64,000 bases of DNA, taken from positions 1,178,001 to 1,242,000 of the forward strand of contig NZ_CP029176.1 of NCBI RefSeq assembly GCF_003352165.1, read 5' to 3'. This document shows positions 1-64,000 of the stretch, piece by piece. Within the stretch, counting starts at the first letter, position 1. Each line of letters opens with the position of its first letter. The notes under the pieces are model-generated. The model ran no database searches, was not told the DNA's origin, and saw only the letters and a list, made by a program, of their open reading frames with translations. This DNA is from Acidibrevibacterium fodinaquatile. Its GTDB lineage: Bacteria; Pseudomonadota; Alphaproteobacteria; Acetobacterales; Acetobacteraceae. The position numbers and the translations under genes were made by a program.

Positions 1-246
1 CAAGAGCACCGAGAAGAGTCCGGTTCCGGCGGCGCAGGCGATCGGTTTGGCGCCGCCGAGGGCGCGCGACAGCGGCAGCCAATAGACGCTGAACCCATAG
101 GCCATGCCGATGCAGAGATGGATGGCAACGGCGGCCGGAGGAACCAGCCAGCGGTTGAAGCCGGGGCGCGCAATGATGCGCGCGCGATCAAGGAGTCCAG
201 CCGACGCTGGCATTGCCCCAGTGGGCGCGGTGTCTGCTCGCGACAT
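1..246 (-). CDS. OFA-family MFS transporter (oxalate/formate type), N-terminal part
   Basis: The reading frame runs off the left edge of the window, so only the first 82 codons are seen. A basic N-terminus precedes a hydrophobic segment containing GMAYGFSVYWLPLSRALGG, which resembles the first membrane helix and loop of oxalate/formate antiporter (OFA) major facilitator proteins. It lies downstream of the formate dehydrogenase operon on the same strand, 83 bp after fdsD. I infer uptake or exchange of formate, oxalate or another small carboxylate; the substrate cannot be told from this fragment. Confidence 0.7.
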   Translation of the reverse strand, partial: MSRADTAPTGAMPASAGLLDRARIIARPGFNRWLVPPAAVAIHLCIGMAYGFSVYWLPLSRALGGAKPIACAAGTGLFSVLL

Positions 247-329
247 GGTTTTTTCTTCCTTTGGCCGTTTTCCCGGACGATGTCAGTCTCGACGTACGCA
301 ACGATATTACGCTGATATGAAACGCAGAC

Positions 330-554
330 TCAAGAAACCTTGGCGTCTTCCACCAGCAGTCCAACCGCCGTCGCGGCCAGCGGATCGAGCCCGCCGCCGC
401 CCGCCGCGACATGGGCGACGATTTCGCGCCGCATGCGCGGATCCCAGAATTTGCGCAAATGGTCGGCGATTTCCGGCGGCGCGCGCTCGGGGCCGAGATG
501 GGCGAAAAAGCGGCTGATCTGATTCGCCATCATGGTCAGTTTTTCAGGCGACAT
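330..554 (-). CDS. fdsD: NAD-dependent formate dehydrogenase delta subunit
   Basis: A 74-residue protein beginning MSPEKLTMMANQISRFFAHL, matching the short FdsD family (conserved MxNQI..FF motif, then a PRMR segment). FdsD is the small last gene of fdsGBACD operons and is needed for a fully active soluble molybdenum formate dehydrogenase. The ATG at 554 is chosen because it follows the fdhD stop by five bases and restores the family length; the frame also runs upstream as a shadow of fdhD. Confidence 0.85.
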   Translation of the reverse strand: MSPEKLTMMANQISRFFAHLGPERAPPEIADHLRKFWDPRMRREIVAHVAAGGGGLDPLAATAVGLLVEDAKVS

Positions 555-559
555 GGTTT

Positions 560-1396
560 TCAGGCGACATAGGCCTCTCTCTCGATGACGATGCGCGCGG
601 GATGGGTGAAAATCTCGAACCCGTCGGCGCGGGCGATGGCGGCGAGGGTGATGCCGCAACGCTCGGCGCGACGGATGGCAAGCCCGGTCGGGGCGGAAAC
701 CGCGAGTACGATGGCGCATCCCATCCGCGCCACTTTCTGCACCATCTCGACCGAGACCCGCGAGGTCAGCAAGACGGCGCCAGACGCCGGCGCGATACCG
801 GCGCGGAGGAGCGCACCGGCGAGCTTGTCGAGCGCGTTGTGCCGCCCGACATCCTCGCGCACCGCGACGATGCCGCGGCCAGGGGCGAAAAATGCCGCGG
901 CGTGGAGCGCGTGCGTTTGCTGGTTCAGCGTCTGACAGGCGCCGAGCCCCGCCATCGCGGCGGCCAACGTCCCGGCGTCGAGCTGGAGGTCGCTTACGAT
1001 CGCCGGCAGAGGTGCGAGCGCCGCTTCCAAGCTTTCCATGCCACAGAGGCCGCAGCCGGTCGCCCCGAGAAGCCGCCGCTGGCGCCGCCAGAGCGCCTCC
1101 TCGCGTACCCCCGCAAGATCGAGGCGGAGTTCGATCGCGGCCTCGCCATCGATCTCACGGGCGACGACGTCGCAGGCGGTGATTTCGTCCGCCGCGGTGA
1201 TCAGCCCTTCATTGCGGGTAAATCCCCAAGCGAAATCCTCGAGATCAGCCGGGGTTGCCATCATCACCGCGTAGGTCGCGCGGCCATAGGTGAGCGCGAC
1301 CGCGGTTTCCTCCGGAATCTGGCGCAGGCCGCGCGCCGCACCATGCTCGCGCCAAACGAGTGGCGTGCTCGTCAGGATCGGCGCCGGCAGCGTCAT
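560..1396 (-). CDS. fdhD: formate dehydrogenase accessory sulfurtransferase FdhD (FdsC)
   Basis: A 278-residue FdhD-family protein. It moves sulfur from a cysteine desulfurase to the molybdenum bis-MGD cofactor before insertion into FdsA. The conserved CGLC pair (about residues 115 and 118) is present, as is the C-terminal region with VREDVGRHNALDK and SRVSVEMVQK. The ATG at 1396 overlaps the fdsA stop as ATGA; an upstream in-frame start would add 19 atypical residues and is rejected. It is the fourth gene of fdsGBACD. Confidence 0.93.
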   Translation of the reverse strand: MTLPAPILTSTPLVWREHGAARGLRQIPEETAVALTYGRATYAVMMATPADLEDFAWGFTRNEGLITAADEITACDVVAREIDGEAAIELRLDLAGVREEALWRRQRRLLGATGCGLCGMESLEAALAPLPAIVSDLQLDAGTLAAAMAGLGACQTLNQQTHALHAAAFFAPGRGIVAVREDVGRHNALDKLAGALLRAGIAPASGAVLLTSRVSVEMVQKVARMGCAIVLAVSAPTGLAIRRAERCGITLAAIARADGFEIFTHPARIVIEREAYVA

Positions 1397-4224
1397 TCCG
1401 CGGCCAGGATACGCCGGCTCTGTTCGGCGTGCTGGCGATAGGTTTCCTGCCATTCCGTCGGCCCGTTGGCGCGCGCGACCTGCACTGCCGTGACCTTATA
1501 TTCCGGGCAGTTGGTCGCCCAGTCGGAAAACTCTGTCGTCACCACATTGGCTTGCGTATCGGGATGGTGGAAGGTGGTGTAGACGACGCCCGGCGCGACG
1601 CGGTCGGTGATCAGGGCGCGGAGTGCCGTCGCGCCGGCGCGGCTTTCGAGCTTCACCCAATCGCCGTCGCGGATGCCGCGTTGTTCGGCGTCATGCGGGT
1701 GGATTTCCAGCCGATCCTCCTCATGCCAGGCGACATTGGCGGTGCGCCGTGTCTGCGCGCCGACATTGTATTGCGAAAGGATGCGCCCGGTGGTGAGGAG
1801 CAGCGGAAAGCGCGGCCCGCTTTTCTCCTCGGTCGCGACATATTCGGTGATCATGAAATGGCCTTGGCCGCGCACGAAGCCGCCGATATGCATGGTCGGT
1901 GTGCCCTCCGGTGCTGCCTCGTTGCACGGCCACTGCACCGAGCCGACGCGATCGAGCAGGTCGAAGGAGACGCCGGCGAAGCTCGGCGTGGTGCGGGCGA
2001 TCTCGTCCATGATTTCGGCGGGATCGCGATAATTCATCGGATAGCCGAGTGCGTTCGCCAGCATCTGGGTGATTTCCCAGTCGGCATAGCCGTTTTTCGG
2101 GCGCATCACGCGGCGGACGCGATTGATGCGGCGCTCGGCATTGGTGAAGGTGCCGTCTTTTTCGAGGAAGCTCGACCCCGGCAGGAAAACATGGGCGTAA
2201 TTCGCGGTCTCGTTGAGGAAGAGATCCTGCACCACGACGCATTCCATCGCCGAGAGGCCGGCGATCATGTGATGCGTGTCGGGATCGGACTGGACGATGT
2301 CTTCGCCCTGAATATAGAGCCCCTTGAACGAGCCATCCATCGCCGCGTCGATCATGTTGGGGATGCGCAAGCCGGGCTCGGCGTCGAGCGTAACATTCCA
2401 GATCTTCTCATAGATCGCGCGCGTCGCGGGTTCGGAAATGTGGCGATAGCCGGGCAGTTCGTGCGGAAAACTCCCCATGTCGCACGAGCCCTGGACATTG
2501 TTCTGGCCACGCAGCGGGTTCACGCCGACGCCACGGCGGCCGATATTGCCCGTCGCCATCGCGAGATTGGCGATCGCGATCACCGTCGTCGTGCCCTGGC
2601 TGTGTTCGGTGACGCCAAGGCCGTAATAGATCGCGGCATTGCCGCCGGTCGCGTAAAGCCGCGCCGCCTTCCGGATGAGATCGGCGGGCACGCCGGACAC
2701 TTGCGCCACCGCCTCGGGGCTGTTCTCCGGGCGCGCGATGAAGTCCGCCCAGTCCTGGAAAGCATCCCAATCGCAATATGCGCGCACGAACGCTTCGTTC
2801 ACCAACCCCTCGGTGACGATGACATGGGCGAGCGCGTTGACCATCGCGACATTGGTGCCGGGGCGGAGCGGCAGATGAAACGTCGCCTCGACATGCGCCG
2901 AGCGGACGAGATCGATGCGGCGCGGATCGATGACGATCAGCTTGGCGCCGGCGCGCAAACGCCGCTTCATGCGGGACGCGAAGACCGGGTGCGCGTCCGT
3001 CGGGTTGGCGCCGATCACCAGAATGACGTCGCTGTCATCGACCGAGTCGAAATCCTGCGTCCCCGCCGAGGTGCCGAAGGTCGCTTTCAAGCCATAGCCG
3101 GTCGGGGAATGACAGACGCGGGCGCAGGTATCGACATTGTTGTTGCCGAAACCGGCGCGGACCAATTGCTGGACGAGATAGGTCTCCTCGTTGGTGCAAC
3201 GCGAAGAGGTGATGCCGCCGACCGCGTCTTTGCCGTAGCGCGCCTGAATCCGCTTGAATTCGGCGGCGGTGTGGGCGATCGCTTCCTCCCAGCTCACCTC
3301 GCGCCAGGGATCGGTGATTTTTTCGCGAATCATCGGCGTGAGGATCCGCTCGCGGTGGGTCGCATAGCCGAAGGCAAAGCGCCCCTTGACGCAGGAATGC
3401 CCGTGATTGGCCTTGCCGTCTTTGTACGGCACCATGCGCACCACCTGCTCGCCGCGCATCTCGGCCTTGAAGTTACAGCCAACCCCGCAATAAGCGCAGG
3501 TGGTGACAACGGAATGCTCCGGCTGGCCGATCTCGATCACCGATTTCTCGATCAGCGTCGCGGTCGGGCAGGCCTGCACGCAAGCGCCGCAGGAGACGCA
3601 TTCTGAGGAGAGGAAGTCCACACTTCCAGTCGCGACCTTGGAGGCGAAGCCGCGCCCGGCGATGGTCAGCGCGAAGGTGCCCTGCACTTCCTCGCAGGCG
3701 CGCACACAACGCGAGCAGACGATGCACTTGGCCGGGTCGAAGGCGAAATACGGATTGGAGAGGTCTTTGCTCGCCGCGAAATGATTGGCGCCGTCATAGC
3801 CGTAACGCACTTCGCGCAAACCGACGGCGCCGGCCATGTCCTGCAATTCGCAATCGCCGTTGGCAGCACAGGTGAGACAATCGAGGGGATGGTCGGAAAT
3901 ATAGAGTTCCATGACGCCGCGGCGGATTTTCGCCAGCCGCTCGGTCTGCGTCGCAACCGCCATGCCGGCTGCGACCGGCGTCGTGCAGGAGGCCGGGGTG
4001 CCAGCGCGGCCCTCGATCTCGACGAGGCAAAGCCGGCACGAGCCGAACGCATTGAGGCTGTCGGTCGCGCAGAGTTTCGGCACCGCGATGCCGGCCATCA
4101 TCGCCGCCCGCATGATCGAGGTGCCTTCGGGCACGGTCACTTCGTGACCATCGATGGTGAGCGAGACGGTTTTTCCGCTGCTCGGTTGTGGCGTGCCGTA
4201 ATCGGTTTCCTTGATCAGCGACAT
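1393..4224 (-). CDS. fdsA: NAD-dependent formate dehydrogenase, molybdenum catalytic alpha subunit
   Basis: A 943-residue catalytic subunit oxidising formate to CO2. In order: an N-terminal [2Fe-2S] domain (Cys52, 63, 66, 80); a His/Cys [4Fe-4S] site (H112, C116, C119, C125); two ferredoxin-type [4Fe-4S] clusters (C167-C177 and C209-C219); the Cys243/246/250/278 cluster at the start of the molybdopterin domain; and the bis-MGD domain to the C-terminus. The molybdenum ligand is cysteine, not selenocysteine (C371, followed by H372 in VCHSPTGYG). The extra N-terminal clusters mark the soluble NAD+-linked FdsABG type. The stop overlaps fdhD. Confidence 0.96.
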   Translation of the reverse strand: MSLIKETDYGTPQPSSGKTVSLTIDGHEVTVPEGTSIMRAAMMAGIAVPKLCATDSLNAFGSCRLCLVEIEGRAGTPASCTTPVAAGMAVATQTERLAKIRRGVMELYISDHPLDCLTCAANGDCELQDMAGAVGLREVRYGYDGANHFAASKDLSNPYFAFDPAKCIVCSRCVRACEEVQGTFALTIAGRGFASKVATGSVDFLSSECVSCGACVQACPTATLIEKSVIEIGQPEHSVVTTCAYCGVGCNFKAEMRGEQVVRMVPYKDGKANHGHSCVKGRFAFGYATHRERILTPMIREKITDPWREVSWEEAIAHTAAEFKRIQARYGKDAVGGITSSRCTNEETYLVQQLVRAGFGNNNVDTCARVCHSPTGYGLKATFGTSAGTQDFDSVDDSDVILVIGANPTDAHPVFASRMKRRLRAGAKLIVIDPRRIDLVRSAHVEATFHLPLRPGTNVAMVNALAHVIVTEGLVNEAFVRAYCDWDAFQDWADFIARPENSPEAVAQVSGVPADLIRKAARLYATGGNAAIYYGLGVTEHSQGTTTVIAIANLAMATGNIGRRGVGVNPLRGQNNVQGSCDMGSFPHELPGYRHISEPATRAIYEKIWNVTLDAEPGLRIPNMIDAAMDGSFKGLYIQGEDIVQSDPDTHHMIAGLSAMECVVVQDLFLNETANYAHVFLPGSSFLEKDGTFTNAERRINRVRRVMRPKNGYADWEITQMLANALGYPMNYRDPAEIMDEIARTTPSFAGVSFDLLDRVGSVQWPCNEAAPEGTPTMHIGGFVRGQGHFMITEYVATEEKSGPRFPLLLTTGRILSQYNVGAQTRRTANVAWHEEDRLEIHPHDAEQRGIRDGDWVKLESRAGATALRALITDRVAPGVVYTTFHHPDTQANVVTTEFSDWATNCPEYKVTAVQVARANGPTEWQETYRQHAEQSRRILAAE

Positions 4225-4233
4225 GGCGATCTC

Positions 4234-5787
4234 CTATGCGGCGGCGTGTGCGGCGGCGCGGGTGAAATCGTCCCGGAAATGGGTGAGCGCGCTCATCACC
4301 GGATATGGCGTGAAGCCGCCGAGCGCGCAGAGCGAGCCGAATTTCATCGTCTCGCAAAGATCGGTGATCAGAGCGAGATTTTTTTCGACATCCCGCCCCG
4401 CGCGGATGCGGTCCATGACCTCGACGCCGCGGGTCGAGCCGAGCCGGCAGGGCGTGCATTTGCCGCAGGATTCGATCGCGCAGAATTCCATCGCGAAGCG
4501 TGCCTGCGCCGCCATGTCGACGCTGTCGTCAAACACCACGACGCCGCCATGGCCGATCAGCCCGTCGCGCGCGGCGAAAGCCTCGTAATCGAACGGCGTG
4601 TCGAACAAAGCGCGCGGGAAATAGGCGCCGAGCGGGCCGCCGACCTGCACCGCCCGCGCCGGGCGCCCGCTTGCCGTGCCGCCGCCGATCTCTTCGACCA
4701 GTTCGCCGAGGGTGACGCCGAACGCCGCCTCGAACAAACCCGGATAGCGGATATTGCCGGCCAATTGGATCGGCATGGTGCCGCGCGAGCGGCCGATGCC
4801 GAGTTCCTGATAGGCTTTCGCGCCTTCGGCGAGGATGATCGGTACCGAGGCGAGCGAAATCACGTTGTTGATCACCGTCGGCTGGCCGAAAAGCCCTTCG
4901 AGCGCCGGCAGCGGCGGTTTGGCGCGCACCATCCCGCGCTTGCCCTCGAGACTGTCGAGCAGCGCCGTCTCCTCGCCACAGACATAGGCGCCGGCGCCGA
5001 CCCTGACCTCAAGATCGAAGGAAAATCCCGTCCCCTGAATATTGTCGCCGAGAAAGCCGTCGCGCTTTGCCGCCGCCAGCGCGCGCTCCATGGCGGCGAT
5101 CGCATGCGGATATTCCGAACGCGTATAGAGATAGGCTTTGCTCGCGCCGACCGCGTAGCCCGCGATCAGCATCCCCTCGATCAGCACGAAAGGATCGCCT
5201 TCCATGATCATGCGGTCAGCGAACGTGCCGGAATCGCCTTCATCGGCGTTGCAGACGATGTATTTGCGCGCGGCTTTGGCGCCCGCCGCGGTGCGCCATT
5301 TGATCCCGGTCGGAAAACCGGCGCCGCCGCGCCCGCGCAGGCCCGAAGCGACAACTTCCTCAATGGTCGCGGCGGGGCCGAGCGCAAACGCCCGCGCAAG
5401 CCCGAGCCAGCCGCCATGCGCGGCATAATCCTCGGCCGAAGCGGGATCGACGATGCCGGTGCGCGCGAAGGTGAGCCGGGTCTGGCGCTTGAGATAAGGA
5501 ATCTCCTCCGGCCGGCCAAGGCGCTTCGGATGCGCAGCGCCGGCGAGAAACTCCGCCGCGAAGAGCGATGCGACCTCCTCGGCCGCGATCGGGCCATAGG
5601 CGATGCGGCCGGACGGGGTCGCGACCTCGAGCATCGGCTCCAGCCAGTAAAGTCCGCGCGAGCCGGTGCGCACGATTTCGAGCGCGATCCCGCGCGCTTG
5701 CGCCTCGCGCGCGAGCGCAGCCGCGACGGTATCGGCGCCGAGCGCCAGCGCGCCGGCATCGCGTGGCAGGAAGATCCGGGCGCTCAC
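4234..5787 (-). CDS. fdsB: NAD-dependent formate dehydrogenase beta subunit (NuoF-like, FMN/NAD)
   Basis: A 517-residue flavoprotein subunit that passes electrons from FdsA to NAD+. It combines an N-terminal thioredoxin-like ferredoxin region with a NuoF-like core containing the FMN/NAD motif GRGGAGFPTG, and a C-terminal [4Fe-4S] motif CGKCTPCRLG. I place the start at a GTG (5787) overlapping the fdsG stop (GTGA). A longer frame reaching to 6255 is a shadow of fdsG with no family resemblance. The next gene, fdsA, begins 9 bp downstream. Confidence 0.94.
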   Translation of the reverse strand: MSARIFLPRDAGALALGADTVAAALAREAQARGIALEIVRTGSRGLYWLEPMLEVATPSGRIAYGPIAAEEVASLFAAEFLAGAAHPKRLGRPEEIPYLKRQTRLTFARTGIVDPASAEDYAAHGGWLGLARAFALGPAATIEEVVASGLRGRGGAGFPTGIKWRTAAGAKAARKYIVCNADEGDSGTFADRMIMEGDPFVLIEGMLIAGYAVGASKAYLYTRSEYPHAIAAMERALAAAKRDGFLGDNIQGTGFSFDLEVRVGAGAYVCGEETALLDSLEGKRGMVRAKPPLPALEGLFGQPTVINNVISLASVPIILAEGAKAYQELGIGRSRGTMPIQLAGNIRYPGLFEAAFGVTLGELVEEIGGGTASGRPARAVQVGGPLGAYFPRALFDTPFDYEAFAARDGLIGHGGVVVFDDSVDMAAQARFAMEFCAIESCGKCTPCRLGSTRGVEVMDRIRAGRDVEKNLALITDLCETMKFGSLCALGGFTPYPVMSALTHFRDDFTRAAAHAAA

Positions 5788-6320
5788 GCCGGCTGCTCCA
5801 CGCCGCGCGCCGCAGCGACCAGGGCTGCGAGGCGTTTGGCATCCAGCCTGCCGATCGGGGCGCCGTCGAAAAGCGCCGCCGGCGGCATGGCGCAGAGACC
5901 GAGACAATAAACCGGCTCGATGGTGAGCGCGCCATCGCCGGTGGTTTCGCCCCAGGCAAGGCCGAGCCGCGCCAAGAGATCGGCGGCAAGCGTTGCACCC
6001 TTCATCGACTGGCACGCCTCGGCGCGGCAGAGCTTCAGCACATGTCGCCCGGCAGGCGCACGCCGAAAATCGTGATAGAAGCCGATCACACCCTTGATCT
6101 CGGCGCGCGAAAGATTGAACGCGTCGGCGAGCAGCGGCTCCGCCGCCTCGGGCACGCAGCCGAACGCCGCCATCAAGGCATGCAGCGCCGGCAACAGACC
6201 GCCTTCGCGGCGAGCCTCGGCGGCAATCAAGGCGCTCGCCTGCGCTGCGTCCCAATCTGGGTGGGGATGCGTGTCGCGCCGATCGCCATCGGTCATCGCA
6301 ATATCCATGAAACTCATCAT
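5784..6320 (-). CDS. fdsG: NAD-dependent formate dehydrogenase gamma subunit (NuoE-like, [2Fe-2S])
   Basis: A 178-residue NuoE-family subunit with the four [2Fe-2S] ligands C98, C103, C139 and C143 (motifs CRAEAC and CLGLC). It relays electrons within the FdsABG complex and is the first gene of the operon. The start is ambiguous: two adjacent ATGs (6320, 6317) sit at or just after an AAGG, while an ATG at 6308 has a better-spaced ATGAG. A perfect 16-bp palindrome lies immediately upstream. Confidence 0.92.
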   Translation of the reverse strand: MMSFMDIAMTDGDRRDTHPHPDWDAAQASALIAAEARREGGLLPALHALMAAFGCVPEAAEPLLADAFNLSRAEIKGVIGFYHDFRRAPAGRHVLKLCRAEACQSMKGATLAADLLARLGLAWGETTGDGALTIEPVYCLGLCAMPPAALFDGAPIGRLDAKRLAALVAAARGVEQPA

Positions 6321-6324
6321 CCTT

Positions 6325-6340
6325 GGATCGTCGACGATCC
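6325..6340. promoter_or_regulatory. perfect palindrome in the fdsG leader
   Basis: GGATCGTCGACGATCC is self-complementary over 16 bp and ends 4 bp before the first fdsG start codon, directly next to the AAGG that would act as ribosome binding site. It could be a dimeric protein site or a small RNA hairpin near the ribosome site. About 20-40 bp further upstream are ATGCGCAT (6368-6375) and a CTTA-N15-TAAG arrangement (6356-6378), plausible LysR-type contacts. All function here is inferred. Confidence 0.35.
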
Positions 6341-6505
6341 CTCGTAAGCCGATTGCTTAGGGATCAGATGCGCATAAGAGGCGGCGTGATCAAGGCACGT
6401 ATGCCGTGACGCAATAGAACATCACGATTAAGAATTGGTTTTGCGTGGCGATCTTTTTGGGCGCAGCCGGCGATGACTTCCCGAGACCGCCCAGCCGCGA
6501 GACCG

Positions 6506-7399
6506 TCAGGTCTCGAGATGGGGCGCGATGATCTGTGCCTGGGTGACCAGGGCTGCGGTCAGCGGCGTCATCGGTTCGCGATAGGGCACGACGAGGCCGA
6601 CCATCGGGCTCGGTGGCCCGCCTTCGATCGGGATCGCCCGCACCGCGTCGCTGAGCCCGAGCATGGCGGCGAGCTTGATCGGCATCACGCTCGCCCAATG
6701 GCCGGTGCGGACATGCGACCACAGCACCACCATCGAGTTCGATTCCAGCGTCGGCATCGCCGGCCGCCCGGTCAAGCGCAGCATACGGTCGAGAATGCGG
6801 CGGTTTTGCATGTCAGGCGTGAGGAGGCAGAGCGGAATCTGCGCGACATCCTCCCAGGTCACTTTCGCGCGATCGCCGAGTGGCGCTTGCGGCGCGGTGA
6901 TCAAACAGTAGCGCTCGTGATAAAGCGGCACCGTGCGCACCCGCCCGAGCGGCTCATTATCGAGATAGGTGATACCGGCATCGACCTCGAGATTTTCGAG
7001 GAGCGCCAGCGTCGCGATCGAGGTCGAGGAGAGGATGGTGAAGGTGACGCCGGGATGGCGCTCGCGATACGGCGTGGTGAGTTGCGCGACCATGGCGAGC
7101 GCCGTCGGGATCACGGCGATTTTGAGATTGCCGGCGAGTCCCTGTTTGAGCGCGCGGATTTCCTGGCGCATGGCGCGGGTATCGGCGACGATGCGCCGCG
7201 CCCAATCCAGTGTGCGCTCGCCTTCCGGGGTGAAGCCGAGAAAGCGCGAGCCCCGCTGGACCAAAAGCACCCCGAGCGTTTCCTCCAACTGCTTGATCCC
7301 GGCCGACAAGGTCGGCTGCGTGACACCGCAAATTTCGGCGGCGTGACCGAAATGCCGCTCACGCGCCAGAGCCAGGAGATATTCCAATTTCTCGATCAC
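6506..7399 (-). CDS. LysR-family regulator of the fds operon
   Basis: A 297-residue LysR-type regulator. The N-terminal winged helix-turn-helix (about residues 1-60; HFGHAAEICGVTQPTLSAGI) is followed by a periplasmic-binding-like effector domain. It lies directly upstream of fdsG in the same direction with 185 bp between, the usual place of the FdsR/MoxR-type activator. The GTG at 7399 is chosen since GAAAGG lies nine bases upstream and homologous proteins start at this MIEKLEYLL-like point; an alternative start at 7450 adds 17 atypical residues. Regulation of fds by formate or molybdenum is inferred. Confidence 0.88.
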   Translation of the reverse strand: MIEKLEYLLALARERHFGHAAEICGVTQPTLSAGIKQLEETLGVLLVQRGSRFLGFTPEGERTLDWARRIVADTRAMRQEIRALKQGLAGNLKIAVIPTALAMVAQLTTPYRERHPGVTFTILSSTSIATLALLENLEVDAGITYLDNEPLGRVRTVPLYHERYCLITAPQAPLGDRAKVTWEDVAQIPLCLLTPDMQNRRILDRMLRLTGRPAMPTLESNSMVVLWSHVRTGHWASVMPIKLAAMLGLSDAVRAIPIEGGPPSPMVGLVVPYREPMTPLTAALVTQAQIIAPHLET

Positions 7400-7739
7400 G
7401 TAGTACGAACCTTTCACCCGCCACTTAGACGCCGGCTCAATTTCTGGCAAGCGTTTGGGATATCGGAATATTTATTTTAATATAGCGAGGCGGCCGCATA
7501 TGCCCCGTCACGGCGGCTTTTCGATGGGCTTTTCAATGAGGCTGATCGAGAAAATCAGTTTGCGGGGTGGCGGGAAGTCGTTTAGATAGCTCTCTAGGTC
7601 GGTGGGGCTGTTCGGGTTCGAGCATCTTTCCGATCTGGTGGTTCAGTCGTCACGGCGAGTTTGAGTGCCTTAGCCAAGCTGAATACTGGCCGCCACAGAA
7701 CGAAACCCAGAAGATTCTTTGTCATTAGGAGGCAACACC
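7400..7739. other. divergent intergenic region between the LysR gene and pqqA
   Basis: No convincing ORF is seen in these 340 bp. The left end serves the LysR gene (minus strand) and the right end serves pqqA (plus strand), with an AGGAGG ribosome binding site at 7727-7732, seven bases before the pqqA ATG. The promoters must lie here, but I see no clear -35/-10 pair. Confidence 0.5.
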
Positions 7740-7820
7740 ATGGCCTGGAAATCCCCGAAGATCGTCGAAATCGCGCTCGGCGCGGAAATCAACAGCTACG
7801 CCTGCGCCGAAGCGAAGTAA
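7740..7820 (+). CDS. pqqA: PQQ precursor peptide PqqA
   Basis: A 26-residue peptide too short for most ORF callers, beginning MAWKSPKIVEIALGAEIN. The conserved E-x3-Y pair (Glu16 and Tyr20 in EINSY) is the substrate: PqqE crosslinks the two side chains and the product becomes pyrroloquinoline quinone. A strong AGGAGG precedes the start by seven bases, consistent with the high expression needed for a consumed precursor peptide. It is followed by a hairpin-T-run before pqqB. Confidence 0.96.
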   Translation: MAWKSPKIVEIALGAEINSYACAEAK

Positions 7821-7829
7821 TTTCGCGAA

Positions 7830-7867
7830 AACGCCGCCGCGAGGCGTCGCCTCCGGCGGCGTTTTTT
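7830..7867 (+). terminator. partial terminator or processing hairpin between pqqA and pqqB
   Basis: An inverted repeat pairs AACGCCGCCGCGAGGC (7830-7845) with GCCTCCGGCGGCGTT (7849-7863), allowing one bulged C, around a GTC loop, and runs into six T (7862-7867). This is a typical intrinsic terminator shape inside an operon. Partial read-through would give more pqqA than pqqB-E message, fitting the stoichiometry needed. Confidence 0.8.
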
Positions 7868-7892
7868 ATTTGTCCAAGCAATCGAGAACATC

Positions 7893-8828
7893 ATGCGGGC
7901 CGTTATTCTTGGGGCCGCGGCGGGAGGTGGGTTCCCGCAATGGAACTCCAACGCTGAAGGGTGCCGGCGGGCTCGGGCAGGTGATCCGGCGGCGAAACCC
8001 CGCCATCAGGCGTCGCTCGCCGTCTCCGCCGACGGCGATCATTGGTTCATTCTCAATGCCACCCCTGATCTTCGCGCCCAAATCGAACGGGCGCCGTTTC
8101 TGCACCCGCGGCACGGGCTCCGCTCGACCCCGATCGCCGGGGTCGTGCTGACCGACGGCAATGTCGACGCCATCGCCGGCCTGCTCAACCTCCGCGAGCG
8201 TGAGGCGTTCACCATCTATGCCACCGGGAGCGTTCTCGGCGTGCTCGATGAAAACCCGATTTTCGAGGTTCTGGCGCGCGATGTCGTGGCACGCGAGGCG
8301 GTCACCCTCGATGTGGCGCGGCCGCTCCGGCTCGCGGATGGCCGGCCGAGCGGGCTTACGCTGACCCTGTTTGCGGTCCCCGGCAAGGTGCCGCTCTATC
8401 TCGAACGTCCCGGCGAGGCGCCGGCGATCATCGAGGGCGAGGAAACCGTCGGCGCCATGATCAGCGATGGCGCGAAGCGGCTTTTTTTCATCCCCGGCTG
8501 CGCCCGCGTCACCCCACCGCTCCTCGCCCGCCTCGATCCCAGCACGCCTGGCGGCGCCGATGCCCTTTTCTTCGACGGCACGCTGTGGCGCGACGATGAA
8601 ATGATCCGCGCTGGGATCGGCAGCAAGACCGGCCGCCGCATGGGCCATATCAGCGTCGGCGGCGAAGATGGCACCCTCGCCGCCTTTCGCGACTGTCCGA
8701 TCCCGCACCGCATTCTGGTCCATATCAATAATTCCAACCCGATCCTGCTCGCCGACAGCCCCGAACACGCGGCCGTCCTTGCGGCCGGCTGGCGGGTCGG
8801 CGAAGACGGGATGGAGATTACCCTGTGA
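7893..8828 (+). CDS. pqqB: PQQ biosynthesis protein PqqB
   Basis: A 311-residue metallo-beta-lactamase-fold protein beginning MRAVILGAAAGGGFPQWN, the family N-terminus with the conserved AAGGG..QWN. PqqB is an iron-dependent hydroxylase acting on the diamino acid released from crosslinked PqqA. The length is normal. The last four bases overlap the pqqC start. The ribosome binding site is weak compared with pqqA, consistent with lower expression. Confidence 0.96.
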   Translation: MRAVILGAAAGGGFPQWNSNAEGCRRARAGDPAAKPRHQASLAVSADGDHWFILNATPDLRAQIERAPFLHPRHGLRSTPIAGVVLTDGNVDAIAGLLNLREREAFTIYATGSVLGVLDENPIFEVLARDVVAREAVTLDVARPLRLADGRPSGLTLTLFAVPGKVPLYLERPGEAPAIIEGEETVGAMISDGAKRLFFIPGCARVTPPLLARLDPSTPGGADALFFDGTLWRDDEMIRAGIGSKTGRRMGHISVGGEDGTLAAFRDCPIPHRILVHINNSNPILLADSPEHAAVLAAGWRVGEDGMEITL

Positions 8829-9565
8829 CGACCACCGATATCCTCACCCCGGACGGGCTGGAAGCAGCCCTCCGCGCGATCGGCGCCGAGCGCTACCACA
8901 ATCTCCACCCCTTCCATAAGCTGCTTCATGGCGGCCAGCTCAGCCGCGGCCAGGTGCAGGCCTGGGCGCTCAACCGCTTTTATTATCAGTCTCGCATCCC
9001 GGCCAAAGACGCGTTTCTGCTCGCCCGCCTCCCCACCCCTGACCTCCGCCGCGCCTGGCGTTCGCGTATCCTCGATCATGACGGCGACGGGCCGGGAACC
9101 GGCGGCATCGCGCGCTGGATGAAGCTTGCCGAAGGCGTTGGGCTCGATCCCGATTATGTCGCATCGACGCGCGGGATCCTGCCGGCGACCCGCTTCGCCG
9201 TTGATGCCTATGTCGATTTCGTCCGCGACCGGACGATCCTCGAAGCCATCGCCTCCTCGCTCACCGAGATGTTCTCGCCGACCATCATCGCCGAGCGGGT
9301 GTCCGGCATGCTGCGCAATTACCCGTTCGTCACCGAGGCGACGCTGGCCTATTTCACGCCGCGGCTGACGCAGGCGCCGCGCGACGTCGAATTCGCCCTC
9401 GGCTATGTCAAGGCGCACGCCGACAGCGTCGAGAAACAGCAAGCGGTACTGGCGGCGCTCCGCTTCAAATGCGATGTCCTCTGGGCGCAGCTCGATGCGC
9501 TGTATTTCGCCTATGTCTCGCCCGGCTTCGTGCCGCCTGGGGCGTTCGTGCCGGAAGCCACATGA
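8825..9565 (+). CDS. pqqC: pyrroloquinoline-quinone synthase PqqC
   Basis: A 246-residue all-helical oxidase that performs the final ring closure and eight-electron oxidation to PQQ. Recognisable signatures are YHNLHPFHKLLHGGQLSRGQ and the central ALNRFYYQSRIP region. The GTG start at 8825 overlaps the pqqB stop (GTGA). The 3' end overlaps the pqqD ATG in ATGA form, so pqqB-E are translationally coupled. Confidence 0.97.
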   Translation: MTTTDILTPDGLEAALRAIGAERYHNLHPFHKLLHGGQLSRGQVQAWALNRFYYQSRIPAKDAFLLARLPTPDLRRAWRSRILDHDGDGPGTGGIARWMKLAEGVGLDPDYVASTRGILPATRFAVDAYVDFVRDRTILEAIASSLTEMFSPTIIAERVSGMLRNYPFVTEATLAYFTPRLTQAPRDVEFALGYVKAHADSVEKQQAVLAALRFKCDVLWAQLDALYFAYVSPGFVPPGAFVPEAT

Positions 9566-9837
9566 CCGTCACCCTTGATAGTGTGCCGCGTTTCCGGCCC
9601 GGGGTGAAATTCCGCTTCGATCCGGTGCGCTCGGCCTGGGTGGTGCTCGCGCCCGAACGGCTGTTTCTCCCCGATGAGCAGGCCGTCGAGATTCTGAAGC
9701 TGATCGATGGCGTGCGTTCGCTCGGCGCCATCGCCGACGACCTCGCGGCGCGGTTTGCCGCCCCGCGCGAGACCATCGCCACCGACGTCGCCGCGATGCT
9801 CGGCGATCTCGCGGAAAAAGGAGCGCTCGCGCTATGA
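9562..9837 (+). CDS. pqqD: PQQ peptide chaperone PqqD
   Basis: A 91-residue RiPP recognition protein that binds PqqA and presents it to the radical SAM enzyme PqqE. The ATG at 9562 overlaps the pqqC stop and gives the normal family length; a longer frame from 9469 is a pqqC shadow. Motifs RPGVKFRFD and LPDEQAVEILKLIDG are characteristic. The gene ends in an ATGA overlap with pqqE. Confidence 0.95.
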   Translation: MTVTLDSVPRFRPGVKFRFDPVRSAWVVLAPERLFLPDEQAVEILKLIDGVRSLGAIADDLAARFAAPRETIATDVAAMLGDLAEKGALAL

Positions 9838-10955
9838 CCGGGTTCGAACCCCCGATGGGCCTCATCGTCGAACTCACCCATCGCTGTCCGTTGCAATGCC
9901 CGTATTGCTCGAACCCGCTCGCTCTGGAGCGCGCCGCCGGCGAGCTTTCCACCGCGGAATGGCAGAGCGTGTTCGACGAAGCAGCGAAAATCGGCGTCCT
10001 GCAGCTCCATTTCACCGGCGGCGAGCCAACCGCGCGGCGCGATCTCCCTGACCTCGTCCGCCATGCGGCAAAAGCGGGGCTTTATACCAATATCATCACC
10101 TCCGGTGTGCAGCTCGATGACCGGCTGATGGAAGCGCTGATGGCGGCCGGGATCGACCATATTCAGTTGAGCTTCCAGGATGTCGATCCCGACAATGCCG
10201 ACCGCATCGCCGGCTATCCCGGCGCGCATGCCCGCAAATTGGCCGCCGCCGCGCGCATCCGCGCCGCCGGCTTGCCGCTCACCGTCAATTTCGTCGTCCA
10301 TCGCCAGAACATCGCGAATGTTCCGCGCATGATCGCGCTCGCCGAGGGGCTGGGCGCGGCGCGGACGGAAATCGCGCAGGTGCAGTATTACGGCTGGGGT
10401 TTCAAAAACCGCGCCGCCCTGCTCCCGAGCCGGGCTGAACTCGATGCGACGACGGCGACGGTGGAAGCGGCGCGCGCGCGCCTCAAGGGGCAGATGGTGA
10501 TCGACTACGTGATCCCGGATTATTACGCCCGGCGGCCGAAATCCTGCATGGGCGGCTGGGCGCGGCGGTTCATCAATATCTCGCCGGCGGGCAAGGCGAT
10601 GCCGTGTCACGCCGCCGAGACGCTCCCCGGCTTCGTCTTCCCCTCGGTGCGGGAGACCTCGCTTGCCGCGATCTGGCAGCACGATCCCTCGTTTCTGCGC
10701 TTTCGCGGCACCGATTGGATGCCTGAACCCTGCCAATCCTGTGACCGGCGCGAGATCGATTGGGGTGGCTGCCGTTGCCAGGCTTTTGCCTTGACGGGCG
10801 ATGCCGCGCGCACCGATCCGGCCTGCGAACTCGCCCCCGATCACGCGGTCATGGCGGAAGCGGTCGCCGAGCGCGGCGAGACGCCGCCGGATTTCGTCTA
10901 TCGCCGTTTCGGCAACAATGAGGCGCCGACCACGATCGGTGAGACGGTTTCCTGA
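9834..10955 (+). CDS. pqqE: PqqA peptide cyclase PqqE (radical SAM)
   Basis: A 373-residue radical SAM enzyme that forms the Glu-Tyr carbon-carbon bond in PqqA. The SAM cluster motif is C18-x3-C22-x2-C25 (THRCPLQCPYCSNPL), followed by the FTGGEPTAR loop. The C-terminal SPASM part holds further cluster cysteines (CMGG, CHAAE, CQSCDRREIDWGGCRCQ). It is the last gene of the operon. No pqqF-type protease is seen in the window, so the peptidase step is encoded elsewhere. Confidence 0.97.
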   Translation: MTGFEPPMGLIVELTHRCPLQCPYCSNPLALERAAGELSTAEWQSVFDEAAKIGVLQLHFTGGEPTARRDLPDLVRHAAKAGLYTNIITSGVQLDDRLMEALMAAGIDHIQLSFQDVDPDNADRIAGYPGAHARKLAAAARIRAAGLPLTVNFVVHRQNIANVPRMIALAEGLGAARTEIAQVQYYGWGFKNRAALLPSRAELDATTATVEAARARLKGQMVIDYVIPDYYARRPKSCMGGWARRFINISPAGKAMPCHAAETLPGFVFPSVRETSLAAIWQHDPSFLRFRGTDWMPEPCQSCDRREIDWGGCRCQAFALTGDAARTDPACELAPDHAVMAEAVAERGETPPDFVYRRFGNNEAPTTIGETVS

Positions 10956-11061
10956 ATCCTCCCGGCGCTGAAACACTCTCGATCGCGCCGCAATGGGCTG
11001 GCGTTTTGGCGGATTTGCCCGTTAATCTCGCCCTGTTGTCGTGATCAGGAGCCCAGGAGAC

Positions 11062-11547
11062 ATGATGCGCCGCGCCCTTATTCCCTTCCTTGCCGCAGCA
11101 AACCTTCTCGTCCCCTTCGCCCCGGCGCTGGCGCAGAATAGCGAGCCGCCGCAAGCCTGGCTATTCGGCGCTTGGACCGGCGGCACTTTCCCCGCGCCGT
11201 CACAGATCACCGCCGCGACCTGCCTCGCGCAGCCGACGGTGATTTTCACCCGCGATATCGTGCTCCGCAGCACGCTGACCGAGGCCACCTATGAGCAGCG
11301 TCTGGTCGCGACCGTGCGGGCGACCGAGACCGGCTTTGAGTTCCGCTTCGAGCCCGCGGCGCCGGCGCCGGCGGAGGGCGGTGGCGGCGGCCTGCTTGGG
11401 CTCTCCGGTGGCGGCCAGCCGGGGGCCGCCGGGTTCGGTTGCGAAAGCGCCGATCTCCTCCATGTCGAACGCCACGGCGAGAACGAGATCACCTTCCCCG
11501 GCTGCGAGGATTTCCCCAATCCGCTGGTGCGCTGCCCGGCATCCTAA
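11062..11547 (+). CDS. small secreted protein of unknown function
   Basis: About 161 residues with a clear signal peptide (RRALIPFLAAANLLVPFAPALAQ) and a mature region containing a Gly-rich linker (EGGGGGLLGLSGGG) and several cysteines (CLAQ, CESADL, CEDF, VRCPAS) that could form disulfides. An AGGAGA sits just before two consecutive ATGs (11062 and 11065); either may be used. I do not recognise a family. It stands alone between pqqE and a convergent ABC operon. Confidence 0.7.
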   Translation: MMRRALIPFLAAANLLVPFAPALAQNSEPPQAWLFGAWTGGTFPAPSQITAATCLAQPTVIFTRDIVLRSTLTEATYEQRLVATVRATETGFEFRFEPAAPAPAEGGGGGLLGLSGGGQPGAAGFGCESADLLHVERHGENEITFPGCEDFPNPLVRCPAS

Positions 11548-11559
11548 AGAGTTATAAAG

Positions 11560-11682
11560 TCTTCTTTTTCTGAAGAAAAAAGAAGCAAAAAGACTTTTTC
11601 TCCGGTTGGTCAGTGCCTACGGCACTGCCCGCTCCGAGAAGACGGGAGAAAAGTTTTTTGGTTCTTTTTTTCAAAAAAGAGC
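11560..11682. repeat. convergent-gene repeat, copy A (bidirectional terminator-like)
   Basis: Contains CTTCTTTTTCTGAAG followed by AAAAAAGAAGCAAAAAGAC, then a palindromic CAGTGCC/GGCACTG core, then GTTTTTTGGTTC with a matching CAAAAAAGAGC. The two A/T-rich hairpins at each end and the GC palindrome in the centre recur at four other sites in this window. This copy lies between the 3' ends of a plus-strand gene and a minus-strand operon, so it can terminate both. Confidence 0.8.
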
Positions 11683-11697
11683 AAACTCATGGGCTTC

Positions 11698-12666
11698 TCA
11701 CTGGCCGCCGGTGCGGGCGCTGACCAGACGCTCGGCGAGGACGGCGGCGATGATGATCGCGCCGATCGCCGAGCCCTGCCAGAATGGCGAGACGCCGAGC
11801 AGATTGAGGCCGTTTCGGATCATCACCATGATCAGAACGCCGATCAGCGTGCCGATGATCGAGCCGCGCCCGCCGGCGAGACTTGCCCCGCCGATGACGA
11901 CGGCGGCGATGGCATCGAGTTCCAGCGCCGTCCCCGCGAGCGGGTCGATCGAGAGGATCTGTGCCGAGAGCAGGACGCCGGCGACCGCGGCGAGCGCGCC
12001 CGAGACGATATAGGGCAGGATGCTGTAGGCGAGCACGTTGAGGCCGGCGGCCCGCGCCGCCTCACGGTTCGAGCCGATGGCATAGATCGTCCGCCCGCCC
12101 TTGGTGAACGTGAGATAGAGCCAGGTCAGCACATAAAGGGCGAGCAGTGTTGCGACATTCGAGGGAATGCCGAGGATCGGGGTGTAGACGAGATCGTTGA
12201 ACCCCGGCGGCAGGTCGGAGATCGAGTTCTGGCCGGAGAAGATATAGGCGAGGCTGCGCCCGATCGCCATCACGCCGAGGGTTACGACGAATGAGGCGAG
12301 GCCGAAGCGGGCCACCAGCACGCCGGAGAAAAGCCCGATCCCGGCTCCCGCCGCCACCGCAACGACAATCCCGCCGAGAATGCCGGCATGCGGCATCGCA
12401 AGCCCCATCAAGACCGCGGTCACCCCGAGCACCGAGCCCACCGAGAGATCGATCCCGCCGGTCAGGATCACGAAGGTCATCCCGGCGGAGACGATCCCGG
12501 TCACCACCGACTGATCGAGGAGGTTGAGGAGATTATTGGTCTGCAGGAAAAAGGGCGAGGCCAGCGATAGCGCGAGGAAGACGGCCAGAGCGAGGCCGAG
12601 CATCCTGATTTCCAGCCTCGCGGCGAGGCGGCGGAGCGAGCCCCGCCGGTTGATGGTCTCTGACAT
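11698..12666 (-). CDS. sugar ABC transporter permease (RbsC-like)
   Basis: A 322-residue inner-membrane protein of the branched-chain/ribose permease family with about eight to ten hydrophobic helices. The signature GGIDLSVGSVLGVTAVL is present, along with the conserved EAARAAGLNV loop that contacts the ATPase. It is the last gene of a binding protein-ATPase-permease operon. The imported sugar cannot be told from sequence. Confidence 0.9.
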   Translation of the reverse strand: MSETINRRGSLRRLAARLEIRMLGLALAVFLALSLASPFFLQTNNLLNLLDQSVVTGIVSAGMTFVILTGGIDLSVGSVLGVTAVLMGLAMPHAGILGGIVVAVAAGAGIGLFSGVLVARFGLASFVVTLGVMAIGRSLAYIFSGQNSISDLPPGFNDLVYTPILGIPSNVATLLALYVLTWLYLTFTKGGRTIYAIGSNREAARAAGLNVLAYSILPYIVSGALAAVAGVLLSAQILSIDPLAGTALELDAIAAVVIGGASLAGGRGSIIGTLIGVLIMVMIRNGLNLLGVSPFWQGSAIGAIIIAAVLAERLVSARTGGQ

Positions 12667-12678
12667 GCCGGTTCGATC

Positions 12679-14592
12679 TCACATCTGACGGGTCACGAGG
12701 TCGCCGACGCGCCGGGCGATGGCCGCGGCGTCGGGCAAGGGCAGGCGGGCAACCGAGACCCCGATCACCCCGAAATCATGGCCGCGATGGCTGCGCAGCG
12801 GAACCAGGAGGGTATGGCGGCTGCCATCGGGCTCGGCGATGAAGCGCGCCTGCGCCTCCCCGGCTGCCGCGCCGAGTGCGGCAGCGATTCGGGTTTCGCT
12901 GAACAGCGGCGTCGCGCCGGTGGCAAACCCCGGATCGGCCTCGCCGGCGCCGCCGGCGCGCGCGAGGCAGAATAGCCGCCCGCCATCACGCAGCGCCCAG
13001 AACGCGGCGCCGCCGGTTTCCTCGGCCAGTTCGCCGAGCAGCCGCGTGGTTGCCGCCATCGAGCTGCGCGGTGCCGCGAACAGGGTGAGCTTGGCTTCAT
13101 CCAGCACCGCGCTCGCCATCTCGGCGCTGGTGGTGCCGTCGCTGATGACGACGATCCGCGAGCACAGCCCGAGCAATTCCTCGAAATCCGAGGAAACGAC
13201 GAGGATCGCGGTGCCGGCGTCGGCGGCGTCACGCAGCATGGCGTAAATCGCCGCGCGGGTGCCGATATCGACGCCCTTGGTCGGCTCGTCGAGGAGCAGC
13301 ACTTTGGGGTCGAGCAAAAGCCAACGCGCGAGAATGATCTTCTGCTGCATGCCGCCCGAGAAATTCAGCATAGTGGCGTCGAGCAGCCGCTCTTGCGGCA
13401 GCTCGAGGGTCTCGAGCAGGGCCTTGACCCGCGCCTCGCGGGCGCGATAGCCGAGGCCAAAGCCGCGATGGGCCGAGAGATGGCCGAGGAGGAGGTTTTC
13501 GCGCACCGAGAAATCGGGCACGATGCTCTGGCCGCGCCGATCCTCGGGCACGAAGGCGATGCCGGCCCTGATCGCTTGCGCCGGATGGCGGGCGGCAAAC
13601 GGGCGGCCATGGAGATGGATGTCGCCGGCGGTCTTGGCGCGCAGGCCGAACAGGGTCTCCAGCGTCTCCGACCGCCCGGCCCCGACCAGCCCGCCGAGGC
13701 CGAGGATTTCGCCCCGATGAAGCGTGAACGAGACATCGCGCACCAGCGGCGGCGCGCTGAGGCCGCGCACCGTGAGCACGGGCGCGGCGGTGTCCATGGG
13801 GGCGCGCGCGTTATGGATGCGCCCGAGTTCCTGCCCGACCATTAGCCGCACGATATCGGCCTGGCTCAGGCGCGCCGTCGCCAGCCCCTGGGCGACCGTT
13901 CGCCCCTCGCGCATCACCGTGACACGATCGGTGATCGCGAGCACTTCCTCGAGCCGGTGTGAAACGAAAACCAGGCCACGCCCGTCGGCGCGGAGCCGCG
14001 CCATCACGTCAAACAGCCGCTCGACCTCGCTCGGGCTCAAGGACGCGGTGGGCTCGTCGAAAATGATCACCGCGGCATCGACGGCGAGCGCCTTGGCGAT
14101 CTCGACCAATTGCCGCTGCGCCGCCGAGAGCCGCCGGACCTCGACCGTGAGCGGGAGCGAGGCGGTCTGGCCGAGAATCGCGAGAATGTCCTCTGCCCGC
14201 GCCCGCCAAGGGCGGCGGCGGAGCAAGCCCGGGCGCGCGAGGTCGGGGAGAAAAATGTTTTCGAGGACCGAGAGATCAGGGGCGAGGCTGGTCTCCTGCA
14301 ACACCATGCCGATCCCGGCGGCGATCGCCTCACGCGGGCCGCTCGGGTCGAAAGCGGCGCCGCGCCAGAGCAAGGTGCCGCCATCGCGCCGGATATGGCC
14401 GCTGATCACCCGCGACAGGGTGGATTTTCCGGCGCCGTTGGCCCCGAGCAGCCCATGCACCTCGCCGCCGCGCAGGTCGAAGGTCGCGCCGGCGAGGGCA
14501 CGGGTCTGGCCGAAGCGCTTTTCGATCCCGTGCGCCTCGAGAAGCGGCGACGGCGAAAGCGCCGCCGCCTTCGCCGCCGCGGCGCCTGCCAT
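12679..14592 (-). CDS. sugar ABC transporter ATPase (RbsA-like) with extra C-terminal domain
   Basis: A 637-residue protein. Two ATPase modules are present, as usual for RbsA/MglA (about 500 residues): the first with GANGAGKS and LSAAQRQLVEIAKAL, the second with the degenerate Walker A GLVGAGRSE and FSGGMQQKIILARWL. Beyond these is an unusual extension of about 120 residues starting near TRLLGELAEETGGAAFWALRD. It resembles the GAF-like ligand-binding half of IclR regulators. The start overlaps the binding-protein stop (ATGA). The extension may sense an intracellular ligand and gate transport; this is inference. Confidence 0.9.
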   Translation of the reverse strand: MAGAAAAKAAALSPSPLLEAHGIEKRFGQTRALAGATFDLRGGEVHGLLGANGAGKSTLSRVISGHIRRDGGTLLWRGAAFDPSGPREAIAAGIGMVLQETSLAPDLSVLENIFLPDLARPGLLRRRPWRARAEDILAILGQTASLPLTVEVRRLSAAQRQLVEIAKALAVDAAVIIFDEPTASLSPSEVERLFDVMARLRADGRGLVFVSHRLEEVLAITDRVTVMREGRTVAQGLATARLSQADIVRLMVGQELGRIHNARAPMDTAAPVLTVRGLSAPPLVRDVSFTLHRGEILGLGGLVGAGRSETLETLFGLRAKTAGDIHLHGRPFAARHPAQAIRAGIAFVPEDRRGQSIVPDFSVRENLLLGHLSAHRGFGLGYRAREARVKALLETLELPQERLLDATMLNFSGGMQQKIILARWLLLDPKVLLLDEPTKGVDIGTRAAIYAMLRDAADAGTAILVVSSDFEELLGLCSRIVVISDGTTSAEMASAVLDEAKLTLFAAPRSSMAATTRLLGELAEETGGAAFWALRDGGRLFCLARAGGAGEADPGFATGATPLFSETRIAAALGAAAGEAQARFIAEPDGSRHTLLVPLRSHRGHDFGVIGVSVARLPLPDAAAIARRVGDLVTRQM

Positions 14593-15563
14593 CAGGGCAG
14601 TTCGCCGGCGAACACCGTGCGTTTGATGACCGGCAGCATGCGATCGACATTCTCGCTGGTGATCACCAGGATCGGCACCGTGGTCTGCTTGGGCACGCTC
14701 GCGCCGCGGAAATGCATGAGCAGGGCTTCCGCCGATTTCACGCCCATTTCATAGGGCTGCTGCATTCCCGAGCCGACCACCTGGCCGGATTTGATCAGTT
14801 GCACCAGCTCAGGCGTGCCATCGAAGGCAGCGACGAGGATCTGCCCCTCGCGCCGCGCCGCCTTGATCGCGCGCAAGGCGCCGGTGGTCGGCTGGTCGGT
14901 CTGGATGAAGAGGCCACGGAGATCGGGATGCGCGGTCAGCATGTCCTGGACGAAGCGGAAGGTCTCATCGGTCGTGTAGGACTGCATTTGCTGGAGCGGC
15001 ACTTCCTTGACGATGCCGGCCTCGCGCATCGCGGTGCGGAAACCAGCGGTGCGCGCTTGGCCGTTCTTGCGCGCTTGGCTGATGGTGACCATGCCGTAGC
15101 TGCCATCCTGCCAGCCCTTGGCCTTGATCTTCGCGGCCAGCACTTTGCCGATGCCATAGGCGCCGTCGAAATTATCGGAAATCACGAAGGAAACGTATTC
15201 GCCGGAATTGGTGCCGATATCGGAGACGACGACCGGGATATTGGCCTTCTCCGCGAGCCCGAGCACCGCCGGCGCGGTCGAACTGTCGGTCGGCGAGATG
15301 CAGATGCCGGCAACGCCACGGGCGATGACGTCTTGCGCGTTCTTCAATTGCGTCGCCGCGTTGTTGTGGCTGTCGAGCGCGGTGAAGCCATAGCCCTGCG
15401 CCTTGGCGGTGTCGCCGATACCCTTGGCGAGATAGCGCCAGAACGGCAGATCGAGCCCGGGGGTGAGATAGACGATGGTCTTTTCGCCGGCGCGCGCGGC
15501 GAGCGGCAGGGCGCCGAGCGCAACAGCGCCAGCGGCGGCTTGCAATAAGGATCGGCGTTGCAT
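14592..15563 (-). CDS. sugar ABC transporter periplasmic binding protein (RbsB-like)
   Basis: A 323-residue type I periplasmic binding protein. The N-terminus MQRRSLLQAAAGAVALGALP is a twin-arginine-like export signal ending near AARA. The mature part shows the family pattern (FWRYLAKGIGDTAKAQGYGF, NAQDVIARGVAGICISPTDS). The ATG at 15563 is chosen over upstream starts because GGGAGG lies six bases before it. First gene of the sugar importer operon. Confidence 0.9.
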   Translation of the reverse strand: MQRRSLLQAAAGAVALGALPLAARAGEKTIVYLTPGLDLPFWRYLAKGIGDTAKAQGYGFTALDSHNNAATQLKNAQDVIARGVAGICISPTDSSTAPAVLGLAEKANIPVVVSDIGTNSGEYVSFVISDNFDGAYGIGKVLAAKIKAKGWQDGSYGMVTISQARKNGQARTAGFRTAMREAGIVKEVPLQQMQSYTTDETFRFVQDMLTAHPDLRGLFIQTDQPTTGALRAIKAARREGQILVAAFDGTPELVQLIKSGQVVGSGMQQPYEMGVKSAEALLMHFRGASVPKQTTVPILVITSENVDRMLPVIKRTVFAGELP

Positions 15564-15677
15564 GTTTCCTCCCATTTTCATTGCCCGCCGGGTGCGGGGA
15601 CACCGCTTTATGGCCGACCCGGGCCCGACCCTCAATCCCCCGCGGCGTCGCCCGCCCGCCATTCCGCGTTTTCGCCA

Positions 15678-16660
<983 letters not shown>

Positions 16661-16664
<4 letters not shown>

Positions 16665-17638
16665 ACCGTGCCCTCCGCGGACGCATAATGGCAGGCGGCG
16701 AAATGACCGGGCGCGATTTCCCGCACCATCGGGGTGATCGCGCGACAGGGATCACCGGCGAGGGGACAGCGAGAGGCAAAAGCGCATCCCTCGATCGATT
16801 GCAAAAGGCTCGGCACCTGGCCAGGGATTTCGGCAAGACGCGCGCGGTCGCCGGCGCCGAGACGCGGCACCGCGCCAAGCAGGCCACGCGTATAGGGATG
16901 CGCCGGATGCGCAAACAGGCGCGCGAGCGGCGCCTCTTCCACCTTGCGCCCGGCATACATGACGATGACCCGCTCGGCCATCTCCGCGACCACCCCGAGA
17001 TCATGCGTGATCAGTAAAATCGCCGCCCCCACGCGACGCTGCAACTCGCGCATCAGATCAAGAATCTGCGCCTGAATGGTGACGTCGAGCGCGGTCGTCG
17101 GTTCATCGGCAATCAGCAGCTTCGGGTTACAGGCGAGCGCCATTGCGATCATCACCCGCTGGCGCATGCCGCCCGAGATCTGATGCGGATATTCGGAAAC
17201 CCGGCGCTCCGGGTCGCTGATGCCAACCAGCGTCAGCATCTCGATCGCCCGCAGCCAGGCGTCGCGTCTCGAAAGCCCCTGATGCAAACGCAAGCTCTCG
17301 CCAATCTGCCAACCAATCGTCAGAACCGGGTTGAGCGAGGTCATCGGCTCCTGAAAAATCATGCTTACGTCATTGCCGCGCAGGGCACGCATCTCGGCCT
17401 CCGGCAGTGTCAGAAGATCACGGCCGTCGAAACGGATTTTTCCGGCGAAATAGGCGGGGGGTGACGGCAGAAGCCGCAAAATCGACATTGAGGTCACCGA
17501 TTTTCCGCACCCCGATTCACCGACCAGGGCCACGGTTTCACCGGAATTGATGGTGAACGAAACCCCGTCCACCGCGCGCGCGGCACCGTTCGGGGTCGCG
17601 AAATGCGTCCGCAGCGACTCGACTTCGAGCAAGGCCAT
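16661..17638 (-). CDS. peptide/opine ABC transporter ATPase (DppD/OppD-like)
   Basis: A 325-residue ATPase pairing with the downstream DppF-like subunit. Walker [10 protein letters not shown], the Q-loop [17 protein letters not shown], signature [15 protein letters not shown] and Walker [13 protein letters not shown] are all intact. The C-terminal Cys motif ([14 protein letters not shown]) is the oligopeptide-type extension. It lies 3 bp after the permease stop. Confidence 0.93.
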
Positions 17639-17641
17639 CGC

Positions 17642-18538
17642 CTAGAGCCTCAGCGCGCGGCGCGGATCGAGCGCATCGCGCAAGCCATCGCCAAGGAGAT
17701 TGACGCCGAGCACGGTCAGCAGCAGGAAAATCGCCGGAAAAAACACGATCGATGGCTTGATCTGCCAGAGCGCCCGGCCCTCTGCCATGATATTGCCCCA
17801 GGATGGCACGGTGGGCGGTGTGCCGGCGCCGATGAAAGAGAGAATCGCCTCGGTGATCATCGCGGACGCGCAAATATACGTCGCCTGCACCGAAAGCGGC
17901 GCGAGCGTGTTGGGCAGGATATGGCGCAGGATCAGCCGCGGCGTGCGCGCGCCACAGGCGATCGCCGCTTCAATATAGGGTTGTTCACGCAAGGAAAGCA
18001 CGACGCCGCGGATCAGCCGCGCAACCCGCGGAATCTCCGAAATCGTAATGGCGATCACAACATTGCGCACCGAGCCACGGGTCAACGCCATCAGCGCAAT
18101 CGCCAGCAGAATGGATGGGATCGACATCAGACCATCCATGAAGCGCATGATGATCGCATCCGACCAGCGCACGAAACCGGCGACGAGGCCGATCGTGAGC
18201 CCCGTGGCCGAGGCAAGCAGCGCGACCGCGAAGCCGACGGTGAGCGAAACCCGCGTTCCATAAAGAACGCGCGAATAGACGTCGCGCCCGAGCATATCGG
18301 TGCCAAACCAATAGGCCGCGGAGGGCGGACGAAGCCGCCGCGCCGGCGCGAGCGCGGTCGGGTCGGTGGTGCCGAGAAATGGCGCGCAGAGCGCGATCAG
18401 CAGCATCACCCCGATCAGCACGAGGCCGGCGAAGATGGTCGGGTGCTGGAGAACGAAGCGGGCGAATTTCCCGCGCCGGGGACGTTGCGGCACGATCTCG
18501 GGGAGCGAAGGTGCGGCGATGAAAACAGGTGCTGTCAA
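17642..18538 (-). CDS. peptide/opine ABC transporter permease (DppC-like)
   Basis: A 298-residue inner-membrane permease with the N-terminal OppC-type segment, the conserved WFGTDMLGRDVYSRVLYGTR motif and an EAAIACGARTPRLILRHILP EAA loop. I assign a TTG start at 18538 that overlaps the dppB-like stop (TTGA). A longer frame reaching 19099 is an antiparallel-free shadow of the previous gene. Weak TTG initiation with translational coupling is inferred. Confidence 0.88.
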   Translation of the reverse strand: MTAPVFIAAPSLPEIVPQRPRRGKFARFVLQHPTIFAGLVLIGVMLLIALCAPFLGTTDPTALAPARRLRPPSAAYWFGTDMLGRDVYSRVLYGTRVSLTVGFAVALLASATGLTIGLVAGFVRWSDAIIMRFMDGLMSIPSILLAIALMALTRGSVRNVVIAITISEIPRVARLIRGVVLSLREQPYIEAAIACGARTPRLILRHILPNTLAPLSVQATYICASAMITEAILSFIGAGTPPTVPSWGNIMAEGRALWQIKPSIVFFPAIFLLLTVLGVNLLGDGLRDALDPRRALRL

Positions 18539-19476
18539 TAGCGAATCCTCGGGTCGAACACGGTGTAAAGCAGGTCGATCACAAGATTGACCAGGACATA
18601 GACGAAACTGAACAGCAAGACGACGCCCTGAATAACCGGATAATCTCGGCGCAAAATCGCATCGACGGTGAGGCGACCAAGGCCCGGAATGGCAAAGACG
18701 CTCTCGGTTACCACCGCGCCGCCGATCAAGAGCGCAACCCCGAGCCCGACCACCGTGACGATCGGCACCGCCGCGTTTTTGAGCGCATGCACGAACAGCA
18801 CCGGGCGCTCGCCGAGCCCCTTGGCGCGTGCGGTGCGCACATAATCCTGCGACAGCACATCGAGCATGCTCGCGCGGGTGATGCGGGCGATCAGCGCGAT
18901 ATAGATCCCCCCCAGCGTAAACGCGGGCAGAACGAGCGTGCGCAGAAAGGGCCAGAAACCTTGCTCGATCGGCACGAACCCCTGGACCGGCAGCCATCGC
19001 AATTGGAGCGCGAAGACGAAGGCGAGAACATAGCCGATGACAAAAACCGGGGTCGAGAAGCCGAGCACCGCAAACACCATGATCAGCCGGTCCTGCCACT
19101 TTCCCTGCGTCCAGGCGGCAATGACCCCCATCGGAATGGCGATCACCAAGGAGAGGATGAGGGTCACGATCATCAGGCTCAATGTCGGCTCGATGCGTTG
19201 GGCGATCATGTGCGAAACCGGCAGATTGGTGAAAATCGAGGTGCCGAGATCACCATGCACGACATGCCACAGCCAGTCACCAAAGCGGACAATGAATGGG
19301 CGATCAAGGCCGAGGGAGGCGCGGATATGGGCAATCTGCTCGGGCGAGGCCTGATCGCCCGCGATCACCGCCGCCGGATCGCCGGGGGCGATATAGAGCA
19401 GCGAAAACACGAACAATGCGACGATCGCCATCACCGGAATCGTCGCCAACACTCGACGTAGAAAATAAGTCCCCAT
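18535..19476 (-). CDS. peptide/opine ABC transporter permease (DppB-like)
   Basis: A 313-residue permease starting MGTYFLRRVLATIPVMAIVA, the usual first helix of DppB/OppB. The GDPAAVIAGDQASPEQIAHI segment and the DYVRTARAKGLGERPVLFVH EAA loop identify it. The ATG at 19476 overlaps the binding-protein stop (ATGA). Confidence 0.92.
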   Translation of the reverse strand: MGTYFLRRVLATIPVMAIVALFVFSLLYIAPGDPAAVIAGDQASPEQIAHIRASLGLDRPFIVRFGDWLWHVVHGDLGTSIFTNLPVSHMIAQRIEPTLSLMIVTLILSLVIAIPMGVIAAWTQGKWQDRLIMVFAVLGFSTPVFVIGYVLAFVFALQLRWLPVQGFVPIEQGFWPFLRTLVLPAFTLGGIYIALIARITRASMLDVLSQDYVRTARAKGLGERPVLFVHALKNAAVPIVTVVGLGVALLIGGAVVTESVFAIPGLGRLTVDAILRRDYPVIQGVVLLFSFVYVLVNLVIDLLYTVFDPRIRY

Positions 19477-21062
19477 CAGGCTTTTTTCACATCCCAGAAC
19501 ACCGGGAAGGGCGCCTTGACGATGCCCTCGACGCCGCGCCGCCAGGCCTGATAGCCATAGAAGAAGCCGGTCGGAATGAAGGTGACGAACTCCATGGAAG
19601 CACGGTTGATTTTTTCGATCTGCTGTTTTTCGGAGGCGAGATCGGGGGCCGCGTACCAATCGCCGATCATCGCCTCGATCGCCGGGTTATCCGGCCAACC
19701 GAACCAAGCTTTCGGCCCGGTGGTGTGGATCGCGATATTTGGGGCGGGATTGATGCAATCGACCCCAGCGAGCCAGGTGTGGAACATGTTCCACCCGCCC
19801 TGGCTCGGCGGATCCTTTTTCGCCCGTCGCGCGCCGACCGTGCCCCAATCGGTTGCGACGTAATCAACATTAAAGCCGGCTTTTGCCATGACATCGGCTG
19901 AGACGTCGCCCTGACCCTTGGTGATGATGAGATCGGTTGCCACCAGCATCACCACTTTTTCGCCGCCGTAACCAGCCTCGGCGAGCAATTTCTTGGCCCC
20001 GGCGAAATCGCGCGGCCCGCTCAGCGCCTCGCCGCCGGCCTCGGTGTAAAGCGGTGTGCCTGGCGTGATGAAACTCGGCATCGGTTTCCACAGCGCATCG
20101 TCATTGCCGACGATCGCGCGCATGTAATCGGGCTGGTTGACCACCATTTGCAAGGCGCGGCGCAGCCGCACGTCATTGAACGGCGGATAGAGATGGTTCA
20201 TGCGCAGAATACCGACATTGCCGAGCGGATCAGCGATATCGACGCGGACGTCTTCATTCTGGCGAAGCAAGGGCACGAGATCGGGGAGCGGGGTCTCCCA
20301 CCAATCGACCTCGCCGCTTTGCAGCGCCGCCGCCGCCGTCGCGGCATCGGGAATGATCTGCCATTCCACGCGGTCGAAATAGATGCGCTTGCCGCCGGCC
20401 ATCCAATTCCCCGGTTCATCGCGCGCGGCATAGCCATTAAAACGCGCGAAAACCGCGCGCGAGCCCGGCACCCACTCGTCTTTCTGGAATGTCATCGGGC
20501 CGGAGCCGATAAATTCGCTGATCTGCTTGAAGGGATCGGTTTGCGCGATGCGCTCTGGCATGATCGCCGGGAGATTGGGATTGCCCTTGGCCAGTGCGAA
20601 GAGAAGTTTCGGGAACGGTGTTTTGAGGCGGATTTCGAAGGTGCGATCATCGCTTGCCGTCATCGCATCGAGGCGCGCGCGAATCAATTGTCCCATAGTG
20701 TCGCGCGCCATCCAGCGCCCGAGGCTGGCTGTGGCATCGCGCGCCAATACCCGCGTGCCATCGTGGAATGTGAGGCCGGGGCGCAAGCGAAAGCGCCATG
20801 TCAAGCCGTCCGCTGAGGTCTCGAAACTCTCGCACATCTGCGGGCGCGGCGTCAGCGACGCATCGAGCCCGAACAGCGTGTCGAACACGAGGAGGCTCGC
20901 ATTGCGTACCACGTATTGCGTGCCCCAGACGGGATCGAGATTGGGGAGATTGGCTTGCGGGACGAAGCGCAACACCCTCGCCTCCGCCCCGCGTGCGATC
21001 GCGGGCGCGGCGAGCGATGTTGCGGCGGCGAGGGAGCTTGTCAGGAAATCACGACGGCGCAT
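19476..21062 (-). CDS. extracellular solute-binding protein family 5, copy 1
   Basis: A 528-residue DppA/OppA-type periplasmic receptor. The N-terminus MRRRDFLTSSLAAATSLAAP has an RRxFL twin-arginine-like motif. Family features include the LDPVWGTQYVVRNAS opening and FDTLFGLDASLTPRPQM. It is closely similar in layout to the gene just upstream (both end in FW[DN]VKKA), showing an ancestral duplication. The start lies 12 bp after the stop of copy 2. Confidence 0.92.
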   Translation of the reverse strand: MRRRDFLTSSLAAATSLAAPAIARGAEARVLRFVPQANLPNLDPVWGTQYVVRNASLLVFDTLFGLDASLTPRPQMCESFETSADGLTWRFRLRPGLTFHDGTRVLARDATASLGRWMARDTMGQLIRARLDAMTASDDRTFEIRLKTPFPKLLFALAKGNPNLPAIMPERIAQTDPFKQISEFIGSGPMTFQKDEWVPGSRAVFARFNGYAARDEPGNWMAGGKRIYFDRVEWQIIPDAATAAAALQSGEVDWWETPLPDLVPLLRQNEDVRVDIADPLGNVGILRMNHLYPPFNDVRLRRALQMVVNQPDYMRAIVGNDDALWKPMPSFITPGTPLYTEAGGEALSGPRDFAGAKKLLAEAGYGGEKVVMLVATDLIITKGQGDVSADVMAKAGFNVDYVATDWGTVGARRAKKDPPSQGGWNMFHTWLAGVDCINPAPNIAIHTTGPKAWFGWPDNPAIEAMIGDWYAAPDLASEKQQIEKINRASMEFVTFIPTGFFYGYQAWRRGVEGIVKAPFPVFWDVKKA

Positions 21063-21073
21063 CAGCGTTTTTC

Positions 21074-22669
21074 CTATGCTTTTTTGACATTCCAGAAGAG
21101 CGGCAGACCTTTGAGAAGATCCGTCAGGTCGCGGCGATGCGCGGTTGGCTGATAATAGAGCCCGAGCGGCAGGAACGGGACATCGATGAAGGCCTGGCGT
21201 TGGATGTCCTCGCAGATTTTTTTCTGCGCCGCCAAATCGGGGGCAGCGAACCATTGCTCACGCAGTGCCTCAAGTTTCGGCGCCGTCGGCCAGCCGAACC
21301 AGGCTTTCTCGCCATTGCCGCGGAGCGCGATATAGCCCGCCGGCGTGAACTGATCGAGGCCCGAAAAGGAGGTGAAAAACACGCTCCAGCCGCCTTTTTC
21401 GGGCGAGTCCTTCTTCGCCCGCCGTTGCACCACCGTGCCCCAATCGGTCGCCTGCACATCGACATTCATGCCGGCGCGCTTGAGCATATCGGCGCCGACC
21501 ACCCCCATCGCGTTGAGAACGGGAAAATCGGTTGCGATCATCGCGACCACGCGTTCGCCTTTATAGCCGGCAGCGGCGAGATCGCGCTTGACCTTCTCGT
21601 AATCGCGCGGTGCGCGGAGCACGTCCATCCCCGCCTCACTCGCCATCGGCGATGCTGGGGGAAAATAGCCGAGATCGGCGCGCCAAAGCGTGGTGTCGTT
21701 GCCGGCGACGGCGGTCATTTCGTCGGCTTCACTGACCGCGCCGAGGAGTGCCTGGCGGATGGCGGGGTTGTCGAACGGCGGCCAGAGCTGATTAAAGCGC
21801 GCCATCGAGGGAAATCCAGTCGGGTCGATCTGCTCGACAACGATATTGTCATCGCCCTTGAGCAGAGAGAGCAGATCGAATGTCGGCTGTTCCCACCAAT
21901 CGACTTCGCCGCTCTGCAAGGCGCCGGCGGCGGTCGCGGAGTCGGGGACGACATGCCATTCGATGCGATCGAAATGGGTAATTTTCGGCCCCGCGGTCCA
22001 TTCCGGCGTGCCGCTTTCGCGCGGCTTATAGTCGTTGAAGCGCTCATAGACGACGAGCGATCCCGGCACCCGTTCGCTGGTCTTGAAGCGGTAGGGGCCG
22101 CTTCCGACCATGTCGGTGACGGCGGTGAAGGGGTCGGTTTTCGCGAGCCGCTCGGGCATCATCGCCGGCATGCTGCTCGCCGCTTTGCCGAGAGCATCGG
22201 GAAGCAGCGGGAAGGGCCGTTTGAGGCGAAAGACGATGGTGCGGTCATCGGCGGCGGCAATGTCGTCGCTTGCCGCGAGCAGCGCGGAGCCGAAGGCATC
22301 GCGCGCCCCCCAGCGCTTGATCGAGGCGACGCAATCGCGCGCGAGAACCGGCTCGCCGTCATGGAATTTCAGGCCTTCGCGGAGCCGCAACCGCCAGATC
22401 TTGCCGTCGGCCTCGGTGCCGGCGCTCTCCAGCATCTGCAATTGCGGGCGGAACTGGGCATCGATGCCAAAAAGCGTGTCGAAGACCAAAAAACCATGGT
22501 TGCGGGTGACGTAGGCAGTGGTCCAGATCGGGTCGAGGATGGCGAGATCGGCTTGCGGGATGAATTTCAGCAGCCGCGCCTCGGCCGCGCCGCCAAGGCG
22601 CGGCGCCGCCAGCGGCATCAGCGCCGCGGCCGTCGTCGCTTGCAAAAATGCCCGTCGTTTCATCGTCAT
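21074..22669 (-). CDS. extracellular solute-binding protein family 5, copy 2
   Basis: A 531-residue receptor, first gene of the importer operon. The signal MTMKRRAFLQATTAAALM has a twin-arginine-like RRAFLQ. It aligns along its length with copy 1 (for example DWWEQPTFDLLSLL against DWWETPLPDLVPLL, and QATDWGTVVQRRAKKD against VATDWGTVGARRAKKD) but is clearly diverged, so the two probably bind different ligands for the same membrane complex. The start could also be the second ATG (22663). Confidence 0.92.
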   Translation of the reverse strand: MTMKRRAFLQATTAAALMPLAAPRLGGAAEARLLKFIPQADLAILDPIWTTAYVTRNHGFLVFDTLFGIDAQFRPQLQMLESAGTEADGKIWRLRLREGLKFHDGEPVLARDCVASIKRWGARDAFGSALLAASDDIAAADDRTIVFRLKRPFPLLPDALGKAASSMPAMMPERLAKTDPFTAVTDMVGSGPYRFKTSERVPGSLVVYERFNDYKPRESGTPEWTAGPKITHFDRIEWHVVPDSATAAGALQSGEVDWWEQPTFDLLSLLKGDDNIVVEQIDPTGFPSMARFNQLWPPFDNPAIRQALLGAVSEADEMTAVAGNDTTLWRADLGYFPPASPMASEAGMDVLRAPRDYEKVKRDLAAAGYKGERVVAMIATDFPVLNAMGVVGADMLKRAGMNVDVQATDWGTVVQRRAKKDSPEKGGWSVFFTSFSGLDQFTPAGYIALRGNGEKAWFGWPTAPKLEALREQWFAAPDLAAQKKICEDIQRQAFIDVPFLPLGLYYQPTAHRRDLTDLLKGLPLFWNVKKA

Positions 22670-22821
22670 TCCCCTATTTATGCCTCCACCGGCAGCATCG
22701 CGCCGGTCTGTCCCATAGCCTTGACCAGGACGATGGCAGCCGAAGCCTCACCCGGCAAGATGCTCTGCAAGGCGCGGACCAGAGTTGCCGAGCCCGGCGC
22801 AAGGCGGCTATGCGGAGAGGC

Positions 22822-23247
22822 ATGGACATGCCGCCCTCCCGCACGCGCGATGACCGCGGCCATCAGACCGTCATCGCCGAATTTTTCCGCTTCGGCTCTG
22901 TCGGTGCGCTCGGGTTTCTGGTCGATACCGCGACGGTCTATGCCCTCGCCGGCGCGCTCGGCCTTTATGGCGCCGGCGTGATCGCCTATCTCGTCGCGGC
23001 GAGCACGAATTGGGCCCTAAACCGCATCTGGACCTTTCGCGGCCGCGGCAGTGGTCATGCCGTGTGGCAATGGGCACGGTTTCTCGTGACCAACGCCGGC
23101 GGGTTCGTCGTCAATCGCGGGGTCTATGCGGCGTTGATCGCGTTCTCCCCCCTCGTTCACGCCTATCCGGTGCTGGCGGTGGCGGCGGGGGCGATCGCCG
23201 GGATGGGGCTCAATTTTTTCTCCGCCCGCCGCTTTGTGTTCCGCTGA
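22822..23247 (+). CDS. GtrA-family membrane protein
   Basis: About 141 residues with four hydrophobic helices and the family hallmarks FFRFGSVGALGFLVDT, NWALNRIWTFR and a C-terminal GLNFFSARRFVFR. GtrA proteins help flip or present lipid-linked sugars for glycosylation of surface polymers. GGAGAGG upstream supports a start at 22822 or the ATG at 22828. Confidence 0.87.
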   Translation: MDMPPSRTRDDRGHQTVIAEFFRFGSVGALGFLVDTATVYALAGALGLYGAGVIAYLVAASTNWALNRIWTFRGRGSGHAVWQWARFLVTNAGGFVVNRGVYAALIAFSPLVHAYPVLAVAAGAIAGMGLNFFSARRFVFR

Positions 23248-23289
23248 TCCCTTCCCGCCTGGCCGCGTCATGCCCCATAGTCCATCGCG

Positions 23290-23904
23290 ATGATGGATCA
23301 TGGGCTCCTCCTCTATGCCGGGTTGTGGCTGAGTTTTGCGCTCGGCCATAGCGCTTTCGCCTCGGTCGGCGGGCGGCGCGTGCTGGAGCGTCTCGCCGGG
23401 CGGGGTGATCGGCTGCTTTATAATGTGATCGCCATCCTCCACTTGGCGCTGGTGCTCATCGGCGGCTGGATTGAACTCGGCGGCCGGCCAGGCTTTGCGT
23501 TTCCCTGGCCGTTTAACATCCTGCGCGCGGCGGCGGTTCTCGCGGGGATTGCCATTCTGCTGATTGCCGGGCGATCCTATGATCCCGCGCGGTTTTTCGG
23601 GTTCGCGCAGCTCCGCGCCGGGGCGCCCGAGCGGGTTTTGCCGGCCGAGGCGCTGGTCACCGGCGGGCTCAACGGCCGCGTCCGCCACCCGCTCTATCTC
23701 GGGCTACTTCTTCTCGTCTGGGGCGACGTTCACGCCCCCTTGACCCTGGCGACCGCTCTGTTCGCGACTGCCTATGTCCTGGTCGGCATCCATTTCGAGG
23801 AGAGGAAGCTGCGGCGTCTCTATGGCGCCACCTATGATGCCTACCGCGCCGCAGTCCCGATGCTGATCCCGCGCTTGGCGGGCCGGCGCGGCACCGGGAA
23901 GTGA
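23290..23904 (+). CDS. NnrU/isoprenylcysteine methyltransferase-like membrane protein
   Basis: A 204-residue integral membrane protein with about five helices. The C-terminal block VRHPLYLGLLLLVWG followed by FEERKLRRLYGATYDAYRA matches the phospholipid/isoprenylcysteine methyltransferase (PEMT/ICMT) superfamily, with the SAM-binding RHPxY and E..L...YG..Y motifs. NnrU-like proteins share this form. The substrate is unknown. Confidence 0.75.
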   Translation: MMDHGLLLYAGLWLSFALGHSAFASVGGRRVLERLAGRGDRLLYNVIAILHLALVLIGGWIELGGRPGFAFPWPFNILRAAAVLAGIAILLIAGRSYDPARFFGFAQLRAGAPERVLPAEALVTGGLNGRVRHPLYLGLLLLVWGDVHAPLTLATALFATAYVLVGIHFEERKLRRLYGATYDAYRAAVPMLIPRLAGRRGTGK

Positions 23905-23907
23905 GTC

Positions 23908-25356
23908 TCAGGCGCCGCCGCCCGCCCGCAAGCGCGCGATCGTCGCCGTCGTCGAATGGCCGGGGAGCGTCTCGCAGATCACCACCCGCCCGCCCGCGGC
24001 CATCACCAGATCGGCGCCGACCACCGTCTCGACGCGATAATCCCCGCCCTTGAACAGGATATCGGGCAGAATCTCGCGAATCAGGGCCAAGGGCGTATCC
24101 TCGGCGAAGGCGACCACACCATCCACCGGGCGCAACGCCGCGATGACCGCGGCCCGCGCCGCGAGCGGATTTACCGGGCGCGTCTCCCCCTTGAGCCGTC
24201 GGACGCTGGCATCATCGTTCAGAGCGACGATCAGCCGGTCGCATTGCGCCCGCGCGGCGGTGAGCAGCGCGACATGGCCGGCATGCACGATATCAAAGCA
24301 GCCATTGGTGAAGCCGACGCTGAGCCCCTGGCGTTTCCAGCGCGCAACCAGCGCCAGCATCTCCGCCAGCGGGCGGGGCGCCACGGCCGGCGCTATGTCT
24401 TCGGCCTCGGTCGCGTCGATCTCGCGGCGCAATTCCGCAATCGAGACCGTCGCCGTGCCGACCTTGCTTACCGCGACGGCGGCCGCCGCGTTCGCGATCC
24501 GCATGGCTTGCGGCAAGGCGAATCCCGCCCCTGCGGCGAGCGCCAGGGTCGCGATCACGGTGTCGCCGGCGCCGGAGACATCGAAGACCTCACGGGCATG
24601 GGCGGGAACGCTGTGGATGGCGCCGGCGGGCTCGACCAAGATCATCCCTTTTTCCGAGCGGGTGACCAGGATCGCCGCGCCCCCGGCCGCTGCCATCACG
24701 TGCCGCGCCGCCGCCACCGCCGCCGCCTCATCGCCAACCGGCAGGCGCGCGGCGGCGGCGAGTTCCTTGAGATTGGGGGTGATGGCGGTCGCGCCGCGGT
24801 AGCGGGAAAAATCCTCGCCCTTGGGATCGACGAACACCGCAACGCCCTGCCCCCGCGCGCCTTTGATCGCGCCCGCGAGCACCGCCGGGCTCAAAACCCC
24901 CTTGCCGTAGTCCGAAAGCACCACCGCGCGCGCATCCGCGATCGCGCCGGTGATGGCGGCGATCAGCGCCGCTTCCTCCTCGGGTTGCAGGGGAAGGCTG
25001 CTTTCCTCGTCGGTGCGCACGATCTGCTGGCGGGAGGCAACGAAGCGGGTCTTGGTGATGGTGGGGCGTGAGGCGCTCACAACCAGGGCCGGGACGATCC
25101 CGGGGTGGGCGGCGATTTCGCCCCGCAACGCCCGCCCGGCCTCGTCCTCACCAATCACGCCGACCAGCACGGCGCGGCCGCCGAGGGCGGCGATATTGGC
25201 GGCGACATTGCCGGCGCCACCCAGCGCGACGCGGCTTCGCCGCACGCGAATGACCGGCACCGGCGCCTCGGGCGAGATGCGCTCGACATCGCCTTCGATG
25301 AAGCGGTCGAGCATGACATCGCCGACGCACAGCACCGTGACCCCGGAAAAATCCAT
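23908..25356 (-). CDS. hldE: bifunctional heptose-7-phosphate kinase / heptose-1-phosphate adenylyltransferase
   Basis: A 482-residue two-domain enzyme of ADP-heptose synthesis for LPS core. Residues about 1-320 form the PfkB kinase (VLCVGDVMLDRFIEGDVERI; FDVSGAGDTVIATLALA with the catalytic Asp). Residues about 345-482 form the nucleotidyltransferase with GFTNGCFDIVHAGH. The ATG at 25356 has GGAGGGG upstream; a longer frame is a shadow of the divergent thioesterase. The 3' end converges on the NnrU-like gene with 3 bp between. Confidence 0.95.
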   Translation of the reverse strand: MDFSGVTVLCVGDVMLDRFIEGDVERISPEAPVPVIRVRRSRVALGGAGNVAANIAALGGRAVLVGVIGEDEAGRALRGEIAAHPGIVPALVVSASRPTITKTRFVASRQQIVRTDEESSLPLQPEEEAALIAAITGAIADARAVVLSDYGKGVLSPAVLAGAIKGARGQGVAVFVDPKGEDFSRYRGATAITPNLKELAAAARLPVGDEAAAVAAARHVMAAAGGAAILVTRSEKGMILVEPAGAIHSVPAHAREVFDVSGAGDTVIATLALAAGAGFALPQAMRIANAAAAVAVSKVGTATVSIAELRREIDATEAEDIAPAVAPRPLAEMLALVARWKRQGLSVGFTNGCFDIVHAGHVALLTAARAQCDRLIVALNDDASVRRLKGETRPVNPLAARAAVIAALRPVDGVVAFAEDTPLALIREILPDILFKGGDYRVETVVGADLVMAAGGRVVICETLPGHSTTATIARLRAGGGA

Positions 25357-25456
25357 GTCCCCTCCGCGCCCTTGCTGTCGCGCGCCTCTATCCGCACGAC
25401 AGCCGCTTGTCCATAAGCGGCTTGACCATGGCGCGGTTTTCCCGGCAGGAGAAGAT

Positions 25457-25861
25457 ATGAACGAATTGCGCGGCTTTGCCTCCCATCTCGGCGACCTGCT
25501 CGGCTTCACCCTGCTCGAATGGCGGGAAGGCTTCGCCCGCGTGCGCTGCGTGATCCACGCCCATCACCTCAACCGCGCCGATATCGTCCATGGCGGCGTT
25601 TTGATGTCGCTCCTCGATGAGGCCGGCGCCGCCGCCGGCGTCTATGCCGCCGAACGCGCCGCGCGCCGCCACTCGGTGACGGTCTCGCTCAACTGCCAGT
25701 TCACCGGCCGCGCGGCAAACGGGGTGATGATCGCAACCGGCGAGGTGGTGAGCGCCGGGCGCAACATCTATTTCAGCCGCTCCGAGGTCCGACACGAGGA
25801 ATCGGGTGAGCTGCTCGCCTTTGGCGCCAGCACCCATCGCTGGCGCCGCGCCGCCACGTAA
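25457..25861 (+). CDS. PaaI-type hotdog-fold thioesterase
   Basis: A 134-residue single-domain thioesterase. The hallmark HHLNRADIVHGGVLMSLLDEAG contains the HGG..LxDxxG active-site block. The C-terminal VSAGRNIYFSRSEV is typical. Acts on a CoA thioester, exact substrate unknown. AGGAGAAGAT lies before the ATG at 25457. It reads away from hldE, 100 bp apart. Confidence 0.88.
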   Translation: MNELRGFASHLGDLLGFTLLEWREGFARVRCVIHAHHLNRADIVHGGVLMSLLDEAGAAAGVYAAERAARRHSVTVSLNCQFTGRAANGVMIATGEVVSAGRNIYFSRSEVRHEESGELLAFGASTHRWRRAAT

Positions 25862-25874
25862 AGAAAGAAAAAAG

Positions 25875-25987
25875 GCTTCTTTTTCTGAAGAAAAAGAAGC
25901 AAAAAGACTTTTGTCCGTTGGGTAGTGCCCGCGGCAAGAAAACGGATAAAGTTTTTTTGGTTCTTTTTTTTTTGTAAAAAAAGAACC
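25875..25987. repeat. convergent-gene repeat, copy B
   Basis: Second copy of the family: CTTCTTTTTCTGAAG then AAAAAGAAGCAAAAAGAC, a degraded GC core (TAGTGCCCGCGGCA), AACGGATAAAG, and a closing GGTTC-T(n)-GTAAAAAAAGAACC hairpin. It separates the 3' ends of the thioesterase (plus) and hydroxyacid dehydrogenase (minus). The T-tract in the second hairpin is longer than in copies A and C. Confidence 0.8.
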
Positions 25988-26000
25988 GCTTTCTTAAGTC

Positions 26001-26969
26001 TTATTCCACGACATTCCTTGGCCGCTGGCCCGCCAGAATGGCGGCGATGCCGTCGAGCGCAAGCGCCCCCATGGCATCGCGGGTCTCAACCGTCGCGCTG
26101 CCGAGATGAGGCAAAAGGACGACATTTTCGAGGGCGAGATAGCCAGGATCGAGCGCCGGTTCATTATTATAGACGTCGAGCCCAGCGAAGGCGACGTGGC
26201 CGCTTTTGAGCGCGGCGATGAGGGCGGCATCGTCGATCAATGTCCCGCGCGCGGCATTCACCACCACCGCGCCGCGGGGCAATTGCGCGATGCGCGCGGC
26301 GTTCAGCCAGTGGCGCGTGCCTTCGCCGCCCGGCGCATTCAGCGACAAAACCTGGCACTGGGCGAGAAACGTCGCGTCATTGTCGTGAAAGATCGCGCCT
26401 TTTTCGAGATCCGGGGACAGCCGCGCCTGGTCGCGGTAATGGATTTCCATGCTGAACGCGGCCGCCATGCGGGCGACCTCGCGGCCGATGCGGCCCATGC
26501 CGAAAATGCCGAGCCGCCGGCCCGAGACCTGGGTGCCGAGGAGCTGGGTCGGCGCCCAGCCATGCCACTTCCCGGCCCGCAGCATCCGCTCCCCCTCGCC
26601 GGCGCGGCGCGCTGAGGCGAGGATCAGCAGCATGACGATCTCGGCGGTCGCGACCGAGAGCACGTCCGGTGTGTTGCAGACCGAAATTCCGCGGGCGCGG
26701 GCGGCGGCGATGTCGATGTGATCGAAGCCGACGCTAAACGTGCCGATGGCTTTGACGCTCGCCGGCAAGGCGGCAATGGTCGCGGCATCCAGCCGATCAC
26801 CGGGCGCGGTGAGGATGGCATCGGCGCCCTCGGCATGCCGCACGATTTCGGCGCTCGTATAGATCCGATCCTCCGGGTTGAGCCGCGCCGCGAACAGGCG
26901 CGCGGCACGGTCTTCGACGGCGGCGGGCAGGCGGCGGGTGACGAGGAGGGTGGCCTTGGTCATGCGCAA
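26001..26969 (-). CDS. D-2-hydroxyacid dehydrogenase (glyoxylate/hydroxypyruvate reductase type)
   Basis: A 322-residue NAD(P)-dependent enzyme with the GMGRIGREVARMAAAF nucleotide-binding loop, the NAARGTLIDDAALIAAL block and a C-terminal LLPHLGSATVETRDAM containing the catalytic His. The pattern is that of D-glycerate dehydrogenase (GyaR) acting on hydroxypyruvate or glyoxylate. The start may be 26969 or the ATG two codons later. Confidence 0.9.
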   Translation of the reverse strand: MRMTKATLLVTRRLPAAVEDRAARLFAARLNPEDRIYTSAEIVRHAEGADAILTAPGDRLDAATIAALPASVKAIGTFSVGFDHIDIAAARARGISVCNTPDVLSVATAEIVMLLILASARRAGEGERMLRAGKWHGWAPTQLLGTQVSGRRLGIFGMGRIGREVARMAAAFSMEIHYRDQARLSPDLEKGAIFHDNDATFLAQCQVLSLNAPGGEGTRHWLNAARIAQLPRGAVVVNAARGTLIDDAALIAALKSGHVAFAGLDVYNNEPALDPGYLALENVVLLPHLGSATVETRDAMGALALDGIAAILAGQRPRNVVE

Positions 26970-27335
26970 CTCCAGAAAATGCCGGCAATCGGATCATGCC
27001 CGGAAATCGGGTCATAGAGGGTAGGCCGTGGACCGGTTCCCTTATGGGAGGAGAGACATCGCCTCTCATGCGCGCCATCATGGCTGACCGGCGCCGTTTG
27101 GGAAAGGCCCGGCGCGGAAAATTCCCCTCTCACCGCCCTGTTCGGCCAGCACCGATCACATTTTGGCGCGCATCTTAAAAAAGGACATAGTTTCGGGTAT
27201 CGATGGGGCGCGTTATAAGTCCGCTACTGGTCCGGGCAAGCCTCCGGAGGCGGAGGGTTTGGCGCGGCCGGAGCGGCTGTGCTAACCCCTCTGGCGGCAC
27301 GATTTCGGATTGGCAAATAAAGGCGAGCACGGTCG
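26970..27335. other. intergenic region upstream of the RND pump gene
   Basis: These 366 bp separate two genes reading away from each other. I see no credible ORF, RNA gene or riboswitch. An AAAGGCGAG about nine bases before the RND ATG is its probable ribosome binding site. Promoters for both flanking genes must lie here, but no consensus elements stand out. Confidence 0.45.
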
Positions 27336-30300
27336 ATGTGGATTGTTCAAGTCGCTTTGCGACGACCCTATACCTTCGTCGTCCTCGCGATTCTGATTCT
27401 GTTATTCGGCACCCTTTCGGCCATCCGCACGCCTAAGGATGTCTTCCCCTCGATCGACATTCCGGTCGTCGCGGTCGTGTTCCAGTACAACGGGATGCTG
27501 CCGAACGACATTTCCGGCCGCTTCGTCTATTTCTTCGAACGCACGGTGATGGCGACCACGGTCGATATCGAGCATATCGAATCCAATTCGATGATCGATT
27601 ACGGCATCGTGAAGATCTTTTTCGACAACCACGTCAATATCTCGGCGGCGTTGTCGGAGGTGACGGCGACGGCGCAGGTGGTATTGAAATTCTTCCCGCG
27701 TGGCTCGGTGCCGCCTTTCGTCTTGTTTTACAACGCCGCGTCGATCCCGGTCATCTCGATGACCGCCTCCAGCACGACGGTGCCGGAGACGATCCTGTTC
27801 GACTATGCCAATAATGTCATCCGCCCGGCGCTCTCCTCGGTGCAAGGCACCGCGATTCTGACGCCCTATGGCGGCAAATACCGCATGGTGATCGCCGATC
27901 TCAACCCAGAGGAGATGCAGGCGAACGCGCTTTCGCCCCAGGACGTCACCAATCAGCTCAACCAGCAAAACCTCATTCTGCCCACGGGAACGCAGAAGAT
28001 CGGCAAATATGAATGGGACATGATGCTGACGGATCAGCCGCGCAGCATCCCCGAGATGAACAATTTCCCGATCAAGAAAGCCAACGGCACCGTCATCTAT
28101 ATGAAGGACATCGCCTACGTCCATGACGGCGCCATTCCGCAAACCAACATGGTGCGGGTGAATGGCGAGCGCGCGATCCTGATGCCGGTGGTCAAGGCCG
28201 GCGCGGTCTCCACCCTCGACATCGTCCAGGGCGTGAAGGATCGCATGCCGCTGATCGAGGAGACCGTGCCCAAGGGCATGGAACTCCATCTCGTCGGCGA
28301 CCAATCGGTGTTCGTGCGCGCGGCGATCGAGGGGGTGGTGCGTGAGGCGATCATCGCCGCGGTGCTGACGGCGCTGATGATCCTCTTGTTCCTGGGCTCG
28401 GTGCGTTCGACGATCATCATCGCGGTCTCGATCCCGCTTTCGGTTTTGTCTTCGATCGTCGTGCTCTCGGCGATCGGCCAGACCATCAACACGCTGACGC
28501 TCGGCGGGCTCGCGCTCGCGGTCGGCATGCTGGTCGATGAAGCGACGGTGACGATCGAGAATTTCAACTATCACATGGAAATGGGCAAAGACATCGAGAC
28601 CGCGATCCTCGATGGCGCGCAGCAGATCGTCATCCCGGCGCTGCTCTCTTTGCTTTCGATCAGCATCGTGTTCGCGCCGATGTGGCTGCTCACCGGCGTT
28701 TCCTATTATCTCTTCACGCCGCTCGCGGAAGCGGTGATCTTCGCCATGGTCGCCTCCTTCATCCTCTCGCGCACGCTGGTGCCGACGATGGCGGTGTTCA
28801 TGCTGCGCGGCGTTGCCGAACATCATCAGCAGGAGCTGAAAAGGAAGGAGGAGGGCGGCGAGCACGCGCATGCGCACCCGAAATCGCGCAATCCCTTCGT
28901 GCGCTTCCAGCAAGGCTTCGAGCGCGGTTTCACCCGCATGCGCGATGGCTATCATAGCGTGCTCGCGGGCATCCTTGCCATTCGCTATGTTTTCGTCGGG
29001 GTGTTTCTGGCGTTCACGGTTGGCTCGGTGGTGGCGCTCGGCCCCTGGCTCGGGCAGATTTTTTTTCCCGGCGTCGATGCCGGGGTGATGTATCTGCATA
29101 TCCGTGCCCAGACCGGAACCCGCATCGAGGAAACCGCACGGCTGGCGCAAGAGGTCGAGGACTATATCCGCACGGTGATCCCGAAAGACCAGCTCAAGAC
29201 CTTCGTCGACAACATCGATCTCCCGGTTGCCGGTATCCCGCTCGCCTATCTCAGCACCGGCTCGTTTGGCCCGGAGGACGCCGACGTTCTGATCACCCTC
29301 GATCGCGACCATCACGGCCCGACCGCCGATTATGTCGCCTATTTGCGGCGGCAATTGCCGCTGCATTTCCCGGGCACGACGTTTTATTTCATGCCCGCTG
29401 ATATGAACACGCAGATTCTCAATTTCGGCCGCCCATCGCCGATCGATATCCAGGTCACCGGCCCCGATCTCGACGACGATTACCGCTTCGCCTTGCGGCT
29501 CTATCGCGACCTGGTGCGGGTGCCCGGTCTCGTTGATACCCATCTCGCGCAGCCCTTCAATTATCCGACGTTTCAGGTCGATGTCGATCGCAGCTACGCG
29601 ATGATGGTCGGCCTGACCGAAGCCGATGTCACCAATTCGATGCTGACCTCGCTCTATTCCAATTATCAGGTCAGCCCGAATTTTTATCTCGACTACAAAA
29701 CCGGCATCACCTACTTCCTGGTCGGCCAGACGCCGCAATATCGGATCGATACGATGAACGATCTGATCAACATGCCGATCTCGAATCCTGGGAATTTCAA
29801 GACCTCTGGCAAGACCACGCAGATTCTCGGCGCGCTGGCCACGGTCAAGGTGGTCGGCCGGCCCGGCATGGTTTCGCATTATAACGTCCAGCCGATGGAG
29901 GAGATCTTCGCTGCCGTGCAAGGGCGCGATCTCGGCGGCGTGTCGGGCGATATCAACCGCATCATCGCCGCCAACTTGAAATACCGCCCGCCGGGTGTCG
30001 CGGTTGCGGTGCGCGGGCAGGTGGATACGATGAACACCGCCTATGCCCAGCTTTTTGCCGGCCTGATCGGCTCGGTGGTGCTGATCTATCTTTTGCTCGT
30101 CGTCAATTTTCAGTCCTGGCTCGATCCCTTCATCATCATCACCGCGTTGCCGGCGGCGATCGCCGGCATCGTCTGGATGTTGTTTGTGACGGGAACACCG
30201 CTTTCGGTGCCGGCGCTGACTGGCGCGATCATGTGCATGGGGGTCGCGACCGCCAACTCCATCCTCGTCGTGGCGTTTGCCCGCGAGCAGCTGGCGGAGG

Positions 30301-30593
30301 GGATGAATTCGACCAAGGCGGCGCTCGAAGCCGGCTTCGTGCGGCTGCGCCCGGTCTTGATGACGGCGTCTGCGATGGTGATCGGCATGATCCCGATGTC
30401 GCTCGGGCTCGGCGATGGCGGCGAACAAAACGCCCCGCTCGGCCGCGCCGTGATCGGCGGCCTGCTGTTCGCCACCGTCTCAACCCTGCTCTTCGTCCCC
30501 ACCGTCTTCGCGATCCTCCACCGCAAAGACAATGCCAACGCGCCAACCCCGGAAGGGCCGCGCGGAGCAGCGGCCGAGCATGGCCAGCATTAG
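27336..30593 (+). CDS. RND-superfamily efflux pump inner-membrane subunit
   Basis: A 1085-residue protein with the AcrB-like layout: one N-terminal helix, a large periplasmic domain, a helix bundle, a second periplasmic domain and a second bundle. The proton-relay helix holds D401-E402 (MLVDEATVTIEN) where AcrB has Asp-Asp. A charged His-rich loop (GGEHAHAHPKSRNP) lies between the two halves. No membrane-fusion or outer-membrane partner is encoded next to it, so it must pair with proteins encoded elsewhere. The substrate is unknown. Confidence 0.9.
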   Translation: MWIVQVALRRPYTFVVLAILILLFGTLSAIRTPKDVFPSIDIPVVAVVFQYNGMLPNDISGRFVYFFERTVMATTVDIEHIESNSMIDYGIVKIFFDNHVNISAALSEVTATAQVVLKFFPRGSVPPFVLFYNAASIPVISMTASSTTVPETILFDYANNVIRPALSSVQGTAILTPYGGKYRMVIADLNPEEMQANALSPQDVTNQLNQQNLILPTGTQKIGKYEWDMMLTDQPRSIPEMNNFPIKKANGTVIYMKDIAYVHDGAIPQTNMVRVNGERAILMPVVKAGAVSTLDIVQGVKDRMPLIEETVPKGMELHLVGDQSVFVRAAIEGVVREAIIAAVLTALMILLFLGSVRSTIIIAVSIPLSVLSSIVVLSAIGQTINTLTLGGLALAVGMLVDEATVTIENFNYHMEMGKDIETAILDGAQQIVIPALLSLLSISIVFAPMWLLTGVSYYLFTPLAEAVIFAMVASFILSRTLVPTMAVFMLRGVAEHHQQELKRKEEGGEHAHAHPKSRNPFVRFQQGFERGFTRMRDGYHSVLAGILAIRYVFVGVFLAFTVGSVVALGPWLGQIFFPGVDAGVMYLHIRAQTGTRIEETARLAQEVEDYIRTVIPKDQLKTFVDNIDLPVAGIPLAYLSTGSFGPEDADVLITLDRDHHGPTADYVAYLRRQLPLHFPGTTFYFMPADMNTQILNFGRPSPIDIQVTGPDLDDDYRFALRLYRDLVRVPGLVDTHLAQPFNYPTFQVDVDRSYAMMVGLTEADVTNSMLTSLYSNYQVSPNFYLDYKTGITYFLVGQTPQYRIDTMNDLINMPISNPGNFKTSGKTTQILGALATVKVVGRPGMVSHYNVQPMEEIFAAVQGRDLGGVSGDINRIIAANLKYRPPGVAVAVRGQVDTMNTAYAQLFAGLIGSVVLIYLLLVVNFQSWLDPFIIITALPAAIAGIVWMLFVTGTPLSVPALTGAIMCMGVATANSILVVAFAREQLAEGMNSTKAALEAGFVRLRPVLMTASAMVIGMIPMSLGLGDGGEQNAPLGRAVIGGLLFATVSTLLFVPTVFAILHRKDNANAPTPEGPRGAAAEHGQH

Positions 30594-30709
30594 CCCTCTC
30601 TCCCGATGATCGGGGCCTGGCCGGCAACGGCCGGGCTCGTCATCTTCGCTTGGGGAATTGGCAGGTCGGTGCCAGAGGCGTACTCTTCCCGCTCTGAAGG
30701 AGAGAGCAT

Positions 30710-32737
30710 ATGCGCCGCATTCTGCGCTTGGGCTTGTTCTGTGTTGCGTTCGCCGCCGTCGCCTTCGCCGCACACGCGCGCGTGCTGCGGCTTGAACTGA
30801 CCGCGGTCGAGGCGCCGGCGTTCGGCGGCATGGCGTTTGGCGCAAGCGGCCAATATGAGCGCATCACCGGCATCGCCCATGGTGAACTCGACCCGACCGA
30901 TCCCGCCAATGCCGGCATCCAGGATCTCGCCCTCGCCCCACGCGGGCCAGATGGCAAGGTCGCCTATGCCACGCCATTCGTGATCCTGATGCCGATCGCC
31001 GCCGATCGCGGCAACCACATCCTGCTGTATGACGTGGTCAATCGTGGCCGACCCTTGGCCCCGGGGCTTTATAACCGCGGCGGCAGCGCCTCGGAAATCG
31101 GCGATGGCTTCCTCGAACGTCAGGGATTTTCGTTGGTCTGGAGCGGCTGGCAGGGCGATCTCCCGCCCGAGACCCCCTTCGCTTTCCCCGCCCCGATTGC
31201 GCACGCGCCCGGCGGCGGGGTCATCACCGGGCCGGTGCGTAAGGATTTCGAACTTTTTGAGCCGCGCTCGACCTTTGCTCTCGGCGCGACCGATCTCGGC
31301 CAGGGCGTTGCCTATCCCGCCGCCGATCTCAGCGCGCCCGGTGCGATGCTGACCGAACGCGTCCATCAAGACGATCCGCCACATCTTGTTGCGCGCGAGG
31401 ATTGGGCCCTCGCTGATTGCACGAAAACCCCGTTTCCTGGCACGCCGAGCCCGACTCATCTCTGCCGCCGCGGCGGCTTCGATACCAATCACATCTATGA
31501 ATTCACCTATACCGCGCGCGACCCGCGCGTGCTTGGGCTCGGCTTTGCCGCGACCCGCGATTTGGTCGCTTTTCTTCGCCACGAGACCGCCGATGAAAAC
31601 GGCATCGTCAATCCGCTCGCCGGGCGTATCCGCGTCACGATTGCCCATGGCACCTCGCAAAGCGGGCGGTTTCTGCGGAGCTTTCTCGATCTCGGCTTCA
31701 ACGCCGCTCCCGGCGGCGGGCGTGTTTTCGACGGCATGGTGGTGCATATCGCCGCTGTCCGCCTCGCCCTCAATCAGCGCTTCGCGCAGCCGAGCGCGGC
31801 CTCGATGCAGCATGAGGAACATCTCGCGCCGACCCAGGATTTTCCCTTCACCTGGCAACAAAGCCGCGACCCACTCTCAGGCACTCGCGCCGGCATTCTC
31901 GACGCCTGCACAAAAACCCGCACCTGTCCCGAGATTTTTCAGGAGCTGAGTTCGATCGAATACTGGAACAGCCGCGCCGCCCTCGATACCACCGACGGCG
32001 CCGGGCATGATCTTCCGCTCCCTGCACAGGTTCATCTCTATCATTTCGCCGGAACCCAGCACGTGCTCGGGCTCAGGGCCGGGCCCTGCGACTATGCGCA
32101 AAACCCCAATTCCTATCTCGAGGCGATGCGCGCCCTGCTTTTGCATCTTGCCATGCTGCTTGAGAAAAAGACGCCGCCGCCGGCGAGCCGTTACCCCCGC
32201 GTCGCCGACCACACTTTGGTCGAGCCCGCCGAAGCGGCGCGGATTTTCCCGCGTATTCCAGGGGTTGCCGGCAATGCCCTGATCAATGACATGCCGGTCA
32301 TGCTGCGCGGGCCGGGCTTTGACGCGCGGCGCGAATCCGGCATCCTCGGCGAGCCGCCGGTCGCCAAAAGCAACGCCCGCTATGATGTGCGGGTGCCGGC
32401 GGTCGATGGCGATGGCAATGAGACCGATGGCGTGCGCTCGGTCGCGCTCCAGGCGCCGCTCGGCACCTATACCGGCTGGAATCTGCGCAAGCCGGGGTTC
32501 GCCGAAGGCGATCTCTGCTATCTCGTCGGCAGCTTCTTCCCCTTTGCCCGCACCCGCGCCGAGCGCGAAGCGAACGGTGACCCGCGCCCCTCGCTCGAGG
32601 AGCGTTATCGCGACCATGCCGGCTATGTCGCCGCCGTCACTGCGGCGATCGCGCGCCAGAGCGAGGCGGGGTTTCTGCTTCCCGAAGACGCCGCTCGTCT
32701 CCGCGCCGAAGCCGAGGCGAGCGACGTGTTGCGCTGA
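30710..32737 (+). CDS. secreted alpha/beta-hydrolase-domain protein
   Basis: A 675-residue protein with an N-terminal signal peptide ([19 protein letters not shown], cleaved near AHA). The mature part resembles the large periplasmic alpha/beta hydrolase family (Abhydrolase_10): repeated [19 protein letters not shown]-type opening and [19 protein letters not shown], whose SQSGR could hold the nucleophile. AAGGAGAGAG precedes the ATG. The substrate is unknown. It stands 116 bp after the RND gene in the same direction. Confidence 0.75.
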
Positions 32738-32819
32738 GGCGCGGCCATGCGCGGCGCTTGACCGCGGGGCGGCGACGGATGAAACAGCCCATGAGCGAAC
32801 TGGTCAGCAAGGGGCGGGC

Positions 32820-33722
32820 ATGAGCGAGACTTCCGATCGGATGGGTGCGGCGCAGGAACAAGCGCGCATTCTTGCCCACGCGCTTCCCTTCCTTCGCCGC
32901 TACGCCGGGGCGACGATCGTCGTCAAATATGGCGGCCACGCGATGGGCGATGACGCGCTGGCCAAGCAGTTCGGCCGCGATATTGCCCTTCTCAAGCAGG
33001 TCGGGGTCAATCCCGTCGTGGTCCATGGTGGCGGGCCGCAAATCAACGCCATGCTCGAGCGCCTTGCCATTCAATCGACCTTCGTTAATGGCCTCCGGGT
33101 CACCGACGCGGCGATGGTCGAAGTGGTGGAGATGGTGCTCGCCGGGACTGTCAATAAGGAGGTCGCGAGCCTGATCAACGCTGCCGGTGCGCTCGCGGTC
33201 GGGATTTCGGGCAAGGATGGTGGCCTGATCCGGGCAAAGAAGCTCACCCGTAGCGCGCGCGACCCCGAGAGTCATATCGAGCGGGTGCTCGATCTCGGCT
33301 TCGTCGGCGAGCCGGAGCGGATCGATGTCCGCGTCATCCATGCTCTGACCGGCGCTGGGCTGATCCCGGTGATCGCCCCGGTCGGGATCGGCGGCGATGG
33401 CGCGACCTACAACATCAACGCCGATACCGCCGCCGGTGCCATCGCCGCCGCGCTTGGCGCGACCCGTCTTCTGATGCTGACCGACGTCCCCGGCGTGCTC
33501 GACGCCGAGCGCCGGACCATCCCGGAGATGACCGTCGCCGAGGTCGCGCAAGCGGTCGCCGATGGTCGGATCACCGGCGGCATGATCCCGAAAGTCGAAA
33601 CCTGCGCCGCGGCCGTTGTCGGCGGCGTTCAGGGCGCCGTCATTCTCGATGGCCGCGTCCCCCACGCCGCCCTCCTCGAACTCTTCACCGAAGGCGGCGT
33701 CGGCACCCTGATCAAGCCCTGA
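32820..33722 (+). CDS. argB: acetylglutamate kinase
   Basis: A 300-residue amino-acid kinase catalysing the second step of arginine synthesis. Motifs [37 protein letters not shown] and [12 protein letters not shown] are all present. The ATG at 32820 is preceded by GGGGCGGG, a poor ribosome site; an upstream frame starting at 32286 is a shadow of the hydrolase. The product is cytosolic. Confidence 0.96.
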
Positions 33723-33757
33723 GCGCCGTCCTCGAGGGGGCAAGAATGCCCGCGCCG

Positions 33758-34552
33758 TCAGCGGCCGACGAAGCGCGGCTTCTGCTTGGCAAGGAAAGCG
33801 CGGGCGGCATTTTGGAAATCCTCGGTCTGCGCGAAATCATTGACCGCGCGATCCTCCTCCGGCGTGATCGGCAGTGGCCCGCGCAGCTTGCGGATCGCCG
33901 CCTTATGAAAGCGCGCCGAAAGCGGGCTGCCCTCGCTGATCCGTCGTGCCAGCGCCATCGCCTCCTCGGCCACCTTGGCATCAGCAACGACGCGCGAGAG
34001 CAGGCCCTTCGCATAGGCCTCATGGCCGTTGAAAATCCGGCCTTCGATCAGGATTTCGGCAACGACGCCGGTCCCGACCATCTGGATGATCGGGTCGATC
34101 TCGGCATAGGGATACCAGATGCCGAGATTGCGCGCGGTGATGCCGAAGCGGATAGTTTCGCCGCCGACGCGAAAATCGCACATCGTCGCGATCCCGGCGC
34201 CGCCGCCGAGGCAGATGCCCTCGATCTGCGCCACCACCGGATGGCGGCAGAGCCGGATCGACTGCATGCTTTCATGCAGCATGTCGGCGTAGCGATCCTC
34301 CGCGTCACGGCTGCCGCGTTCGGTCGCGAAGGCGGAAATGTCGGCGCCGGCCGAAAACGCGCCGCCCGCGCCGCGCAGCACGACGCAGCGCAGGGCCTCG
34401 TCCGCCGAAAGCGCCTCCATGATCTCCTTCAGCCGTCGCCACATTGCGAGATTGAAGGCGTTGCGGCGCTCCGGGCGGTTGAAGGTCACGATCGCGATCA
34501 CATCCTCGCGGGTGACGGTGAGGTGGGTGTCCGTCTGATGGGGTTCGGCCAT
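33758..34552 (-). CDS. enoyl-CoA hydratase/isomerase (crotonase family)
   Basis: A 264-residue crotonase-fold enzyme: oxyanion-hole blocks GAGGAFSAGADISAFA and IEGICLGGGAGIATMCDFRVG. Such proteins hydrate or isomerise enoyl-CoA; the exact substrate is unclear and the usual catalytic Glu pair is not obvious. Convergent with argB, 35 bp between the ends. Confidence 0.85.
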   Translation of the reverse strand: MAEPHQTDTHLTVTREDVIAIVTFNRPERRNAFNLAMWRRLKEIMEALSADEALRCVVLRGAGGAFSAGADISAFATERGSRDAEDRYADMLHESMQSIRLCRHPVVAQIEGICLGGGAGIATMCDFRVGGETIRFGITARNLGIWYPYAEIDPIIQMVGTGVVAEILIEGRIFNGHEAYAKGLLSRVVADAKVAEEAMALARRISEGSPLSARFHKAAIRKLRGPLPITPEEDRAVNDFAQTEDFQNAARAFLAKQKPRFVGR

Positions 34553-34583
34553 GGTGATTTTGCTCCTTTATCGCGGCAAAATG

Positions 34584-35246
34584 TCACGCCAGCGGGAGAT
34601 CGTCCATGCTCGGCCGGCCCGTCGCGAAGCGCCAGTGATGCCAGAGGAGACGCGCGGCAAGGCTCCGCCAGGGCCGCCACGCCTCGGCGAGCCGACGCAG
34701 CGCCGCTTCACGCGGGCGCGAAGCAAGCCCTCTGAGATCGGCCAGTGCCGCGGCCAGGGCGAGATCGCCGGCGGGAAACACATCCTCGCGCTCCAACGCA
34801 AACAGGAGATAGATTTCCCCGCTCCAGCGCCCAAGCCCGCGCACCCCGGCGATCGCCGCGATCGCCGCCTCATCCGCCATCGCGGCCAGCCCCGCCTGGC
34901 TCAGCCGACCGCTTGCGAACGCCTCGGCAAGCGCCCGGGCGTGGGCGATTTTCGGGCGCGACAATCCCGCCGCGCGCAAATCCTCATCGCCGAGCGCAAG
35001 CAGCCCCGCGGGCGTGATCGCGCCGGGAAGTGCGACCAGCCGGCGCCAGATCGCCGCTGCCGCCTGGTTGCTGATCTGCTGGCCGCAAATCGCTTGGAGG
35101 AGGCCAGGAAACCCGCCCGCCCGGCGCCGCCAGGGCAGGGGGCCACAGCGCGGCTCGATCGTGGCAAGCAAGGGATCGCGCTGGGCGAGCGCCTGGAGCC
35201 CAGCGCGGGCGGCGCGGGGCGGTTCGGGATATCGGTTTTCCACCAT
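34584..35246 (-). CDS. DNA-3-methyladenine glycosylase II (AlkA-like, HhH-GPD)
   Basis: A 220-residue base-excision repair glycosylase. The helix-hairpin-helix with GVRGLGRWSGEIYLLFAL is followed by a Gly/Asp block DVFPAGDLALAAAL, whose Asp is the expected catalytic residue. An AICGQQIS motif earlier is typical. The ATG at 35246 with AAGGAAAAG upstream gives the normal length; the longer frame is a shadow of polA. Confidence 0.88.
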   Translation of the reverse strand: MVENRYPEPPRAARAGLQALAQRDPLLATIEPRCGPLPWRRRAGGFPGLLQAICGQQISNQAAAAIWRRLVALPGAITPAGLLALGDEDLRAAGLSRPKIAHARALAEAFASGRLSQAGLAAMADEAAIAAIAGVRGLGRWSGEIYLLFALEREDVFPAGDLALAAALADLRGLASRPREAALRRLAEAWRPWRSLAARLLWHHWRFATGRPSMDDLPLA

Positions 35247-35396
35247 CTCTTTTCCTTGCCTGTTCGCTCGCCAGCGCCGCTGCCTGCCGCTCGCCCCATG
35301 CCCCGCTTTGCGCGGCGGCGCGCGGCCGGCCACTCGGTTGAAAAACCAGCCGACATCGCTATCCTGCCGGCCATCCCGCGACCAGAGAGGACGGCC

Positions 35397-35627
35397 ATGC
35401 CCGCCGGCGATACCCAGTCTTCCGACACCACCACCGCAGCCCCGACCACGATCACCCCCACCGAGATCATCCATGTCGATCAGCGCGTGGTCGCCTGTGA
35501 CGGCGGCGACGGCCCGCTTGGGCATCCCCGCGTCTATCTTCGCATTCCCGACCGCGAGGTGATGTGCCCTTATTGCTCGCGGCTTTTCGTCGTCAACGAG
35601 GGCGTCGGCCCGGCTGACGGACATTGA
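35397..35627 (+). CDS. zinc-finger (zf-CHCC) protein
   Basis: A 76-residue protein whose C-terminal half has the Cys-His-Cys-Cys pattern VACDGGDGPLGHPRVYL ... VMCPYCSRLFV. This is the zf-CHCC domain found in the mitochondrial complex I subunit NDUFS6 and in short alphaproteobacterial relatives. The N-terminus is Thr-rich and disordered-looking. Lies 19 bp before polA in the same direction, so probably co-transcribed. Confidence 0.85.
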   Translation: MPAGDTQSSDTTTAAPTTITPTEIIHVDQRVVACDGGDGPLGHPRVYLRIPDREVMCPYCSRLFVVNEGVGPADGH

Positions 35628-35646
35628 CCGCCCGGCCGCCCGCGCC

Positions 35647-38394
35647 ATGACCGAGACCGCCGCGGCCGCACCGCCGCGCTTGGTGCTGATCGACGGCTCG
35701 GGGTTCATATTTCGCGCTTTTCACGCGCTGCCGCCGATGACGCGGCCGGACGGCACGCCGGTGAACGCCGTGTTCGGCTTCGCCAACATGCTCGCGCGGT
35801 TTTTACGTGAGCATACCGGCACCCATCTCGCGGTGATTTTCGATGCCGGGCGGCATACGTTTCGCAGCCGCCTCTATCCCGCGTACAAAGCCCAGCGGCC
35901 GCCGCCGCCGCCCGAGCTGGTGCCGCAATTCGCGCTGGTGCGCGAGGCGACCGAAGCTTTCGGCGTCCCCGCGATCGACGCGGTTGATTGGGAGGCCGAT
36001 GATCTGATCGCGGCCTATGCCCGCGCCGCCGAGGCGGAGGGTGGCGAGACGGTGATCGTCTCGTCCGACAAGGATCTGATGCAGCTCATTCGCCCTGGCG
36101 TCAGCCTGCTCGATCCGATCAAGCAAAAACCGATCGGCCCGGCCGAAGTGCGCGAAAAATTCGGGGTCCCGCCGGAAAAATTGATCGATCTTCAGGCGCT
36201 GATGGGCGATGCCGTCGACAATGTTCCCGGCGTTCCCGGCATCGGGCCGAAAACCGCGGCGCAATTGCTCGGCGAATTCGGCGATCTCGAGGCCGTACTC
36301 GCCGCGGCACCGGCGATGAAGCCCTCGAAGCGCCGTGATGCCCTGATCGAGAACGTCGAAATGGCACGCTTGTCGCGGCAATTGGTGACGCTGCGGGAAG
36401 ACGCGCCGCTTCCCCGGCCGCTCGCCGCCCTCGCTCTCGCCGAGCCGGATCGCGCGCATCTGTCGGCATGGCTTGCTGCGCAGGATTTCCGCAGTCTCCG
36501 CCAGCGCCTCGGCCTCGATGCGCCCAGCCCGGCCGCGCCCGCCGCCAGTGCGCAAAGCCCGGCGGATCCGCCGGGCCAGGCCGGCTTCGGCCCCTATGAG
36601 ACCGTGACCGATGGCGAAACCCTGGCGCGTTGGATCGCCGAGGCCGCGGCGCGGGGCTATCTCGCCCTCGACACCGAGACCGATGGGTTGGATGCGCTGC
36701 GGGCGCGGCTCATCGGCGTCTCGCTCGCGACCGCCCCGGGCCGCGCCTGCTATCTGCCGCTCCGCCACGAGGAGGGGAGAACCGCGCTCACCCCGGAGGC
36801 GGCTCTGGCCGCGCTGGCGCCGCTTCTGGCCGACGGATCGGTCTTGAAAATCCTGCATAACGCCAAATTCGACCTCGCCGTCCTTGGCCGCGCCGGGATC
36901 GCGGTGGACATCGCCCCGATCGACGACACCATGCTGATCTCCTACGCCCAGGCCGCCGGCGCGCATGGCCATGGGATGGATGAGCTGGCGCTGCTCCATC
37001 TCGGCCATCGCCCGATCTCCTATGACGAGGTCACCGGCACCGGCCGCGCGCGCCTTACCTTCGCCGCCGTGCCGGTCGAACGCGCGACCGCTTATGCCGC
37101 CGAGGACGCCGATGTCACGCTCCGGCTGTGGCATCGTTTGCGCCCCGACTTGCGCACCAACAAGGCGCTGGCGCTCTATGAGCAGATCGAGCGGCGGCTG
37201 ATCCCTGTGCTGCTGGCGATGGAGAAGGCGGGCGTTTTGGTCGACGCCGCCGAACTCTCACGCATTTCCGTCGAATTCGCGGCGCGCATGGCGGAAATGG
37301 AGCGCGAGATCCATGCCCTCGCCGGCCGCCCCTTCAATCTCGCAAGCCCGAAGCAGCTCGGCGAGGTGTTGTTTGACGAACTTCGGCTGCCCGGCGGCAA
37401 GCGCATGAAAACCGGCGCCTGGGGCACCGATGCCCAGGTGTTGCAAAGCCTCGCCGAGGAGGGCCACGAAATCCCCGCCCGCATTCTCGCCTGGCGGCAG
37501 TTGGCGAAGCTGAAATCGACCTACGCCGATGCCCTGGTCAACCAGATCAACCCCGAAACCGGGCGCGTCCATACCAGCTTTGCCATGGCGGTGGCCAGCA
37601 CCGGGCGGCTTTCCTCGACCGACCCCAATCTGCAGAACATCCCGGTGCGCAGCGAAGAGGGCGGGCGCATCCGCCGCGCTTTCATCGCCGCGCCAGGACA
37701 TGTTTTTGTCAGCGCCGATTATTCGCAGATCGAACTCCGCCTCCTTGCCCATGTCGCGGACATCCCCTCGCTCAAGGAGAGCTTCGCGCGCGGCGAGGAT
37801 ATCCACGCCCGCACCGCCTCCGAAGTGTTCGGGGTGCCGATGGCGGGGATGGACGCGCAAACGCGGCGGCGCGCCAAGGCGATCAATTTCGGCATCATTT
37901 ACGGCATCAGCGCCTTCGGGCTCGCCCGCCAGCTCGGCACCACCCCCGGCGAGGCGCGGCTTTATATCGACACCTACTTCGCCCGCTATCCCGGAATTCG
38001 CGCTTACATGGAGCGGATGAAGCGCCTTGCTCGCGAGCAGGGCTATGTGGAAACGCCGTTCGGCCGGCGCTGCTACATCCCGGGTATTGCCGACCGCAAC
38101 GCCGCCCGCCGCGCCTATGCCGAGCGCCAGGCGATCAACGCGCCGCTGCAAGGGGGGGCGGCTGACATCATCAAGCGCGCGATGGTGCGGCTCGCGCCCG
38201 CTCTCGCCGTGTCCGGCCTCGGCGCGCGGCTTCTCCTCCAAGTGCATGACGAATTGCTACTCGAAGCGCCAGAGGCGCAAGCCGAGGCCACCGCCGCCCT
38301 CGTTGGGAAAGTGATGCGCGAGGCAGCGCAGCTGAGCGTGCCGCTGGTGGTCGCGACCGGCGTCGGCGCGAATTGGGCGGAAGCGGCGCACTGA
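35647..38394 (+). CDS. polA: DNA polymerase I
   Basis: A 915-residue polymerase of normal length. Residues about 1-290 form the 5'-3' exonuclease (LVLIDGSGFIFRAFHALPPM; DNVPGVPGIGPKTAAQLL). A 3'-5' proofreading domain keeps its acidic motif (LALDTETDGLDAL), so it is likely active. The polymerase domain has motif A (FVSADYSQIELRLLAH), the O-helix RRRAKAINFGIIYGISAFG and motif C (LLLQVHDELLLEAP). Fills gaps in replication and repair. The transposon lies 50 bp past its stop. Confidence 0.97.
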   Translation: MTETAAAAPPRLVLIDGSGFIFRAFHALPPMTRPDGTPVNAVFGFANMLARFLREHTGTHLAVIFDAGRHTFRSRLYPAYKAQRPPPPPELVPQFALVREATEAFGVPAIDAVDWEADDLIAAYARAAEAEGGETVIVSSDKDLMQLIRPGVSLLDPIKQKPIGPAEVREKFGVPPEKLIDLQALMGDAVDNVPGVPGIGPKTAAQLLGEFGDLEAVLAAAPAMKPSKRRDALIENVEMARLSRQLVTLREDAPLPRPLAALALAEPDRAHLSAWLAAQDFRSLRQRLGLDAPSPAAPAASAQSPADPPGQAGFGPYETVTDGETLARWIAEAAARGYLALDTETDGLDALRARLIGVSLATAPGRACYLPLRHEEGRTALTPEAALAALAPLLADGSVLKILHNAKFDLAVLGRAGIAVDIAPIDDTMLISYAQAAGAHGHGMDELALLHLGHRPISYDEVTGTGRARLTFAAVPVERATAYAAEDADVTLRLWHRLRPDLRTNKALALYEQIERRLIPVLLAMEKAGVLVDAAELSRISVEFAARMAEMEREIHALAGRPFNLASPKQLGEVLFDELRLPGGKRMKTGAWGTDAQVLQSLAEEGHEIPARILAWRQLAKLKSTYADALVNQINPETGRVHTSFAMAVASTGRLSSTDPNLQNIPVRSEEGGRIRRAFIAAPGHVFVSADYSQIELRLLAHVADIPSLKESFARGEDIHARTASEVFGVPMAGMDAQTRRRAKAINFGIIYGISAFGLARQLGTTPGEARLYIDTYFARYPGIRAYMERMKRLAREQGYVETPFGRRCYIPGIADRNAARRAYAERQAINAPLQGGAADIIKRAMVRLAPALAVSGLGARLLLQVHDELLLEAPEAQAEATAALVGKVMREAAQLSVPLVVATGVGANWAEAAH

Positions 38395-38413
38395 AGAACG
38401 AGACAAGAAAAAT

Positions 38414-38444
38414 CTTCTTTTTCTGAAGAAAAAGAAGCAAAAAG
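38414..38444. repeat. convergent-gene repeat, copy C, left part (interrupted)
   Basis: CTTCTTTTTCTGAAG followed by AAAAAGAAGCAAAAAG, where the repeat breaks off and the transposon begins. The sequence resumes at 42064, so this copy was intact before insertion. The last eight bases (38437-38444, GCAAAAAG) are the left target-site duplication. Confidence 0.88.
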
Positions 38445-38468
38445 CGGTCTTATGTAGCAAACACCACC
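38437..38468 (+). repeat. left target duplication and terminal inverted repeat of the transposon
   Basis: Target duplication GCAAAAAG at 38437-38444, then the 24-bp inverted repeat at 38445-38468 beginning CGGTCTTATGTAGCAAAC. It matches the right end in 23 of 24 bases. Its inner bases form a further hairpin: ACACCACC (38461-38468) pairs with GGTGGTGT (38477-38484), which may end transcription of the gene stopping at 38498. Confidence 0.92.
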
Positions 38469-38497
38469 AAAGGCGAGGTGGTGTTATGAGACGAATT

Positions 38498-39178
38498 TCA
38501 TGGATAGTCTTCTTCATAGCCTTCATTGGGATTTGTGACGCTATTCCATGGCAGGCCTCCGCGCATTTCCCATTTGTCGAAAGCGATTTTGTCATATCTA
38601 AAGGTTTGCCATCGCACATTCCAAAAAACGTCTCTAAATTCTACCCTTCCTACAATGTGATCATGATTTCCGAAATCTGGAACGCTAATTATAATGTATT
38701 TCTGTTCAGGCCACATAATAAAACGCTCTTTAATTCGCTTGCAAGTTTTGCTATCATCAAACATATCAACATTCATCTCGGGCGGGAGAATGTCTTTACA
38801 ATAAATCAAAATATCTTTTATAATAGCAGACGTCCTGCCAATATTTGCTATAAACAAATTTACGTTATTAAGAGGACTGTTGAGAGTGGCATTTTTATCA
38901 AAATACAGATAAGGTCTATCAGGGAGATTCATTTTTCTTGTTTGCTCCCGCGCGGCTTCGGCCATGGTTTGATAATGCCACAAGCTTTTTTTCATAATTT
39001 CAGAATTGGATCGGGAAATATTAATGGAATCTCTAGAATCGACTACGGCTTTGCGCGTTTCCCACCACAAAAAGGCCGTGAACAGACCCAAGATCAGCGT
39101 GCAGATAGACAAGAAAAATGTGAGTGTAGTAATGGGTTGCCAAGTGCTGGGCGACCACAAACTCTCGACTATGGTCAT
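38498..39178 (-). CDS. membrane-anchored protein of unknown function (transposon cargo)
   Basis: A 226-residue protein with one strong N-terminal transmembrane segment (ITTLTFFLSICTLILGLFTA), a short coiled-coil-prone stretch (about 45-85) and a soluble C-terminal domain rich in aromatics and beta-strand-like segments (LYFDKNATLNSPLNNVNLFI). I do not recognise a family. A plus-strand frame over the same bases (38486-39283) is rejected as its shadow. The ribosome site (AGAGAATAAG) is weak. Host-interaction or exclusion roles are possible but unsupported. Confidence 0.65.
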   Translation of the reverse strand: MTIVESLWSPSTWQPITTLTFFLSICTLILGLFTAFLWWETRKAVVDSRDSINISRSNSEIMKKSLWHYQTMAEAAREQTRKMNLPDRPYLYFDKNATLNSPLNNVNLFIANIGRTSAIIKDILIYCKDILPPEMNVDMFDDSKTCKRIKERFIMWPEQKYIIISVPDFGNHDHIVGRVEFRDVFWNVRWQTFRYDKIAFDKWEMRGGLPWNSVTNPNEGYEEDYP

Positions 39179-39401
39179 CTTATTCTCTATTCGATTGGTG
39201 GGTTAATTGGTATCGCTATTGGCCTACTTATTAGATTGTGGGTATATTTTTATGAAAAATATTTCTACCGTCGCGGATATTAAGGAGGCAGAATTCAGGA
39301 ATTATGGGTAAAAACTCTACCGAGTATAATCACGAATTTGTGAATAGATTTTTGGTTTTCTGCAAGCTAAGACTTATTATGGAGTCTTGTGCGACTCAAT
39401 A

Positions 39402-39428
39402 TTGACATTCGTCTCTGCATACTATAAA
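39402..39428 (+). promoter_or_regulatory. promoter-like sequence for the transposon tRNA
   Basis: TTGACA at 39402-39407 and TATAAA at 39423-39428, separated by 15 bp (slightly short; ATAAAA one base later gives 16). Transcription would start near 39435, giving a precursor with a leader of about 30 nt before the tRNA 5' end at 39465. It implies that the tRNA is expressed on its own. Confidence 0.55.
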
Positions 39429-39429
39429 A

Positions 39430-39471
39430 CCCCCTCCGCTTTGCTCGGTTTTGCAGAGCATAACGGAGGGG
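39430..39471 (+). promoter_or_regulatory. tRNA leader hairpin that pairs with the acceptor strand
   Basis: CCCCTCCG (39431-39438) is complementary to CGGAGGGG (39464-39471), which includes the first seven tRNA bases. Inside, TGCTC (39442-39446) pairs with GAGCA (39456-39460). The 10-mer CCCCCTCCGC at 39430-39439 is an exact copy of the tRNA 3' end at 39550-39559. In a precursor starting upstream of 39431 the leader could compete with the acceptor stem; if transcription starts near 39435 only part of this arm is included. It may also be the scar of a lost tandem tRNA copy. Confidence 0.5.
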
Positions 39472-39561
39472 TGGCTGAGCGGCTGATAGCACCAGACTGA
39501 AAATCTGGAATACGGGGCTGCAACCCCCGTATCGCGGGTTCGAATCCCGCCCCCTCCGCCA
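39465..39561 (+). tRNA. class II (serine-type) tRNA with Phe anticodon GAA
   Basis: A complete cloverleaf with encoded CCA. Acceptor GGAGGGG/CCCCTCC (39465-39471, 39551-39557); D-arm with G10-C25, C11-G24, T12-A23; anticodon stem CCAGA/TCTGG with 7-base loop CTGAAAA, so anticodon GAA at 39499-39501; a 25-nt variable region with an 8-bp stem (39510-39517 with 39525-39532); T-arm GCGGG-TTCGAAT-CCCGC; discriminator G73. Long variable arm plus G73 are the recognition features of seryl-tRNA synthetase, which does not read the anticodon, while GAA decodes Phe UUC/UUU. The loop is one base away from Ser GGA (CTGGAAA). Expected annotation by anticodon is tRNA-Phe, but the body is tRNA-Ser. Confidence 0.9.
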
Positions 39562-39691
39562 TTCCTATGGCATCAGAGGCGATTTAACCGCGATGATGGT
39601 TTTTAGCATAAATGGCCGAATCTGACAAGTGTTTTTGTATTCCGTCTAATATGAAACGATTGATTCCTAAAGAAAATATCATGGCAAGCAT

Positions 39692-39913
39692 TCATCCAAG
39701 ATGAAGTGTTTTGCACTCTATGGCATCGAGGCATTGAATCAAAAAAACTGCCGTAAAGCTTCCTCGCGAAAGCTTATTGGAAATGTTCCGTTCGGAGTCA
39801 TGCACTCCTATAGCGGCCAATTTCTCCGACAAATCCCGGTAGCTCAGGTTGCGCTTTTTCAACTCCCCCTTGAGCAGTCCCTTTACCCGGTCTTGCCATT
39901 CCTCATCCGTCAT
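39692..39913 (-). CDS. DUF6471-like small protein (possible transposon regulator)
   Basis: About 73 residues starting MTDEEWQDRVKGLLKGEL. The pattern (KKRNLSYRDLSEKLAAIGV ... ERNISNKLSRGSFTAVFL) suggests a compact helical DNA-binding fold like a Cro-type repressor and matches what I know as DUF6471. Upstream in-frame starts exist up to 39970, but GGAGCGAGG before 39913 and a palindrome overlapping the longer forms favour the short one. It is transcribed divergently from the transposase. Confidence 0.75.
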   Translation of the reverse strand: MTDEEWQDRVKGLLKGELKKRNLSYRDLSEKLAAIGVHDSERNISNKLSRGSFTAVFLIQCLDAIECKTLHLG

Positions 39914-39940
39914 GCCTCGCTCCATATCCGAGAGAAAAAT

Positions 39941-40019
39941 CATCATATATGATGTTTTCCTCATTGACAAGGGGCGCGCAAACCATCATATTCAGTGATG
40001 TTCATCATCATATGTGGTG
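39941..40019. promoter_or_regulatory. three operator-like palindromes between the divergent transposon genes
   Basis: CATCATATATGATG (39941-39954) is a perfect 14-bp palindrome. CATCATATTCAGTGATG (39984-40000) keeps both half-sites with a wider gap. CATCATATGTGGTG (40006-40019) matches the first at 12 of 14 positions. They flank and overlap the transposase promoter, so a small protein such as the DUF6471-like product could repress both genes. The binding protein is inferred. Confidence 0.6.
39964..39992 (+). promoter_or_regulatory. transposase promoter-like sequence
   Basis: TTGACA at 39964-39969 and CATATT at 39987-39992 with a 17-bp spacer, giving a start near 40000 and a short leader before the transposase ATG at 40026. 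The -10 element lies inside the second palindrome, suggesting repression by promoter occlusion. Confidence 0.45.
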
Positions 40020-40025
40020 GTTCCA

Positions 40026-40991
40026 ATGTCTCAGCATTTCCTCCTATCGGCAAAGGCGCGGTCGCTCTCTCTTGGGGCTGTCATGCGCATGGATGATGGG
40101 CTGGTTGAGCAGACATTCCGGGCAATCCGTTGGCCCGATGGCAAGCCGGTCTGCCCTGGCTGCGAGGGCGAGAAGGTCTATGACTGTGTGAGAAACCGCT
40201 TCCGGTGCGCGGCCTGCCGCAAGGATTTCTCTATTACCAGCGGGACTATCTTTGCATCCCATAAGCTGCCTTTGCGCACGTATCTGGCTGCCATCGCCAT
40301 CTTCGCCAATGAGGTTAAGGGTAAGTCGGCCTTGGCGCTCTCCCGTGATCTGGATGTGCAATATAAGACAGCCTTCGTCCTAGCTCATAAGCTGCGCGAG
40401 GCAATGGCGAATGATCTCAAGGGCATGAGGGTTGGCGGGATTGATAAGGTGGTTGAGGTCGATGGCGCTTACTTTGGCGGGTATGTGAAGCCCACGAATC
40501 ACAAGGAGAACCGCCAAGATCGCAGGAAAGCCTCTAATCAGAATGACAAGAGGCAAGTTGTGGTTGTGGCGAGGGAGCGCAAAGGCAAAACCCTGCCAGC
40601 CATCTTTGCCGCCGAGAAGCAATCTCTCCCCTTCATCTCATCGCGAGTTATGAAGGGCAGTCATCTTATGGCCGATGAGGCGCCGTCCTGGAATGATCTG
40701 CATGGGCGGTTTGACGTATCCCGGATCGACCACACCAAAGCCTATTCCATGCCTGAGATGGTGCATACCAATGGCGCTGAGGGCTTCTTTTCACGGTTGA
40801 GAAGGGGTGAGATGGGCCATCATCATCATATTTCCGGGCCATACCTTTTGCGTTATGCTCAAGAGAGCGCATGGCGCGAGGATCATAGAAGGGTTGACAA
40901 TGGCTCCCAAGTCAAGGCCATCATAGACCTCGCCATGCACTCCAAGCCATCAGTGGATTTCTCCGGCTATTGGCAGAGGAATAGGAAATAA
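40026..40991 (+). CDS. IS1595-family (ISXO2-like) transposase
   Basis: A 321-residue transposase starting MSQHFLLSAKARSLSL. An N-terminal zinc ribbon (C43, C46, C61, C64) precedes an ISXO2-like catalytic domain: D146 (VVEVDGAYFGG), D217 (LMADEAP) and a third acidic/amide site in HTNGAEGFFSRLRRGEMG (N249/E252). The length fits the family and the reading frame is intact, so the element may still be mobile. The ATG at 40026 is chosen; an earlier in-frame start adds four residues. No clear ribosome site is visible. Confidence 0.93.
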   Translation: MSQHFLLSAKARSLSLGAVMRMDDGLVEQTFRAIRWPDGKPVCPGCEGEKVYDCVRNRFRCAACRKDFSITSGTIFASHKLPLRTYLAAIAIFANEVKGKSALALSRDLDVQYKTAFVLAHKLREAMANDLKGMRVGGIDKVVEVDGAYFGGYVKPTNHKENRQDRRKASNQNDKRQVVVVARERKGKTLPAIFAAEKQSLPFISSRVMKGSHLMADEAPSWNDLHGRFDVSRIDHTKAYSMPEMVHTNGAEGFFSRLRRGEMGHHHHISGPYLLRYAQESAWREDHRRVDNGSQVKAIIDLAMHSKPSVDFSGYWQRNRK

Positions 40992-41002
40992 ACGTAATTA
41001 TA

Positions 41003-41030
41003 TTGACATGCAAAAAAAATTTGCTATAAT
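41003..41030 (+). promoter_or_regulatory. consensus sigma70 promoter reading into the GIY-YIG gene from its 3' side
   Basis: TTGACA (41003-41008), 16-bp spacer, TATAAT (41025-41030): both hexamers are exact consensus. It lies between the transposase end and the convergent GIY-YIG-like gene and points rightward, so it would make an RNA antisense to that gene's 3' part. An ATG at 41037 coincides with the expected start point. Confidence 0.7.
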
Positions 41031-41036
41031 CTAAGC

Positions 41037-41237
41037 ATGGGAACAAATAAAATACTCAGAATAAAAGCTCTAGAGGCCGCCAGAGATATTAGAGAGCCAG
41101 AAAACACGAGGCTTTACGACTTGATATGGGACGCCAATCAAATTTATTTCTGGCTTTTCATGGGCAAAATGCCGCCAAATGACTACGGAGTAGAAAATAC
41201 TAATCATTGCACGGGGGGGGGAATACTGCTTAATTAA
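41037..41237 (+). CDS. possible leaderless small ORF (doubtful)
   Basis: A 66-codon frame beginning MGTNKILRIKALEAARD, whose ATG falls about seven bases after the perfect TATAAT and would therefore be leaderless. It lies opposite the C-terminal end of the GIY-YIG-like gene and includes the nine-G tract near its own 3' end. I recognise no family. An antisense RNA without translation is an equally good reading. Confidence 0.2.
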   Translation: MGTNKILRIKALEAARDIREPENTRLYDLIWDANQIYFWLFMGKMPPNDYGVENTNHCTGGGILLN

Positions 41238-41537
41238 ATCACCCTCTATTTCTAAGCGCCGCTTTTCATCATCAACTGCAAGAATGGAAATGCAGTTTGC
41301 TCCGTGCTTGACAAAGCATTCCGCTTTGTGATGATTTATCATTCTATTATAGAGATTTTCTGTTTGACCAAAATAAATATAATTATGATAAAATCCACTC
41401 TTGTCTTGATTCTCAGTTCTTTTGCTTATAAGATATACAACAGATATTGCTTTTAGCACGCTTTGTTGATCGTAAACATCAAACCGATAAGTTTCTCCAG
41501 ATAAACCCCTGATATCTATTTTACCAATTTTTTCCAT
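41070..41537 (-). CDS. GIY-YIG-like nuclease with altered C-terminus (transposon cargo)
   Basis: A 155-codon frame. SVVYLIS (about 32-38) and YIYFGQTENLYNR (53-65) resemble the GIY and YIG parts, R65 and E98 (EIEGDLIKQYSPP) the catalytic Arg and Glu, although the motifs are divergent. At codons 106-109 the gene has a run of nine C (41213-41221 on the other strand). With seven or ten C the frame would close shortly after as SPPCND at a stop at 41200-41202, the usual ending of such proteins; with nine, it reads on about 46 codons into unrelated sequence. The ATG abuts the upstream gene's stop (TAAATG). Confidence 0.65.
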   Translation of the reverse strand: MEKIGKIDIRGLSGETYRFDVYDQQSVLKAISVVYLISKRTENQDKSGFYHNYIYFGQTENLYNRMINHHKAECFVKHGANCISILAVDDEKRRLEIEGDLIKQYSPPRAMISIFYSVVIWRHFAHEKPEINLIGVPYQVVKPRVFWLSNISGGL

Positions 41538-41996
41538 TTAATCTCCCCCATTTGGTTTGTTGCAATCTGAGGAAAGAAACCAAACCGTTGCCGCGCCATC
41601 ACTCTCATTTGCAAACAGCCGACCCTTCCTCCTATGGAGGTCTTTGCGGACCTTCTCTAAGACGAAATTAACGTCCGCCGTGTCAGATAACTCAATGCCA
41701 TATTTTGCCAATAACCGATTCGTGATCTCACGAACCGTCAAGGGGCATGAGGCATCCCGCATGACCTCTAAAATTCCTCTGGCAAAGGTGCCGTGAGGGA
41801 ATATCCGGGATTTGCTCTTGGGCCGAATTGGCGGCAAAAGCCTGTGCTTGTAATTTGGATCAAAGGTCTTGAGGGATAGGGCTATGGCAACCTTTTGCTC
41901 AGATAAGGCTCGGAGTTTCTTGTTGAGGGCCATGATCTCGCCCTCGATCTCGGCATGCTTGCGGATTAGGCCAGATATTACGTGCTCATTATCCAT
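41538..41996 (-). CDS. coiled-coil protein with winged-helix-like C-terminus (transposon cargo)
   Basis: A 152-residue protein. Residues about 1-45 (HAEIEGEIMALNKKLRALSE) look like a coiled coil. A basic linker (PPIRPKSKSRIFPHGTF) leads into a segment with the pattern of a winged helix (ILEVMRDASCPLTVREITNRLLAK). I know no precise function. It is followed without a gap by the GIY-YIG-like gene, so the two are translationally coupled and probably act together. Confidence 0.7.
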   Translation of the reverse strand: MDNEHVISGLIRKHAEIEGEIMALNKKLRALSEQKVAIALSLKTFDPNYKHRLLPPIRPKSKSRIFPHGTFARGILEVMRDASCPLTVREITNRLLAKYGIELSDTADVNFVLEKVRKDLHRRKGRLFANESDGAATVWFLSSDCNKPNGGD

Positions 41997-42039
41997 GCCT
42001 CATTATAGCTTGGGGTAAGGCATGGATGACCGGAAACGT

Positions 42040-42071
42040 GGTGGCGTTTGCTACATAAGACCGGCAAAAAG
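42040..42071 (-). repeat. right terminal inverted repeat and target duplication of the transposon
   Basis: The 24-bp inverted repeat occupies 42040-42063 (ending GTTTGCTACATAAGACCG) and is followed by the target duplication GCAAAAAG at 42064-42071. The single mismatch to the left end is at the 19th base from the outer edge. Confidence 0.92.
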
Positions 42072-42176
42072 ACTTTTTTCCCGTTTTCTCGGAATGACAA
42101 CCGCCTTGGAGCGGGCAGTGCCGGTGGCACTGCCCAACGGATAAAAGTTTTTTGGTTCTTTTTTTCAAAAAAGAAC
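42064..42176. repeat. convergent-gene repeat, copy C, right part
   Basis: Continues the repeat broken at 38444: GCAAAAAGACTTTTTTCCCG, then the strong palindrome GGGCAGTGCC-GGT-GGCACTGCCC (42113-42135), AACGGATAAAAG, and the closing GGTTCTTTTTTTC/AAAAAAGAAC hairpin. The complete original copy sat between the convergent polA and sterol-desaturase-like genes. Confidence 0.88.
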
Positions 42177-42181
42177 AGTCT

Positions 42182-42982
42182 CTACCCCTTCATGGGACGA
42201 AACGGCTGCAAAAGCGTGCGCCAGAGCGCGAGTTCGGCGGGGTTGGCGAATTCATCGAGGCCGATCCGCATTCCCTCCTGCCCGGCCGCGGGGGCGGCGC
42301 GATAGGTGCCGAAGAGGCGATCCCACCAGGGGAGATTGAAGCCGAAATTACTGTCGGTTTCGCGCCGGATCACCGAATGATGCACGCGATGCATGTCGGG
42401 CGTGACGAGGATCAGCCGCAGCCAGCGATCAAGACGCGTCGGCAGGCGGACATTGGCGTGGTTGAACAACGATGTCGCGTTGAGGATGATCTCGAACGCG
42501 AAGACCGCCCCGGCCGGCGCGCCAAGCAGGATGATGACGGCGAATTTGATCAGCAGCGACAGCACGATTTCGCCGGGGTGAAATCGCACCCCGGTGGTGA
42601 CATCGAAATCCGGGTCGGCGTGATGCACCCGATGCAAGCGCCAGAGCGGCGGGACGAGATGAAAAACCACGTGCTGCGCATAGATCGCAAGATCGAGCAG
42701 CAAGAGGCTCGCGCCAAAGGCCAACCAGCGTGGTGCGGGCAATACGGCAAAAATCCCCCACCCCCGTGATGCCGCCAGCATGGCGACGCCGACGGCCGCG
42801 GTCGGGAACAACGCGCGCAAAATCGCGGTATCGAGGACGACGAGGGCGAGATTGCGCGGCCAGCGCCGCGCCCGCCCGATGACCGGGCGTCGCTGCGGCG
42901 CCAAGATCTCCCATACCGCCATCACCGCGAACATGGTGGCGAACACGCCAAGGCGCAGCATCGGCTCGAGCGCGGCATTCAT
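42182..42982 (-). CDS. sterol desaturase / fatty acid hydroxylase family membrane protein
   Basis: About 266 residues with several hydrophobic helices and the histidine clusters of the di-iron hydroxylase superfamily: HVVFH, HRVHHADPDFD, FNHANV and HRVHHS. It likely hydroxylates or desaturates a membrane lipid. The start is uncertain: the ATG at 42982 or a GTG at 43006; neither has a clear ribosome binding site. Confidence 0.88.
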   Translation of the reverse strand: MNAALEPMLRLGVFATMFAVMAVWEILAPQRRPVIGRARRWPRNLALVVLDTAILRALFPTAAVGVAMLAASRGWGIFAVLPAPRWLAFGASLLLLDLAIYAQHVVFHLVPPLWRLHRVHHADPDFDVTTGVRFHPGEIVLSLLIKFAVIILLGAPAGAVFAFEIILNATSLFNHANVRLPTRLDRWLRLILVTPDMHRVHHSVIRRETDSNFGFNLPWWDRLFGTYRAAPAAGQEGMRIGLDEFANPAELALWRTLLQPFRPMKG

Positions 42983-43030
42983 GGACGAGATGTGGATCGC
43001 GCCCACGCCAGGACAAGCGGGAGGCCGTCG

Positions 43031-43501
43031 TTACTTCGCGAGCGGCACCTTGGTCCGCGAACTCAGCGTCAGGCGATCGAGACAAGCCGCCCGTTCCTGA
43101 TCGGCGTTGCCACCCGGCTTGTCCCCGGCGTGGCAGGCGAGAACGTCGTTGATCAGCACCCGCCCGATCGAATCACAGGCAAGTCCCTGCAAATCGAACA
43201 GCCGCACCCCGGTTTTCTTTGCGGCCAGCGGGCCGAGATCGAGCGCGATCCGCCGCAGGATCACGCCATCGGTGCCGAACAGGATGAGATCGAGGCGCAA
43301 TTGCCCGACGGTTTCGGCATCGGGGTTGGTGACCACGAAATAGACCCGGCAGCCGGCTTCCCCTTGGGTGAGGGGTTCGAGCTTGTTGAGTTCGAGCGGC
43401 AGCGGCGCGTCCGCGCGCGCGGCGGCGGCACCGCCCAGCACCATCAGGCCGAACAGGGCGACCCCGTATAGGAAAATCGGATTAAAAAAACGCCGCAGCA
43501 C
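43031..43501 (-). CDS. secreted protein of unknown function
   Basis: A 156-residue protein with a signal peptide (LRRFFNPIFLYGVALFGLM, cleaved near ARA) and a mature domain of alternating hydrophobic segments with Cys residues at GCRVYF, GLACDSIG, LACHAG and AACLDRL that may form disulfides. I recognise no named family with certainty. It precedes the desaturase-like gene by 48 bp on the same strand and may be co-transcribed. Confidence 0.7.
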   Translation of the reverse strand: MLRRFFNPIFLYGVALFGLMVLGGAAAARADAPLPLELNKLEPLTQGEAGCRVYFVVTNPDAETVGQLRLDLILFGTDGVILRRIALDLGPLAAKKTGVRLFDLQGLACDSIGRVLINDVLACHAGDKPGGNADQERAACLDRLTLSSRTKVPLAK

Positions 43502-43792
43502 CTTCCCCTCCCTTGCTCGTCAGTCGTGGCCGCCCTTGCGGCTGGCGCGACCATAACGAAAGCGGCCGACAACGCCTAGAGGGCAGCCGGCCTCGCGCCG
43601 CGCCGGATACCCCGCAATGCGGTGGCGCGCCATGACAAATTGATGAAATTTTTAGGATTTACCCGAACCGAAGCGGCGGCCCGGCTCTTGCGCCGGCGGC
43701 CGAAACCCATCACCTTCGAAGGCGGCACGCGATCCGTGCCATCCCCGGAGAGTCGAAGAGAACGCGATAGACCGCAAGAGGAGGGATCAAGC

Positions 43793-44284
43793 GTGACTGA
43801 TCGGCATGATTGGCGTGATTGGCGCTTCGGCTTTGCGATGTGTGCGATGCTGTGTCTCGCGACGAGTGTTGCGCGCGCCGATGGGAATAGCCCTTTCGTC
43901 GGCCATTGGCGCTGGGATCCGGCGCTCTCGAAACTCCCGCCGGGCGAGCCGGCGCCGACCGACATGGCGCTCGATTTCGAGCGTGTCGATGCCGTTCATG
44001 TGCGATGGACGGTGACGGTGAAGGACGCGCAAGGGCGGCCCTCGCTCGAATCCCATGACACGCCCGGCAATGGCGAATTCTATCCGATCAGCGAAGACAC
44101 CACGGCATCCTTTCGGATGCTCGGGCCGGACCGCCTGCAAGCCACCTTCAAGGGGCCGCAGGGAGAGACCGACAGCATGACCTGCACGGTTGCGCCGGAC
44201 CGGCGGAAAATGACCTGCGAAGGCGCAAAAAGCGTGGGCGGAGGCAAGCCGATAAGCTACGTCGACGTCTATGATCGCGAGTAG
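43793..44284 (+). CDS. small secreted protein of unknown function
   Basis: 163 residues. The GTG at 43793 is chosen because GGAGGG lies seven bases before it and a signal peptide (FGFAMCAMLCLATSVARA) follows directly; an upstream frame from 43622 lacks this logic. The mature part begins GNSPFVGHWRWDPALSKL, a pattern seen in small periplasmic proteins that may form a beta-barrel. Function unknown. Its end overlaps the next gene. Confidence 0.65.
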   Translation: MTDRHDWRDWRFGFAMCAMLCLATSVARADGNSPFVGHWRWDPALSKLPPGEPAPTDMALDFERVDAVHVRWTVTVKDAQGRPSLESHDTPGNGEFYPISEDTTASFRMLGPDRLQATFKGPQGETDSMTCTVAPDRRKMTCEGAKSVGGGKPISYVDVYDRE

Positions 44285-44645
44285 TTCCGGGCGCGCGGCC
44301 CCAACGCCACCCCCAAGACGCCACAGGTCGATCAGAACCACCACGTTGGCCATCGCGGCGCTTTGCTGTCTCACGCTTGCCGCGTGTGGCGGCGGCTACG
44401 GCTATGGCGTGCCGGTCGTTGGCGGCTGGGATGACGGTTGGGGTGGTTGGGGTGGTGGCTGGGGTGGCTGGGGTGGTTGGGGCGGTGGCTGGGGTGGTTG
44501 GGATCGCGGCGGTTGGGATCGCGGCGGCTGGGGCCATGGATTCGCCGGCCACGGCTTCGCCGGCGGTGGTCATTGGGCGCACGGTTTTGGCCACGGCTTC
44601 GGCGGTCATGGCGGCTTCCACGGCGGCTTCGCCGGGCATCACTGA
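44271..44645 (+). CDS. Gly/Trp/His-rich lipoprotein
   Basis: A 124-residue protein. A signal with a lipobox (LTLAAC, Cys about 38) is followed by a low-complexity tail: repeated GGWGGWGGG and GGWDRGGW units, then GHGFAGHGF and HGGFHGGF segments ending in FAGHH. The His content suggests metal binding or structural surface properties; nothing catalytic is visible. The start lies 14 bases inside the previous gene. Confidence 0.65.
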   Translation: MIASSSGRAAPTPPPRRHRSIRTTTLAIAALCCLTLAACGGGYGYGVPVVGGWDDGWGGWGGGWGGWGGWGGGWGGWDRGGWDRGGWGHGFAGHGFAGGGHWAHGFGHGFGGHGGFHGGFAGHH

Positions 44646-44658
44646 CGAGAGCAAGGTA

Positions 44659-44692
44659 GGTTTTGATTGAACCATCCTGTTCAATCAAAACC
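44659..44692. terminator. long perfect hairpin downstream of the lipoprotein gene
   Basis: GGTTTTGATTGAAC (44659-44672) pairs perfectly with GTTCAATCAAAACC (44679-44692) around the loop CATCCT. The 14-bp stem lies 14 bp after the lipoprotein stop and before a convergent SDR gene. It has no T-run, so it may stall RNA decay or act with the next hairpin. Confidence 0.65.
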
Positions 44693-44718
44693 GGCCAACT
44701 TGCTCGCCAAAATAGGTG

Positions 44719-44752
44719 TAGAGCGTGATCGACTTAAACCGATCACGCTCTA
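44719..44752. terminator. second perfect hairpin between convergent genes
   Basis: TAGAGCGTGATCG (44719-44731) pairs with CGATCACGCTCTA (44740-44752) around ACTTAAAC. It lies 14 bp from the SDR gene stop, so it can serve that gene in the reverse direction. The sequence differs from the poly-A/T repeat family found at other convergent sites. Confidence 0.65.
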
Positions 44753-44765
44753 GAGCGCGCGAGGC

Positions 44766-45473
44766 TTAAAACCGCTCTACCCAGGGGCGGAGTTCGACCT
44801 CAAAGCTCCAGGCGCTTCGCGGCTGCTGCAACGCGGCGAGATAGGTTGCCGCGATGGCATCGGGATCGAGCAGCGAGTCGGGCGCATCCGCCGGGGTTGG
44901 CCGGTGCTCACTTCTGATCCCGCCATCGATGACGAGATGGACGACGTGGACGCCTTGCGGGTGGAGTTCACGCGCCATGCTTTGCGCCAAGCCACGCAAA
45001 GCGAATTTGCCCATCGCGAACGGGGCCGAGAGCGCATAGCCCTTGACGCTCGCAGAGGCGCCGGTGAACCCGATCGCGCCGCCCCCGCGCGCCAGCATCC
45101 GGCGTGCCGCCTGCTGGCCGACGAGAAACCCGCCATAAGCCGAAATCGCCAGCACCTCAGCCACCGCCGCCGGGTCGAGGTCGGTGATGGCGCCGCGCAG
45201 GCGCCGGCTCGGATTGTAGATCACGCAATCGGGCGCGAAGCCCAGCCGGTCGGTCTCGGCGAACAGCGCGGCAACCGCTTCCGGCCGCGCCGCATCGCAC
45301 GCGAGTGCCATCCCGCCGATCTCGGCCGCCAGCGGCGCGAGCTTTTCCGCATTGCGCGCCGCCAGCGCAACCCGCGTCCCCTGTGCCGCGAGCTGGCGGG
45401 CGAGCGAGGCGCTCAGCCCGGCGCCGGCCCCGACGATCAGCGCGGACTGAAACCGCATGCCCGCCCCGCTCAC
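44766..45473 (-). CDS. SDR-fold protein lacking the catalytic tyrosine
   Basis: A 235-residue short-chain dehydrogenase-like protein. The cofactor loop is [12 protein letters not shown] and the strand-4 motif is CVIYNPS rather than NNAG. The expected YxxxK reads F152-x3-K156 ([11 protein letters not shown]), so the catalytic Tyr is replaced by Phe, while Ser140/142 remains. Standard oxidoreductase chemistry is doubtful. It overlaps the upstream nitroreductase by four bases (ATGA), so they are co-expressed. Confidence 0.85.
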
Positions 45474-46054
45474 AGGATCTCGCAGGCTTCGTCGAACTCA
45501 AAACGCGGGCTGCGCGGGAAAAGCACGCTTGGGTCGCCGTGGCCGAGATTGACCAGGAAATTGCTCCGCCAGCCGCGCCCGGCGAGGAACGCCTGATCGA
45601 CCTTTTCGCGGTCGAACCCCGACATCGGCCCGCAATCGAGCCCCAGCGCCCGCGCCGCCATGATCAAATAGGCCCCTTGCAGCGTGCCGTTGCGAAAGGC
45701 CGTCTCCTCGGCGAGCGCCGGGTTGTTCGCAAACCACGCGCGGGCATCGGCATGCGGGAACAGCCGCGGCAGATGCTCGTAAAATTGCGGATCATGGGCG
45801 ACGATCACGGTCACCGGCGCGGTCATCGTCTTTTCGACATTGCCCGGCGACAGCGCCGGCTTCAGGCGCTCTTTCGCGCTCGTGCCGCGTATAAAAATAA
45901 ACCGGGCCGGCGAGCAATTGGCCGAGGTCGGGCCCATACGCAAAAGGCCATGAAGCGCGCGGAGCGTGTCATCGGAAACCGGCTGATCGGTCCATTTGAA
46001 ATGGGTGCGCGCCTCGGTGAACAATGTCGCCAGTGCGGCCGGATCAAGACTCAT
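45470..46054 (-). CDS. nitroreductase-family protein (RutE/HadB-like)
   Basis: A 194-residue FMN-dependent NAD(P)H oxidoreductase. [16 protein letters not shown] and [15 protein letters not shown] with a late LVNLGHGD are typical for the malonic semialdehyde reductase RutE/YdfN group. No rut pyrimidine-catabolic genes lie nearby, so the biological substrate is uncertain. Translationally coupled with the SDR-like gene. Confidence 0.85.
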
Positions 46055-46076
46055 GCTTTAGACTCCCACAAGAGAT

Positions 46077-46186
46077 CTTCTTTTTCTGGAAGAAAAAGAA
46101 GCAAAAAGACTTTTGCCCTGGTTTCTCGGAGTGGCAACTTCCGCGGCGCGGGCAGGGCCGCAGGCCCTGCCCAACGGGGAAAAAAT
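46077..46186. repeat. convergent-gene repeat, copy D (not convergent here)
   Basis: CTTCTTTTTCTGGAAG (one extra G), then AAAAAGAAGCAAAAAGAC, TTTGCCCTGGTTTCTCGGAG and a strong GC palindrome GGGCAGGGCC/GGCCCTGCCC. The closing A/T hairpin is lost. It lies downstream of nfuA and upstream of the nitroreductase gene, both minus-strand. Confidence 0.75.
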
Positions 46187-46197
46187 CCTTCGCTTGC

Positions 46198-46758
46198 TTA
46201 AACCTCGACCTGCTCGACCGCGACGACCTCGGGGATATAATGGCGGAGCATGTTTTCGACGCCGTGCTTGAGGGTCGCGCGTGAGGAGGGGCAGCCGCTG
46301 CAAGCGCCCTGCATATGAAGGCGCACGATCCCATCGCGATAGCCACGAAAGACGATATCGCCGCCGTCGCCGGCGACCGCCGGACGCACGCGGGTGTCAA
46401 GCAATTCCTTGATCTGGGAGACGATTTCGGCGTCCTCGGGGGCGACGTCCTCAGCTGCGACATCCCCCTCCTCGCCGGCCACCACCGGCCGCCCGGAGGC
46501 GAAATGCTCGACGATGACGCCGAGAATCTGCGGCTTGAGCGCCTGCCAGTCCAGCGCCTCGCTTTTGGTCACGGTAATGAAATCATGGCCGAGAAAGACC
46601 CGGGCAACGCCGGGGAGATCGAACAACGCCGCCGCCAGCGGGCTGCGTTGCGCGGCTTCGGCGGCAGCGAAATCCGCGGTGCCCTGGGCCATCACCACCC
46701 GGCCGGGAAGAAATTTCAAGGTCGCCGGATTCGGCGTGCTTTCGGTTTCGATGAACAT
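46198..46758 (-). CDS. NfuA-type iron-sulfur cluster carrier
   Basis: A 186-residue protein with an N-terminal Nfu domain (MFIETESTPNPATLKFLPGR) and a C-terminal NifU domain whose C153-x2-C156 (GACSGCPSS) binds an Fe-S cluster. It delivers clusters to apo-proteins, possibly including the many Fe-S enzymes in this window. A region able to fold lies just upstream, up to three bases from the start. Confidence 0.92.
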   Translation of the reverse strand: MFIETESTPNPATLKFLPGRVVMAQGTADFAAAEAAQRSPLAAALFDLPGVARVFLGHDFITVTKSEALDWQALKPQILGVIVEHFASGRPVVAGEEGDVAAEDVAPEDAEIVSQIKELLDTRVRPAVAGDGGDIVFRGYRDGIVRLHMQGACSGCPSSRATLKHGVENMLRHYIPEVVAVEQVEV

Positions 46759-46760
46759 TT

Positions 46761-46848
46761 GCTGACCGCCTACATGCTATCTGCTGATACGTCCGCCCGA
46801 CAAACCGGACCGAGCGGGTCCGGTTGGCTAGGCAGTAGATCGGTCAGC
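46761..46848 (-). promoter_or_regulatory. structured leader upstream of nfuA
   Basis: Read on the minus strand, GCTGACCG (46848-46841) pairs with CGGTCAGC (46768-46761), closing an 88-nt region whose centre holds a second stem, AACCGGACC with GGTCCGGTT (9 bp, loop of 5). The closing stem ends two bases before the nfuA ATG at 46758, so it may block the ribosome site. I do not recognise a known riboswitch class. Confidence 0.4.
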
Positions 46849-46906
46849 GTCGCGCAAAAGGCAAGACCCCAAACGAGAAAGCAGGGGGACGCGAAAGCGG
46901 GAGGGA

Positions 46907-47944
46907 TCAGTCGGGCAGCTCGGCCTCCTCCTCGCCGGCGGTCGCGAGCATGGCGTTGGCGACCACGCCCGATTGCTCGCGCACCTTCTGCTCGATCGCG
47001 GTCGCGAGGTTCGGATGGTCGCGCAGAAACTGCTTGGCGTTCTCGCGCCCCTGGCCGATGCGCTGGCTGTCATAGCTGAACCAGGCGCCGGATTTCTCGA
47101 CGACATTGGCCTTGACGCCGAGATCGATGAGTTCGCCGACCTTGCTGATGCCTTCGCCATACATGATATCGAACTCGACCTGGCGGAACGGCGGCGCGAG
47201 CTTGTTCTTGACCACCTTCACCCGCGTCTGGTTGCCAACCACCGTCTCGCGGTCCTTGATCTGGCCGATGCGGCGGATCTCCATGCGGATCGAGGCGTAG
47301 AATTTCAGCGCGTTGCCGCCGGTGGTGGTCTCCGGATTGCCGAACATGACGCCGATCTTGAGGCGGATCTGATTGAGGAAGATCAGCATCGTCTTGCCGC
47401 GCGAGACGCTGCCGGTGAGCTTGCGTAGCGCCTGGCTCATCAGGCGGGCATGGAGGCCAACATGCGAATCGCCCATCTCGCCCTCGAGTTCGGCGCGCGG
47501 CACCAAAGCGGCGACGCTGTCGATGGCGATGATATCGACGACGCCCGAACGCACCAGGGTATCGGCGATCTCGAGCGCCTGTTCGCCGCTATCGGGCTGG
47601 CTGATCAGGAGATTATCGACATCGACTCCGAGCTTGCGGGCATAGGTCGGGTCGAGCGCATGCTCGGCATCGATGAAGGCGCAGGTGCCGCCACGCTTCT
47701 GCGCCTCGGCGATGACATGGAGCGCGAGCGTGGTCTTGCCAGAGCTTTCCGGGCCGTAAATCTCGACGATGCGCCCGCGCGGCAAGCCGCCGATGCCGAG
47801 CGCGAGATCGAGCCCGAGCGAGCCGGAGGGAATGACCTCGATCTGCTCGTCGCCCGCTTTCGACCCGAGCCGCATCACCGCGCCCTTGCCAAAAGCCCGC
47901 TCGATTTGTGTCAGCGCCGCATCCAGCGCCTTAGTTTTGTCCAT
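46907..47944 (-). CDS. recA: recombinase RecA
   Basis: A 345-residue RecA of normal length. Walker [10 protein letters not shown] (64-72) and the conserved [22 protein letters not shown]-terminus are intact; the acidic C-terminal tail (EEEAELPD) is present. Functions in recombination and the SOS response. I do not see the alphaproteobacterial LexA box (GTTC-N7-GTTC) in the first 100 bp upstream. Confidence 0.98.
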
Positions 47945-48047
47945 TGTGCCGCCGCTCCGCGTTGAGAAATGTCACTTAAATCCTTCATCAGGCGCGATTT
48001 TTAACCAGATCCACGCCCACCCGCAAGAGCGCGGCGCGGCCCGCGCC

Positions 48048-48386
48048 TCAGCCCGGCACGGCAGGCAAGGCGAGCGGCGCGAAGGCGGCGGGGGTCATCA
48101 ATTTGGTCTCCTGCTTGATGAGATAGCCCATCTCCGTCGATTTCGCGAGGAAGGCGATCCATTCCGGATCGGCCTGCATTGCCGCGCGCTTCTTCGCGCG
48201 ATCGGCGGCATCGGCATAGACCCAGATATGGACGTAGGTGTTCAACTCGCCGCTCTCGGTCACCAGCCAGGCGAGCGGCTTGCCGAGATGGCGTTGCTGG
48301 GCCGCGCGGCCGAATTGTTCATAGAGCGCGATCTGCTTGGCGAGCGTGCCGGGGCGGACAGTGTAGGTGCGGTGATCGACGAGCAT
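48048..48386 (-). CDS. NIPSNAP-family protein
   Basis: A 112-residue small ferredoxin-like-fold protein. It starts MLVDHRTYTVRPGTLAKQ, the typical NIPSNAP opening (regular ..RTY.ip.G....y), and ends in ALPAVPG. GGAGGAATT precedes the ATG. The cellular role of the bacterial family is not settled. It lies 103 bp upstream of recA on the same strand, and diverges from gpmI. Confidence 0.85.
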   Translation of the reverse strand: MLVDHRTYTVRPGTLAKQIALYEQFGRAAQQRHLGKPLAWLVTESGELNTYVHIWVYADAADRAKKRAAMQADPEWIAFLAKSTEMGYLIKQETKLMTPAAFAPLALPAVPG

Positions 48387-48509
48387 GGCGAATTCCTCCG
48401 TAAATGGTATACCCGCCTCGGGTGCGGGATGAGGATGATAGCGCAGCCCCGCCGCGGAGGGCAGGGGCCCGCCGCCGGCGAGCCGCGCGAGGAACAGGAG
48501 CGTAACGTG

Positions 48510-50036
48510 ATGCCGCCACGACCGGTGATGCTGGTCATTCTCGATGGGTGGGGCTGGCGCGAAGAAAGCGCCGACAATGCCGTCCGTCTCGCGCAGACGC
48601 CGCATTTCGATCGCTTGTGGGCGAATTTTCCGCACGCCCTGCTCAGCGCCTCGGGCGAGGATGTCGGGCTTCCCGCCGGACAGATGGGCAATTCCGAGGT
48701 CGGCCATCTCAATATCGGCGCGGGGCGCATCGTGATGCAGGAATTGCCGCGCATCGATGCTGCGATCCGCGAGGGGGCGCTCGCCGCCAACCCGGCGCTC
48801 GGCGATTTCATCGCCGCGCTGCGCCGCTCGGGCGGCGCCTGCCATCTGCTCGGCCTGGTCTCGCCCGGCGGGGTCCATGCGCATGACCGCCACGCCCTCG
48901 CCCTCGCCCGCCTGCTCGCCGGCGCCGATATTCCGGTCATGGTCCACGCGATCACCGATGGCCGCGACATGCCGCCGCAATCCGCCGCCGCCATTCTCGC
49001 CGAATTTCGGGCAAATCTGCCGGCGAGCGCGAAAATCGCCACCGTCTCCGGCCGCTATTACGCGATGGACCGCGATCAGCGCTGGGAGCGGGTACGCAAA
49101 GCCTATCTCGCCATCGCCGAAGCCGAAGGGCCGGCTTTCGCCGATGCCGCCTCGGTCGTCGATGCCGCTTACGCCGAGCACATCACCGACGAATTCATCG
49201 TCCCGGCGGTGATCGGCGGCTATCGCGGCATGAAGGATGGCGACGGGCTGCTGTGCTTCAATTTCCGCGCCGACCGCGTGCGCGAGATCCTCAGTGCCTT
49301 GGCGGAAGACGATTTTTCCGGCTTTTCCCGCCCGCGCCGGATCGCCTTCGCCGCCCGCGCCGGCATGACGCAATACAGCACCAGCCTCGCCGCCGATTTC
49401 GCGGCACTGTTTCCACCGCTTTCGATGGCCAATCTCCTCGGCGGCGTGGTCGCCGAAGCCGGGCGCCGGCAATTGCGCATCGCCGAGACCGAGAAATACG
49501 CCCACGTCACCTATTTCTTCAATGGTGGCGAGGAAACCCCGTTCCCCGGTGAGGATCGCATCCTGGTGCCCTCGCCGAAGGTCGCGACCTACGATCTCCA
49601 GCCGGCAATGTCGGCCCCGGAAGTGACCGAAAAAGCCGTCGCCGCCATCGCCTCGGGACAATACGATCTGATCGTGCTCAATTTCGCCAATCCCGACATG
49701 GTCGGCCATACCGGCTCTCTCGCGGCGGCGATTAGCGCCGTCGAGGCGGTCGATCGTGGCCTCGGCGCGATCATGGCGGCGATCGAGCAGGCCGGCGGGG
49801 CGATGATCGTCACCGCCGATCACGGCAATTGCGAGGTGATGCGCGATCCCGAAACCGGCGCGCCCTATACCGCGCACACCACCAACCCGGTGCCGGTGAT
49901 CCTGTTCGGCGCGCATCCCGAAGCCCTTCCTCGCGCGCTGCACGATGGCCGTCTCGCCGACCTTGCGCCGAGCCTTCTCGTTCTGCTCGGCCTCGCTCAG
50001 CCGCGCGAGATGACCGGAAAGCCGCTTTTCGGCTGA
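48510..50036 (+). CDS. gpmI: 2,3-bisphosphoglycerate-independent phosphoglycerate mutase
   Basis: A 508-residue glycolytic enzyme of the alkaline-phosphatase superfamily. The metal ligands and nucleophile appear in MLVILDGWG, QMGNSEVGHLNIGAGR (Ser nucleophile) and MIVTADHGNCEVM, GHTGS. AGGAG lies nine bases before the ATG. It heads a cell-envelope cluster (gpmI-envC-ctpA-yibQ-rppH) common in alphaproteobacteria. Confidence 0.96.
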   Translation: MPPRPVMLVILDGWGWREESADNAVRLAQTPHFDRLWANFPHALLSASGEDVGLPAGQMGNSEVGHLNIGAGRIVMQELPRIDAAIREGALAANPALGDFIAALRRSGGACHLLGLVSPGGVHAHDRHALALARLLAGADIPVMVHAITDGRDMPPQSAAAILAEFRANLPASAKIATVSGRYYAMDRDQRWERVRKAYLAIAEAEGPAFADAASVVDAAYAEHITDEFIVPAVIGGYRGMKDGDGLLCFNFRADRVREILSALAEDDFSGFSRPRRIAFAARAGMTQYSTSLAADFAALFPPLSMANLLGGVVAEAGRRQLRIAETEKYAHVTYFFNGGEETPFPGEDRILVPSPKVATYDLQPAMSAPEVTEKAVAAIASGQYDLIVLNFANPDMVGHTGSLAAAISAVEAVDRGLGAIMAAIEQAGGAMIVTADHGNCEVMRDPETGAPYTAHTTNPVPVILFGAHPEALPRALHDGRLADLAPSLLVLLGLAQPREMTGKPLFG

Positions 50037-50041
50037 CTTCG

Positions 50042-51322
50042 ATGCTGGCATGGCGGGTCGCGGGGCGGCGGCGCGCGGCGGTTCTGCTGACATGTCTCGC
50101 GACGTGCGTGCAGCCGCTCGCATTGGCGGCGCAGGAGGCGGGGGCACCGGAAAGTGGCGCCGCCGCCGATCTCCGCGACACCCAGCGCAACGAGAGCGAA
50201 CATCGCGCGGCGGCAGCAGCGGCGGCGGCCCGCGCCGCGGCGGCGGCGGCGCAAGCGGCACGGCTCGAAGACGCGCGCGCGGCCGCGCTGGCACGCGAGC
50301 GCCAGGCCGAGGAAGAGAGCGCTGAAGCGATGCAGCGCCTCGCCGCCCTTAAGGCTCGTGCCGCCGCGGCCGAAGCCGCGCGGCAGGCGACGGCGGCGGC
50401 ATTGCAGCGCCTGCTGCCGCTCGCGGTTCGGCTCTCGCTTTATCCCAGCGAAACCCTGCTCGCGGCACCGGCGCCGCCCGAGACCGCCATCAGCGGCGTT
50501 CTGGTGGCAGAGGGGCTTGCCCGCGAGATCGCCGCCGAGGCCGCGTCTCTTCAGCGCGAAACCGCGACCATCGCCGCCCTCAGCGCCGAGATCGCGGCGG
50601 CACGGGATAAGCTGCAAGCCGATATCGCGACGCAGACGGCGCTGGCCGCATCGCTTGACCAGCAGATCAGCGCGGCCGCGGCGACCGCGCGCGCCGAAAC
50701 CGACGCCGCCAGCACCGCCGCCCGCGAAGCCGCCGCCGATGCCGCCCATGCCGCCGATCTCCGCGCCGCTCTCGCCCGCCTCGCCGCCGACCGTGACGCC
50801 GCCCGCAAACATGCCCGCGACGCCGCCGAGGCGCTCGCCCGGCGCCATGCCGATGCCGCAGCCACGCGCGCCGCGCACGAGCGGGCGGCCCTGCTCGCCG
50901 CGCCAAGCGGCCCAGGCCTCGGGGCGCCGCGCCGCGCCCTCATCGCGCCGGTCGCCGGCGCCCTCATCGGCCATTTCGGCGCGCCGGGCGAGGCGGGCCC
51001 GGCGCAAGGCATCTCCTTTCAGCCGCCGCCCGCCGCCCGTGTCGTCTCGCCCTGCGCCGGGCGGGCGGTGTTCGCGGGGCCGTTTCGCAGTTATGGCGTG
51101 ATCGTGATCGTCGATTGCGGCGAGGGGTACGATTTCGTCCTCGCCGGGATGCAGCGCCCGACCCTGGATGTGGGACAGGTTCTGCGCGCGGGAGATCCGG
51201 TCGGGGAAATGGCGCAGGATGACGGATCGCCGCATTTGCTGTATGTCGAGCTGCGCCATCACGGCGAAGCGATCGATCCCGTGCCCTGGCTTCGCGTCGA
51301 TCACGGCTCACGCGGAGGGTAG
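50042..51322 (+). CDS. EnvC-like murein hydrolase activator (degenerate M23 domain)
   Basis: A 426-residue exported protein: signal region (AAVLLTCLATCVQPLALAAQ), a long Ala-rich coiled coil (about 40-300) and a C-terminal LytM/M23-like domain (LIAPVAGALIGHFGAPGEAG ... VIVIVDCGEGYDFVLAGM). The zinc ligands are not kept: the usual HxH position reads YDFVLAGM. As in E. coli EnvC, it probably activates amidases rather than cutting peptidoglycan itself. It starts 5 bp after gpmI. Confidence 0.88.
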   Translation: MLAWRVAGRRRAAVLLTCLATCVQPLALAAQEAGAPESGAAADLRDTQRNESEHRAAAAAAAARAAAAAAQAARLEDARAAALARERQAEEESAEAMQRLAALKARAAAAEAARQATAAALQRLLPLAVRLSLYPSETLLAAPAPPETAISGVLVAEGLAREIAAEAASLQRETATIAALSAEIAAARDKLQADIATQTALAASLDQQISAAAATARAETDAASTAAREAAADAAHAADLRAALARLAADRDAARKHARDAAEALARRHADAAATRAAHERAALLAAPSGPGLGAPRRALIAPVAGALIGHFGAPGEAGPAQGISFQPPPAARVVSPCAGRAVFAGPFRSYGVIVIVDCGEGYDFVLAGMQRPTLDVGQVLRAGDPVGEMAQDDGSPHLLYVELRHHGEAIDPVPWLRVDHGSRGG

Positions 51323-51421
51323 TTGCAGGGGGCGGAATTATTGGGCAGGGTGTTGGCTTGCCTTGCCGGGGTCATGCCTCGCCGGGGTCATTCGCGACAA
51401 GCGCATAGGCGCAAGAGGATC

Positions 51422-52810
51422 ATGAGGATGAAGCTACGCAACGGTTTGTTGCTCGGCGCCGCGTTTCTGGCCGGCATCACGGTTTCGCCGCAATTGGCGC
51501 GGCTTTCGCACCAACTCGGCATCGCCACCGCTTTTGCCGACAATACCGCCGACAGCGCCGATACCTACCGCCTGCTCAGCCTATTCGGCGACGTTTTTGA
51601 GCGCGTTCGCGCCGATTACGTCGAGCCGGTGGGCGATCGCGAACTGGTCGAGAATTCGATCAACGGCATGCTCACCGGGCTTGATCCGCATAGCAGCTAC
51701 ATGAACGCCAAGGCGTTCCAGGACATGCAGGTGCAGACCCGTGGCGAGTTCGGCGGTCTCGGCCTCGAGGTGACGCAGGATAATGGCTTCATCAAAGTGA
51801 TCAGCCCGATCGACGATACGCCGGCGGCGCGCGCCGGCATCAAGGCCGGCGATCTCATCCTCGCGCTCGACGGCAAAAGCGTCCAGGGCCTCAGCTTGAA
51901 CGACGCTGTCGACAAGATGCGCGGCACGCCGAACAGCAAGATCACGCTGACGATCAAGCGCGAGGGCGTCGAAAAGCCGATCGAGGTCTCGATGAAGCGC
52001 GAGATCATCCATATCCAGGTGGTGCGTTCGTCGCTCGAAGGCGATATCGGCTATATCCGCCTCTCGCAATTCACCGAGCAGAGCGACAGCGGCATCCGCC
52101 AAGCGGTGCAGAAATTGCAGGCGCAGGCAAACGGCCATATCAAGGGCTATATCCTCGATCTCCGCAACAATCCCGGCGGGCTGCTCGATCAGGCGGTCGC
52201 GGTGTCGAATGATTTTCTCAATCATGGCGAGATCGTCTCCACCCGCGCCCGCCACCCCGATGACAGCCAGCGCTGGGATGCCAAATCCGGCGGCGATCTC
52301 ACCGGCGGCCTGCCGCTCGTCGTGCTGATCAATAACGGTTCGGCCTCGGCGAGCGAAATCGTCTCCGGCGCTTTGCAGGACGACCGCCGCGCGGTGCTGC
52401 TCGGCACCCGCAGCTTCGGCAAGGGCTCGGTGCAGACGGTCATCCCGCTGCCCGGCAATAACGGCGCCATCCGCCTCACCACGGCGCGCTATTACACCCC
52501 CTCCGGCCGCTCGATCCAGGGGCTCGGGATCACCCCCGATGTCGAGGTGCATGAAAGCCGCGAGACCAATACGGCGCTGCTGCCCGAACGCGAGGCCGAT
52601 CTCAACCACACCATCACCAATAGCGGCGGGACAGAGCAGCCGCCGCCGGCGCGCAACGATCTGCCGCCGATCGTGAAGGAGATCCCGTCGCGCCCGCCGG
52701 CGAACTGGCCGGCCTTCGATCCCACCAAGACGAGCACCGATTTTCAGCTCCAGCAGGGGTTGAAGCTGATCAACGCGATGGCGGCGAGTAACCGCGCTTC
52801 TGCTAACTGA
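51422..52810 (+). CDS. ctpA: C-terminal processing serine protease
   Basis: A 462-residue periplasmic S41 peptidase. A signal-anchor (LLLGAAFLAGITVSPQLARL) leads to the N-terminal domain, a PDZ domain (TRGEFGGLGLEVTQDNGFIK) and the catalytic core with LVVLINNGSASASEIVSGAL (Ser) and TRSFGKGSVQTVIPL (Lys). The start is at 51422; AAGAGG lies close upstream, and the ATG at 51428 is an alternative. Acts on envelope proteins, often with EnvC-type partners. Confidence 0.94.
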   Translation: MRMKLRNGLLLGAAFLAGITVSPQLARLSHQLGIATAFADNTADSADTYRLLSLFGDVFERVRADYVEPVGDRELVENSINGMLTGLDPHSSYMNAKAFQDMQVQTRGEFGGLGLEVTQDNGFIKVISPIDDTPAARAGIKAGDLILALDGKSVQGLSLNDAVDKMRGTPNSKITLTIKREGVEKPIEVSMKREIIHIQVVRSSLEGDIGYIRLSQFTEQSDSGIRQAVQKLQAQANGHIKGYILDLRNNPGGLLDQAVAVSNDFLNHGEIVSTRARHPDDSQRWDAKSGGDLTGGLPLVVLINNGSASASEIVSGALQDDRRAVLLGTRSFGKGSVQTVIPLPGNNGAIRLTTARYYTPSGRSIQGLGITPDVEVHESRETNTALLPEREADLNHTITNSGGTEQPPPARNDLPPIVKEIPSRPPANWPAFDPTKTSTDFQLQQGLKLINAMAASNRASAN

Positions 52811-52830
52811 CGAGACGCCGGCTGGCGGGG

Positions 52831-53904
52831 ATGGCGGCGAGCGAGCGAATGCCGGCGCGGCTATCCTGGCCGGCTTTGGCCCTCGTCGTTTTCTGGGCGG
52901 TGGTGCTCGGCGCGGTGAGCGTTGCGGTCATCGTCCTCGCTCTTCTCGGCGCGCCGCCCGCGCCCGTCGCCGGTGGTGCCGCAACGCCGTCCAGAGCGGG
53001 CGCGGCGCCGGCGGGCGACAACCCGGCTGCAGCCACGCGTGCGCGCGAAAGCGGGCCTGGCGTTGCGATCGCCGCCCCCGATGCCGCCCTCACGGAACCC
53101 GCGCCGGATTATCCCGGCGCCGTTCTTCCCCGCATCGGGCCGGGCGGTGTCGCGCCGCGCACGCTTTACGCCGGCGGCAGCGATCCCAAGGATCGCCGCC
53201 CGCGCCTTGGCCTCGTGCTCGGCGGTATCGGCCTCTCGCTGGCGGAAAGCCGTGCCGCGATCGACGATCTCCCCGCCGCGGTGACGCTGGCATTCTCGCC
53301 CTATGCCGCCGATCCCGCGCCGCTGCTCGCCGCCGCGCGGGCGCGAGGGCATGAGATTCTGCTCTCGCTCCCGCTCGAGCCGCAGAATTATCCCCTCAAT
53401 GATGCCGGCCCGGAAACCCTGCTCACCGGCGCGCCGGCGGCGGAGAATGAGCGGCGGCTGGAATGGGTGCTCTCACGCATCACCGGCTATGCCGGCACGA
53501 TCGGGGCGTTGGACGGGTTGCACGGCGAGCGCTTCGCCGCCCAGACCGTCAATTTCACCCTGTTGCAACGCGATCTCGCGCAGCGCGGCCTGTTTTATAT
53601 CGATCCGCGGCCAGGCGCGCCGCCGCCGAGCGAGATTCCCGGCCGCGCGATCGATCTCGTCGTCGATGCGCCGCCGAGCGAAGCGGCGATCAGCGCCGCC
53701 CTCGACCAGCTCGCCGAGCGGGCGCTCGCTCATGGCAGCGCGCTCGGCCTCGCCGATCTGCCGCGCCCGGTGACGGTCGCGCGCATCGCCGCCTGGGCTG
53801 GCACCCTCGCCAGCCACGGTCTCGCCCTGGTGCCGGCAAGCGCGCTGATCGTCATGCCGCCCGCGACGGCCGGAAAACCGGAGATGGTGACCCATGGCGA
53901 GTGA
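52831..53904 (+). CDS. divergent polysaccharide deacetylase (YibQ-like)
   Basis: A 357-residue protein with an N-terminal membrane anchor (LALVVFWAVVLGAVSVAVIV), a disordered Pro/Ala linker and a NodB-like domain (RPRLGLVLGGIGLSLAESR; VTLAFSPYAADPAPLLAAAR; RGHEILLSLPLEPQNYPLND). It is the usual neighbour of ctpA in this cluster. Peptidoglycan or envelope-glycan deacetylation is assumed; the metal ligands are those of the divergent group. Confidence 0.85.
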   Translation: MAASERMPARLSWPALALVVFWAVVLGAVSVAVIVLALLGAPPAPVAGGAATPSRAGAAPAGDNPAAATRARESGPGVAIAAPDAALTEPAPDYPGAVLPRIGPGGVAPRTLYAGGSDPKDRRPRLGLVLGGIGLSLAESRAAIDDLPAAVTLAFSPYAADPAPLLAAARARGHEILLSLPLEPQNYPLNDAGPETLLTGAPAAENERRLEWVLSRITGYAGTIGALDGLHGERFAAQTVNFTLLQRDLAQRGLFYIDPRPGAPPPSEIPGRAIDLVVDAPPSEAAISAALDQLAERALAHGSALGLADLPRPVTVARIAAWAGTLASHGLALVPASALIVMPPATAGKPEMVTHGE

Positions 53905-54403
53905 CTCTGAGCAGATGCCCTATCGCCCGAATGTCGGCGCGATGCTGTTCAACCAGGCGGGGCAGGTGCTGGTCGCGCGCCGCGCCGATGCCCGCCAGCC
54001 GCTCCATCTCGCGCAGGCCTGGCAAATGCCGCAAGGCGGGATCGATGCCGAGGAAACGCCGCGCGATGCCGTGCTCCGCGAACTTGCGGAGGAAATCGGC
54101 ACCGCCCATGCTGAAATCATCGATGAATACCCGGAATGGCTGACCTATGACCTGCCGCCCGAGCTGATCGGCCGGGCGCTCGGCGGGCGTTATCGCGGGC
54201 AGAGACAGCGCTGGTTCGCGCTCCGCTTCCTCGGCGCGGATGAGGAGATCCGCCTCGATGCCCATCTTCCGGCGGAATTCGACGCCTGGCGCTGGGCCTC
54301 GCTTGCCGAACTGCCCGCTCTCGCGGTGCCGTTCAAGCGCGAGATTTACGAAACGCTAGCCCACGCCTTCGCGCGTCACGCGGTGGTAAAGAACGAAATG
54401 TAG
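53894..54403 (+). CDS. rppH: RNA pyrophosphohydrolase
   Basis: A 169-residue Nudix hydrolase that removes pyrophosphate from mRNA 5' ends to begin decay. The Nudix box spans about residues 48-69 (GGIDAEETPRDAVLRELAEE, then IG). YRPNVGAMLFN and the later AEFDAWRWASL complete the RppH pattern. It overlaps the yibQ-like gene by 11 bases and is the last gene in the cluster. Confidence 0.93.
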   Translation: MASDSEQMPYRPNVGAMLFNQAGQVLVARRADARQPLHLAQAWQMPQGGIDAEETPRDAVLRELAEEIGTAHAEIIDEYPEWLTYDLPPELIGRALGGRYRGQRQRWFALRFLGADEEIRLDAHLPAEFDAWRWASLAELPALAVPFKREIYETLAHAFARHAVVKNEM

Positions 54404-54458
54404 TCTCGGCCGGCCAGCGTGGGAAGAAAGGCAAACCGGCGCAAAGAGAACAAAGAAA

Positions 54459-54492
54459 AGTCTTTTTGCTTCTTTTTCTTCAGAAAAAGAAG
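54459..54492. repeat. convergent-gene repeat, copy E (half, reverse orientation)
   Basis: AGTCTTTTTGCTTC followed by TTTTTCTTCAGAAAAAGAAG is the exact reverse complement of the first half of the family. The GC palindrome and second hairpin are absent. It lies between the convergent rppH and acoC-like genes. Confidence 0.82.
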
Positions 54493-54497
54493 TTTTT

Positions 54498-55598
54498 CTA
54501 AAGACCCGCCATCTCGATAATATGCCGGGCGAGATCGGCGGCCCGCTCCATATGCGCCATGTGGCCGGTCTCGGGGAAGCGCGCGACCCGCACCGAAGCC
54601 GGCAGCGCATCGGCGTGGGCGGCGGGAATGATGCGATCCGCTTCACCCCAGGCGACGAGCACCGGCACGCGCACCGCCGCCAGGGACTCGCGGAGCGAGA
54701 TGTTTTGCCGGCCATTGGCGAAATTCGCCGCGGCGATCGCCTCGAGCGCCGCCGCCACCCCGTCGAGCCGCTTATAGCGCAGCACGGCTTCCACCATCTC
54801 GCGCCCGATCAGGGTCGGATCGGCAAACAGCATCCCGAGCACCGCCTGCATGTCACGCGCGCGGCGCGCGGCGATGAAGCCGCTGACATAATCCATGTTG
54901 ATTTCCGGCCCGAGCCCGACGGGCGAAATCAAGGTCAACGAAAGCGATTCGGACGCCAGCATCAGCGCGACCGCACCACCCAGCGAATGGCCGACGAGAT
55001 GCACGTGGCCGAGGCCGCGGGCGCGGGCGAGCGCCGCAACAGCGCGGGCGAGCGCGGCGATATTCGCGCCGGCGAGGGTTTTGGTCGAGCCACCATGGCC
55101 GGGCAAATCGATCGCGATGGTGCGAAAGCGCGCGGCAAGCAGCGGCTGGAGGAACATCCAGTTGCCGAGATCGCCGCCGAACCCGTGGATTAGCAGCAAG
55201 GGCGGCGCATCCTCCGGCCCCGCTTCCAGCGCTTGGATCGGCCCGATCTCGGTTTCAACCCGCATTGCCGCCGGTGCCGACGCCGCCTCCGCCGCGGGCA
55301 CGAAGGCGGCTTGCTGGGCGGCGATGAACGCATCGATCGCGGCGTCATCGGCGGTGCCGTCATCGATGACGCCGATCAGCGCGCCGACCGGCACCATCAC
55401 GCCGGGGGCCAATACCTGGCGGCGCAACGTGCCGGCGGCGGGGCTTTCATAGGCGGCAGTGATCTTGCTGGTTTCGATATCGGCGATTTCCTCGCCAGCG
55501 GCCACCGCCTCTCCCGGCGCCTTGTGCCAGCGCGCGACCATCCCCTCGGTCATCGAGAGGCCCATTTTGGGCATCACCAGGGCGCGCAAGCCGGTCAT
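54498..55598 (-). CDS. acoC: acetoin dehydrogenase E2 (lipoyl acyltransferase with alpha/beta-hydrolase domain)
   Basis: A 366-residue protein: lipoyl domain 1-80 with lipoylated Lys45 (ADIETSKITAAY), a linker, then an alpha/beta-hydrolase domain with GHSLGG nucleophile Ser205 and the late H in FPETGHMAHM. This domain order is that of AcoC, unlike the chloramphenicol-acetyltransferase fold of PDH E2. Third gene of acoABC; 1 bp separates it from acoB. The E3 subunit is not encoded in the window. Confidence 0.9.
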   Translation of the reverse strand: MTGLRALVMPKMGLSMTEGMVARWHKAPGEAVAAGEEIADIETSKITAAYESPAAGTLRRQVLAPGVMVPVGALIGVIDDGTADDAAIDAFIAAQQAAFVPAAEAASAPAAMRVETEIGPIQALEAGPEDAPPLLLIHGFGGDLGNWMFLQPLLAARFRTIAIDLPGHGGSTKTLAGANIAALARAVAALARARGLGHVHLVGHSLGGAVALMLASESLSLTLISPVGLGPEINMDYVSGFIAARRARDMQAVLGMLFADPTLIGREMVEAVLRYKRLDGVAAALEAIAAANFANGRQNISLRESLAAVRVPVLVAWGEADRIIPAAHADALPASVRVARFPETGHMAHMERAADLARHIIEMAGL

Positions 55599-55599
55599 G

Positions 55600-56625
55600 T
55601 CAGGCCGCCTTGCGCCCGCCCGCCGCCATCACCGCGCGCACGCCCGCAACGATCTTCGCGACATCGGGCACGTAAAGATCCTCGAGCGCCGGCGAGAATG
55701 GCACCGGTGTATGCGGCGGCGAGATCATGCGGATCGGCGCGCGGAGCGCATCGAACGCCCCTTCGGCGGCCAGGGCGGCAATGTCGGTCGCCATGTTGCA
55801 GCGCGGATTGGCCTCGTCCACCACCACCAGCCGGCCGGTTGCGCGCACTTCCTCGAGAATGGTCTCGCGATCGAGTGGCGAGGTGGTGCGCGGGTCGATC
55901 ACGGTGCACGAGATCCCCTCCTTGCCGAGCTGATCGGCGGCCTCGTTGGCGAGCGTCACCATCCGCCCGAAAGCGACGATGGTGACATCCTCGCCCTCGC
56001 GGGTGAGATTGGCCTCGCCGAAGGGCAGGGTGTAGGGCTCGTCTGGCACCTCTTCCTCGATATCGTAGAGCATTTTGTGCTCGAACAAGATCACCGGATC
56101 ATCGTCGCGGATCGCCTGGATCATCAGCCCCTTCGCCTCATAGGGCGAAGACGGGAGCGCGACCTTGAGGCCGGGGATATGGGTAAAAAGCGGGTAGAGG
56201 CATTGGCTGTGCTGGCTGGCGGCACGGAATCCGGCGCCATACATGGTGCGGATGACGAGCGGCGTGCGCGCCTTGCCGCCGAACATGTATTTGAACTTGG
56301 CCGCCTGATTGAAGATCTGATCGAAGCAGACCCCCATGAAATCGACGAACATCAGCTCGGCGATCGGCCGCAGCCCGGTGAGGGCGGCGCCGGCGGCAGC
56401 GCCGATGAAGCCGCTTTCGGTGATCGGCGTGTCGAGCACCCGCTCGCGCCCGAACTCAGCGACGAGCCCCTTGGTGACGCCGAGCACACCGCCCCAGGCA
56501 TCGTCTTCGCCGGGCGCGCCCATGCCGCCGGCATTGTCTTCCCCCATGACGACGACGCGCGGATCGCGCGCCATCTCCTGGCGGATCGCCTCATTGATCG
56601 CCTGACGGTAGGATTTTTTGGCCAT
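55600..56625 (-). CDS. acoB: acetoin dehydrogenase E1 beta subunit
   Basis: A 341-residue thiamine-diphosphate enzyme half. It starts MAKKSYRQAINEAIRQEMAR and carries GEDNAGGMGAPGEDDAWGGV, DTPITESGFIGAAAGAAL and IDPRTTSPLDRETILEEV. With AcoA it cleaves acetoin to acetaldehyde and an acetyl group for E2; branched-chain or pyruvate use cannot be excluded by sequence. Confidence 0.9.
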   Translation of the reverse strand: MAKKSYRQAINEAIRQEMARDPRVVVMGEDNAGGMGAPGEDDAWGGVLGVTKGLVAEFGRERVLDTPITESGFIGAAAGAALTGLRPIAELMFVDFMGVCFDQIFNQAAKFKYMFGGKARTPLVIRTMYGAGFRAASQHSQCLYPLFTHIPGLKVALPSSPYEAKGLMIQAIRDDDPVILFEHKMLYDIEEEVPDEPYTLPFGEANLTREGEDVTIVAFGRMVTLANEAADQLGKEGISCTVIDPRTTSPLDRETILEEVRATGRLVVVDEANPRCNMATDIAALAAEGAFDALRAPIRMISPPHTPVPFSPALEDLYVPDVAKIVAGVRAVMAAGGRKAA

Positions 56626-56640
56626 GCCACGCGCTCCTCA

Positions 56641-57606
56641 TCAATAGCTGACATAGACGTCAGCGAGCAGATCGGCGGGGGTGGGCATGGGCGCGGCCTT
56701 GGCCGCGCGCACCGCCCCCTCGATCGCGGCCGCGACCTCGCCCTCGATCGCATCGAGTGCGGCCGGTTCGAGCAGCCCGGCCTCGGTGACCTTGGTACGA
56801 AAGAGCTTGAGACAGTCGCGTTCGGCGCGGAGTTTCGCGACCTCGTCGGGCGCCCGATAGGTCATGCCGTCGCCCTCGAAATGGCCGTAATAGCGGGCGA
56901 GCTTGAGGTGGAGAAAGCTTGGCCCGTCCCCCGCCCGTGCCCGCGCGATCGCCTCCGCCGCGGCCTCGTGGACGGCGAAGAAATCATGGCCATCGACACG
57001 CACGCCCGGCATGCCAAACCCCTTGGCGCGGTCCAGCGGATCACCCGCGACCGACCAGGCGCTTGCTGTCGACTCGGCATAGCCATTATCCTCGAGGACG
57101 AAAATCACCGGCAACCGCCAGACCGAGGCGAGATTCATCGCCTCCGCCGTGGTGCCCTGGTTGGAGGCGCCATCGCCGCCGAAGGCGACGGCGACGGCTC
57201 CGGTTTTCAGGGTTTTGGCGCTCAACGCGGCGCCGCAAGCGAGCGGCGCGCCGCCGCCGACGATGCCATTGGCGCCGAGCATGCCCTTGTCGAGATCAGC
57301 GATGTGCATCGACCCGCCCTTGCCGGCGCAGAGCCCGGTTTTGCGGCCATAAATCTCCGCCATCATGGCCGTCACGTCGCATCCTTTGGCGATGCAATGG
57401 CCGTGGCCGCGATGGGTGGAGGCGATGCTGTCATGTTCGGTGAGATGAAGACAGACGCCGACCGCCGAGGCCTCCTCGCCGGCGTAGAGATGAACGAAAC
57501 CAGGGATATCGCCGGTCGCGAATTCGGTGTGCACCCGCTCCTCGAACTGGCGGATGGTGCACATGCTGCGATAGGCGCGCACCAACTCATCGCGGCTCAA
57601 CTGCAT
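56641..57606 (-). CDS. acoA: acetoin dehydrogenase E1 alpha subunit
   Basis: A 321-residue thiamine-diphosphate subunit. It includes the ThDP/Mg motif GGDGASNQGTTAEAMNLASV and the GHGHCIAKG and GKGGSMHI loops. The ATG at 57606 follows GGGAG by eight bases; an upstream ATG adds eight residues. First gene of the operon. Expression control is not visible: no sigma54-type box was recognised upstream. Confidence 0.9.
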   Translation of the reverse strand: MQLSRDELVRAYRSMCTIRQFEERVHTEFATGDIPGFVHLYAGEEASAVGVCLHLTEHDSIASTHRGHGHCIAKGCDVTAMMAEIYGRKTGLCAGKGGSMHIADLDKGMLGANGIVGGGAPLACGAALSAKTLKTGAVAVAFGGDGASNQGTTAEAMNLASVWRLPVIFVLEDNGYAESTASAWSVAGDPLDRAKGFGMPGVRVDGHDFFAVHEAAAEAIARARAGDGPSFLHLKLARYYGHFEGDGMTYRAPDEVAKLRAERDCLKLFRTKVTEAGLLEPAALDAIEGEVAAAIEGAVRAAKAAPMPTPADLLADVYVSY

Positions 57607-57748
57607 GTTTGGCTCTCCCGTGCCATGCACTCTGCCGGTGCATAATCAGGAAAGCTTCACATTCCTGCGCCGAAAACGCAAGCGCGCCGGTAAGGACACA
57701 CGGCGATGTGCGCTCGTTCGAGCGCTCAAAAAGTCTGGGGTTCTGTCG

Positions 57749-60406
57749 TCAATAAAGCCCGCCCATCGCCTTGTCGGAATCGCTGGCGGCGGGCGGGGGT
57801 TGGGCGGCGGCGCTGGCCGCGGGCGCTGCGCCTTCGGCGGGTTGCGGCGTGCCGTTATCACCCGGCGGGGCGTTGGTCGCCGCCGGCGCGCCGGCACTCG
57901 TGGGCGCGGCGTTCGCTGTGCCATGCGGCAGGTCACCGAGCGCAAGCGAGGCGCCGGGTTCTTGGCCGTCCTTGAACGCGTCGGTCATGGTCTGGACGGC
58001 ATCGTGCCACGATGCCAGCGTCACCCCGGGTGGCGCGACGAAGGGCAGCACCGGATGATCCTTGAGCGCGATCGCCATGAAATCATGCCAGATCGGTGCT
58101 GCCAGTTCGCCGCCGGTTTGGTTGCGGCCGAGATCGGCCGGCTGATCGAAACCGACCCAGACGACGGTGACGAGATCGGGGGTGAAGCCGGCGAACCAGG
58201 CATCGTCGTAATCCTGCGTGGTGCCGGTCTTGCCGGCGATTGGCCGCCCGAGATCCTTGCCGGCGCGGGTGCCGGTGCCGCGCTGGACCACGTCCTGCAT
58301 CATGGTGACGACCTGAAAGACGCTTTGCGGGTCGGCGATCGCTGGGCGCTGGTCATCGAGGAGGGGCGGCTGGCCTGGGTCGGCGGCGCAGCTTTCGCAG
58401 CCGAGGCCGGGTGTGCGCCAGAGAACATGGCCGTCACGATCCTGGACGCTGTCGATCAGGCTCGGGATCACCGCCCGCCCGCCCGCGTCGAGCGAGGCAT
58501 AGGCGCCGGCGAGGCGGAGCGCCGTGGTCTCGATCGCGCCGATCGCCGCCGGCAAGACGCGCGGCATGTCATCGACGATATGGAACGCCGCCGCGGTCTC
58601 CGCCACCGCCTTCATGCCGATCTGATTGGCAACCCGCAGCGTGACCAAGTTGCGCGAATGCTGCAGCGCCTCATGGAGCGGCATCGGGCCGTTGAAATCC
58701 ATCTCGAAATTATTCGGCCGCCATTTTCCCTTGTCCCCGAGATCGACGACGAAGGGCGCATCGAGGAAGCGCTGGCTCGGCGAGATGCCCTGTTCCATCG
58801 CGGCGAGATAGACGAAGGGTTTGAAGGCGCTGCCGGGCTGGCGGTTGGCTTGGGTGGCGCGGTCGAACTGGCTGATCGCATGGCTCCAGCCGCCGACCAG
58901 GGCAAGGACGCGGCCGGTGCGCGGGTCGAGCGAGACGAGCGACCCCTCAACCTCGGGGATCTGGCGGAGCTGCAGCCGCGCCGTTTTCGTCGCCGGCGGC
59001 TCGATCATCACCACATCGCCGGGGGTGAAGAGATCGCGCAGCCGCTGCGGTGCCGGGCCGAGCGTGCCGGCCGGCGCGTTCGCGATCTTCGGGCGTGCCC
59101 AGGCGCAATCGGCGAGCAGGATCGTCCCGGTTTTCGGGGTGGCCGGCGCGTCCGATGCGGGCTCTAGCCAGCCGAGCCGCGCCGCGCCGTCGCTCTCTTC
59201 GATCACGATCGCAAGCCGCCAGCGCGGCAGCATGCCAGGCGGCGGCACGACGGCGGCGAGTTTGCCCGCCCAATCGCGGCCCAGCTCGGCGCTAGAGGCC
59301 GCGATATGGCTGACGGCGCCGCGCCAGCCGCCATGGGCGCGGTCATAGGCCATCAACCCGGCGCGAAGCGTGTCCTCGGCGGCGGCCTGGAGATGCGGAT
59401 CGAGGCTCGCGCGCACCATCAGCCCGCCTTCGCTGGTGGTCTCGGCGCCGAAGCGCGAGATCAGCTCCCGCTTGACCTCATCGGCGAAATAGTCTCCGCC
59501 CGGGGTGAGATCGGGGTGGTGGTAGCCATGCGGCACCAGCGGCTCGGCCTGTGCCGCGTGGGCTTCGGCCAGCGACACGGCATGGGTTTCGGCCATGCGT
59601 TCAAGCACCCAGTCGCGCCGCGCCCGCGCCGCCTCGGGAAACCGGAAGGGGTTGTAATTATTCGGCGCTTTCGGCAGCGCCGCCAGCATCGCCGCCTCGG
59701 CCAGGGTCAGCTCATCGAGCGGCTTGTTGAAATAGGCCTCGGCGGCGGCGGCGACACCGTAGGATTGCTGGCCGAGATAGATTTCGTTGAGATAGAGTTC
59801 GAGCACCCGCTGCTTGCTGAGGCTCTGGTCGATGCGGAGGGCGAGGATCGCCTCGCGGATTTTGCGCCCGAGCGTCGGCTCGTTGCCGAGCAGCATGTTC
59901 TTGGCGAGCTGCTGGGTGATGGTGGAGGCGCCAATCGGCCGCCGCCCCTCATGGAGATGGCCGATATCGGTGACCGCCGCGCGCAGGATGGCGAGCGGAT
60001 CGACGCCGCGATGGGTCCAGAAATTCTGGTCCTCGGCGGCGATGAAGGCCGCAGTCACGAGGGGCGGGATGGCGGTGAACGGGGTGTAGATGCGCCGTTC
60101 ATTGGCGAGTTCGGCGAGCAGCGAGCCATCGCCCGCGAACACCCGGCTCATCACCGCCGGCTGGTAGTTTTTGAGCCCATTGATATCGGGGAGATCGGCG
60201 ACATAGTGGCGATAGGCGCCATAGGCGACGATCACCGCGGCGAGCCCGGCCAACACGACAAGCCCGGCGAGCACGCCGACCAGCCGCCCGAGCCAGCGGG
60301 CGAGAAAGCGTCGCACGCCGCCCGCGTCAGGGCGCGGGGCGCGGGGCGGAGATGGCGCCGAAGCGGCGCCGAGCCGCTCGCGTGGGGGAGGGGGGTCGAT
60401 GGCCAT
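57749..60406 (-). CDS. mrcA: penicillin-binding protein 1A
   Basis: An 885-residue bifunctional peptidoglycan synthase. Cytoplasmic Pro-rich start, one membrane helix (about 40-65), glycosyltransferase domain with AAEDQNFWTHRGVD and GASTITQQLAKNM, and a transpeptidase domain with GSAFK (active Ser and Lys), SRN (HSRNLVTLR) and GKTGTT. The C-terminal tail is Ala/Pro-rich and disordered. Size and order fit PBP1A. Confidence 0.95.
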   Translation of the reverse strand: MAIDPPPPRERLGAASAPSPPRAPRPDAGGVRRFLARWLGRLVGVLAGLVVLAGLAAVIVAYGAYRHYVADLPDINGLKNYQPAVMSRVFAGDGSLLAELANERRIYTPFTAIPPLVTAAFIAAEDQNFWTHRGVDPLAILRAAVTDIGHLHEGRRPIGASTITQQLAKNMLLGNEPTLGRKIREAILALRIDQSLSKQRVLELYLNEIYLGQQSYGVAAAAEAYFNKPLDELTLAEAAMLAALPKAPNNYNPFRFPEAARARRDWVLERMAETHAVSLAEAHAAQAEPLVPHGYHHPDLTPGGDYFADEVKRELISRFGAETTSEGGLMVRASLDPHLQAAAEDTLRAGLMAYDRAHGGWRGAVSHIAASSAELGRDWAGKLAAVVPPPGMLPRWRLAIVIEESDGAARLGWLEPASDAPATPKTGTILLADCAWARPKIANAPAGTLGPAPQRLRDLFTPGDVVMIEPPATKTARLQLRQIPEVEGSLVSLDPRTGRVLALVGGWSHAISQFDRATQANRQPGSAFKPFVYLAAMEQGISPSQRFLDAPFVVDLGDKGKWRPNNFEMDFNGPMPLHEALQHSRNLVTLRVANQIGMKAVAETAAAFHIVDDMPRVLPAAIGAIETTALRLAGAYASLDAGGRAVIPSLIDSVQDRDGHVLWRTPGLGCESCAADPGQPPLLDDQRPAIADPQSVFQVVTMMQDVVQRGTGTRAGKDLGRPIAGKTGTTQDYDDAWFAGFTPDLVTVVWVGFDQPADLGRNQTGGELAAPIWHDFMAIALKDHPVLPFVAPPGVTLASWHDAVQTMTDAFKDGQEPGASLALGDLPHGTANAAPTSAGAPAATNAPPGDNGTPQPAEGAAPAASAAAQPPPAASDSDKAMGGLY

Positions 60407-60458
60407 CGCCGCTATATAATCCCCTCGGCCGCTGAAAGCATCCCACCCGGCCCCAAGG

Positions 60459-60494
60459 AAGCGCTGATCGAAACGCTGATCTAAGCGCTGATCC
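60459..60494. repeat. three tandem 12-bp repeats upstream of the PBP1A gene
   Basis: AAGCGCTGATCG, AAACGCTGATCT and AAGCGCTGATCC lie directly head to tail, about 50-90 bp upstream of the mrcA start. The shared core is CGCTGATC. They could be binding sites for a regulator, or a chance local expansion. Confidence 0.4.
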
Positions 60495-60644
60495 GCGCTC
60501 TCTGTCGCGCGCTATCCGGCCGGGGCAGCGGTCAGCGCCGATGCGATGGAATTCCGCCATCGTTCCCGGCCTAAATCCACGCGGGCGTGACACGCAGCCA
60601 TCGCCCGCCAAAGAGCGGGATCGCCTGGTGTTCGTCGACAGCGG

Positions 60645-60875
60645 TTAAGCGTGGCCGGCGGCCGGGATGGCGAGGCTTTCGCTGCCGGTGGCGCGGGCGA
60701 CGGCGGCGAGCAGGCGCAGCGCCTCCGGCCCGCCGAGATCGCTAAGCCCGCCCTCTTCCATCTCCGCCGCCAGGATTTCGGCCTGGCTGGCGACGGTTTC
60801 GACGGCACGGCGCAGCGCCTCGCGCGAGAGGATCAGTTGCAGATCCTCCGATAACAGGTTCCAATCGCACAGCAT
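60645..60875 (-). CDS. small protein of unknown function
   Basis: A 76-residue, mostly helical, acidic protein (MLCDWNLLSEDLQLILSREA ... EILAAEMEEGGLSDLGGPEA). Codon composition fits coding on this strand, and it lies between rlmB and mrcA in the same direction. I recognise no family; the call rests on frame and context only. Confidence 0.45.
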   Translation of the reverse strand: MLCDWNLLSEDLQLILSREALRRAVETVASQAEILAAEMEEGGLSDLGGPEALRLLAAVARATGSESLAIPAAGHA

Positions 60876-60967
60876 GCCAAGCAGCCCTCGCTTTTGCCGT
60901 TTTGGCGTCTTCGGTTCGGCGCCGCGGAGGCGGACCGCCGGGATCGCGCCAATCTCGTCCGGGCGGG

Positions 60968-61843
60968 TTAATTCCGCGTTTGCGCCGGGCGGGAAATTTC
61001 GTAAAGCGCGATCGCGGCGGCGGCGCTGACATTGAGGCTCGCCATCGGCCCGGGCATCGGCAGGCCGGCGATTTCGTCGCAGGTTTCGCGGGTTAGGCGG
61101 CGAAGACCTTCGCCCTCACCGCCGAGCACCAGCGCGACCCGCCGCCCTGCAAGCGCCGGGCCAGAAAGCGCCGAGCCGCCGGCATCGAGCCCGACCACCC
61201 AAAACCCCTCCGCCTTGAGCGCGACCAGGGTGCGCGCGATGTTGACGGCGCGGAGCACCGGCACGGTTTCCAGCGCGCCAGCGGCGGCCTTGGCCATGGT
61301 TCCGGTCTCGCCTGGGGCATGGCGTTCCTGCACGATCACCCCGCAGGCGGCAAAGGCGGCGGCGGCGCGCAGGATCGCGCCGATATTGCGCGGATCGGCG
61401 ACCTGATCGAGAACCAGGATCGGGCCGGGCCGCTCCAGCACCCGCGCGAGCGGTGGCGGCGTCAGCGGATCGGCGAGAAGGGCGACCCCCTGGTGCGCGG
61501 CATCGGGGCCGAGAAGCTGGTCGAGCCGGGCGCGCTCCACGCGCTCGGGCGCCAGCGGCCAGGGCGGCGGCAAACGCGCGGCGAGCGCAGCTTCGGCCTC
61601 CTCGGTGAGCAAAAGGCGGCGAAGGCGCCGTGCCGGGTTGGCGAGCGCCGCCGCGACCGCGTGCCGCCCTGAGAGCCAGACCGTGCCGTGCGTTGGCGCT
61701 TCGGGGCGCGGGGCGGGCGAACGCGCGGGGCGGAAGGCGCGCCCAGCGGGGGCCTGACCGGCCGGGCCGGGCCCTGCCTGCGCACCCCGGAAGGGGTGGG
61801 AATCGCGGTTTTTTCCCGGATGCGGGCGGTGCGGCGGTTTCAT
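60968..61843 (-). CDS. rlmB: 23S rRNA 2'-O-methyltransferase RlmB (SpoU family)
   Basis: About 291 residues. A disordered basic N-terminus (PHRPHPGKNRDSHPF) precedes the substrate-binding domain and the SPOUT methyltransferase with LDQVADPRNIGAILRAAAAF, VALVLGGEGEGLRRLTRETC and MASLNVSAAAAIALYE. It methylates a guanosine in 23S rRNA; the closest assignment is Gm2251. The ATG at 61843 is chosen over an upstream start at 61894. Confidence 0.92.
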   Translation of the reverse strand: MKPPHRPHPGKNRDSHPFRGAQAGPGPAGQAPAGRAFRPARSPAPRPEAPTHGTVWLSGRHAVAAALANPARRLRRLLLTEEAEAALAARLPPPWPLAPERVERARLDQLLGPDAAHQGVALLADPLTPPPLARVLERPGPILVLDQVADPRNIGAILRAAAAFAACGVIVQERHAPGETGTMAKAAAGALETVPVLRAVNIARTLVALKAEGFWVVGLDAGGSALSGPALAGRRVALVLGGEGEGLRRLTRETCDEIAGLPMPGPMASLNVSAAAAIALYEISRPAQTRN

Positions 61844-61933
61844 CGCGCCTCTATAGCTTTCCCCGCCCATGACGACAAATTCGTCTCGCGACAAATTCGT
61901 CCCAAACCTATCTGGCTTTATCTGGTGACAGGC

Positions 61934-62212
61934 TTACCCTCGCCAGCCGCCCGCGCCGCGGCCGCTTCGCCACAGTTGCAGGCGAAACGCCGCATAGGCG
62001 ATCGCCGCGGCGATGATCACCACCGGCAGCAGGGTCATGGCGAGCCAGAAGGCGAAGGCGGCGAGCGCGAGGGTGCCGAGCACCAGCGCGACCAGGGCAC
62101 CGGCGGCGGCGAGGCGGAAAAGCCACGGCGTTCGCCCGAATTCGGGGGCGCGCGGGCGGCGGAATTCCCCCTCCGGCGTCATGTCGAGGATAATGGTGCG
62201 GCGCGCTTTCAT
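61934..62212 (-). CDS. small membrane protein of unknown function
   Basis: 92 residues with two hydrophobic helices (LFRLAAAGALVALVLGTLAL and FWLAMTLLPVVIIAAAIAYA) and a basic C-terminus. An N-terminal cytoplasmic stretch is rich in Arg and Pro. No family is recognised. Lies 91 bp upstream of rlmB on the same strand. Confidence 0.6.
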   Translation of the reverse strand: MKARRTIILDMTPEGEFRRPRAPEFGRTPWLFRLAAAGALVALVLGTLALAAFAFWLAMTLLPVVIIAAAIAYAAFRLQLWRSGRGAGGWRG

Positions 62213-62335
62213 ATCTCGAGCACGTGGTCGGTCGCCAAGGCTGCGTCAAGACCGTCGTTTCGTTATTCCCCGGGGTCTATTTCCCTCTCGCCGCGATCGT
62301 GGCAGTTTCCCGGCAAAGCACGGGAGAGATGACAC

Positions 62336-63121
62336 ATGGTGACGGGCGCAAGGCAGGCTTTGCCGGTCGATTTGACGGGGCTGCGGGTGGCGATTTCGGC
62401 CGCGGCGGGCGGGATCGGGCGGGTGATGGCGGATAGTTTCGCAGCCTGCGGGGCGCGCGTCTTCATCTCCGATATCGACGCGCAAGCCTTGGCGGCTTCC
62501 CCCCATGCCGGCCTGCGCGCCGATGCCGGCCGGCGCGAAGATGTCGAGGCGTTCATGGCGGCAGCCCTCGCGCATCTCGGCGGGCTCGATGTCTTGGTCA
62601 ACAATGCCGGGATCGCCGGGCCAACCAAGCGGGTCGAAGACATCGCGCCCGAGGAGCTTTCGGAGACGCTGCGGGTTGATCTCGAAAGCTTTTTCCATTG
62701 CGCCCGCCTCGCCATTCCGGCGCTGCGCGAGGCCGGTGGCGGCGCGATCATCAATCTCAGCTCCGCCGCCGGGCGCTTCGGCTTTCCGCTCCGCGCCCCT
62801 TATGCGGCGGCGAAATGGGGGGTGGTCGGCTTCACCAAGACGCTGGCGATCGAACTCGGCCCGGACGGGATCCGCGCCAACGCCATCCTCCCCGGCCTCG
62901 TCGACGGGCCGCGCATCCGCGCCGTCATCAAGGCGAAGGCGGTCGCGGCCGGCATTTCCGAAAACGAGCAGACCGATCGCGCCGTTTCCACCACCAGTCT
63001 CCGCTGCTTCGTCACCCAGCAAGACATCGCCAACATGGCGCTCTATCTCGCAAGCCCCTTCGGCGCGACGATCAGCGGCCAGGCGCTGGCGATCGACGGC
63101 GATATTCAGATGCTGATCTGA
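62336..63121 (+). CDS. short-chain dehydrogenase/reductase
   Basis: A 261-residue classical SDR: cofactor loop SAAAGGIGRVMADSF (altered from TGxxxGxG), NNAG (LVNNAGIAGPTKRV), active Ser (NLSSAAGRFG) and YAAAKWG. The last part (GATISGQALAIDGDIQML) is conserved in the family. The substrate is unknown. Unlike the SDR at 44.8 kb, its catalytic residues are intact. Confidence 0.92.
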   Translation: MVTGARQALPVDLTGLRVAISAAAGGIGRVMADSFAACGARVFISDIDAQALAASPHAGLRADAGRREDVEAFMAAALAHLGGLDVLVNNAGIAGPTKRVEDIAPEELSETLRVDLESFFHCARLAIPALREAGGGAIINLSSAAGRFGFPLRAPYAAAKWGVVGFTKTLAIELGPDGIRANAILPGLVDGPRIRAVIKAKAVAAGISENEQTDRAVSTTSLRCFVTQQDIANMALYLASPFGATISGQALAIDGDIQMLI

Positions 63122-64000
63122 GCGGCGGCCAGCCGGCGAGGAAAAACGAGAAAATCATCGCGGCGATGACGCCGATCGCGACCGTGAGCCCGATGCCATG
63201 CAACAGCGGCGTGCGGCAGAAGAGCAAGAGGCCGAAGGTCGAGAGCGTCATGACATGGCAGAGGAGGAGCGTGCGGAGGGTGCGCGCGCGCTCGTCGTCG
63301 CTGGGCTGGCGGCGGGCGAAAAAAAGCGCGTAATCGAGCCCGATCCCGACCATCAGCGGCAGCGCGACGATGTGAAACAGCGACAAAGCCTCGCCGAACC
63401 ACCCGAGCAGCGCCACCGTCACGATGACCGCGCCGCAGAGCGGGGCGAGCACCCGCGGAAGCCGGCGCACGCCGCCGAGCCCGACGATCAGCGCCGCCAG
63501 CGCGCCGCCGGCGCCAAGACCGAGCCAGCGCCAGGCTTGCCCGGTATAGGTCGCGACCAGCGCCGTCATCGCGGCCGGAACGTCGAGAACATGCACGTCC
63601 GGGGCATCGGCGAAGGCGGCGCGAAACGCCGCCGGATCGGCGAGCCCGCTCGGCGCGATGACGCCGAACCAGCGCCCGCCATAGGCAAATAGCAAGGGTG
63701 CGAGCCGGGCGGCGAGAAGCGGCGGAGTGATCGTGGCGAGCGTGAGCGGCGGGTCTTCGCGGGCGGTCGCGGCATCGTCGAGAAAGGGTTTGAAAGCATC
63801 GGCGCGAAACCCGAGCCCCGCCGCTGCCCGCGTGACCCGCTCGGCGAGCAGGCTTGGCGGCGGGATCGCCCGCTGCCGGGCACGCTCGGTCGCGACACTG
63901 GGCAAGAGGCGGGCGGCGAGATTGACATCGGCGAGGCTGCCGCGCGCGATCAGGCCGTCAAGGCGCGGCAGCAAGGCTTCCTCGCGCGCCAGCACCGCCT
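63072..64000 (-). CDS. MMPL/RND-superfamily exporter, C-terminal part
   Basis: The frame runs off the right edge. The visible 309 codons have the last periplasmic loop and about five membrane helices. MVGIGLDYALFFARRQPSDD, the proton-relay helix, is followed by LSTFGLLLFCRTPLLHGIGL. This layout is close to exporters of aryl-polyene/xanthomonadin clusters, but hopanoid (HpnN) or other lipid exporters are possible. Its 3' end overlaps the SDR gene by 50 bp on the other strand. Confidence 0.75.
   Translation of the reverse strand, partial: AVLAREEALLPRLDGLIARGSLADVNLAARLLPSVATERARQRAIPPPSLLAERVTRAAAGLGFRADAFKPFLDDAATAREDPPLTLATITPPLLAARLAPLLFAYGGRWFGVIAPSGLADPAAFRAAFADAPDVHVLDVPAAMTALVATYTGQAWRWLGLGAGGALAALIVGLGGVRRLPRVLAPLCGAVIVTVALLGWFGEALSLFHIVALPLMVGIGLDYALFFARRQPSDDERARTLRTLLLCHVMTLSTFGLLLFCRTPLLHGIGLTVAIGVIAAMIFSFFLAGWPPLRSASEYRRRSPAPGR

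What the first reader, a model, noticed from the sequence alone, without database searches (positions are those of the whole stretch)
39465..39561. A transposon-borne tRNA with a serine body and a phenylalanine anticodon
The sequence folds as a full, undamaged tRNA with long variable arm and G73, the features seryl-tRNA synthetase reads, and known SerRS enzymes ignore the anticodon. The anticodon is GAA, which reads Phe UUC/UUU. If charged with Ser it would put serine at phenylalanine codons (a mistranslating tRNA). It is one base from a normal Ser-GGA loop. Alternatives: it is a decoy for an anticodon nuclease, a regulatory RNA, or misacylated rarely enough to be harmless. A mobile element that carries such a tRNA with its own promoter is, as far as I know, not a described system.
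Basis: partly seen in the sequence, partly recalled or inferred. Interest (0 to 1): 0.92.

Follow-up and report, generated by a model that had tools for sequence, protein, structure and literature searches.

The report
Odd tRNA genes in IS1595 transposons
A small bacterial transposon carries a tRNA gene that looks built to accept serine but to read phenylalanine codons, and some related transposons carry other oddly matched tRNA genes; whether these RNAs are made and used is not yet known.

Summary
Window 39465-39561 encodes a fully paired class II tRNA with G73, CCA and anticodon GAA; its body scores as serine (51.6 bits; Leu, Tyr and Phe at most 17.3). It lies inside a complete 3619-bp IS1595-family transposon (25-nt inverted repeats, perfect 8-bp target duplication), the only copy found in this genome, absent from that place in a same-genus genome. 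The host has ordinary Phe and Ser tRNAs. None of 83 related loci carries this tRNA, so it is not a conserved trait of the element. But 7 of them hold 8 other tRNA genes inside the transposon: a Ser body with Arg anticodon CCU, a Leu body with ochre anticodon UUA, and six unclear or damaged ones; four tRNAs lying outside are ordinary. Five of the nine inside tRNAs (this one included) have a strong hairpin directly upstream, against 0 of 40 host tRNAs. Enrichment of tRNAs inside elements is modest (P 0.003 to 0.14 by counting rule). Serylation and Ser-for-Phe decoding are inferred from precedent (human tRNASer-AAA), not shown; the transposase shows no recoding. Role open: low-level mistranslation, drifting passenger, or decoy.

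The parts
38437..38444 (.). 8-bp target-site duplication, left (GCAAAAAG)
   Evidence: identical to 42064-42071
38445..38469 (+). left terminal inverted repeat of the transposon
   Evidence: 96% complementary to 42039-42063; similar motif ends related elements
38498..39178 (-). cargo ORF of 226 aa, unknown function
   Evidence: no Pfam or NCBIfam hit; weak hits only to PHROG 9607, E 0.0024, and a PADLOC ZorA model, E 0.0076
39402..39428 (+). promoter-like TTGACA-15-TATAAA upstream of the tRNA
   Evidence: 11 of 12 consensus bases; inferred, not tested
39431..39471 (+). hairpin whose right arm is the tRNA 5' acceptor strand (arms 39431-39438 and 39464-39471)
   Evidence: z = -4.25
39465..39561 (+). 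class II tRNA, Ser body, anticodon GAA (39499-39501), G73, CCA
39692..39970 (-). DUF6471 protein, 92 aa (longest frame), divergent from the transposase
   Evidence: PF20075, E 1.6e-29; tblastn relatives in 14 of 34 related loci
40014..40991 (+). IS1595-family transposase, 325 aa
   Evidence: PF12762 E 2.5e-37, PF12760 E 1.5e-9; NF033547 141.5 bits, cut-off 75
41070..41537 (-). ORF with a GIY-YIG-like stretch
   Evidence: PF01541 E 2.6e-4, 21.6 bits, just below its cut-off of 22.6
41538..41996 (-). right-end ORF shared by many elements of the family (here called orfE)
   Evidence: tblastn relatives in 19 of 34 related loci
42039..42063 (-). right terminal inverted repeat
42064..42071 (.). 8-bp target-site duplication, right (GCAAAAAG)

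Best explanation
It is a cargo tRNA gene of an IS1595-family transposon. If transcribed, it is processed as a tRNA, charged with serine by the host SerRS (which reads G73, the acceptor stem and the long variable arm, not the anticodon) and, as Ser-tRNA with a GAA anticodon, competes weakly with tRNA-Phe at UUU/UUC, giving low-level serine-for-phenylalanine substitution. Output may be kept low by a promoter with a short spacer and by an upstream hairpin that can hold the tRNA's 5' acceptor strand. It belongs to a recurrent habit of this transposon lineage: the cargo slots pick up tRNA genes, often with a hairpin directly in front, and most of these have unusual or unclear anticodon-body combinations. 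Shown: anatomy, serine-type body, transposon boundaries, tRNA cargo in several related elements. Inferred: transcription, serylation, decoding, low output. Not known: whether the transposon or host gains from it.
For: Perfect fold and serine profile. Acceptor and T arms identical to the alphaproteobacterial Ser-GGA tRNA L651 while D, anticodon and variable stems differ with all pairs kept, so tRNA structure was under selection for much of its history, though not necessarily since the anticodon changed. Human tRNASer-AAA (G35A) puts Ser at about 9% of Phe codons of a reporter (PMC9956149, passages). Inverted repeats and target duplication; genome G005 of the same genus has polA directly next to the hydroxylase gene, without the element. 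Eight other tRNA genes inside elements at 7 of 83 related loci. Upstream hairpin in 5 of 9 inside tRNAs (z below -3.5), 0 of 40 host tRNAs (z below -2), 17 of 858 other windows of the same elements (z below -3.3) (Fisher P 7e-5 and binomial P 4e-7).
Against: No expression or charging data. No other element scanned carries this tRNA. 14 Phe codons of the transposase face no Ser in 17 relatives, so no recoding there. If transcription starts at or before 39431 the leader hairpin out-competes the acceptor stem. At least three of the nine inside tRNAs have mismatched stem pairs that suggest decay (L766 acceptor, L745:3146 anticodon stem, L677 D stem) and L680 has one mismatch. tRNA enrichment counted only in complete elements is weak (5 of 13, P = 0.14; 1.8 expected, 5 seen, P = 0.035). 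Plasmid and viral-contig relatives had no tRNA (0 of 13 sources). The hairpin test was made after the hairpins were noticed.
Confidence: 0.45

Rival explanations
1. Passive passenger: a host tRNA-Ser gene captured when the transposon jumped near tRNA genes; now barely expressed and drifting, the GAA anticodon being neutral or nearly so.
For: Inside tRNAs range from perfect to damaged. Related elements L760 and L761 share transposase and right end (about 72% identity) but hold different tRNAs in non-homologous slots of about 640 bp. Some elements end within about 12 bases of ordinary tRNA genes (L676, L755), giving a route of capture. Four of five anticodon-stem pairs occur in Ser-UGA tRNAs, so the anticodon arm needs few changes from an ordinary one.
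Against: This copy and L760 have every stem intact although the anticodon changed; an intact serylated Phe-reader should be selected against unless silent. The hairpin-tRNA association is more than drift predicts.
Confidence: 0.33
2. Decoy or spare tRNA against an anticodon nuclease or another tRNA-damaging toxin or defence that recognises Phe (or Ser) tRNAs.
For: Phages are reported to use tRNAs to escape tRNA-targeting defences (PMC10264068, PMC11555353: listing and start of abstract only). Class II GAA tRNAs with G73 and CCA occur in Mesorhizobium and Ensifer contigs near phage genes (L185, weak tail-gene hits; L187, terminase) and the same sequences in viral contigs L226 and L219.
Against: No nuclease or toxin partner recognised in the element beyond a GIY-YIG-like ORF and weak hits. 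The anticodons inside related elements differ (CCU, UUA, UCG, UGU, CGC, GUU, AGU), so no single target.
Confidence: 0.12
3. Not a translation tRNA: a structural RNA or DNA element of the transposon (processing signal, recombination site or leftward terminator) that keeps a tRNA-like fold with an upstream hairpin.
For: Strong hairpin directly before the tRNA in 5 of 9 cases. Here the minus strand of the hairpin region folds at -29.9 kcal/mol (76 nt) and the hairpin is followed by GUUUUAUAG.
Against: The tRNAs differ in isotype, orientation and position; 76 of 83 related loci have none. Anticodon loop, G73 and CCA are intact here.
Confidence: 0.1

Closest known systems
Human tRNASer-AAA (Ser-AGA-2-3 G35A); abstract and passages of PMC9956149
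   Same: Serine body with a phenylalanine anticodon; Ser inserted at Phe codons in cells
   Different: Eukaryotic allele with a single base change; here a bacterial gene carried by a transposon
allo-tRNAs (review PMC7609411, passages)
   Same: Serine-accepting bacterial tRNAs with anticodons of other amino acids; one allo-tRNA(UAU) pseudogene overlaps the ORF of a transposon-related protein
   Different: Those have 8/4 or 9/3 acceptor/T stems; this one has the ordinary 7/5
tRNA-ProX of Streptomyces and Kitasatospora (review PMC11415595, passages)
   Same: Bacterial tRNAs whose body and anticodon disagree
   Different: Proline body with Ala, Asn or Thr anticodons; no transposon mentioned in the passages seen
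IS1595-family transposons with passenger genes (family knowledge recalled)
   Same: Transposase domains, inverted repeats and 8-bp duplication
   Different: I know of none described with tRNA cargo; no row listed by searches (15 of 26 and 12 of 95 papers shown; titles and abstract starts) pointed to one, and one search found no paper
Alphaproteobacterial tRNA-Ser (e.g. L651 Ser-GGA, L656 Ser-UGA)
   Same: Acceptor and T arms (L651), four of five anticodon-stem pairs (L656), G73, long variable arm, CCA
   Different: Anticodon GAA and a longer variable stem
tRNA-Tyr of Pseudomonas phage KPP10 and relatives
   Same: 72-73% identical class II tRNA with the same acceptor strand GGAGGGG and a similar anticodon arm
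   Different: Anticodon GUA, A73; the Tyr profile gives the window tRNA only 16.3 bits

Membership tests
IS1595-family transposon | ISXO2-like DDE transposase with IS1595 zinc ribbon | tested here: met
IS1595-family transposon | terminal inverted repeats and 8-bp target duplication (length recalled for the family) | tested here: met
   48 related elements complete by similar criteria, 47 of them with a perfect 8-bp duplication
tRNA-Ser | class II body with G73 and serine-type profile | tested here: met
tRNA-Ser | serine anticodon (NGA or GCU) | tested here: not met
   anticodon GAA
tRNA-Phe | GAA anticodon | tested here: met
tRNA-Phe | class I body with A73 | tested here: not met
   97 nt, long variable arm, G73; Phe profile 15.4 bits
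allo-tRNA | 8/4 or 9/3 acceptor/T-stem lengths | tested here: not met
   7/5
mistranslating tRNA | charged with an amino acid that does not fit its codon, and used by the ribosome | not testable with these tools
   needs aminoacylation assay and proteomics
anticodon-nuclease decoy | cleaved or bound by, or protecting against, a tRNA nuclease | not testable with these tools
   no clear partner gene recognised in the element

The most novel reading that the evidence does not exclude
A lineage of IS1595-family transposons in alphaproteobacteria carries hairpin-tRNA cassettes whose anticodons are mismatched to their bodies for a purpose (Ser body reading Phe or Arg codons, Leu body reading UAA), forming a mobile set of missense and nonsense suppressors, or decoys, that change translation in the host or against rival elements.
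Probability: 0.15. Interest if true: 0.92.

Novelty: new variant of a known kind. Interest (0 to 1): 0.66.

Why it matters
A mobile element that installs a tRNA able to put serine at phenylalanine codons would be a transferable source of mistranslation. The wider pattern, different odd tRNAs in the cargo of related transposons and often a hairpin in front, gives natural candidates for testing whether mismatched tRNAs are selected, tolerated or silent. Ser-type class II tRNAs with a GAA anticodon are rare: 11 of 37 hits of a restrictive pattern in a collection of one genome for each of 84,980 species.

Tried and rejected
Rejected or set aside: (1) Chance or pseudogene fold: all stems pair. (2) Lone G35A mutant of a Ser-GGA gene: the anticodon stem differs from Ser-GGA L651; but four of five pairs match Ser-UGA L656 and L658, so an origin from Ser-UGA by a few changes is open. 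A31-U39 is commoner in class II GAA tRNAs (10 of 18) than in viral Ser-GGA (7 of 87), but alphaproteobacterial Ser-CGA also has it (L286, L289), so it is not used as proof of adaptation. (3) Recoded transposase: 0 of 14 Phe codons face Ser in 17 relatives; the other element genes were not tested. (4) Near relatives in annotated collections: the tRNA alone has no phage match at E 1e-5; the whole element at E 1e-3 matches 34 phage records (20 rows seen), those seen only in the tRNA stretch at 72-73%; the three I opened are tRNA-Tyr GUA by ARAGORN with A73. Plasmid hits to the tRNA: 19 records, at most 77.3%; the four I opened are Ser-CGA or Ser-GCU. (5) Conserved leader: 3 of 757 tRNA contexts have an 8-nt complement to the tRNA 5' end, among them this one and L244, a 78% identical GAA tRNA with A73 and no CCA from a viral contig, but L244's fold does not favour the leader pairing. 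(6) Ser-like GCA tRNAs in viral contigs: 34 of 35 have T73, so Cys-like and no precedent. (7) The pattern also picks up Ser-UGA tRNAs with C33; the stem filter set them aside. (8) tRNAs in the fetched loci but outside the elements (L672, L676, L755, L758) and L749 (no inverted repeat found between it and the transposase) were not counted as cargo; L758:2600-2669 (20 bits, E 0.047) was too weak. Structure prediction and fold search were not used.

Full report
What is there. The window lies in a 4.04-Mb genome (G000, 4 contigs). The family is probably Acetobacteraceae: family member G170 has transposase hits at positions that match plasmid hits of Rhodovastum atsumiense (inference). ARAGORN and Rfam agree on one tRNA at 39465-39561. 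Stems are intact, the variable arm is long with a single unpaired base before the T stem, the discriminator is G73 and CCA is encoded. With nhmmer profiles built from the tRNAs fetched by then (114 Ser, 42 Leu, 18 Tyr, 16 Phe, many from viral contigs), it scores 51.6 bits for Ser and 15-17 for the others. Against 43 host tRNAs its four best alignment scores are the four Ser tRNAs. The host has an ordinary tRNA-Phe (GAA) and Ser tRNAs GGA, UGA, CGA and GCU.

The element. Inverted repeats of 25 nt (96% complementary) at 38445-38469 and 42039-42063 are flanked by GCAAAAAG on both sides, giving a 3619-bp transposon of G+C 0.46 between flanks of about 0.65-0.67. It holds an IS1595 transposase, a DUF6471 gene, a GIY-YIG-like ORF and two ORFs without Pfam or NCBIfam hits. 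The window copy is the only relative of the transposase in this genome at E <= 1e-40. In genome G005 of the same genus polA ends about 40 bases before the hydroxylase match, without the element.

Relatives of the tRNA. A pattern for a Ser-type D arm, CUGAAAA loop, long variable region and T loop hit 37 stretches in a collection of one genome for each of 84,980 species and 50 in viral contigs. After requiring an anticodon stem of at least 4 of 5 pairs around the loop, 18 distinct GAA sequences remain including this one, 12 of them with at least 6 acceptor pairs; 11 of the 37 genome stretches survive. Most of the rest are Ser-UGA tRNAs with C33. GAA tRNAs with full acceptor stems, G73 and CCA occur in Mesorhizobium (L185) and Ensifer (L187, one anticodon-stem mismatch), near phage-like genes: weak tail-protein hits in L185, a clear terminase in L187. 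Ser-type bodies with a GAA anticodon therefore exist elsewhere on mobile DNA but are rare. The nearest ordinary Ser tRNA is 81% identical among 385 genomes of the class (Ser-GGA, L651); in 397 genomes of the family no match to another genome exceeds 78% over the tRNA (one short piece of 40 bases is 93%). Phage tRNA-Tyr genes of the KPP10 group are 72-73% identical, so part of the resemblance is general to class II tRNAs.

The wider pattern. I fetched the surroundings of transposase relatives: 34 loci, 35 loci, plus 4 viral, 10 plasmid and 2 further genome loci. A covariance model built from 28 host tRNAs was run over 83 sources, 783,307 bases (the viral loci L775 and L776 were left out of that call), and Rfam over the same 83 plus L775. 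In the 83 sources 48 elements are complete (inverted repeats and a target duplication, perfect in 47), 37 of them longer than 2.5 kb. tRNA genes lie inside elements at seven loci. Complete elements: L677 (anticodon GUU), L760 (CCU), L761 (UGU), L766 (damaged) and L769 (CGC). Two more lack a matching duplication or one end: L745 (UUA and UCG, two genes) and L680 (AGU). Sequences and contexts are; inverted repeats of the incomplete ones. Anticodons other than the window's were read by me from the sequences.

Their identities. L760 aligns best to Ser, has G73, a variable region far longer than usual (115 nt in all) and CCU, an arginine anticodon, and is followed by a terminator-like hairpin with a T run. 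L745:2581 aligns best to Leu, has A73 and CCA and an anticodon that reads UAA. For L680, L761, L769 and L677 the isotype of the anticodon is not among the five best host matches, and no match is strong (the reference is one genome, not their own hosts). L745:3146 is Arg-like with an Arg anticodon and a damaged anticodon stem; L766 has a damaged acceptor and an eight-base loop. tRNAs outside the elements (L672 Asn, L676 Arg, L755 Gln, L758 Gly) carry ordinary anticodons, and for L676, L755 and L758 the best host match agrees (L672 is cut at the contig end and was not aligned). L749 (Arg, 95% to the host gene) could not be placed inside or outside.

Strength of the pattern. Of 13 strong tRNA hits in the 83 sources, 8 lie inside elements when L745 and L680 are included (P = 0.003 against an inside fraction of 0.23), 5 when only complete elements count (P = 0.14). 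At the host's tRNA density the 37 long elements should hold 1.8 and hold 5 (P = 0.035). Enrichment alone is therefore modest; the contrast in identity between inside and outside is the stronger point, and rests on few cases. Plasmid and viral relatives had none (0 of 13). In the related loci the tRNAs lie on the transposase's downstream side, mostly between it and a right-end ORF; in the window the tRNA is on the upstream side. L760 and L761 are alike in transposase (72.6%) and right end (71.7%) but hold different tRNAs in non-homologous slots, so the tRNAs seem to come and go.

The hairpin. In the window the leader CCCCTCCG pairs with the tRNA's own 5' end CGGAGGGG, with an inner 5-bp stem. 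A transcript that starts at or before 39431 folds into this hairpin and loses the acceptor stem; one that starts at 39435 or later, as the TATAAA box would predict, keeps it. Folding 50 nt upstream plus 8 nt of the gene gives z below -3.5 for 5 of 9 inside tRNAs (window, L680, L745:3146, L761, L769) and below -2 for 0 of 40 host contexts; 17 of 858 windows elsewhere in the same elements fall below -3.3 (fewer shuffles per window). L677, L745:2581, L760 and L766 lack it. The comparison was made after noticing the hairpins, so it needs an independent sample.

Mechanism. That SerRS ignores the anticodon is established knowledge; a human Ser tRNA with a Phe anticodon puts Ser at Phe codons, about 9% in one reporter (PMC9956149, passages). 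I therefore hold serylation and Phe-codon reading as the most likely outcome if the gene is transcribed. I found no sign that the element's transposase depends on it, and no clear partner gene that would make it a decoy. Whether it is kept for a benefit or drifts as cargo cannot be settled here.

Literature. Among the rows listed by searches of the open-access library (titles and abstract starts), and in one search (no paper), I saw none on a transposon carrying a mismatched tRNA; the nearest is an allo-tRNA pseudogene overlapping a transposon-related ORF (PMC7609411, passages). Passages of PMC11415595 were read for mistranslating bacterial tRNAs. Most subscription papers are not covered.

Noticed in passing
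L677 10269-10352 -, L680 1371-1442 -, L745 2581-2663 and 3146-3219 +, L760 4400-4514 -, L761 6342-6414 -, L766 2751-2825 +, L769 6143-6214 +: tRNA genes inside other IS1595-family transposons, most with unusual or unclear anticodon-body combinations, including an ochre-reading Leu-like tRNA and a Ser-like tRNA with a very long variable arm and CCU.
   Followed up: partly
viral contigs such as L080, L106, L213 and some genome contigs: Many Ser-UGA tRNAs carry C33 instead of the near-universal U33 (69 of the 76 Ser-UGA sequences collected, a set biased by the search pattern).
   Followed up: no
L516, L539, L563, L623: Class II tRNAs with anticodon CUA (amber-reading, labelled Pyl by ARAGORN) in viral contigs.
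   Followed up: no
L676 126-209; L755 6470-6566: Two elements of this lineage end within about 12 bases of ordinary tRNA 3' ends (Arg, Gln; L755 without a matching duplication), which suggests a target preference and a route for tRNA capture.
   Followed up: partly
L671, L677, L747: Elements in different genomes share the same target duplication GATATCTT; in L677 two elements stand side by side with it.
   Followed up: no
window 41213-41221: A run of nine G inside the GIY-YIG-like ORF; its frame may be shifted there, in the cell or in the assembly.
   Followed up: no
L194 2208-2297 and L205 839-928: Class II GAA tRNA-like genes with imperfect acceptor stems, each followed by a similar hairpin-like sequence; in L194 near a DNA polymerase III beta-subunit gene and an integrase.
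   Followed up: no
L244 1290-1435 (viral contig): A GAA class II tRNA 78% identical to the window's, with A73, no CCA, and a leader stretch complementary to its 5' end (8 nt) of different sequence.
   Followed up: partly
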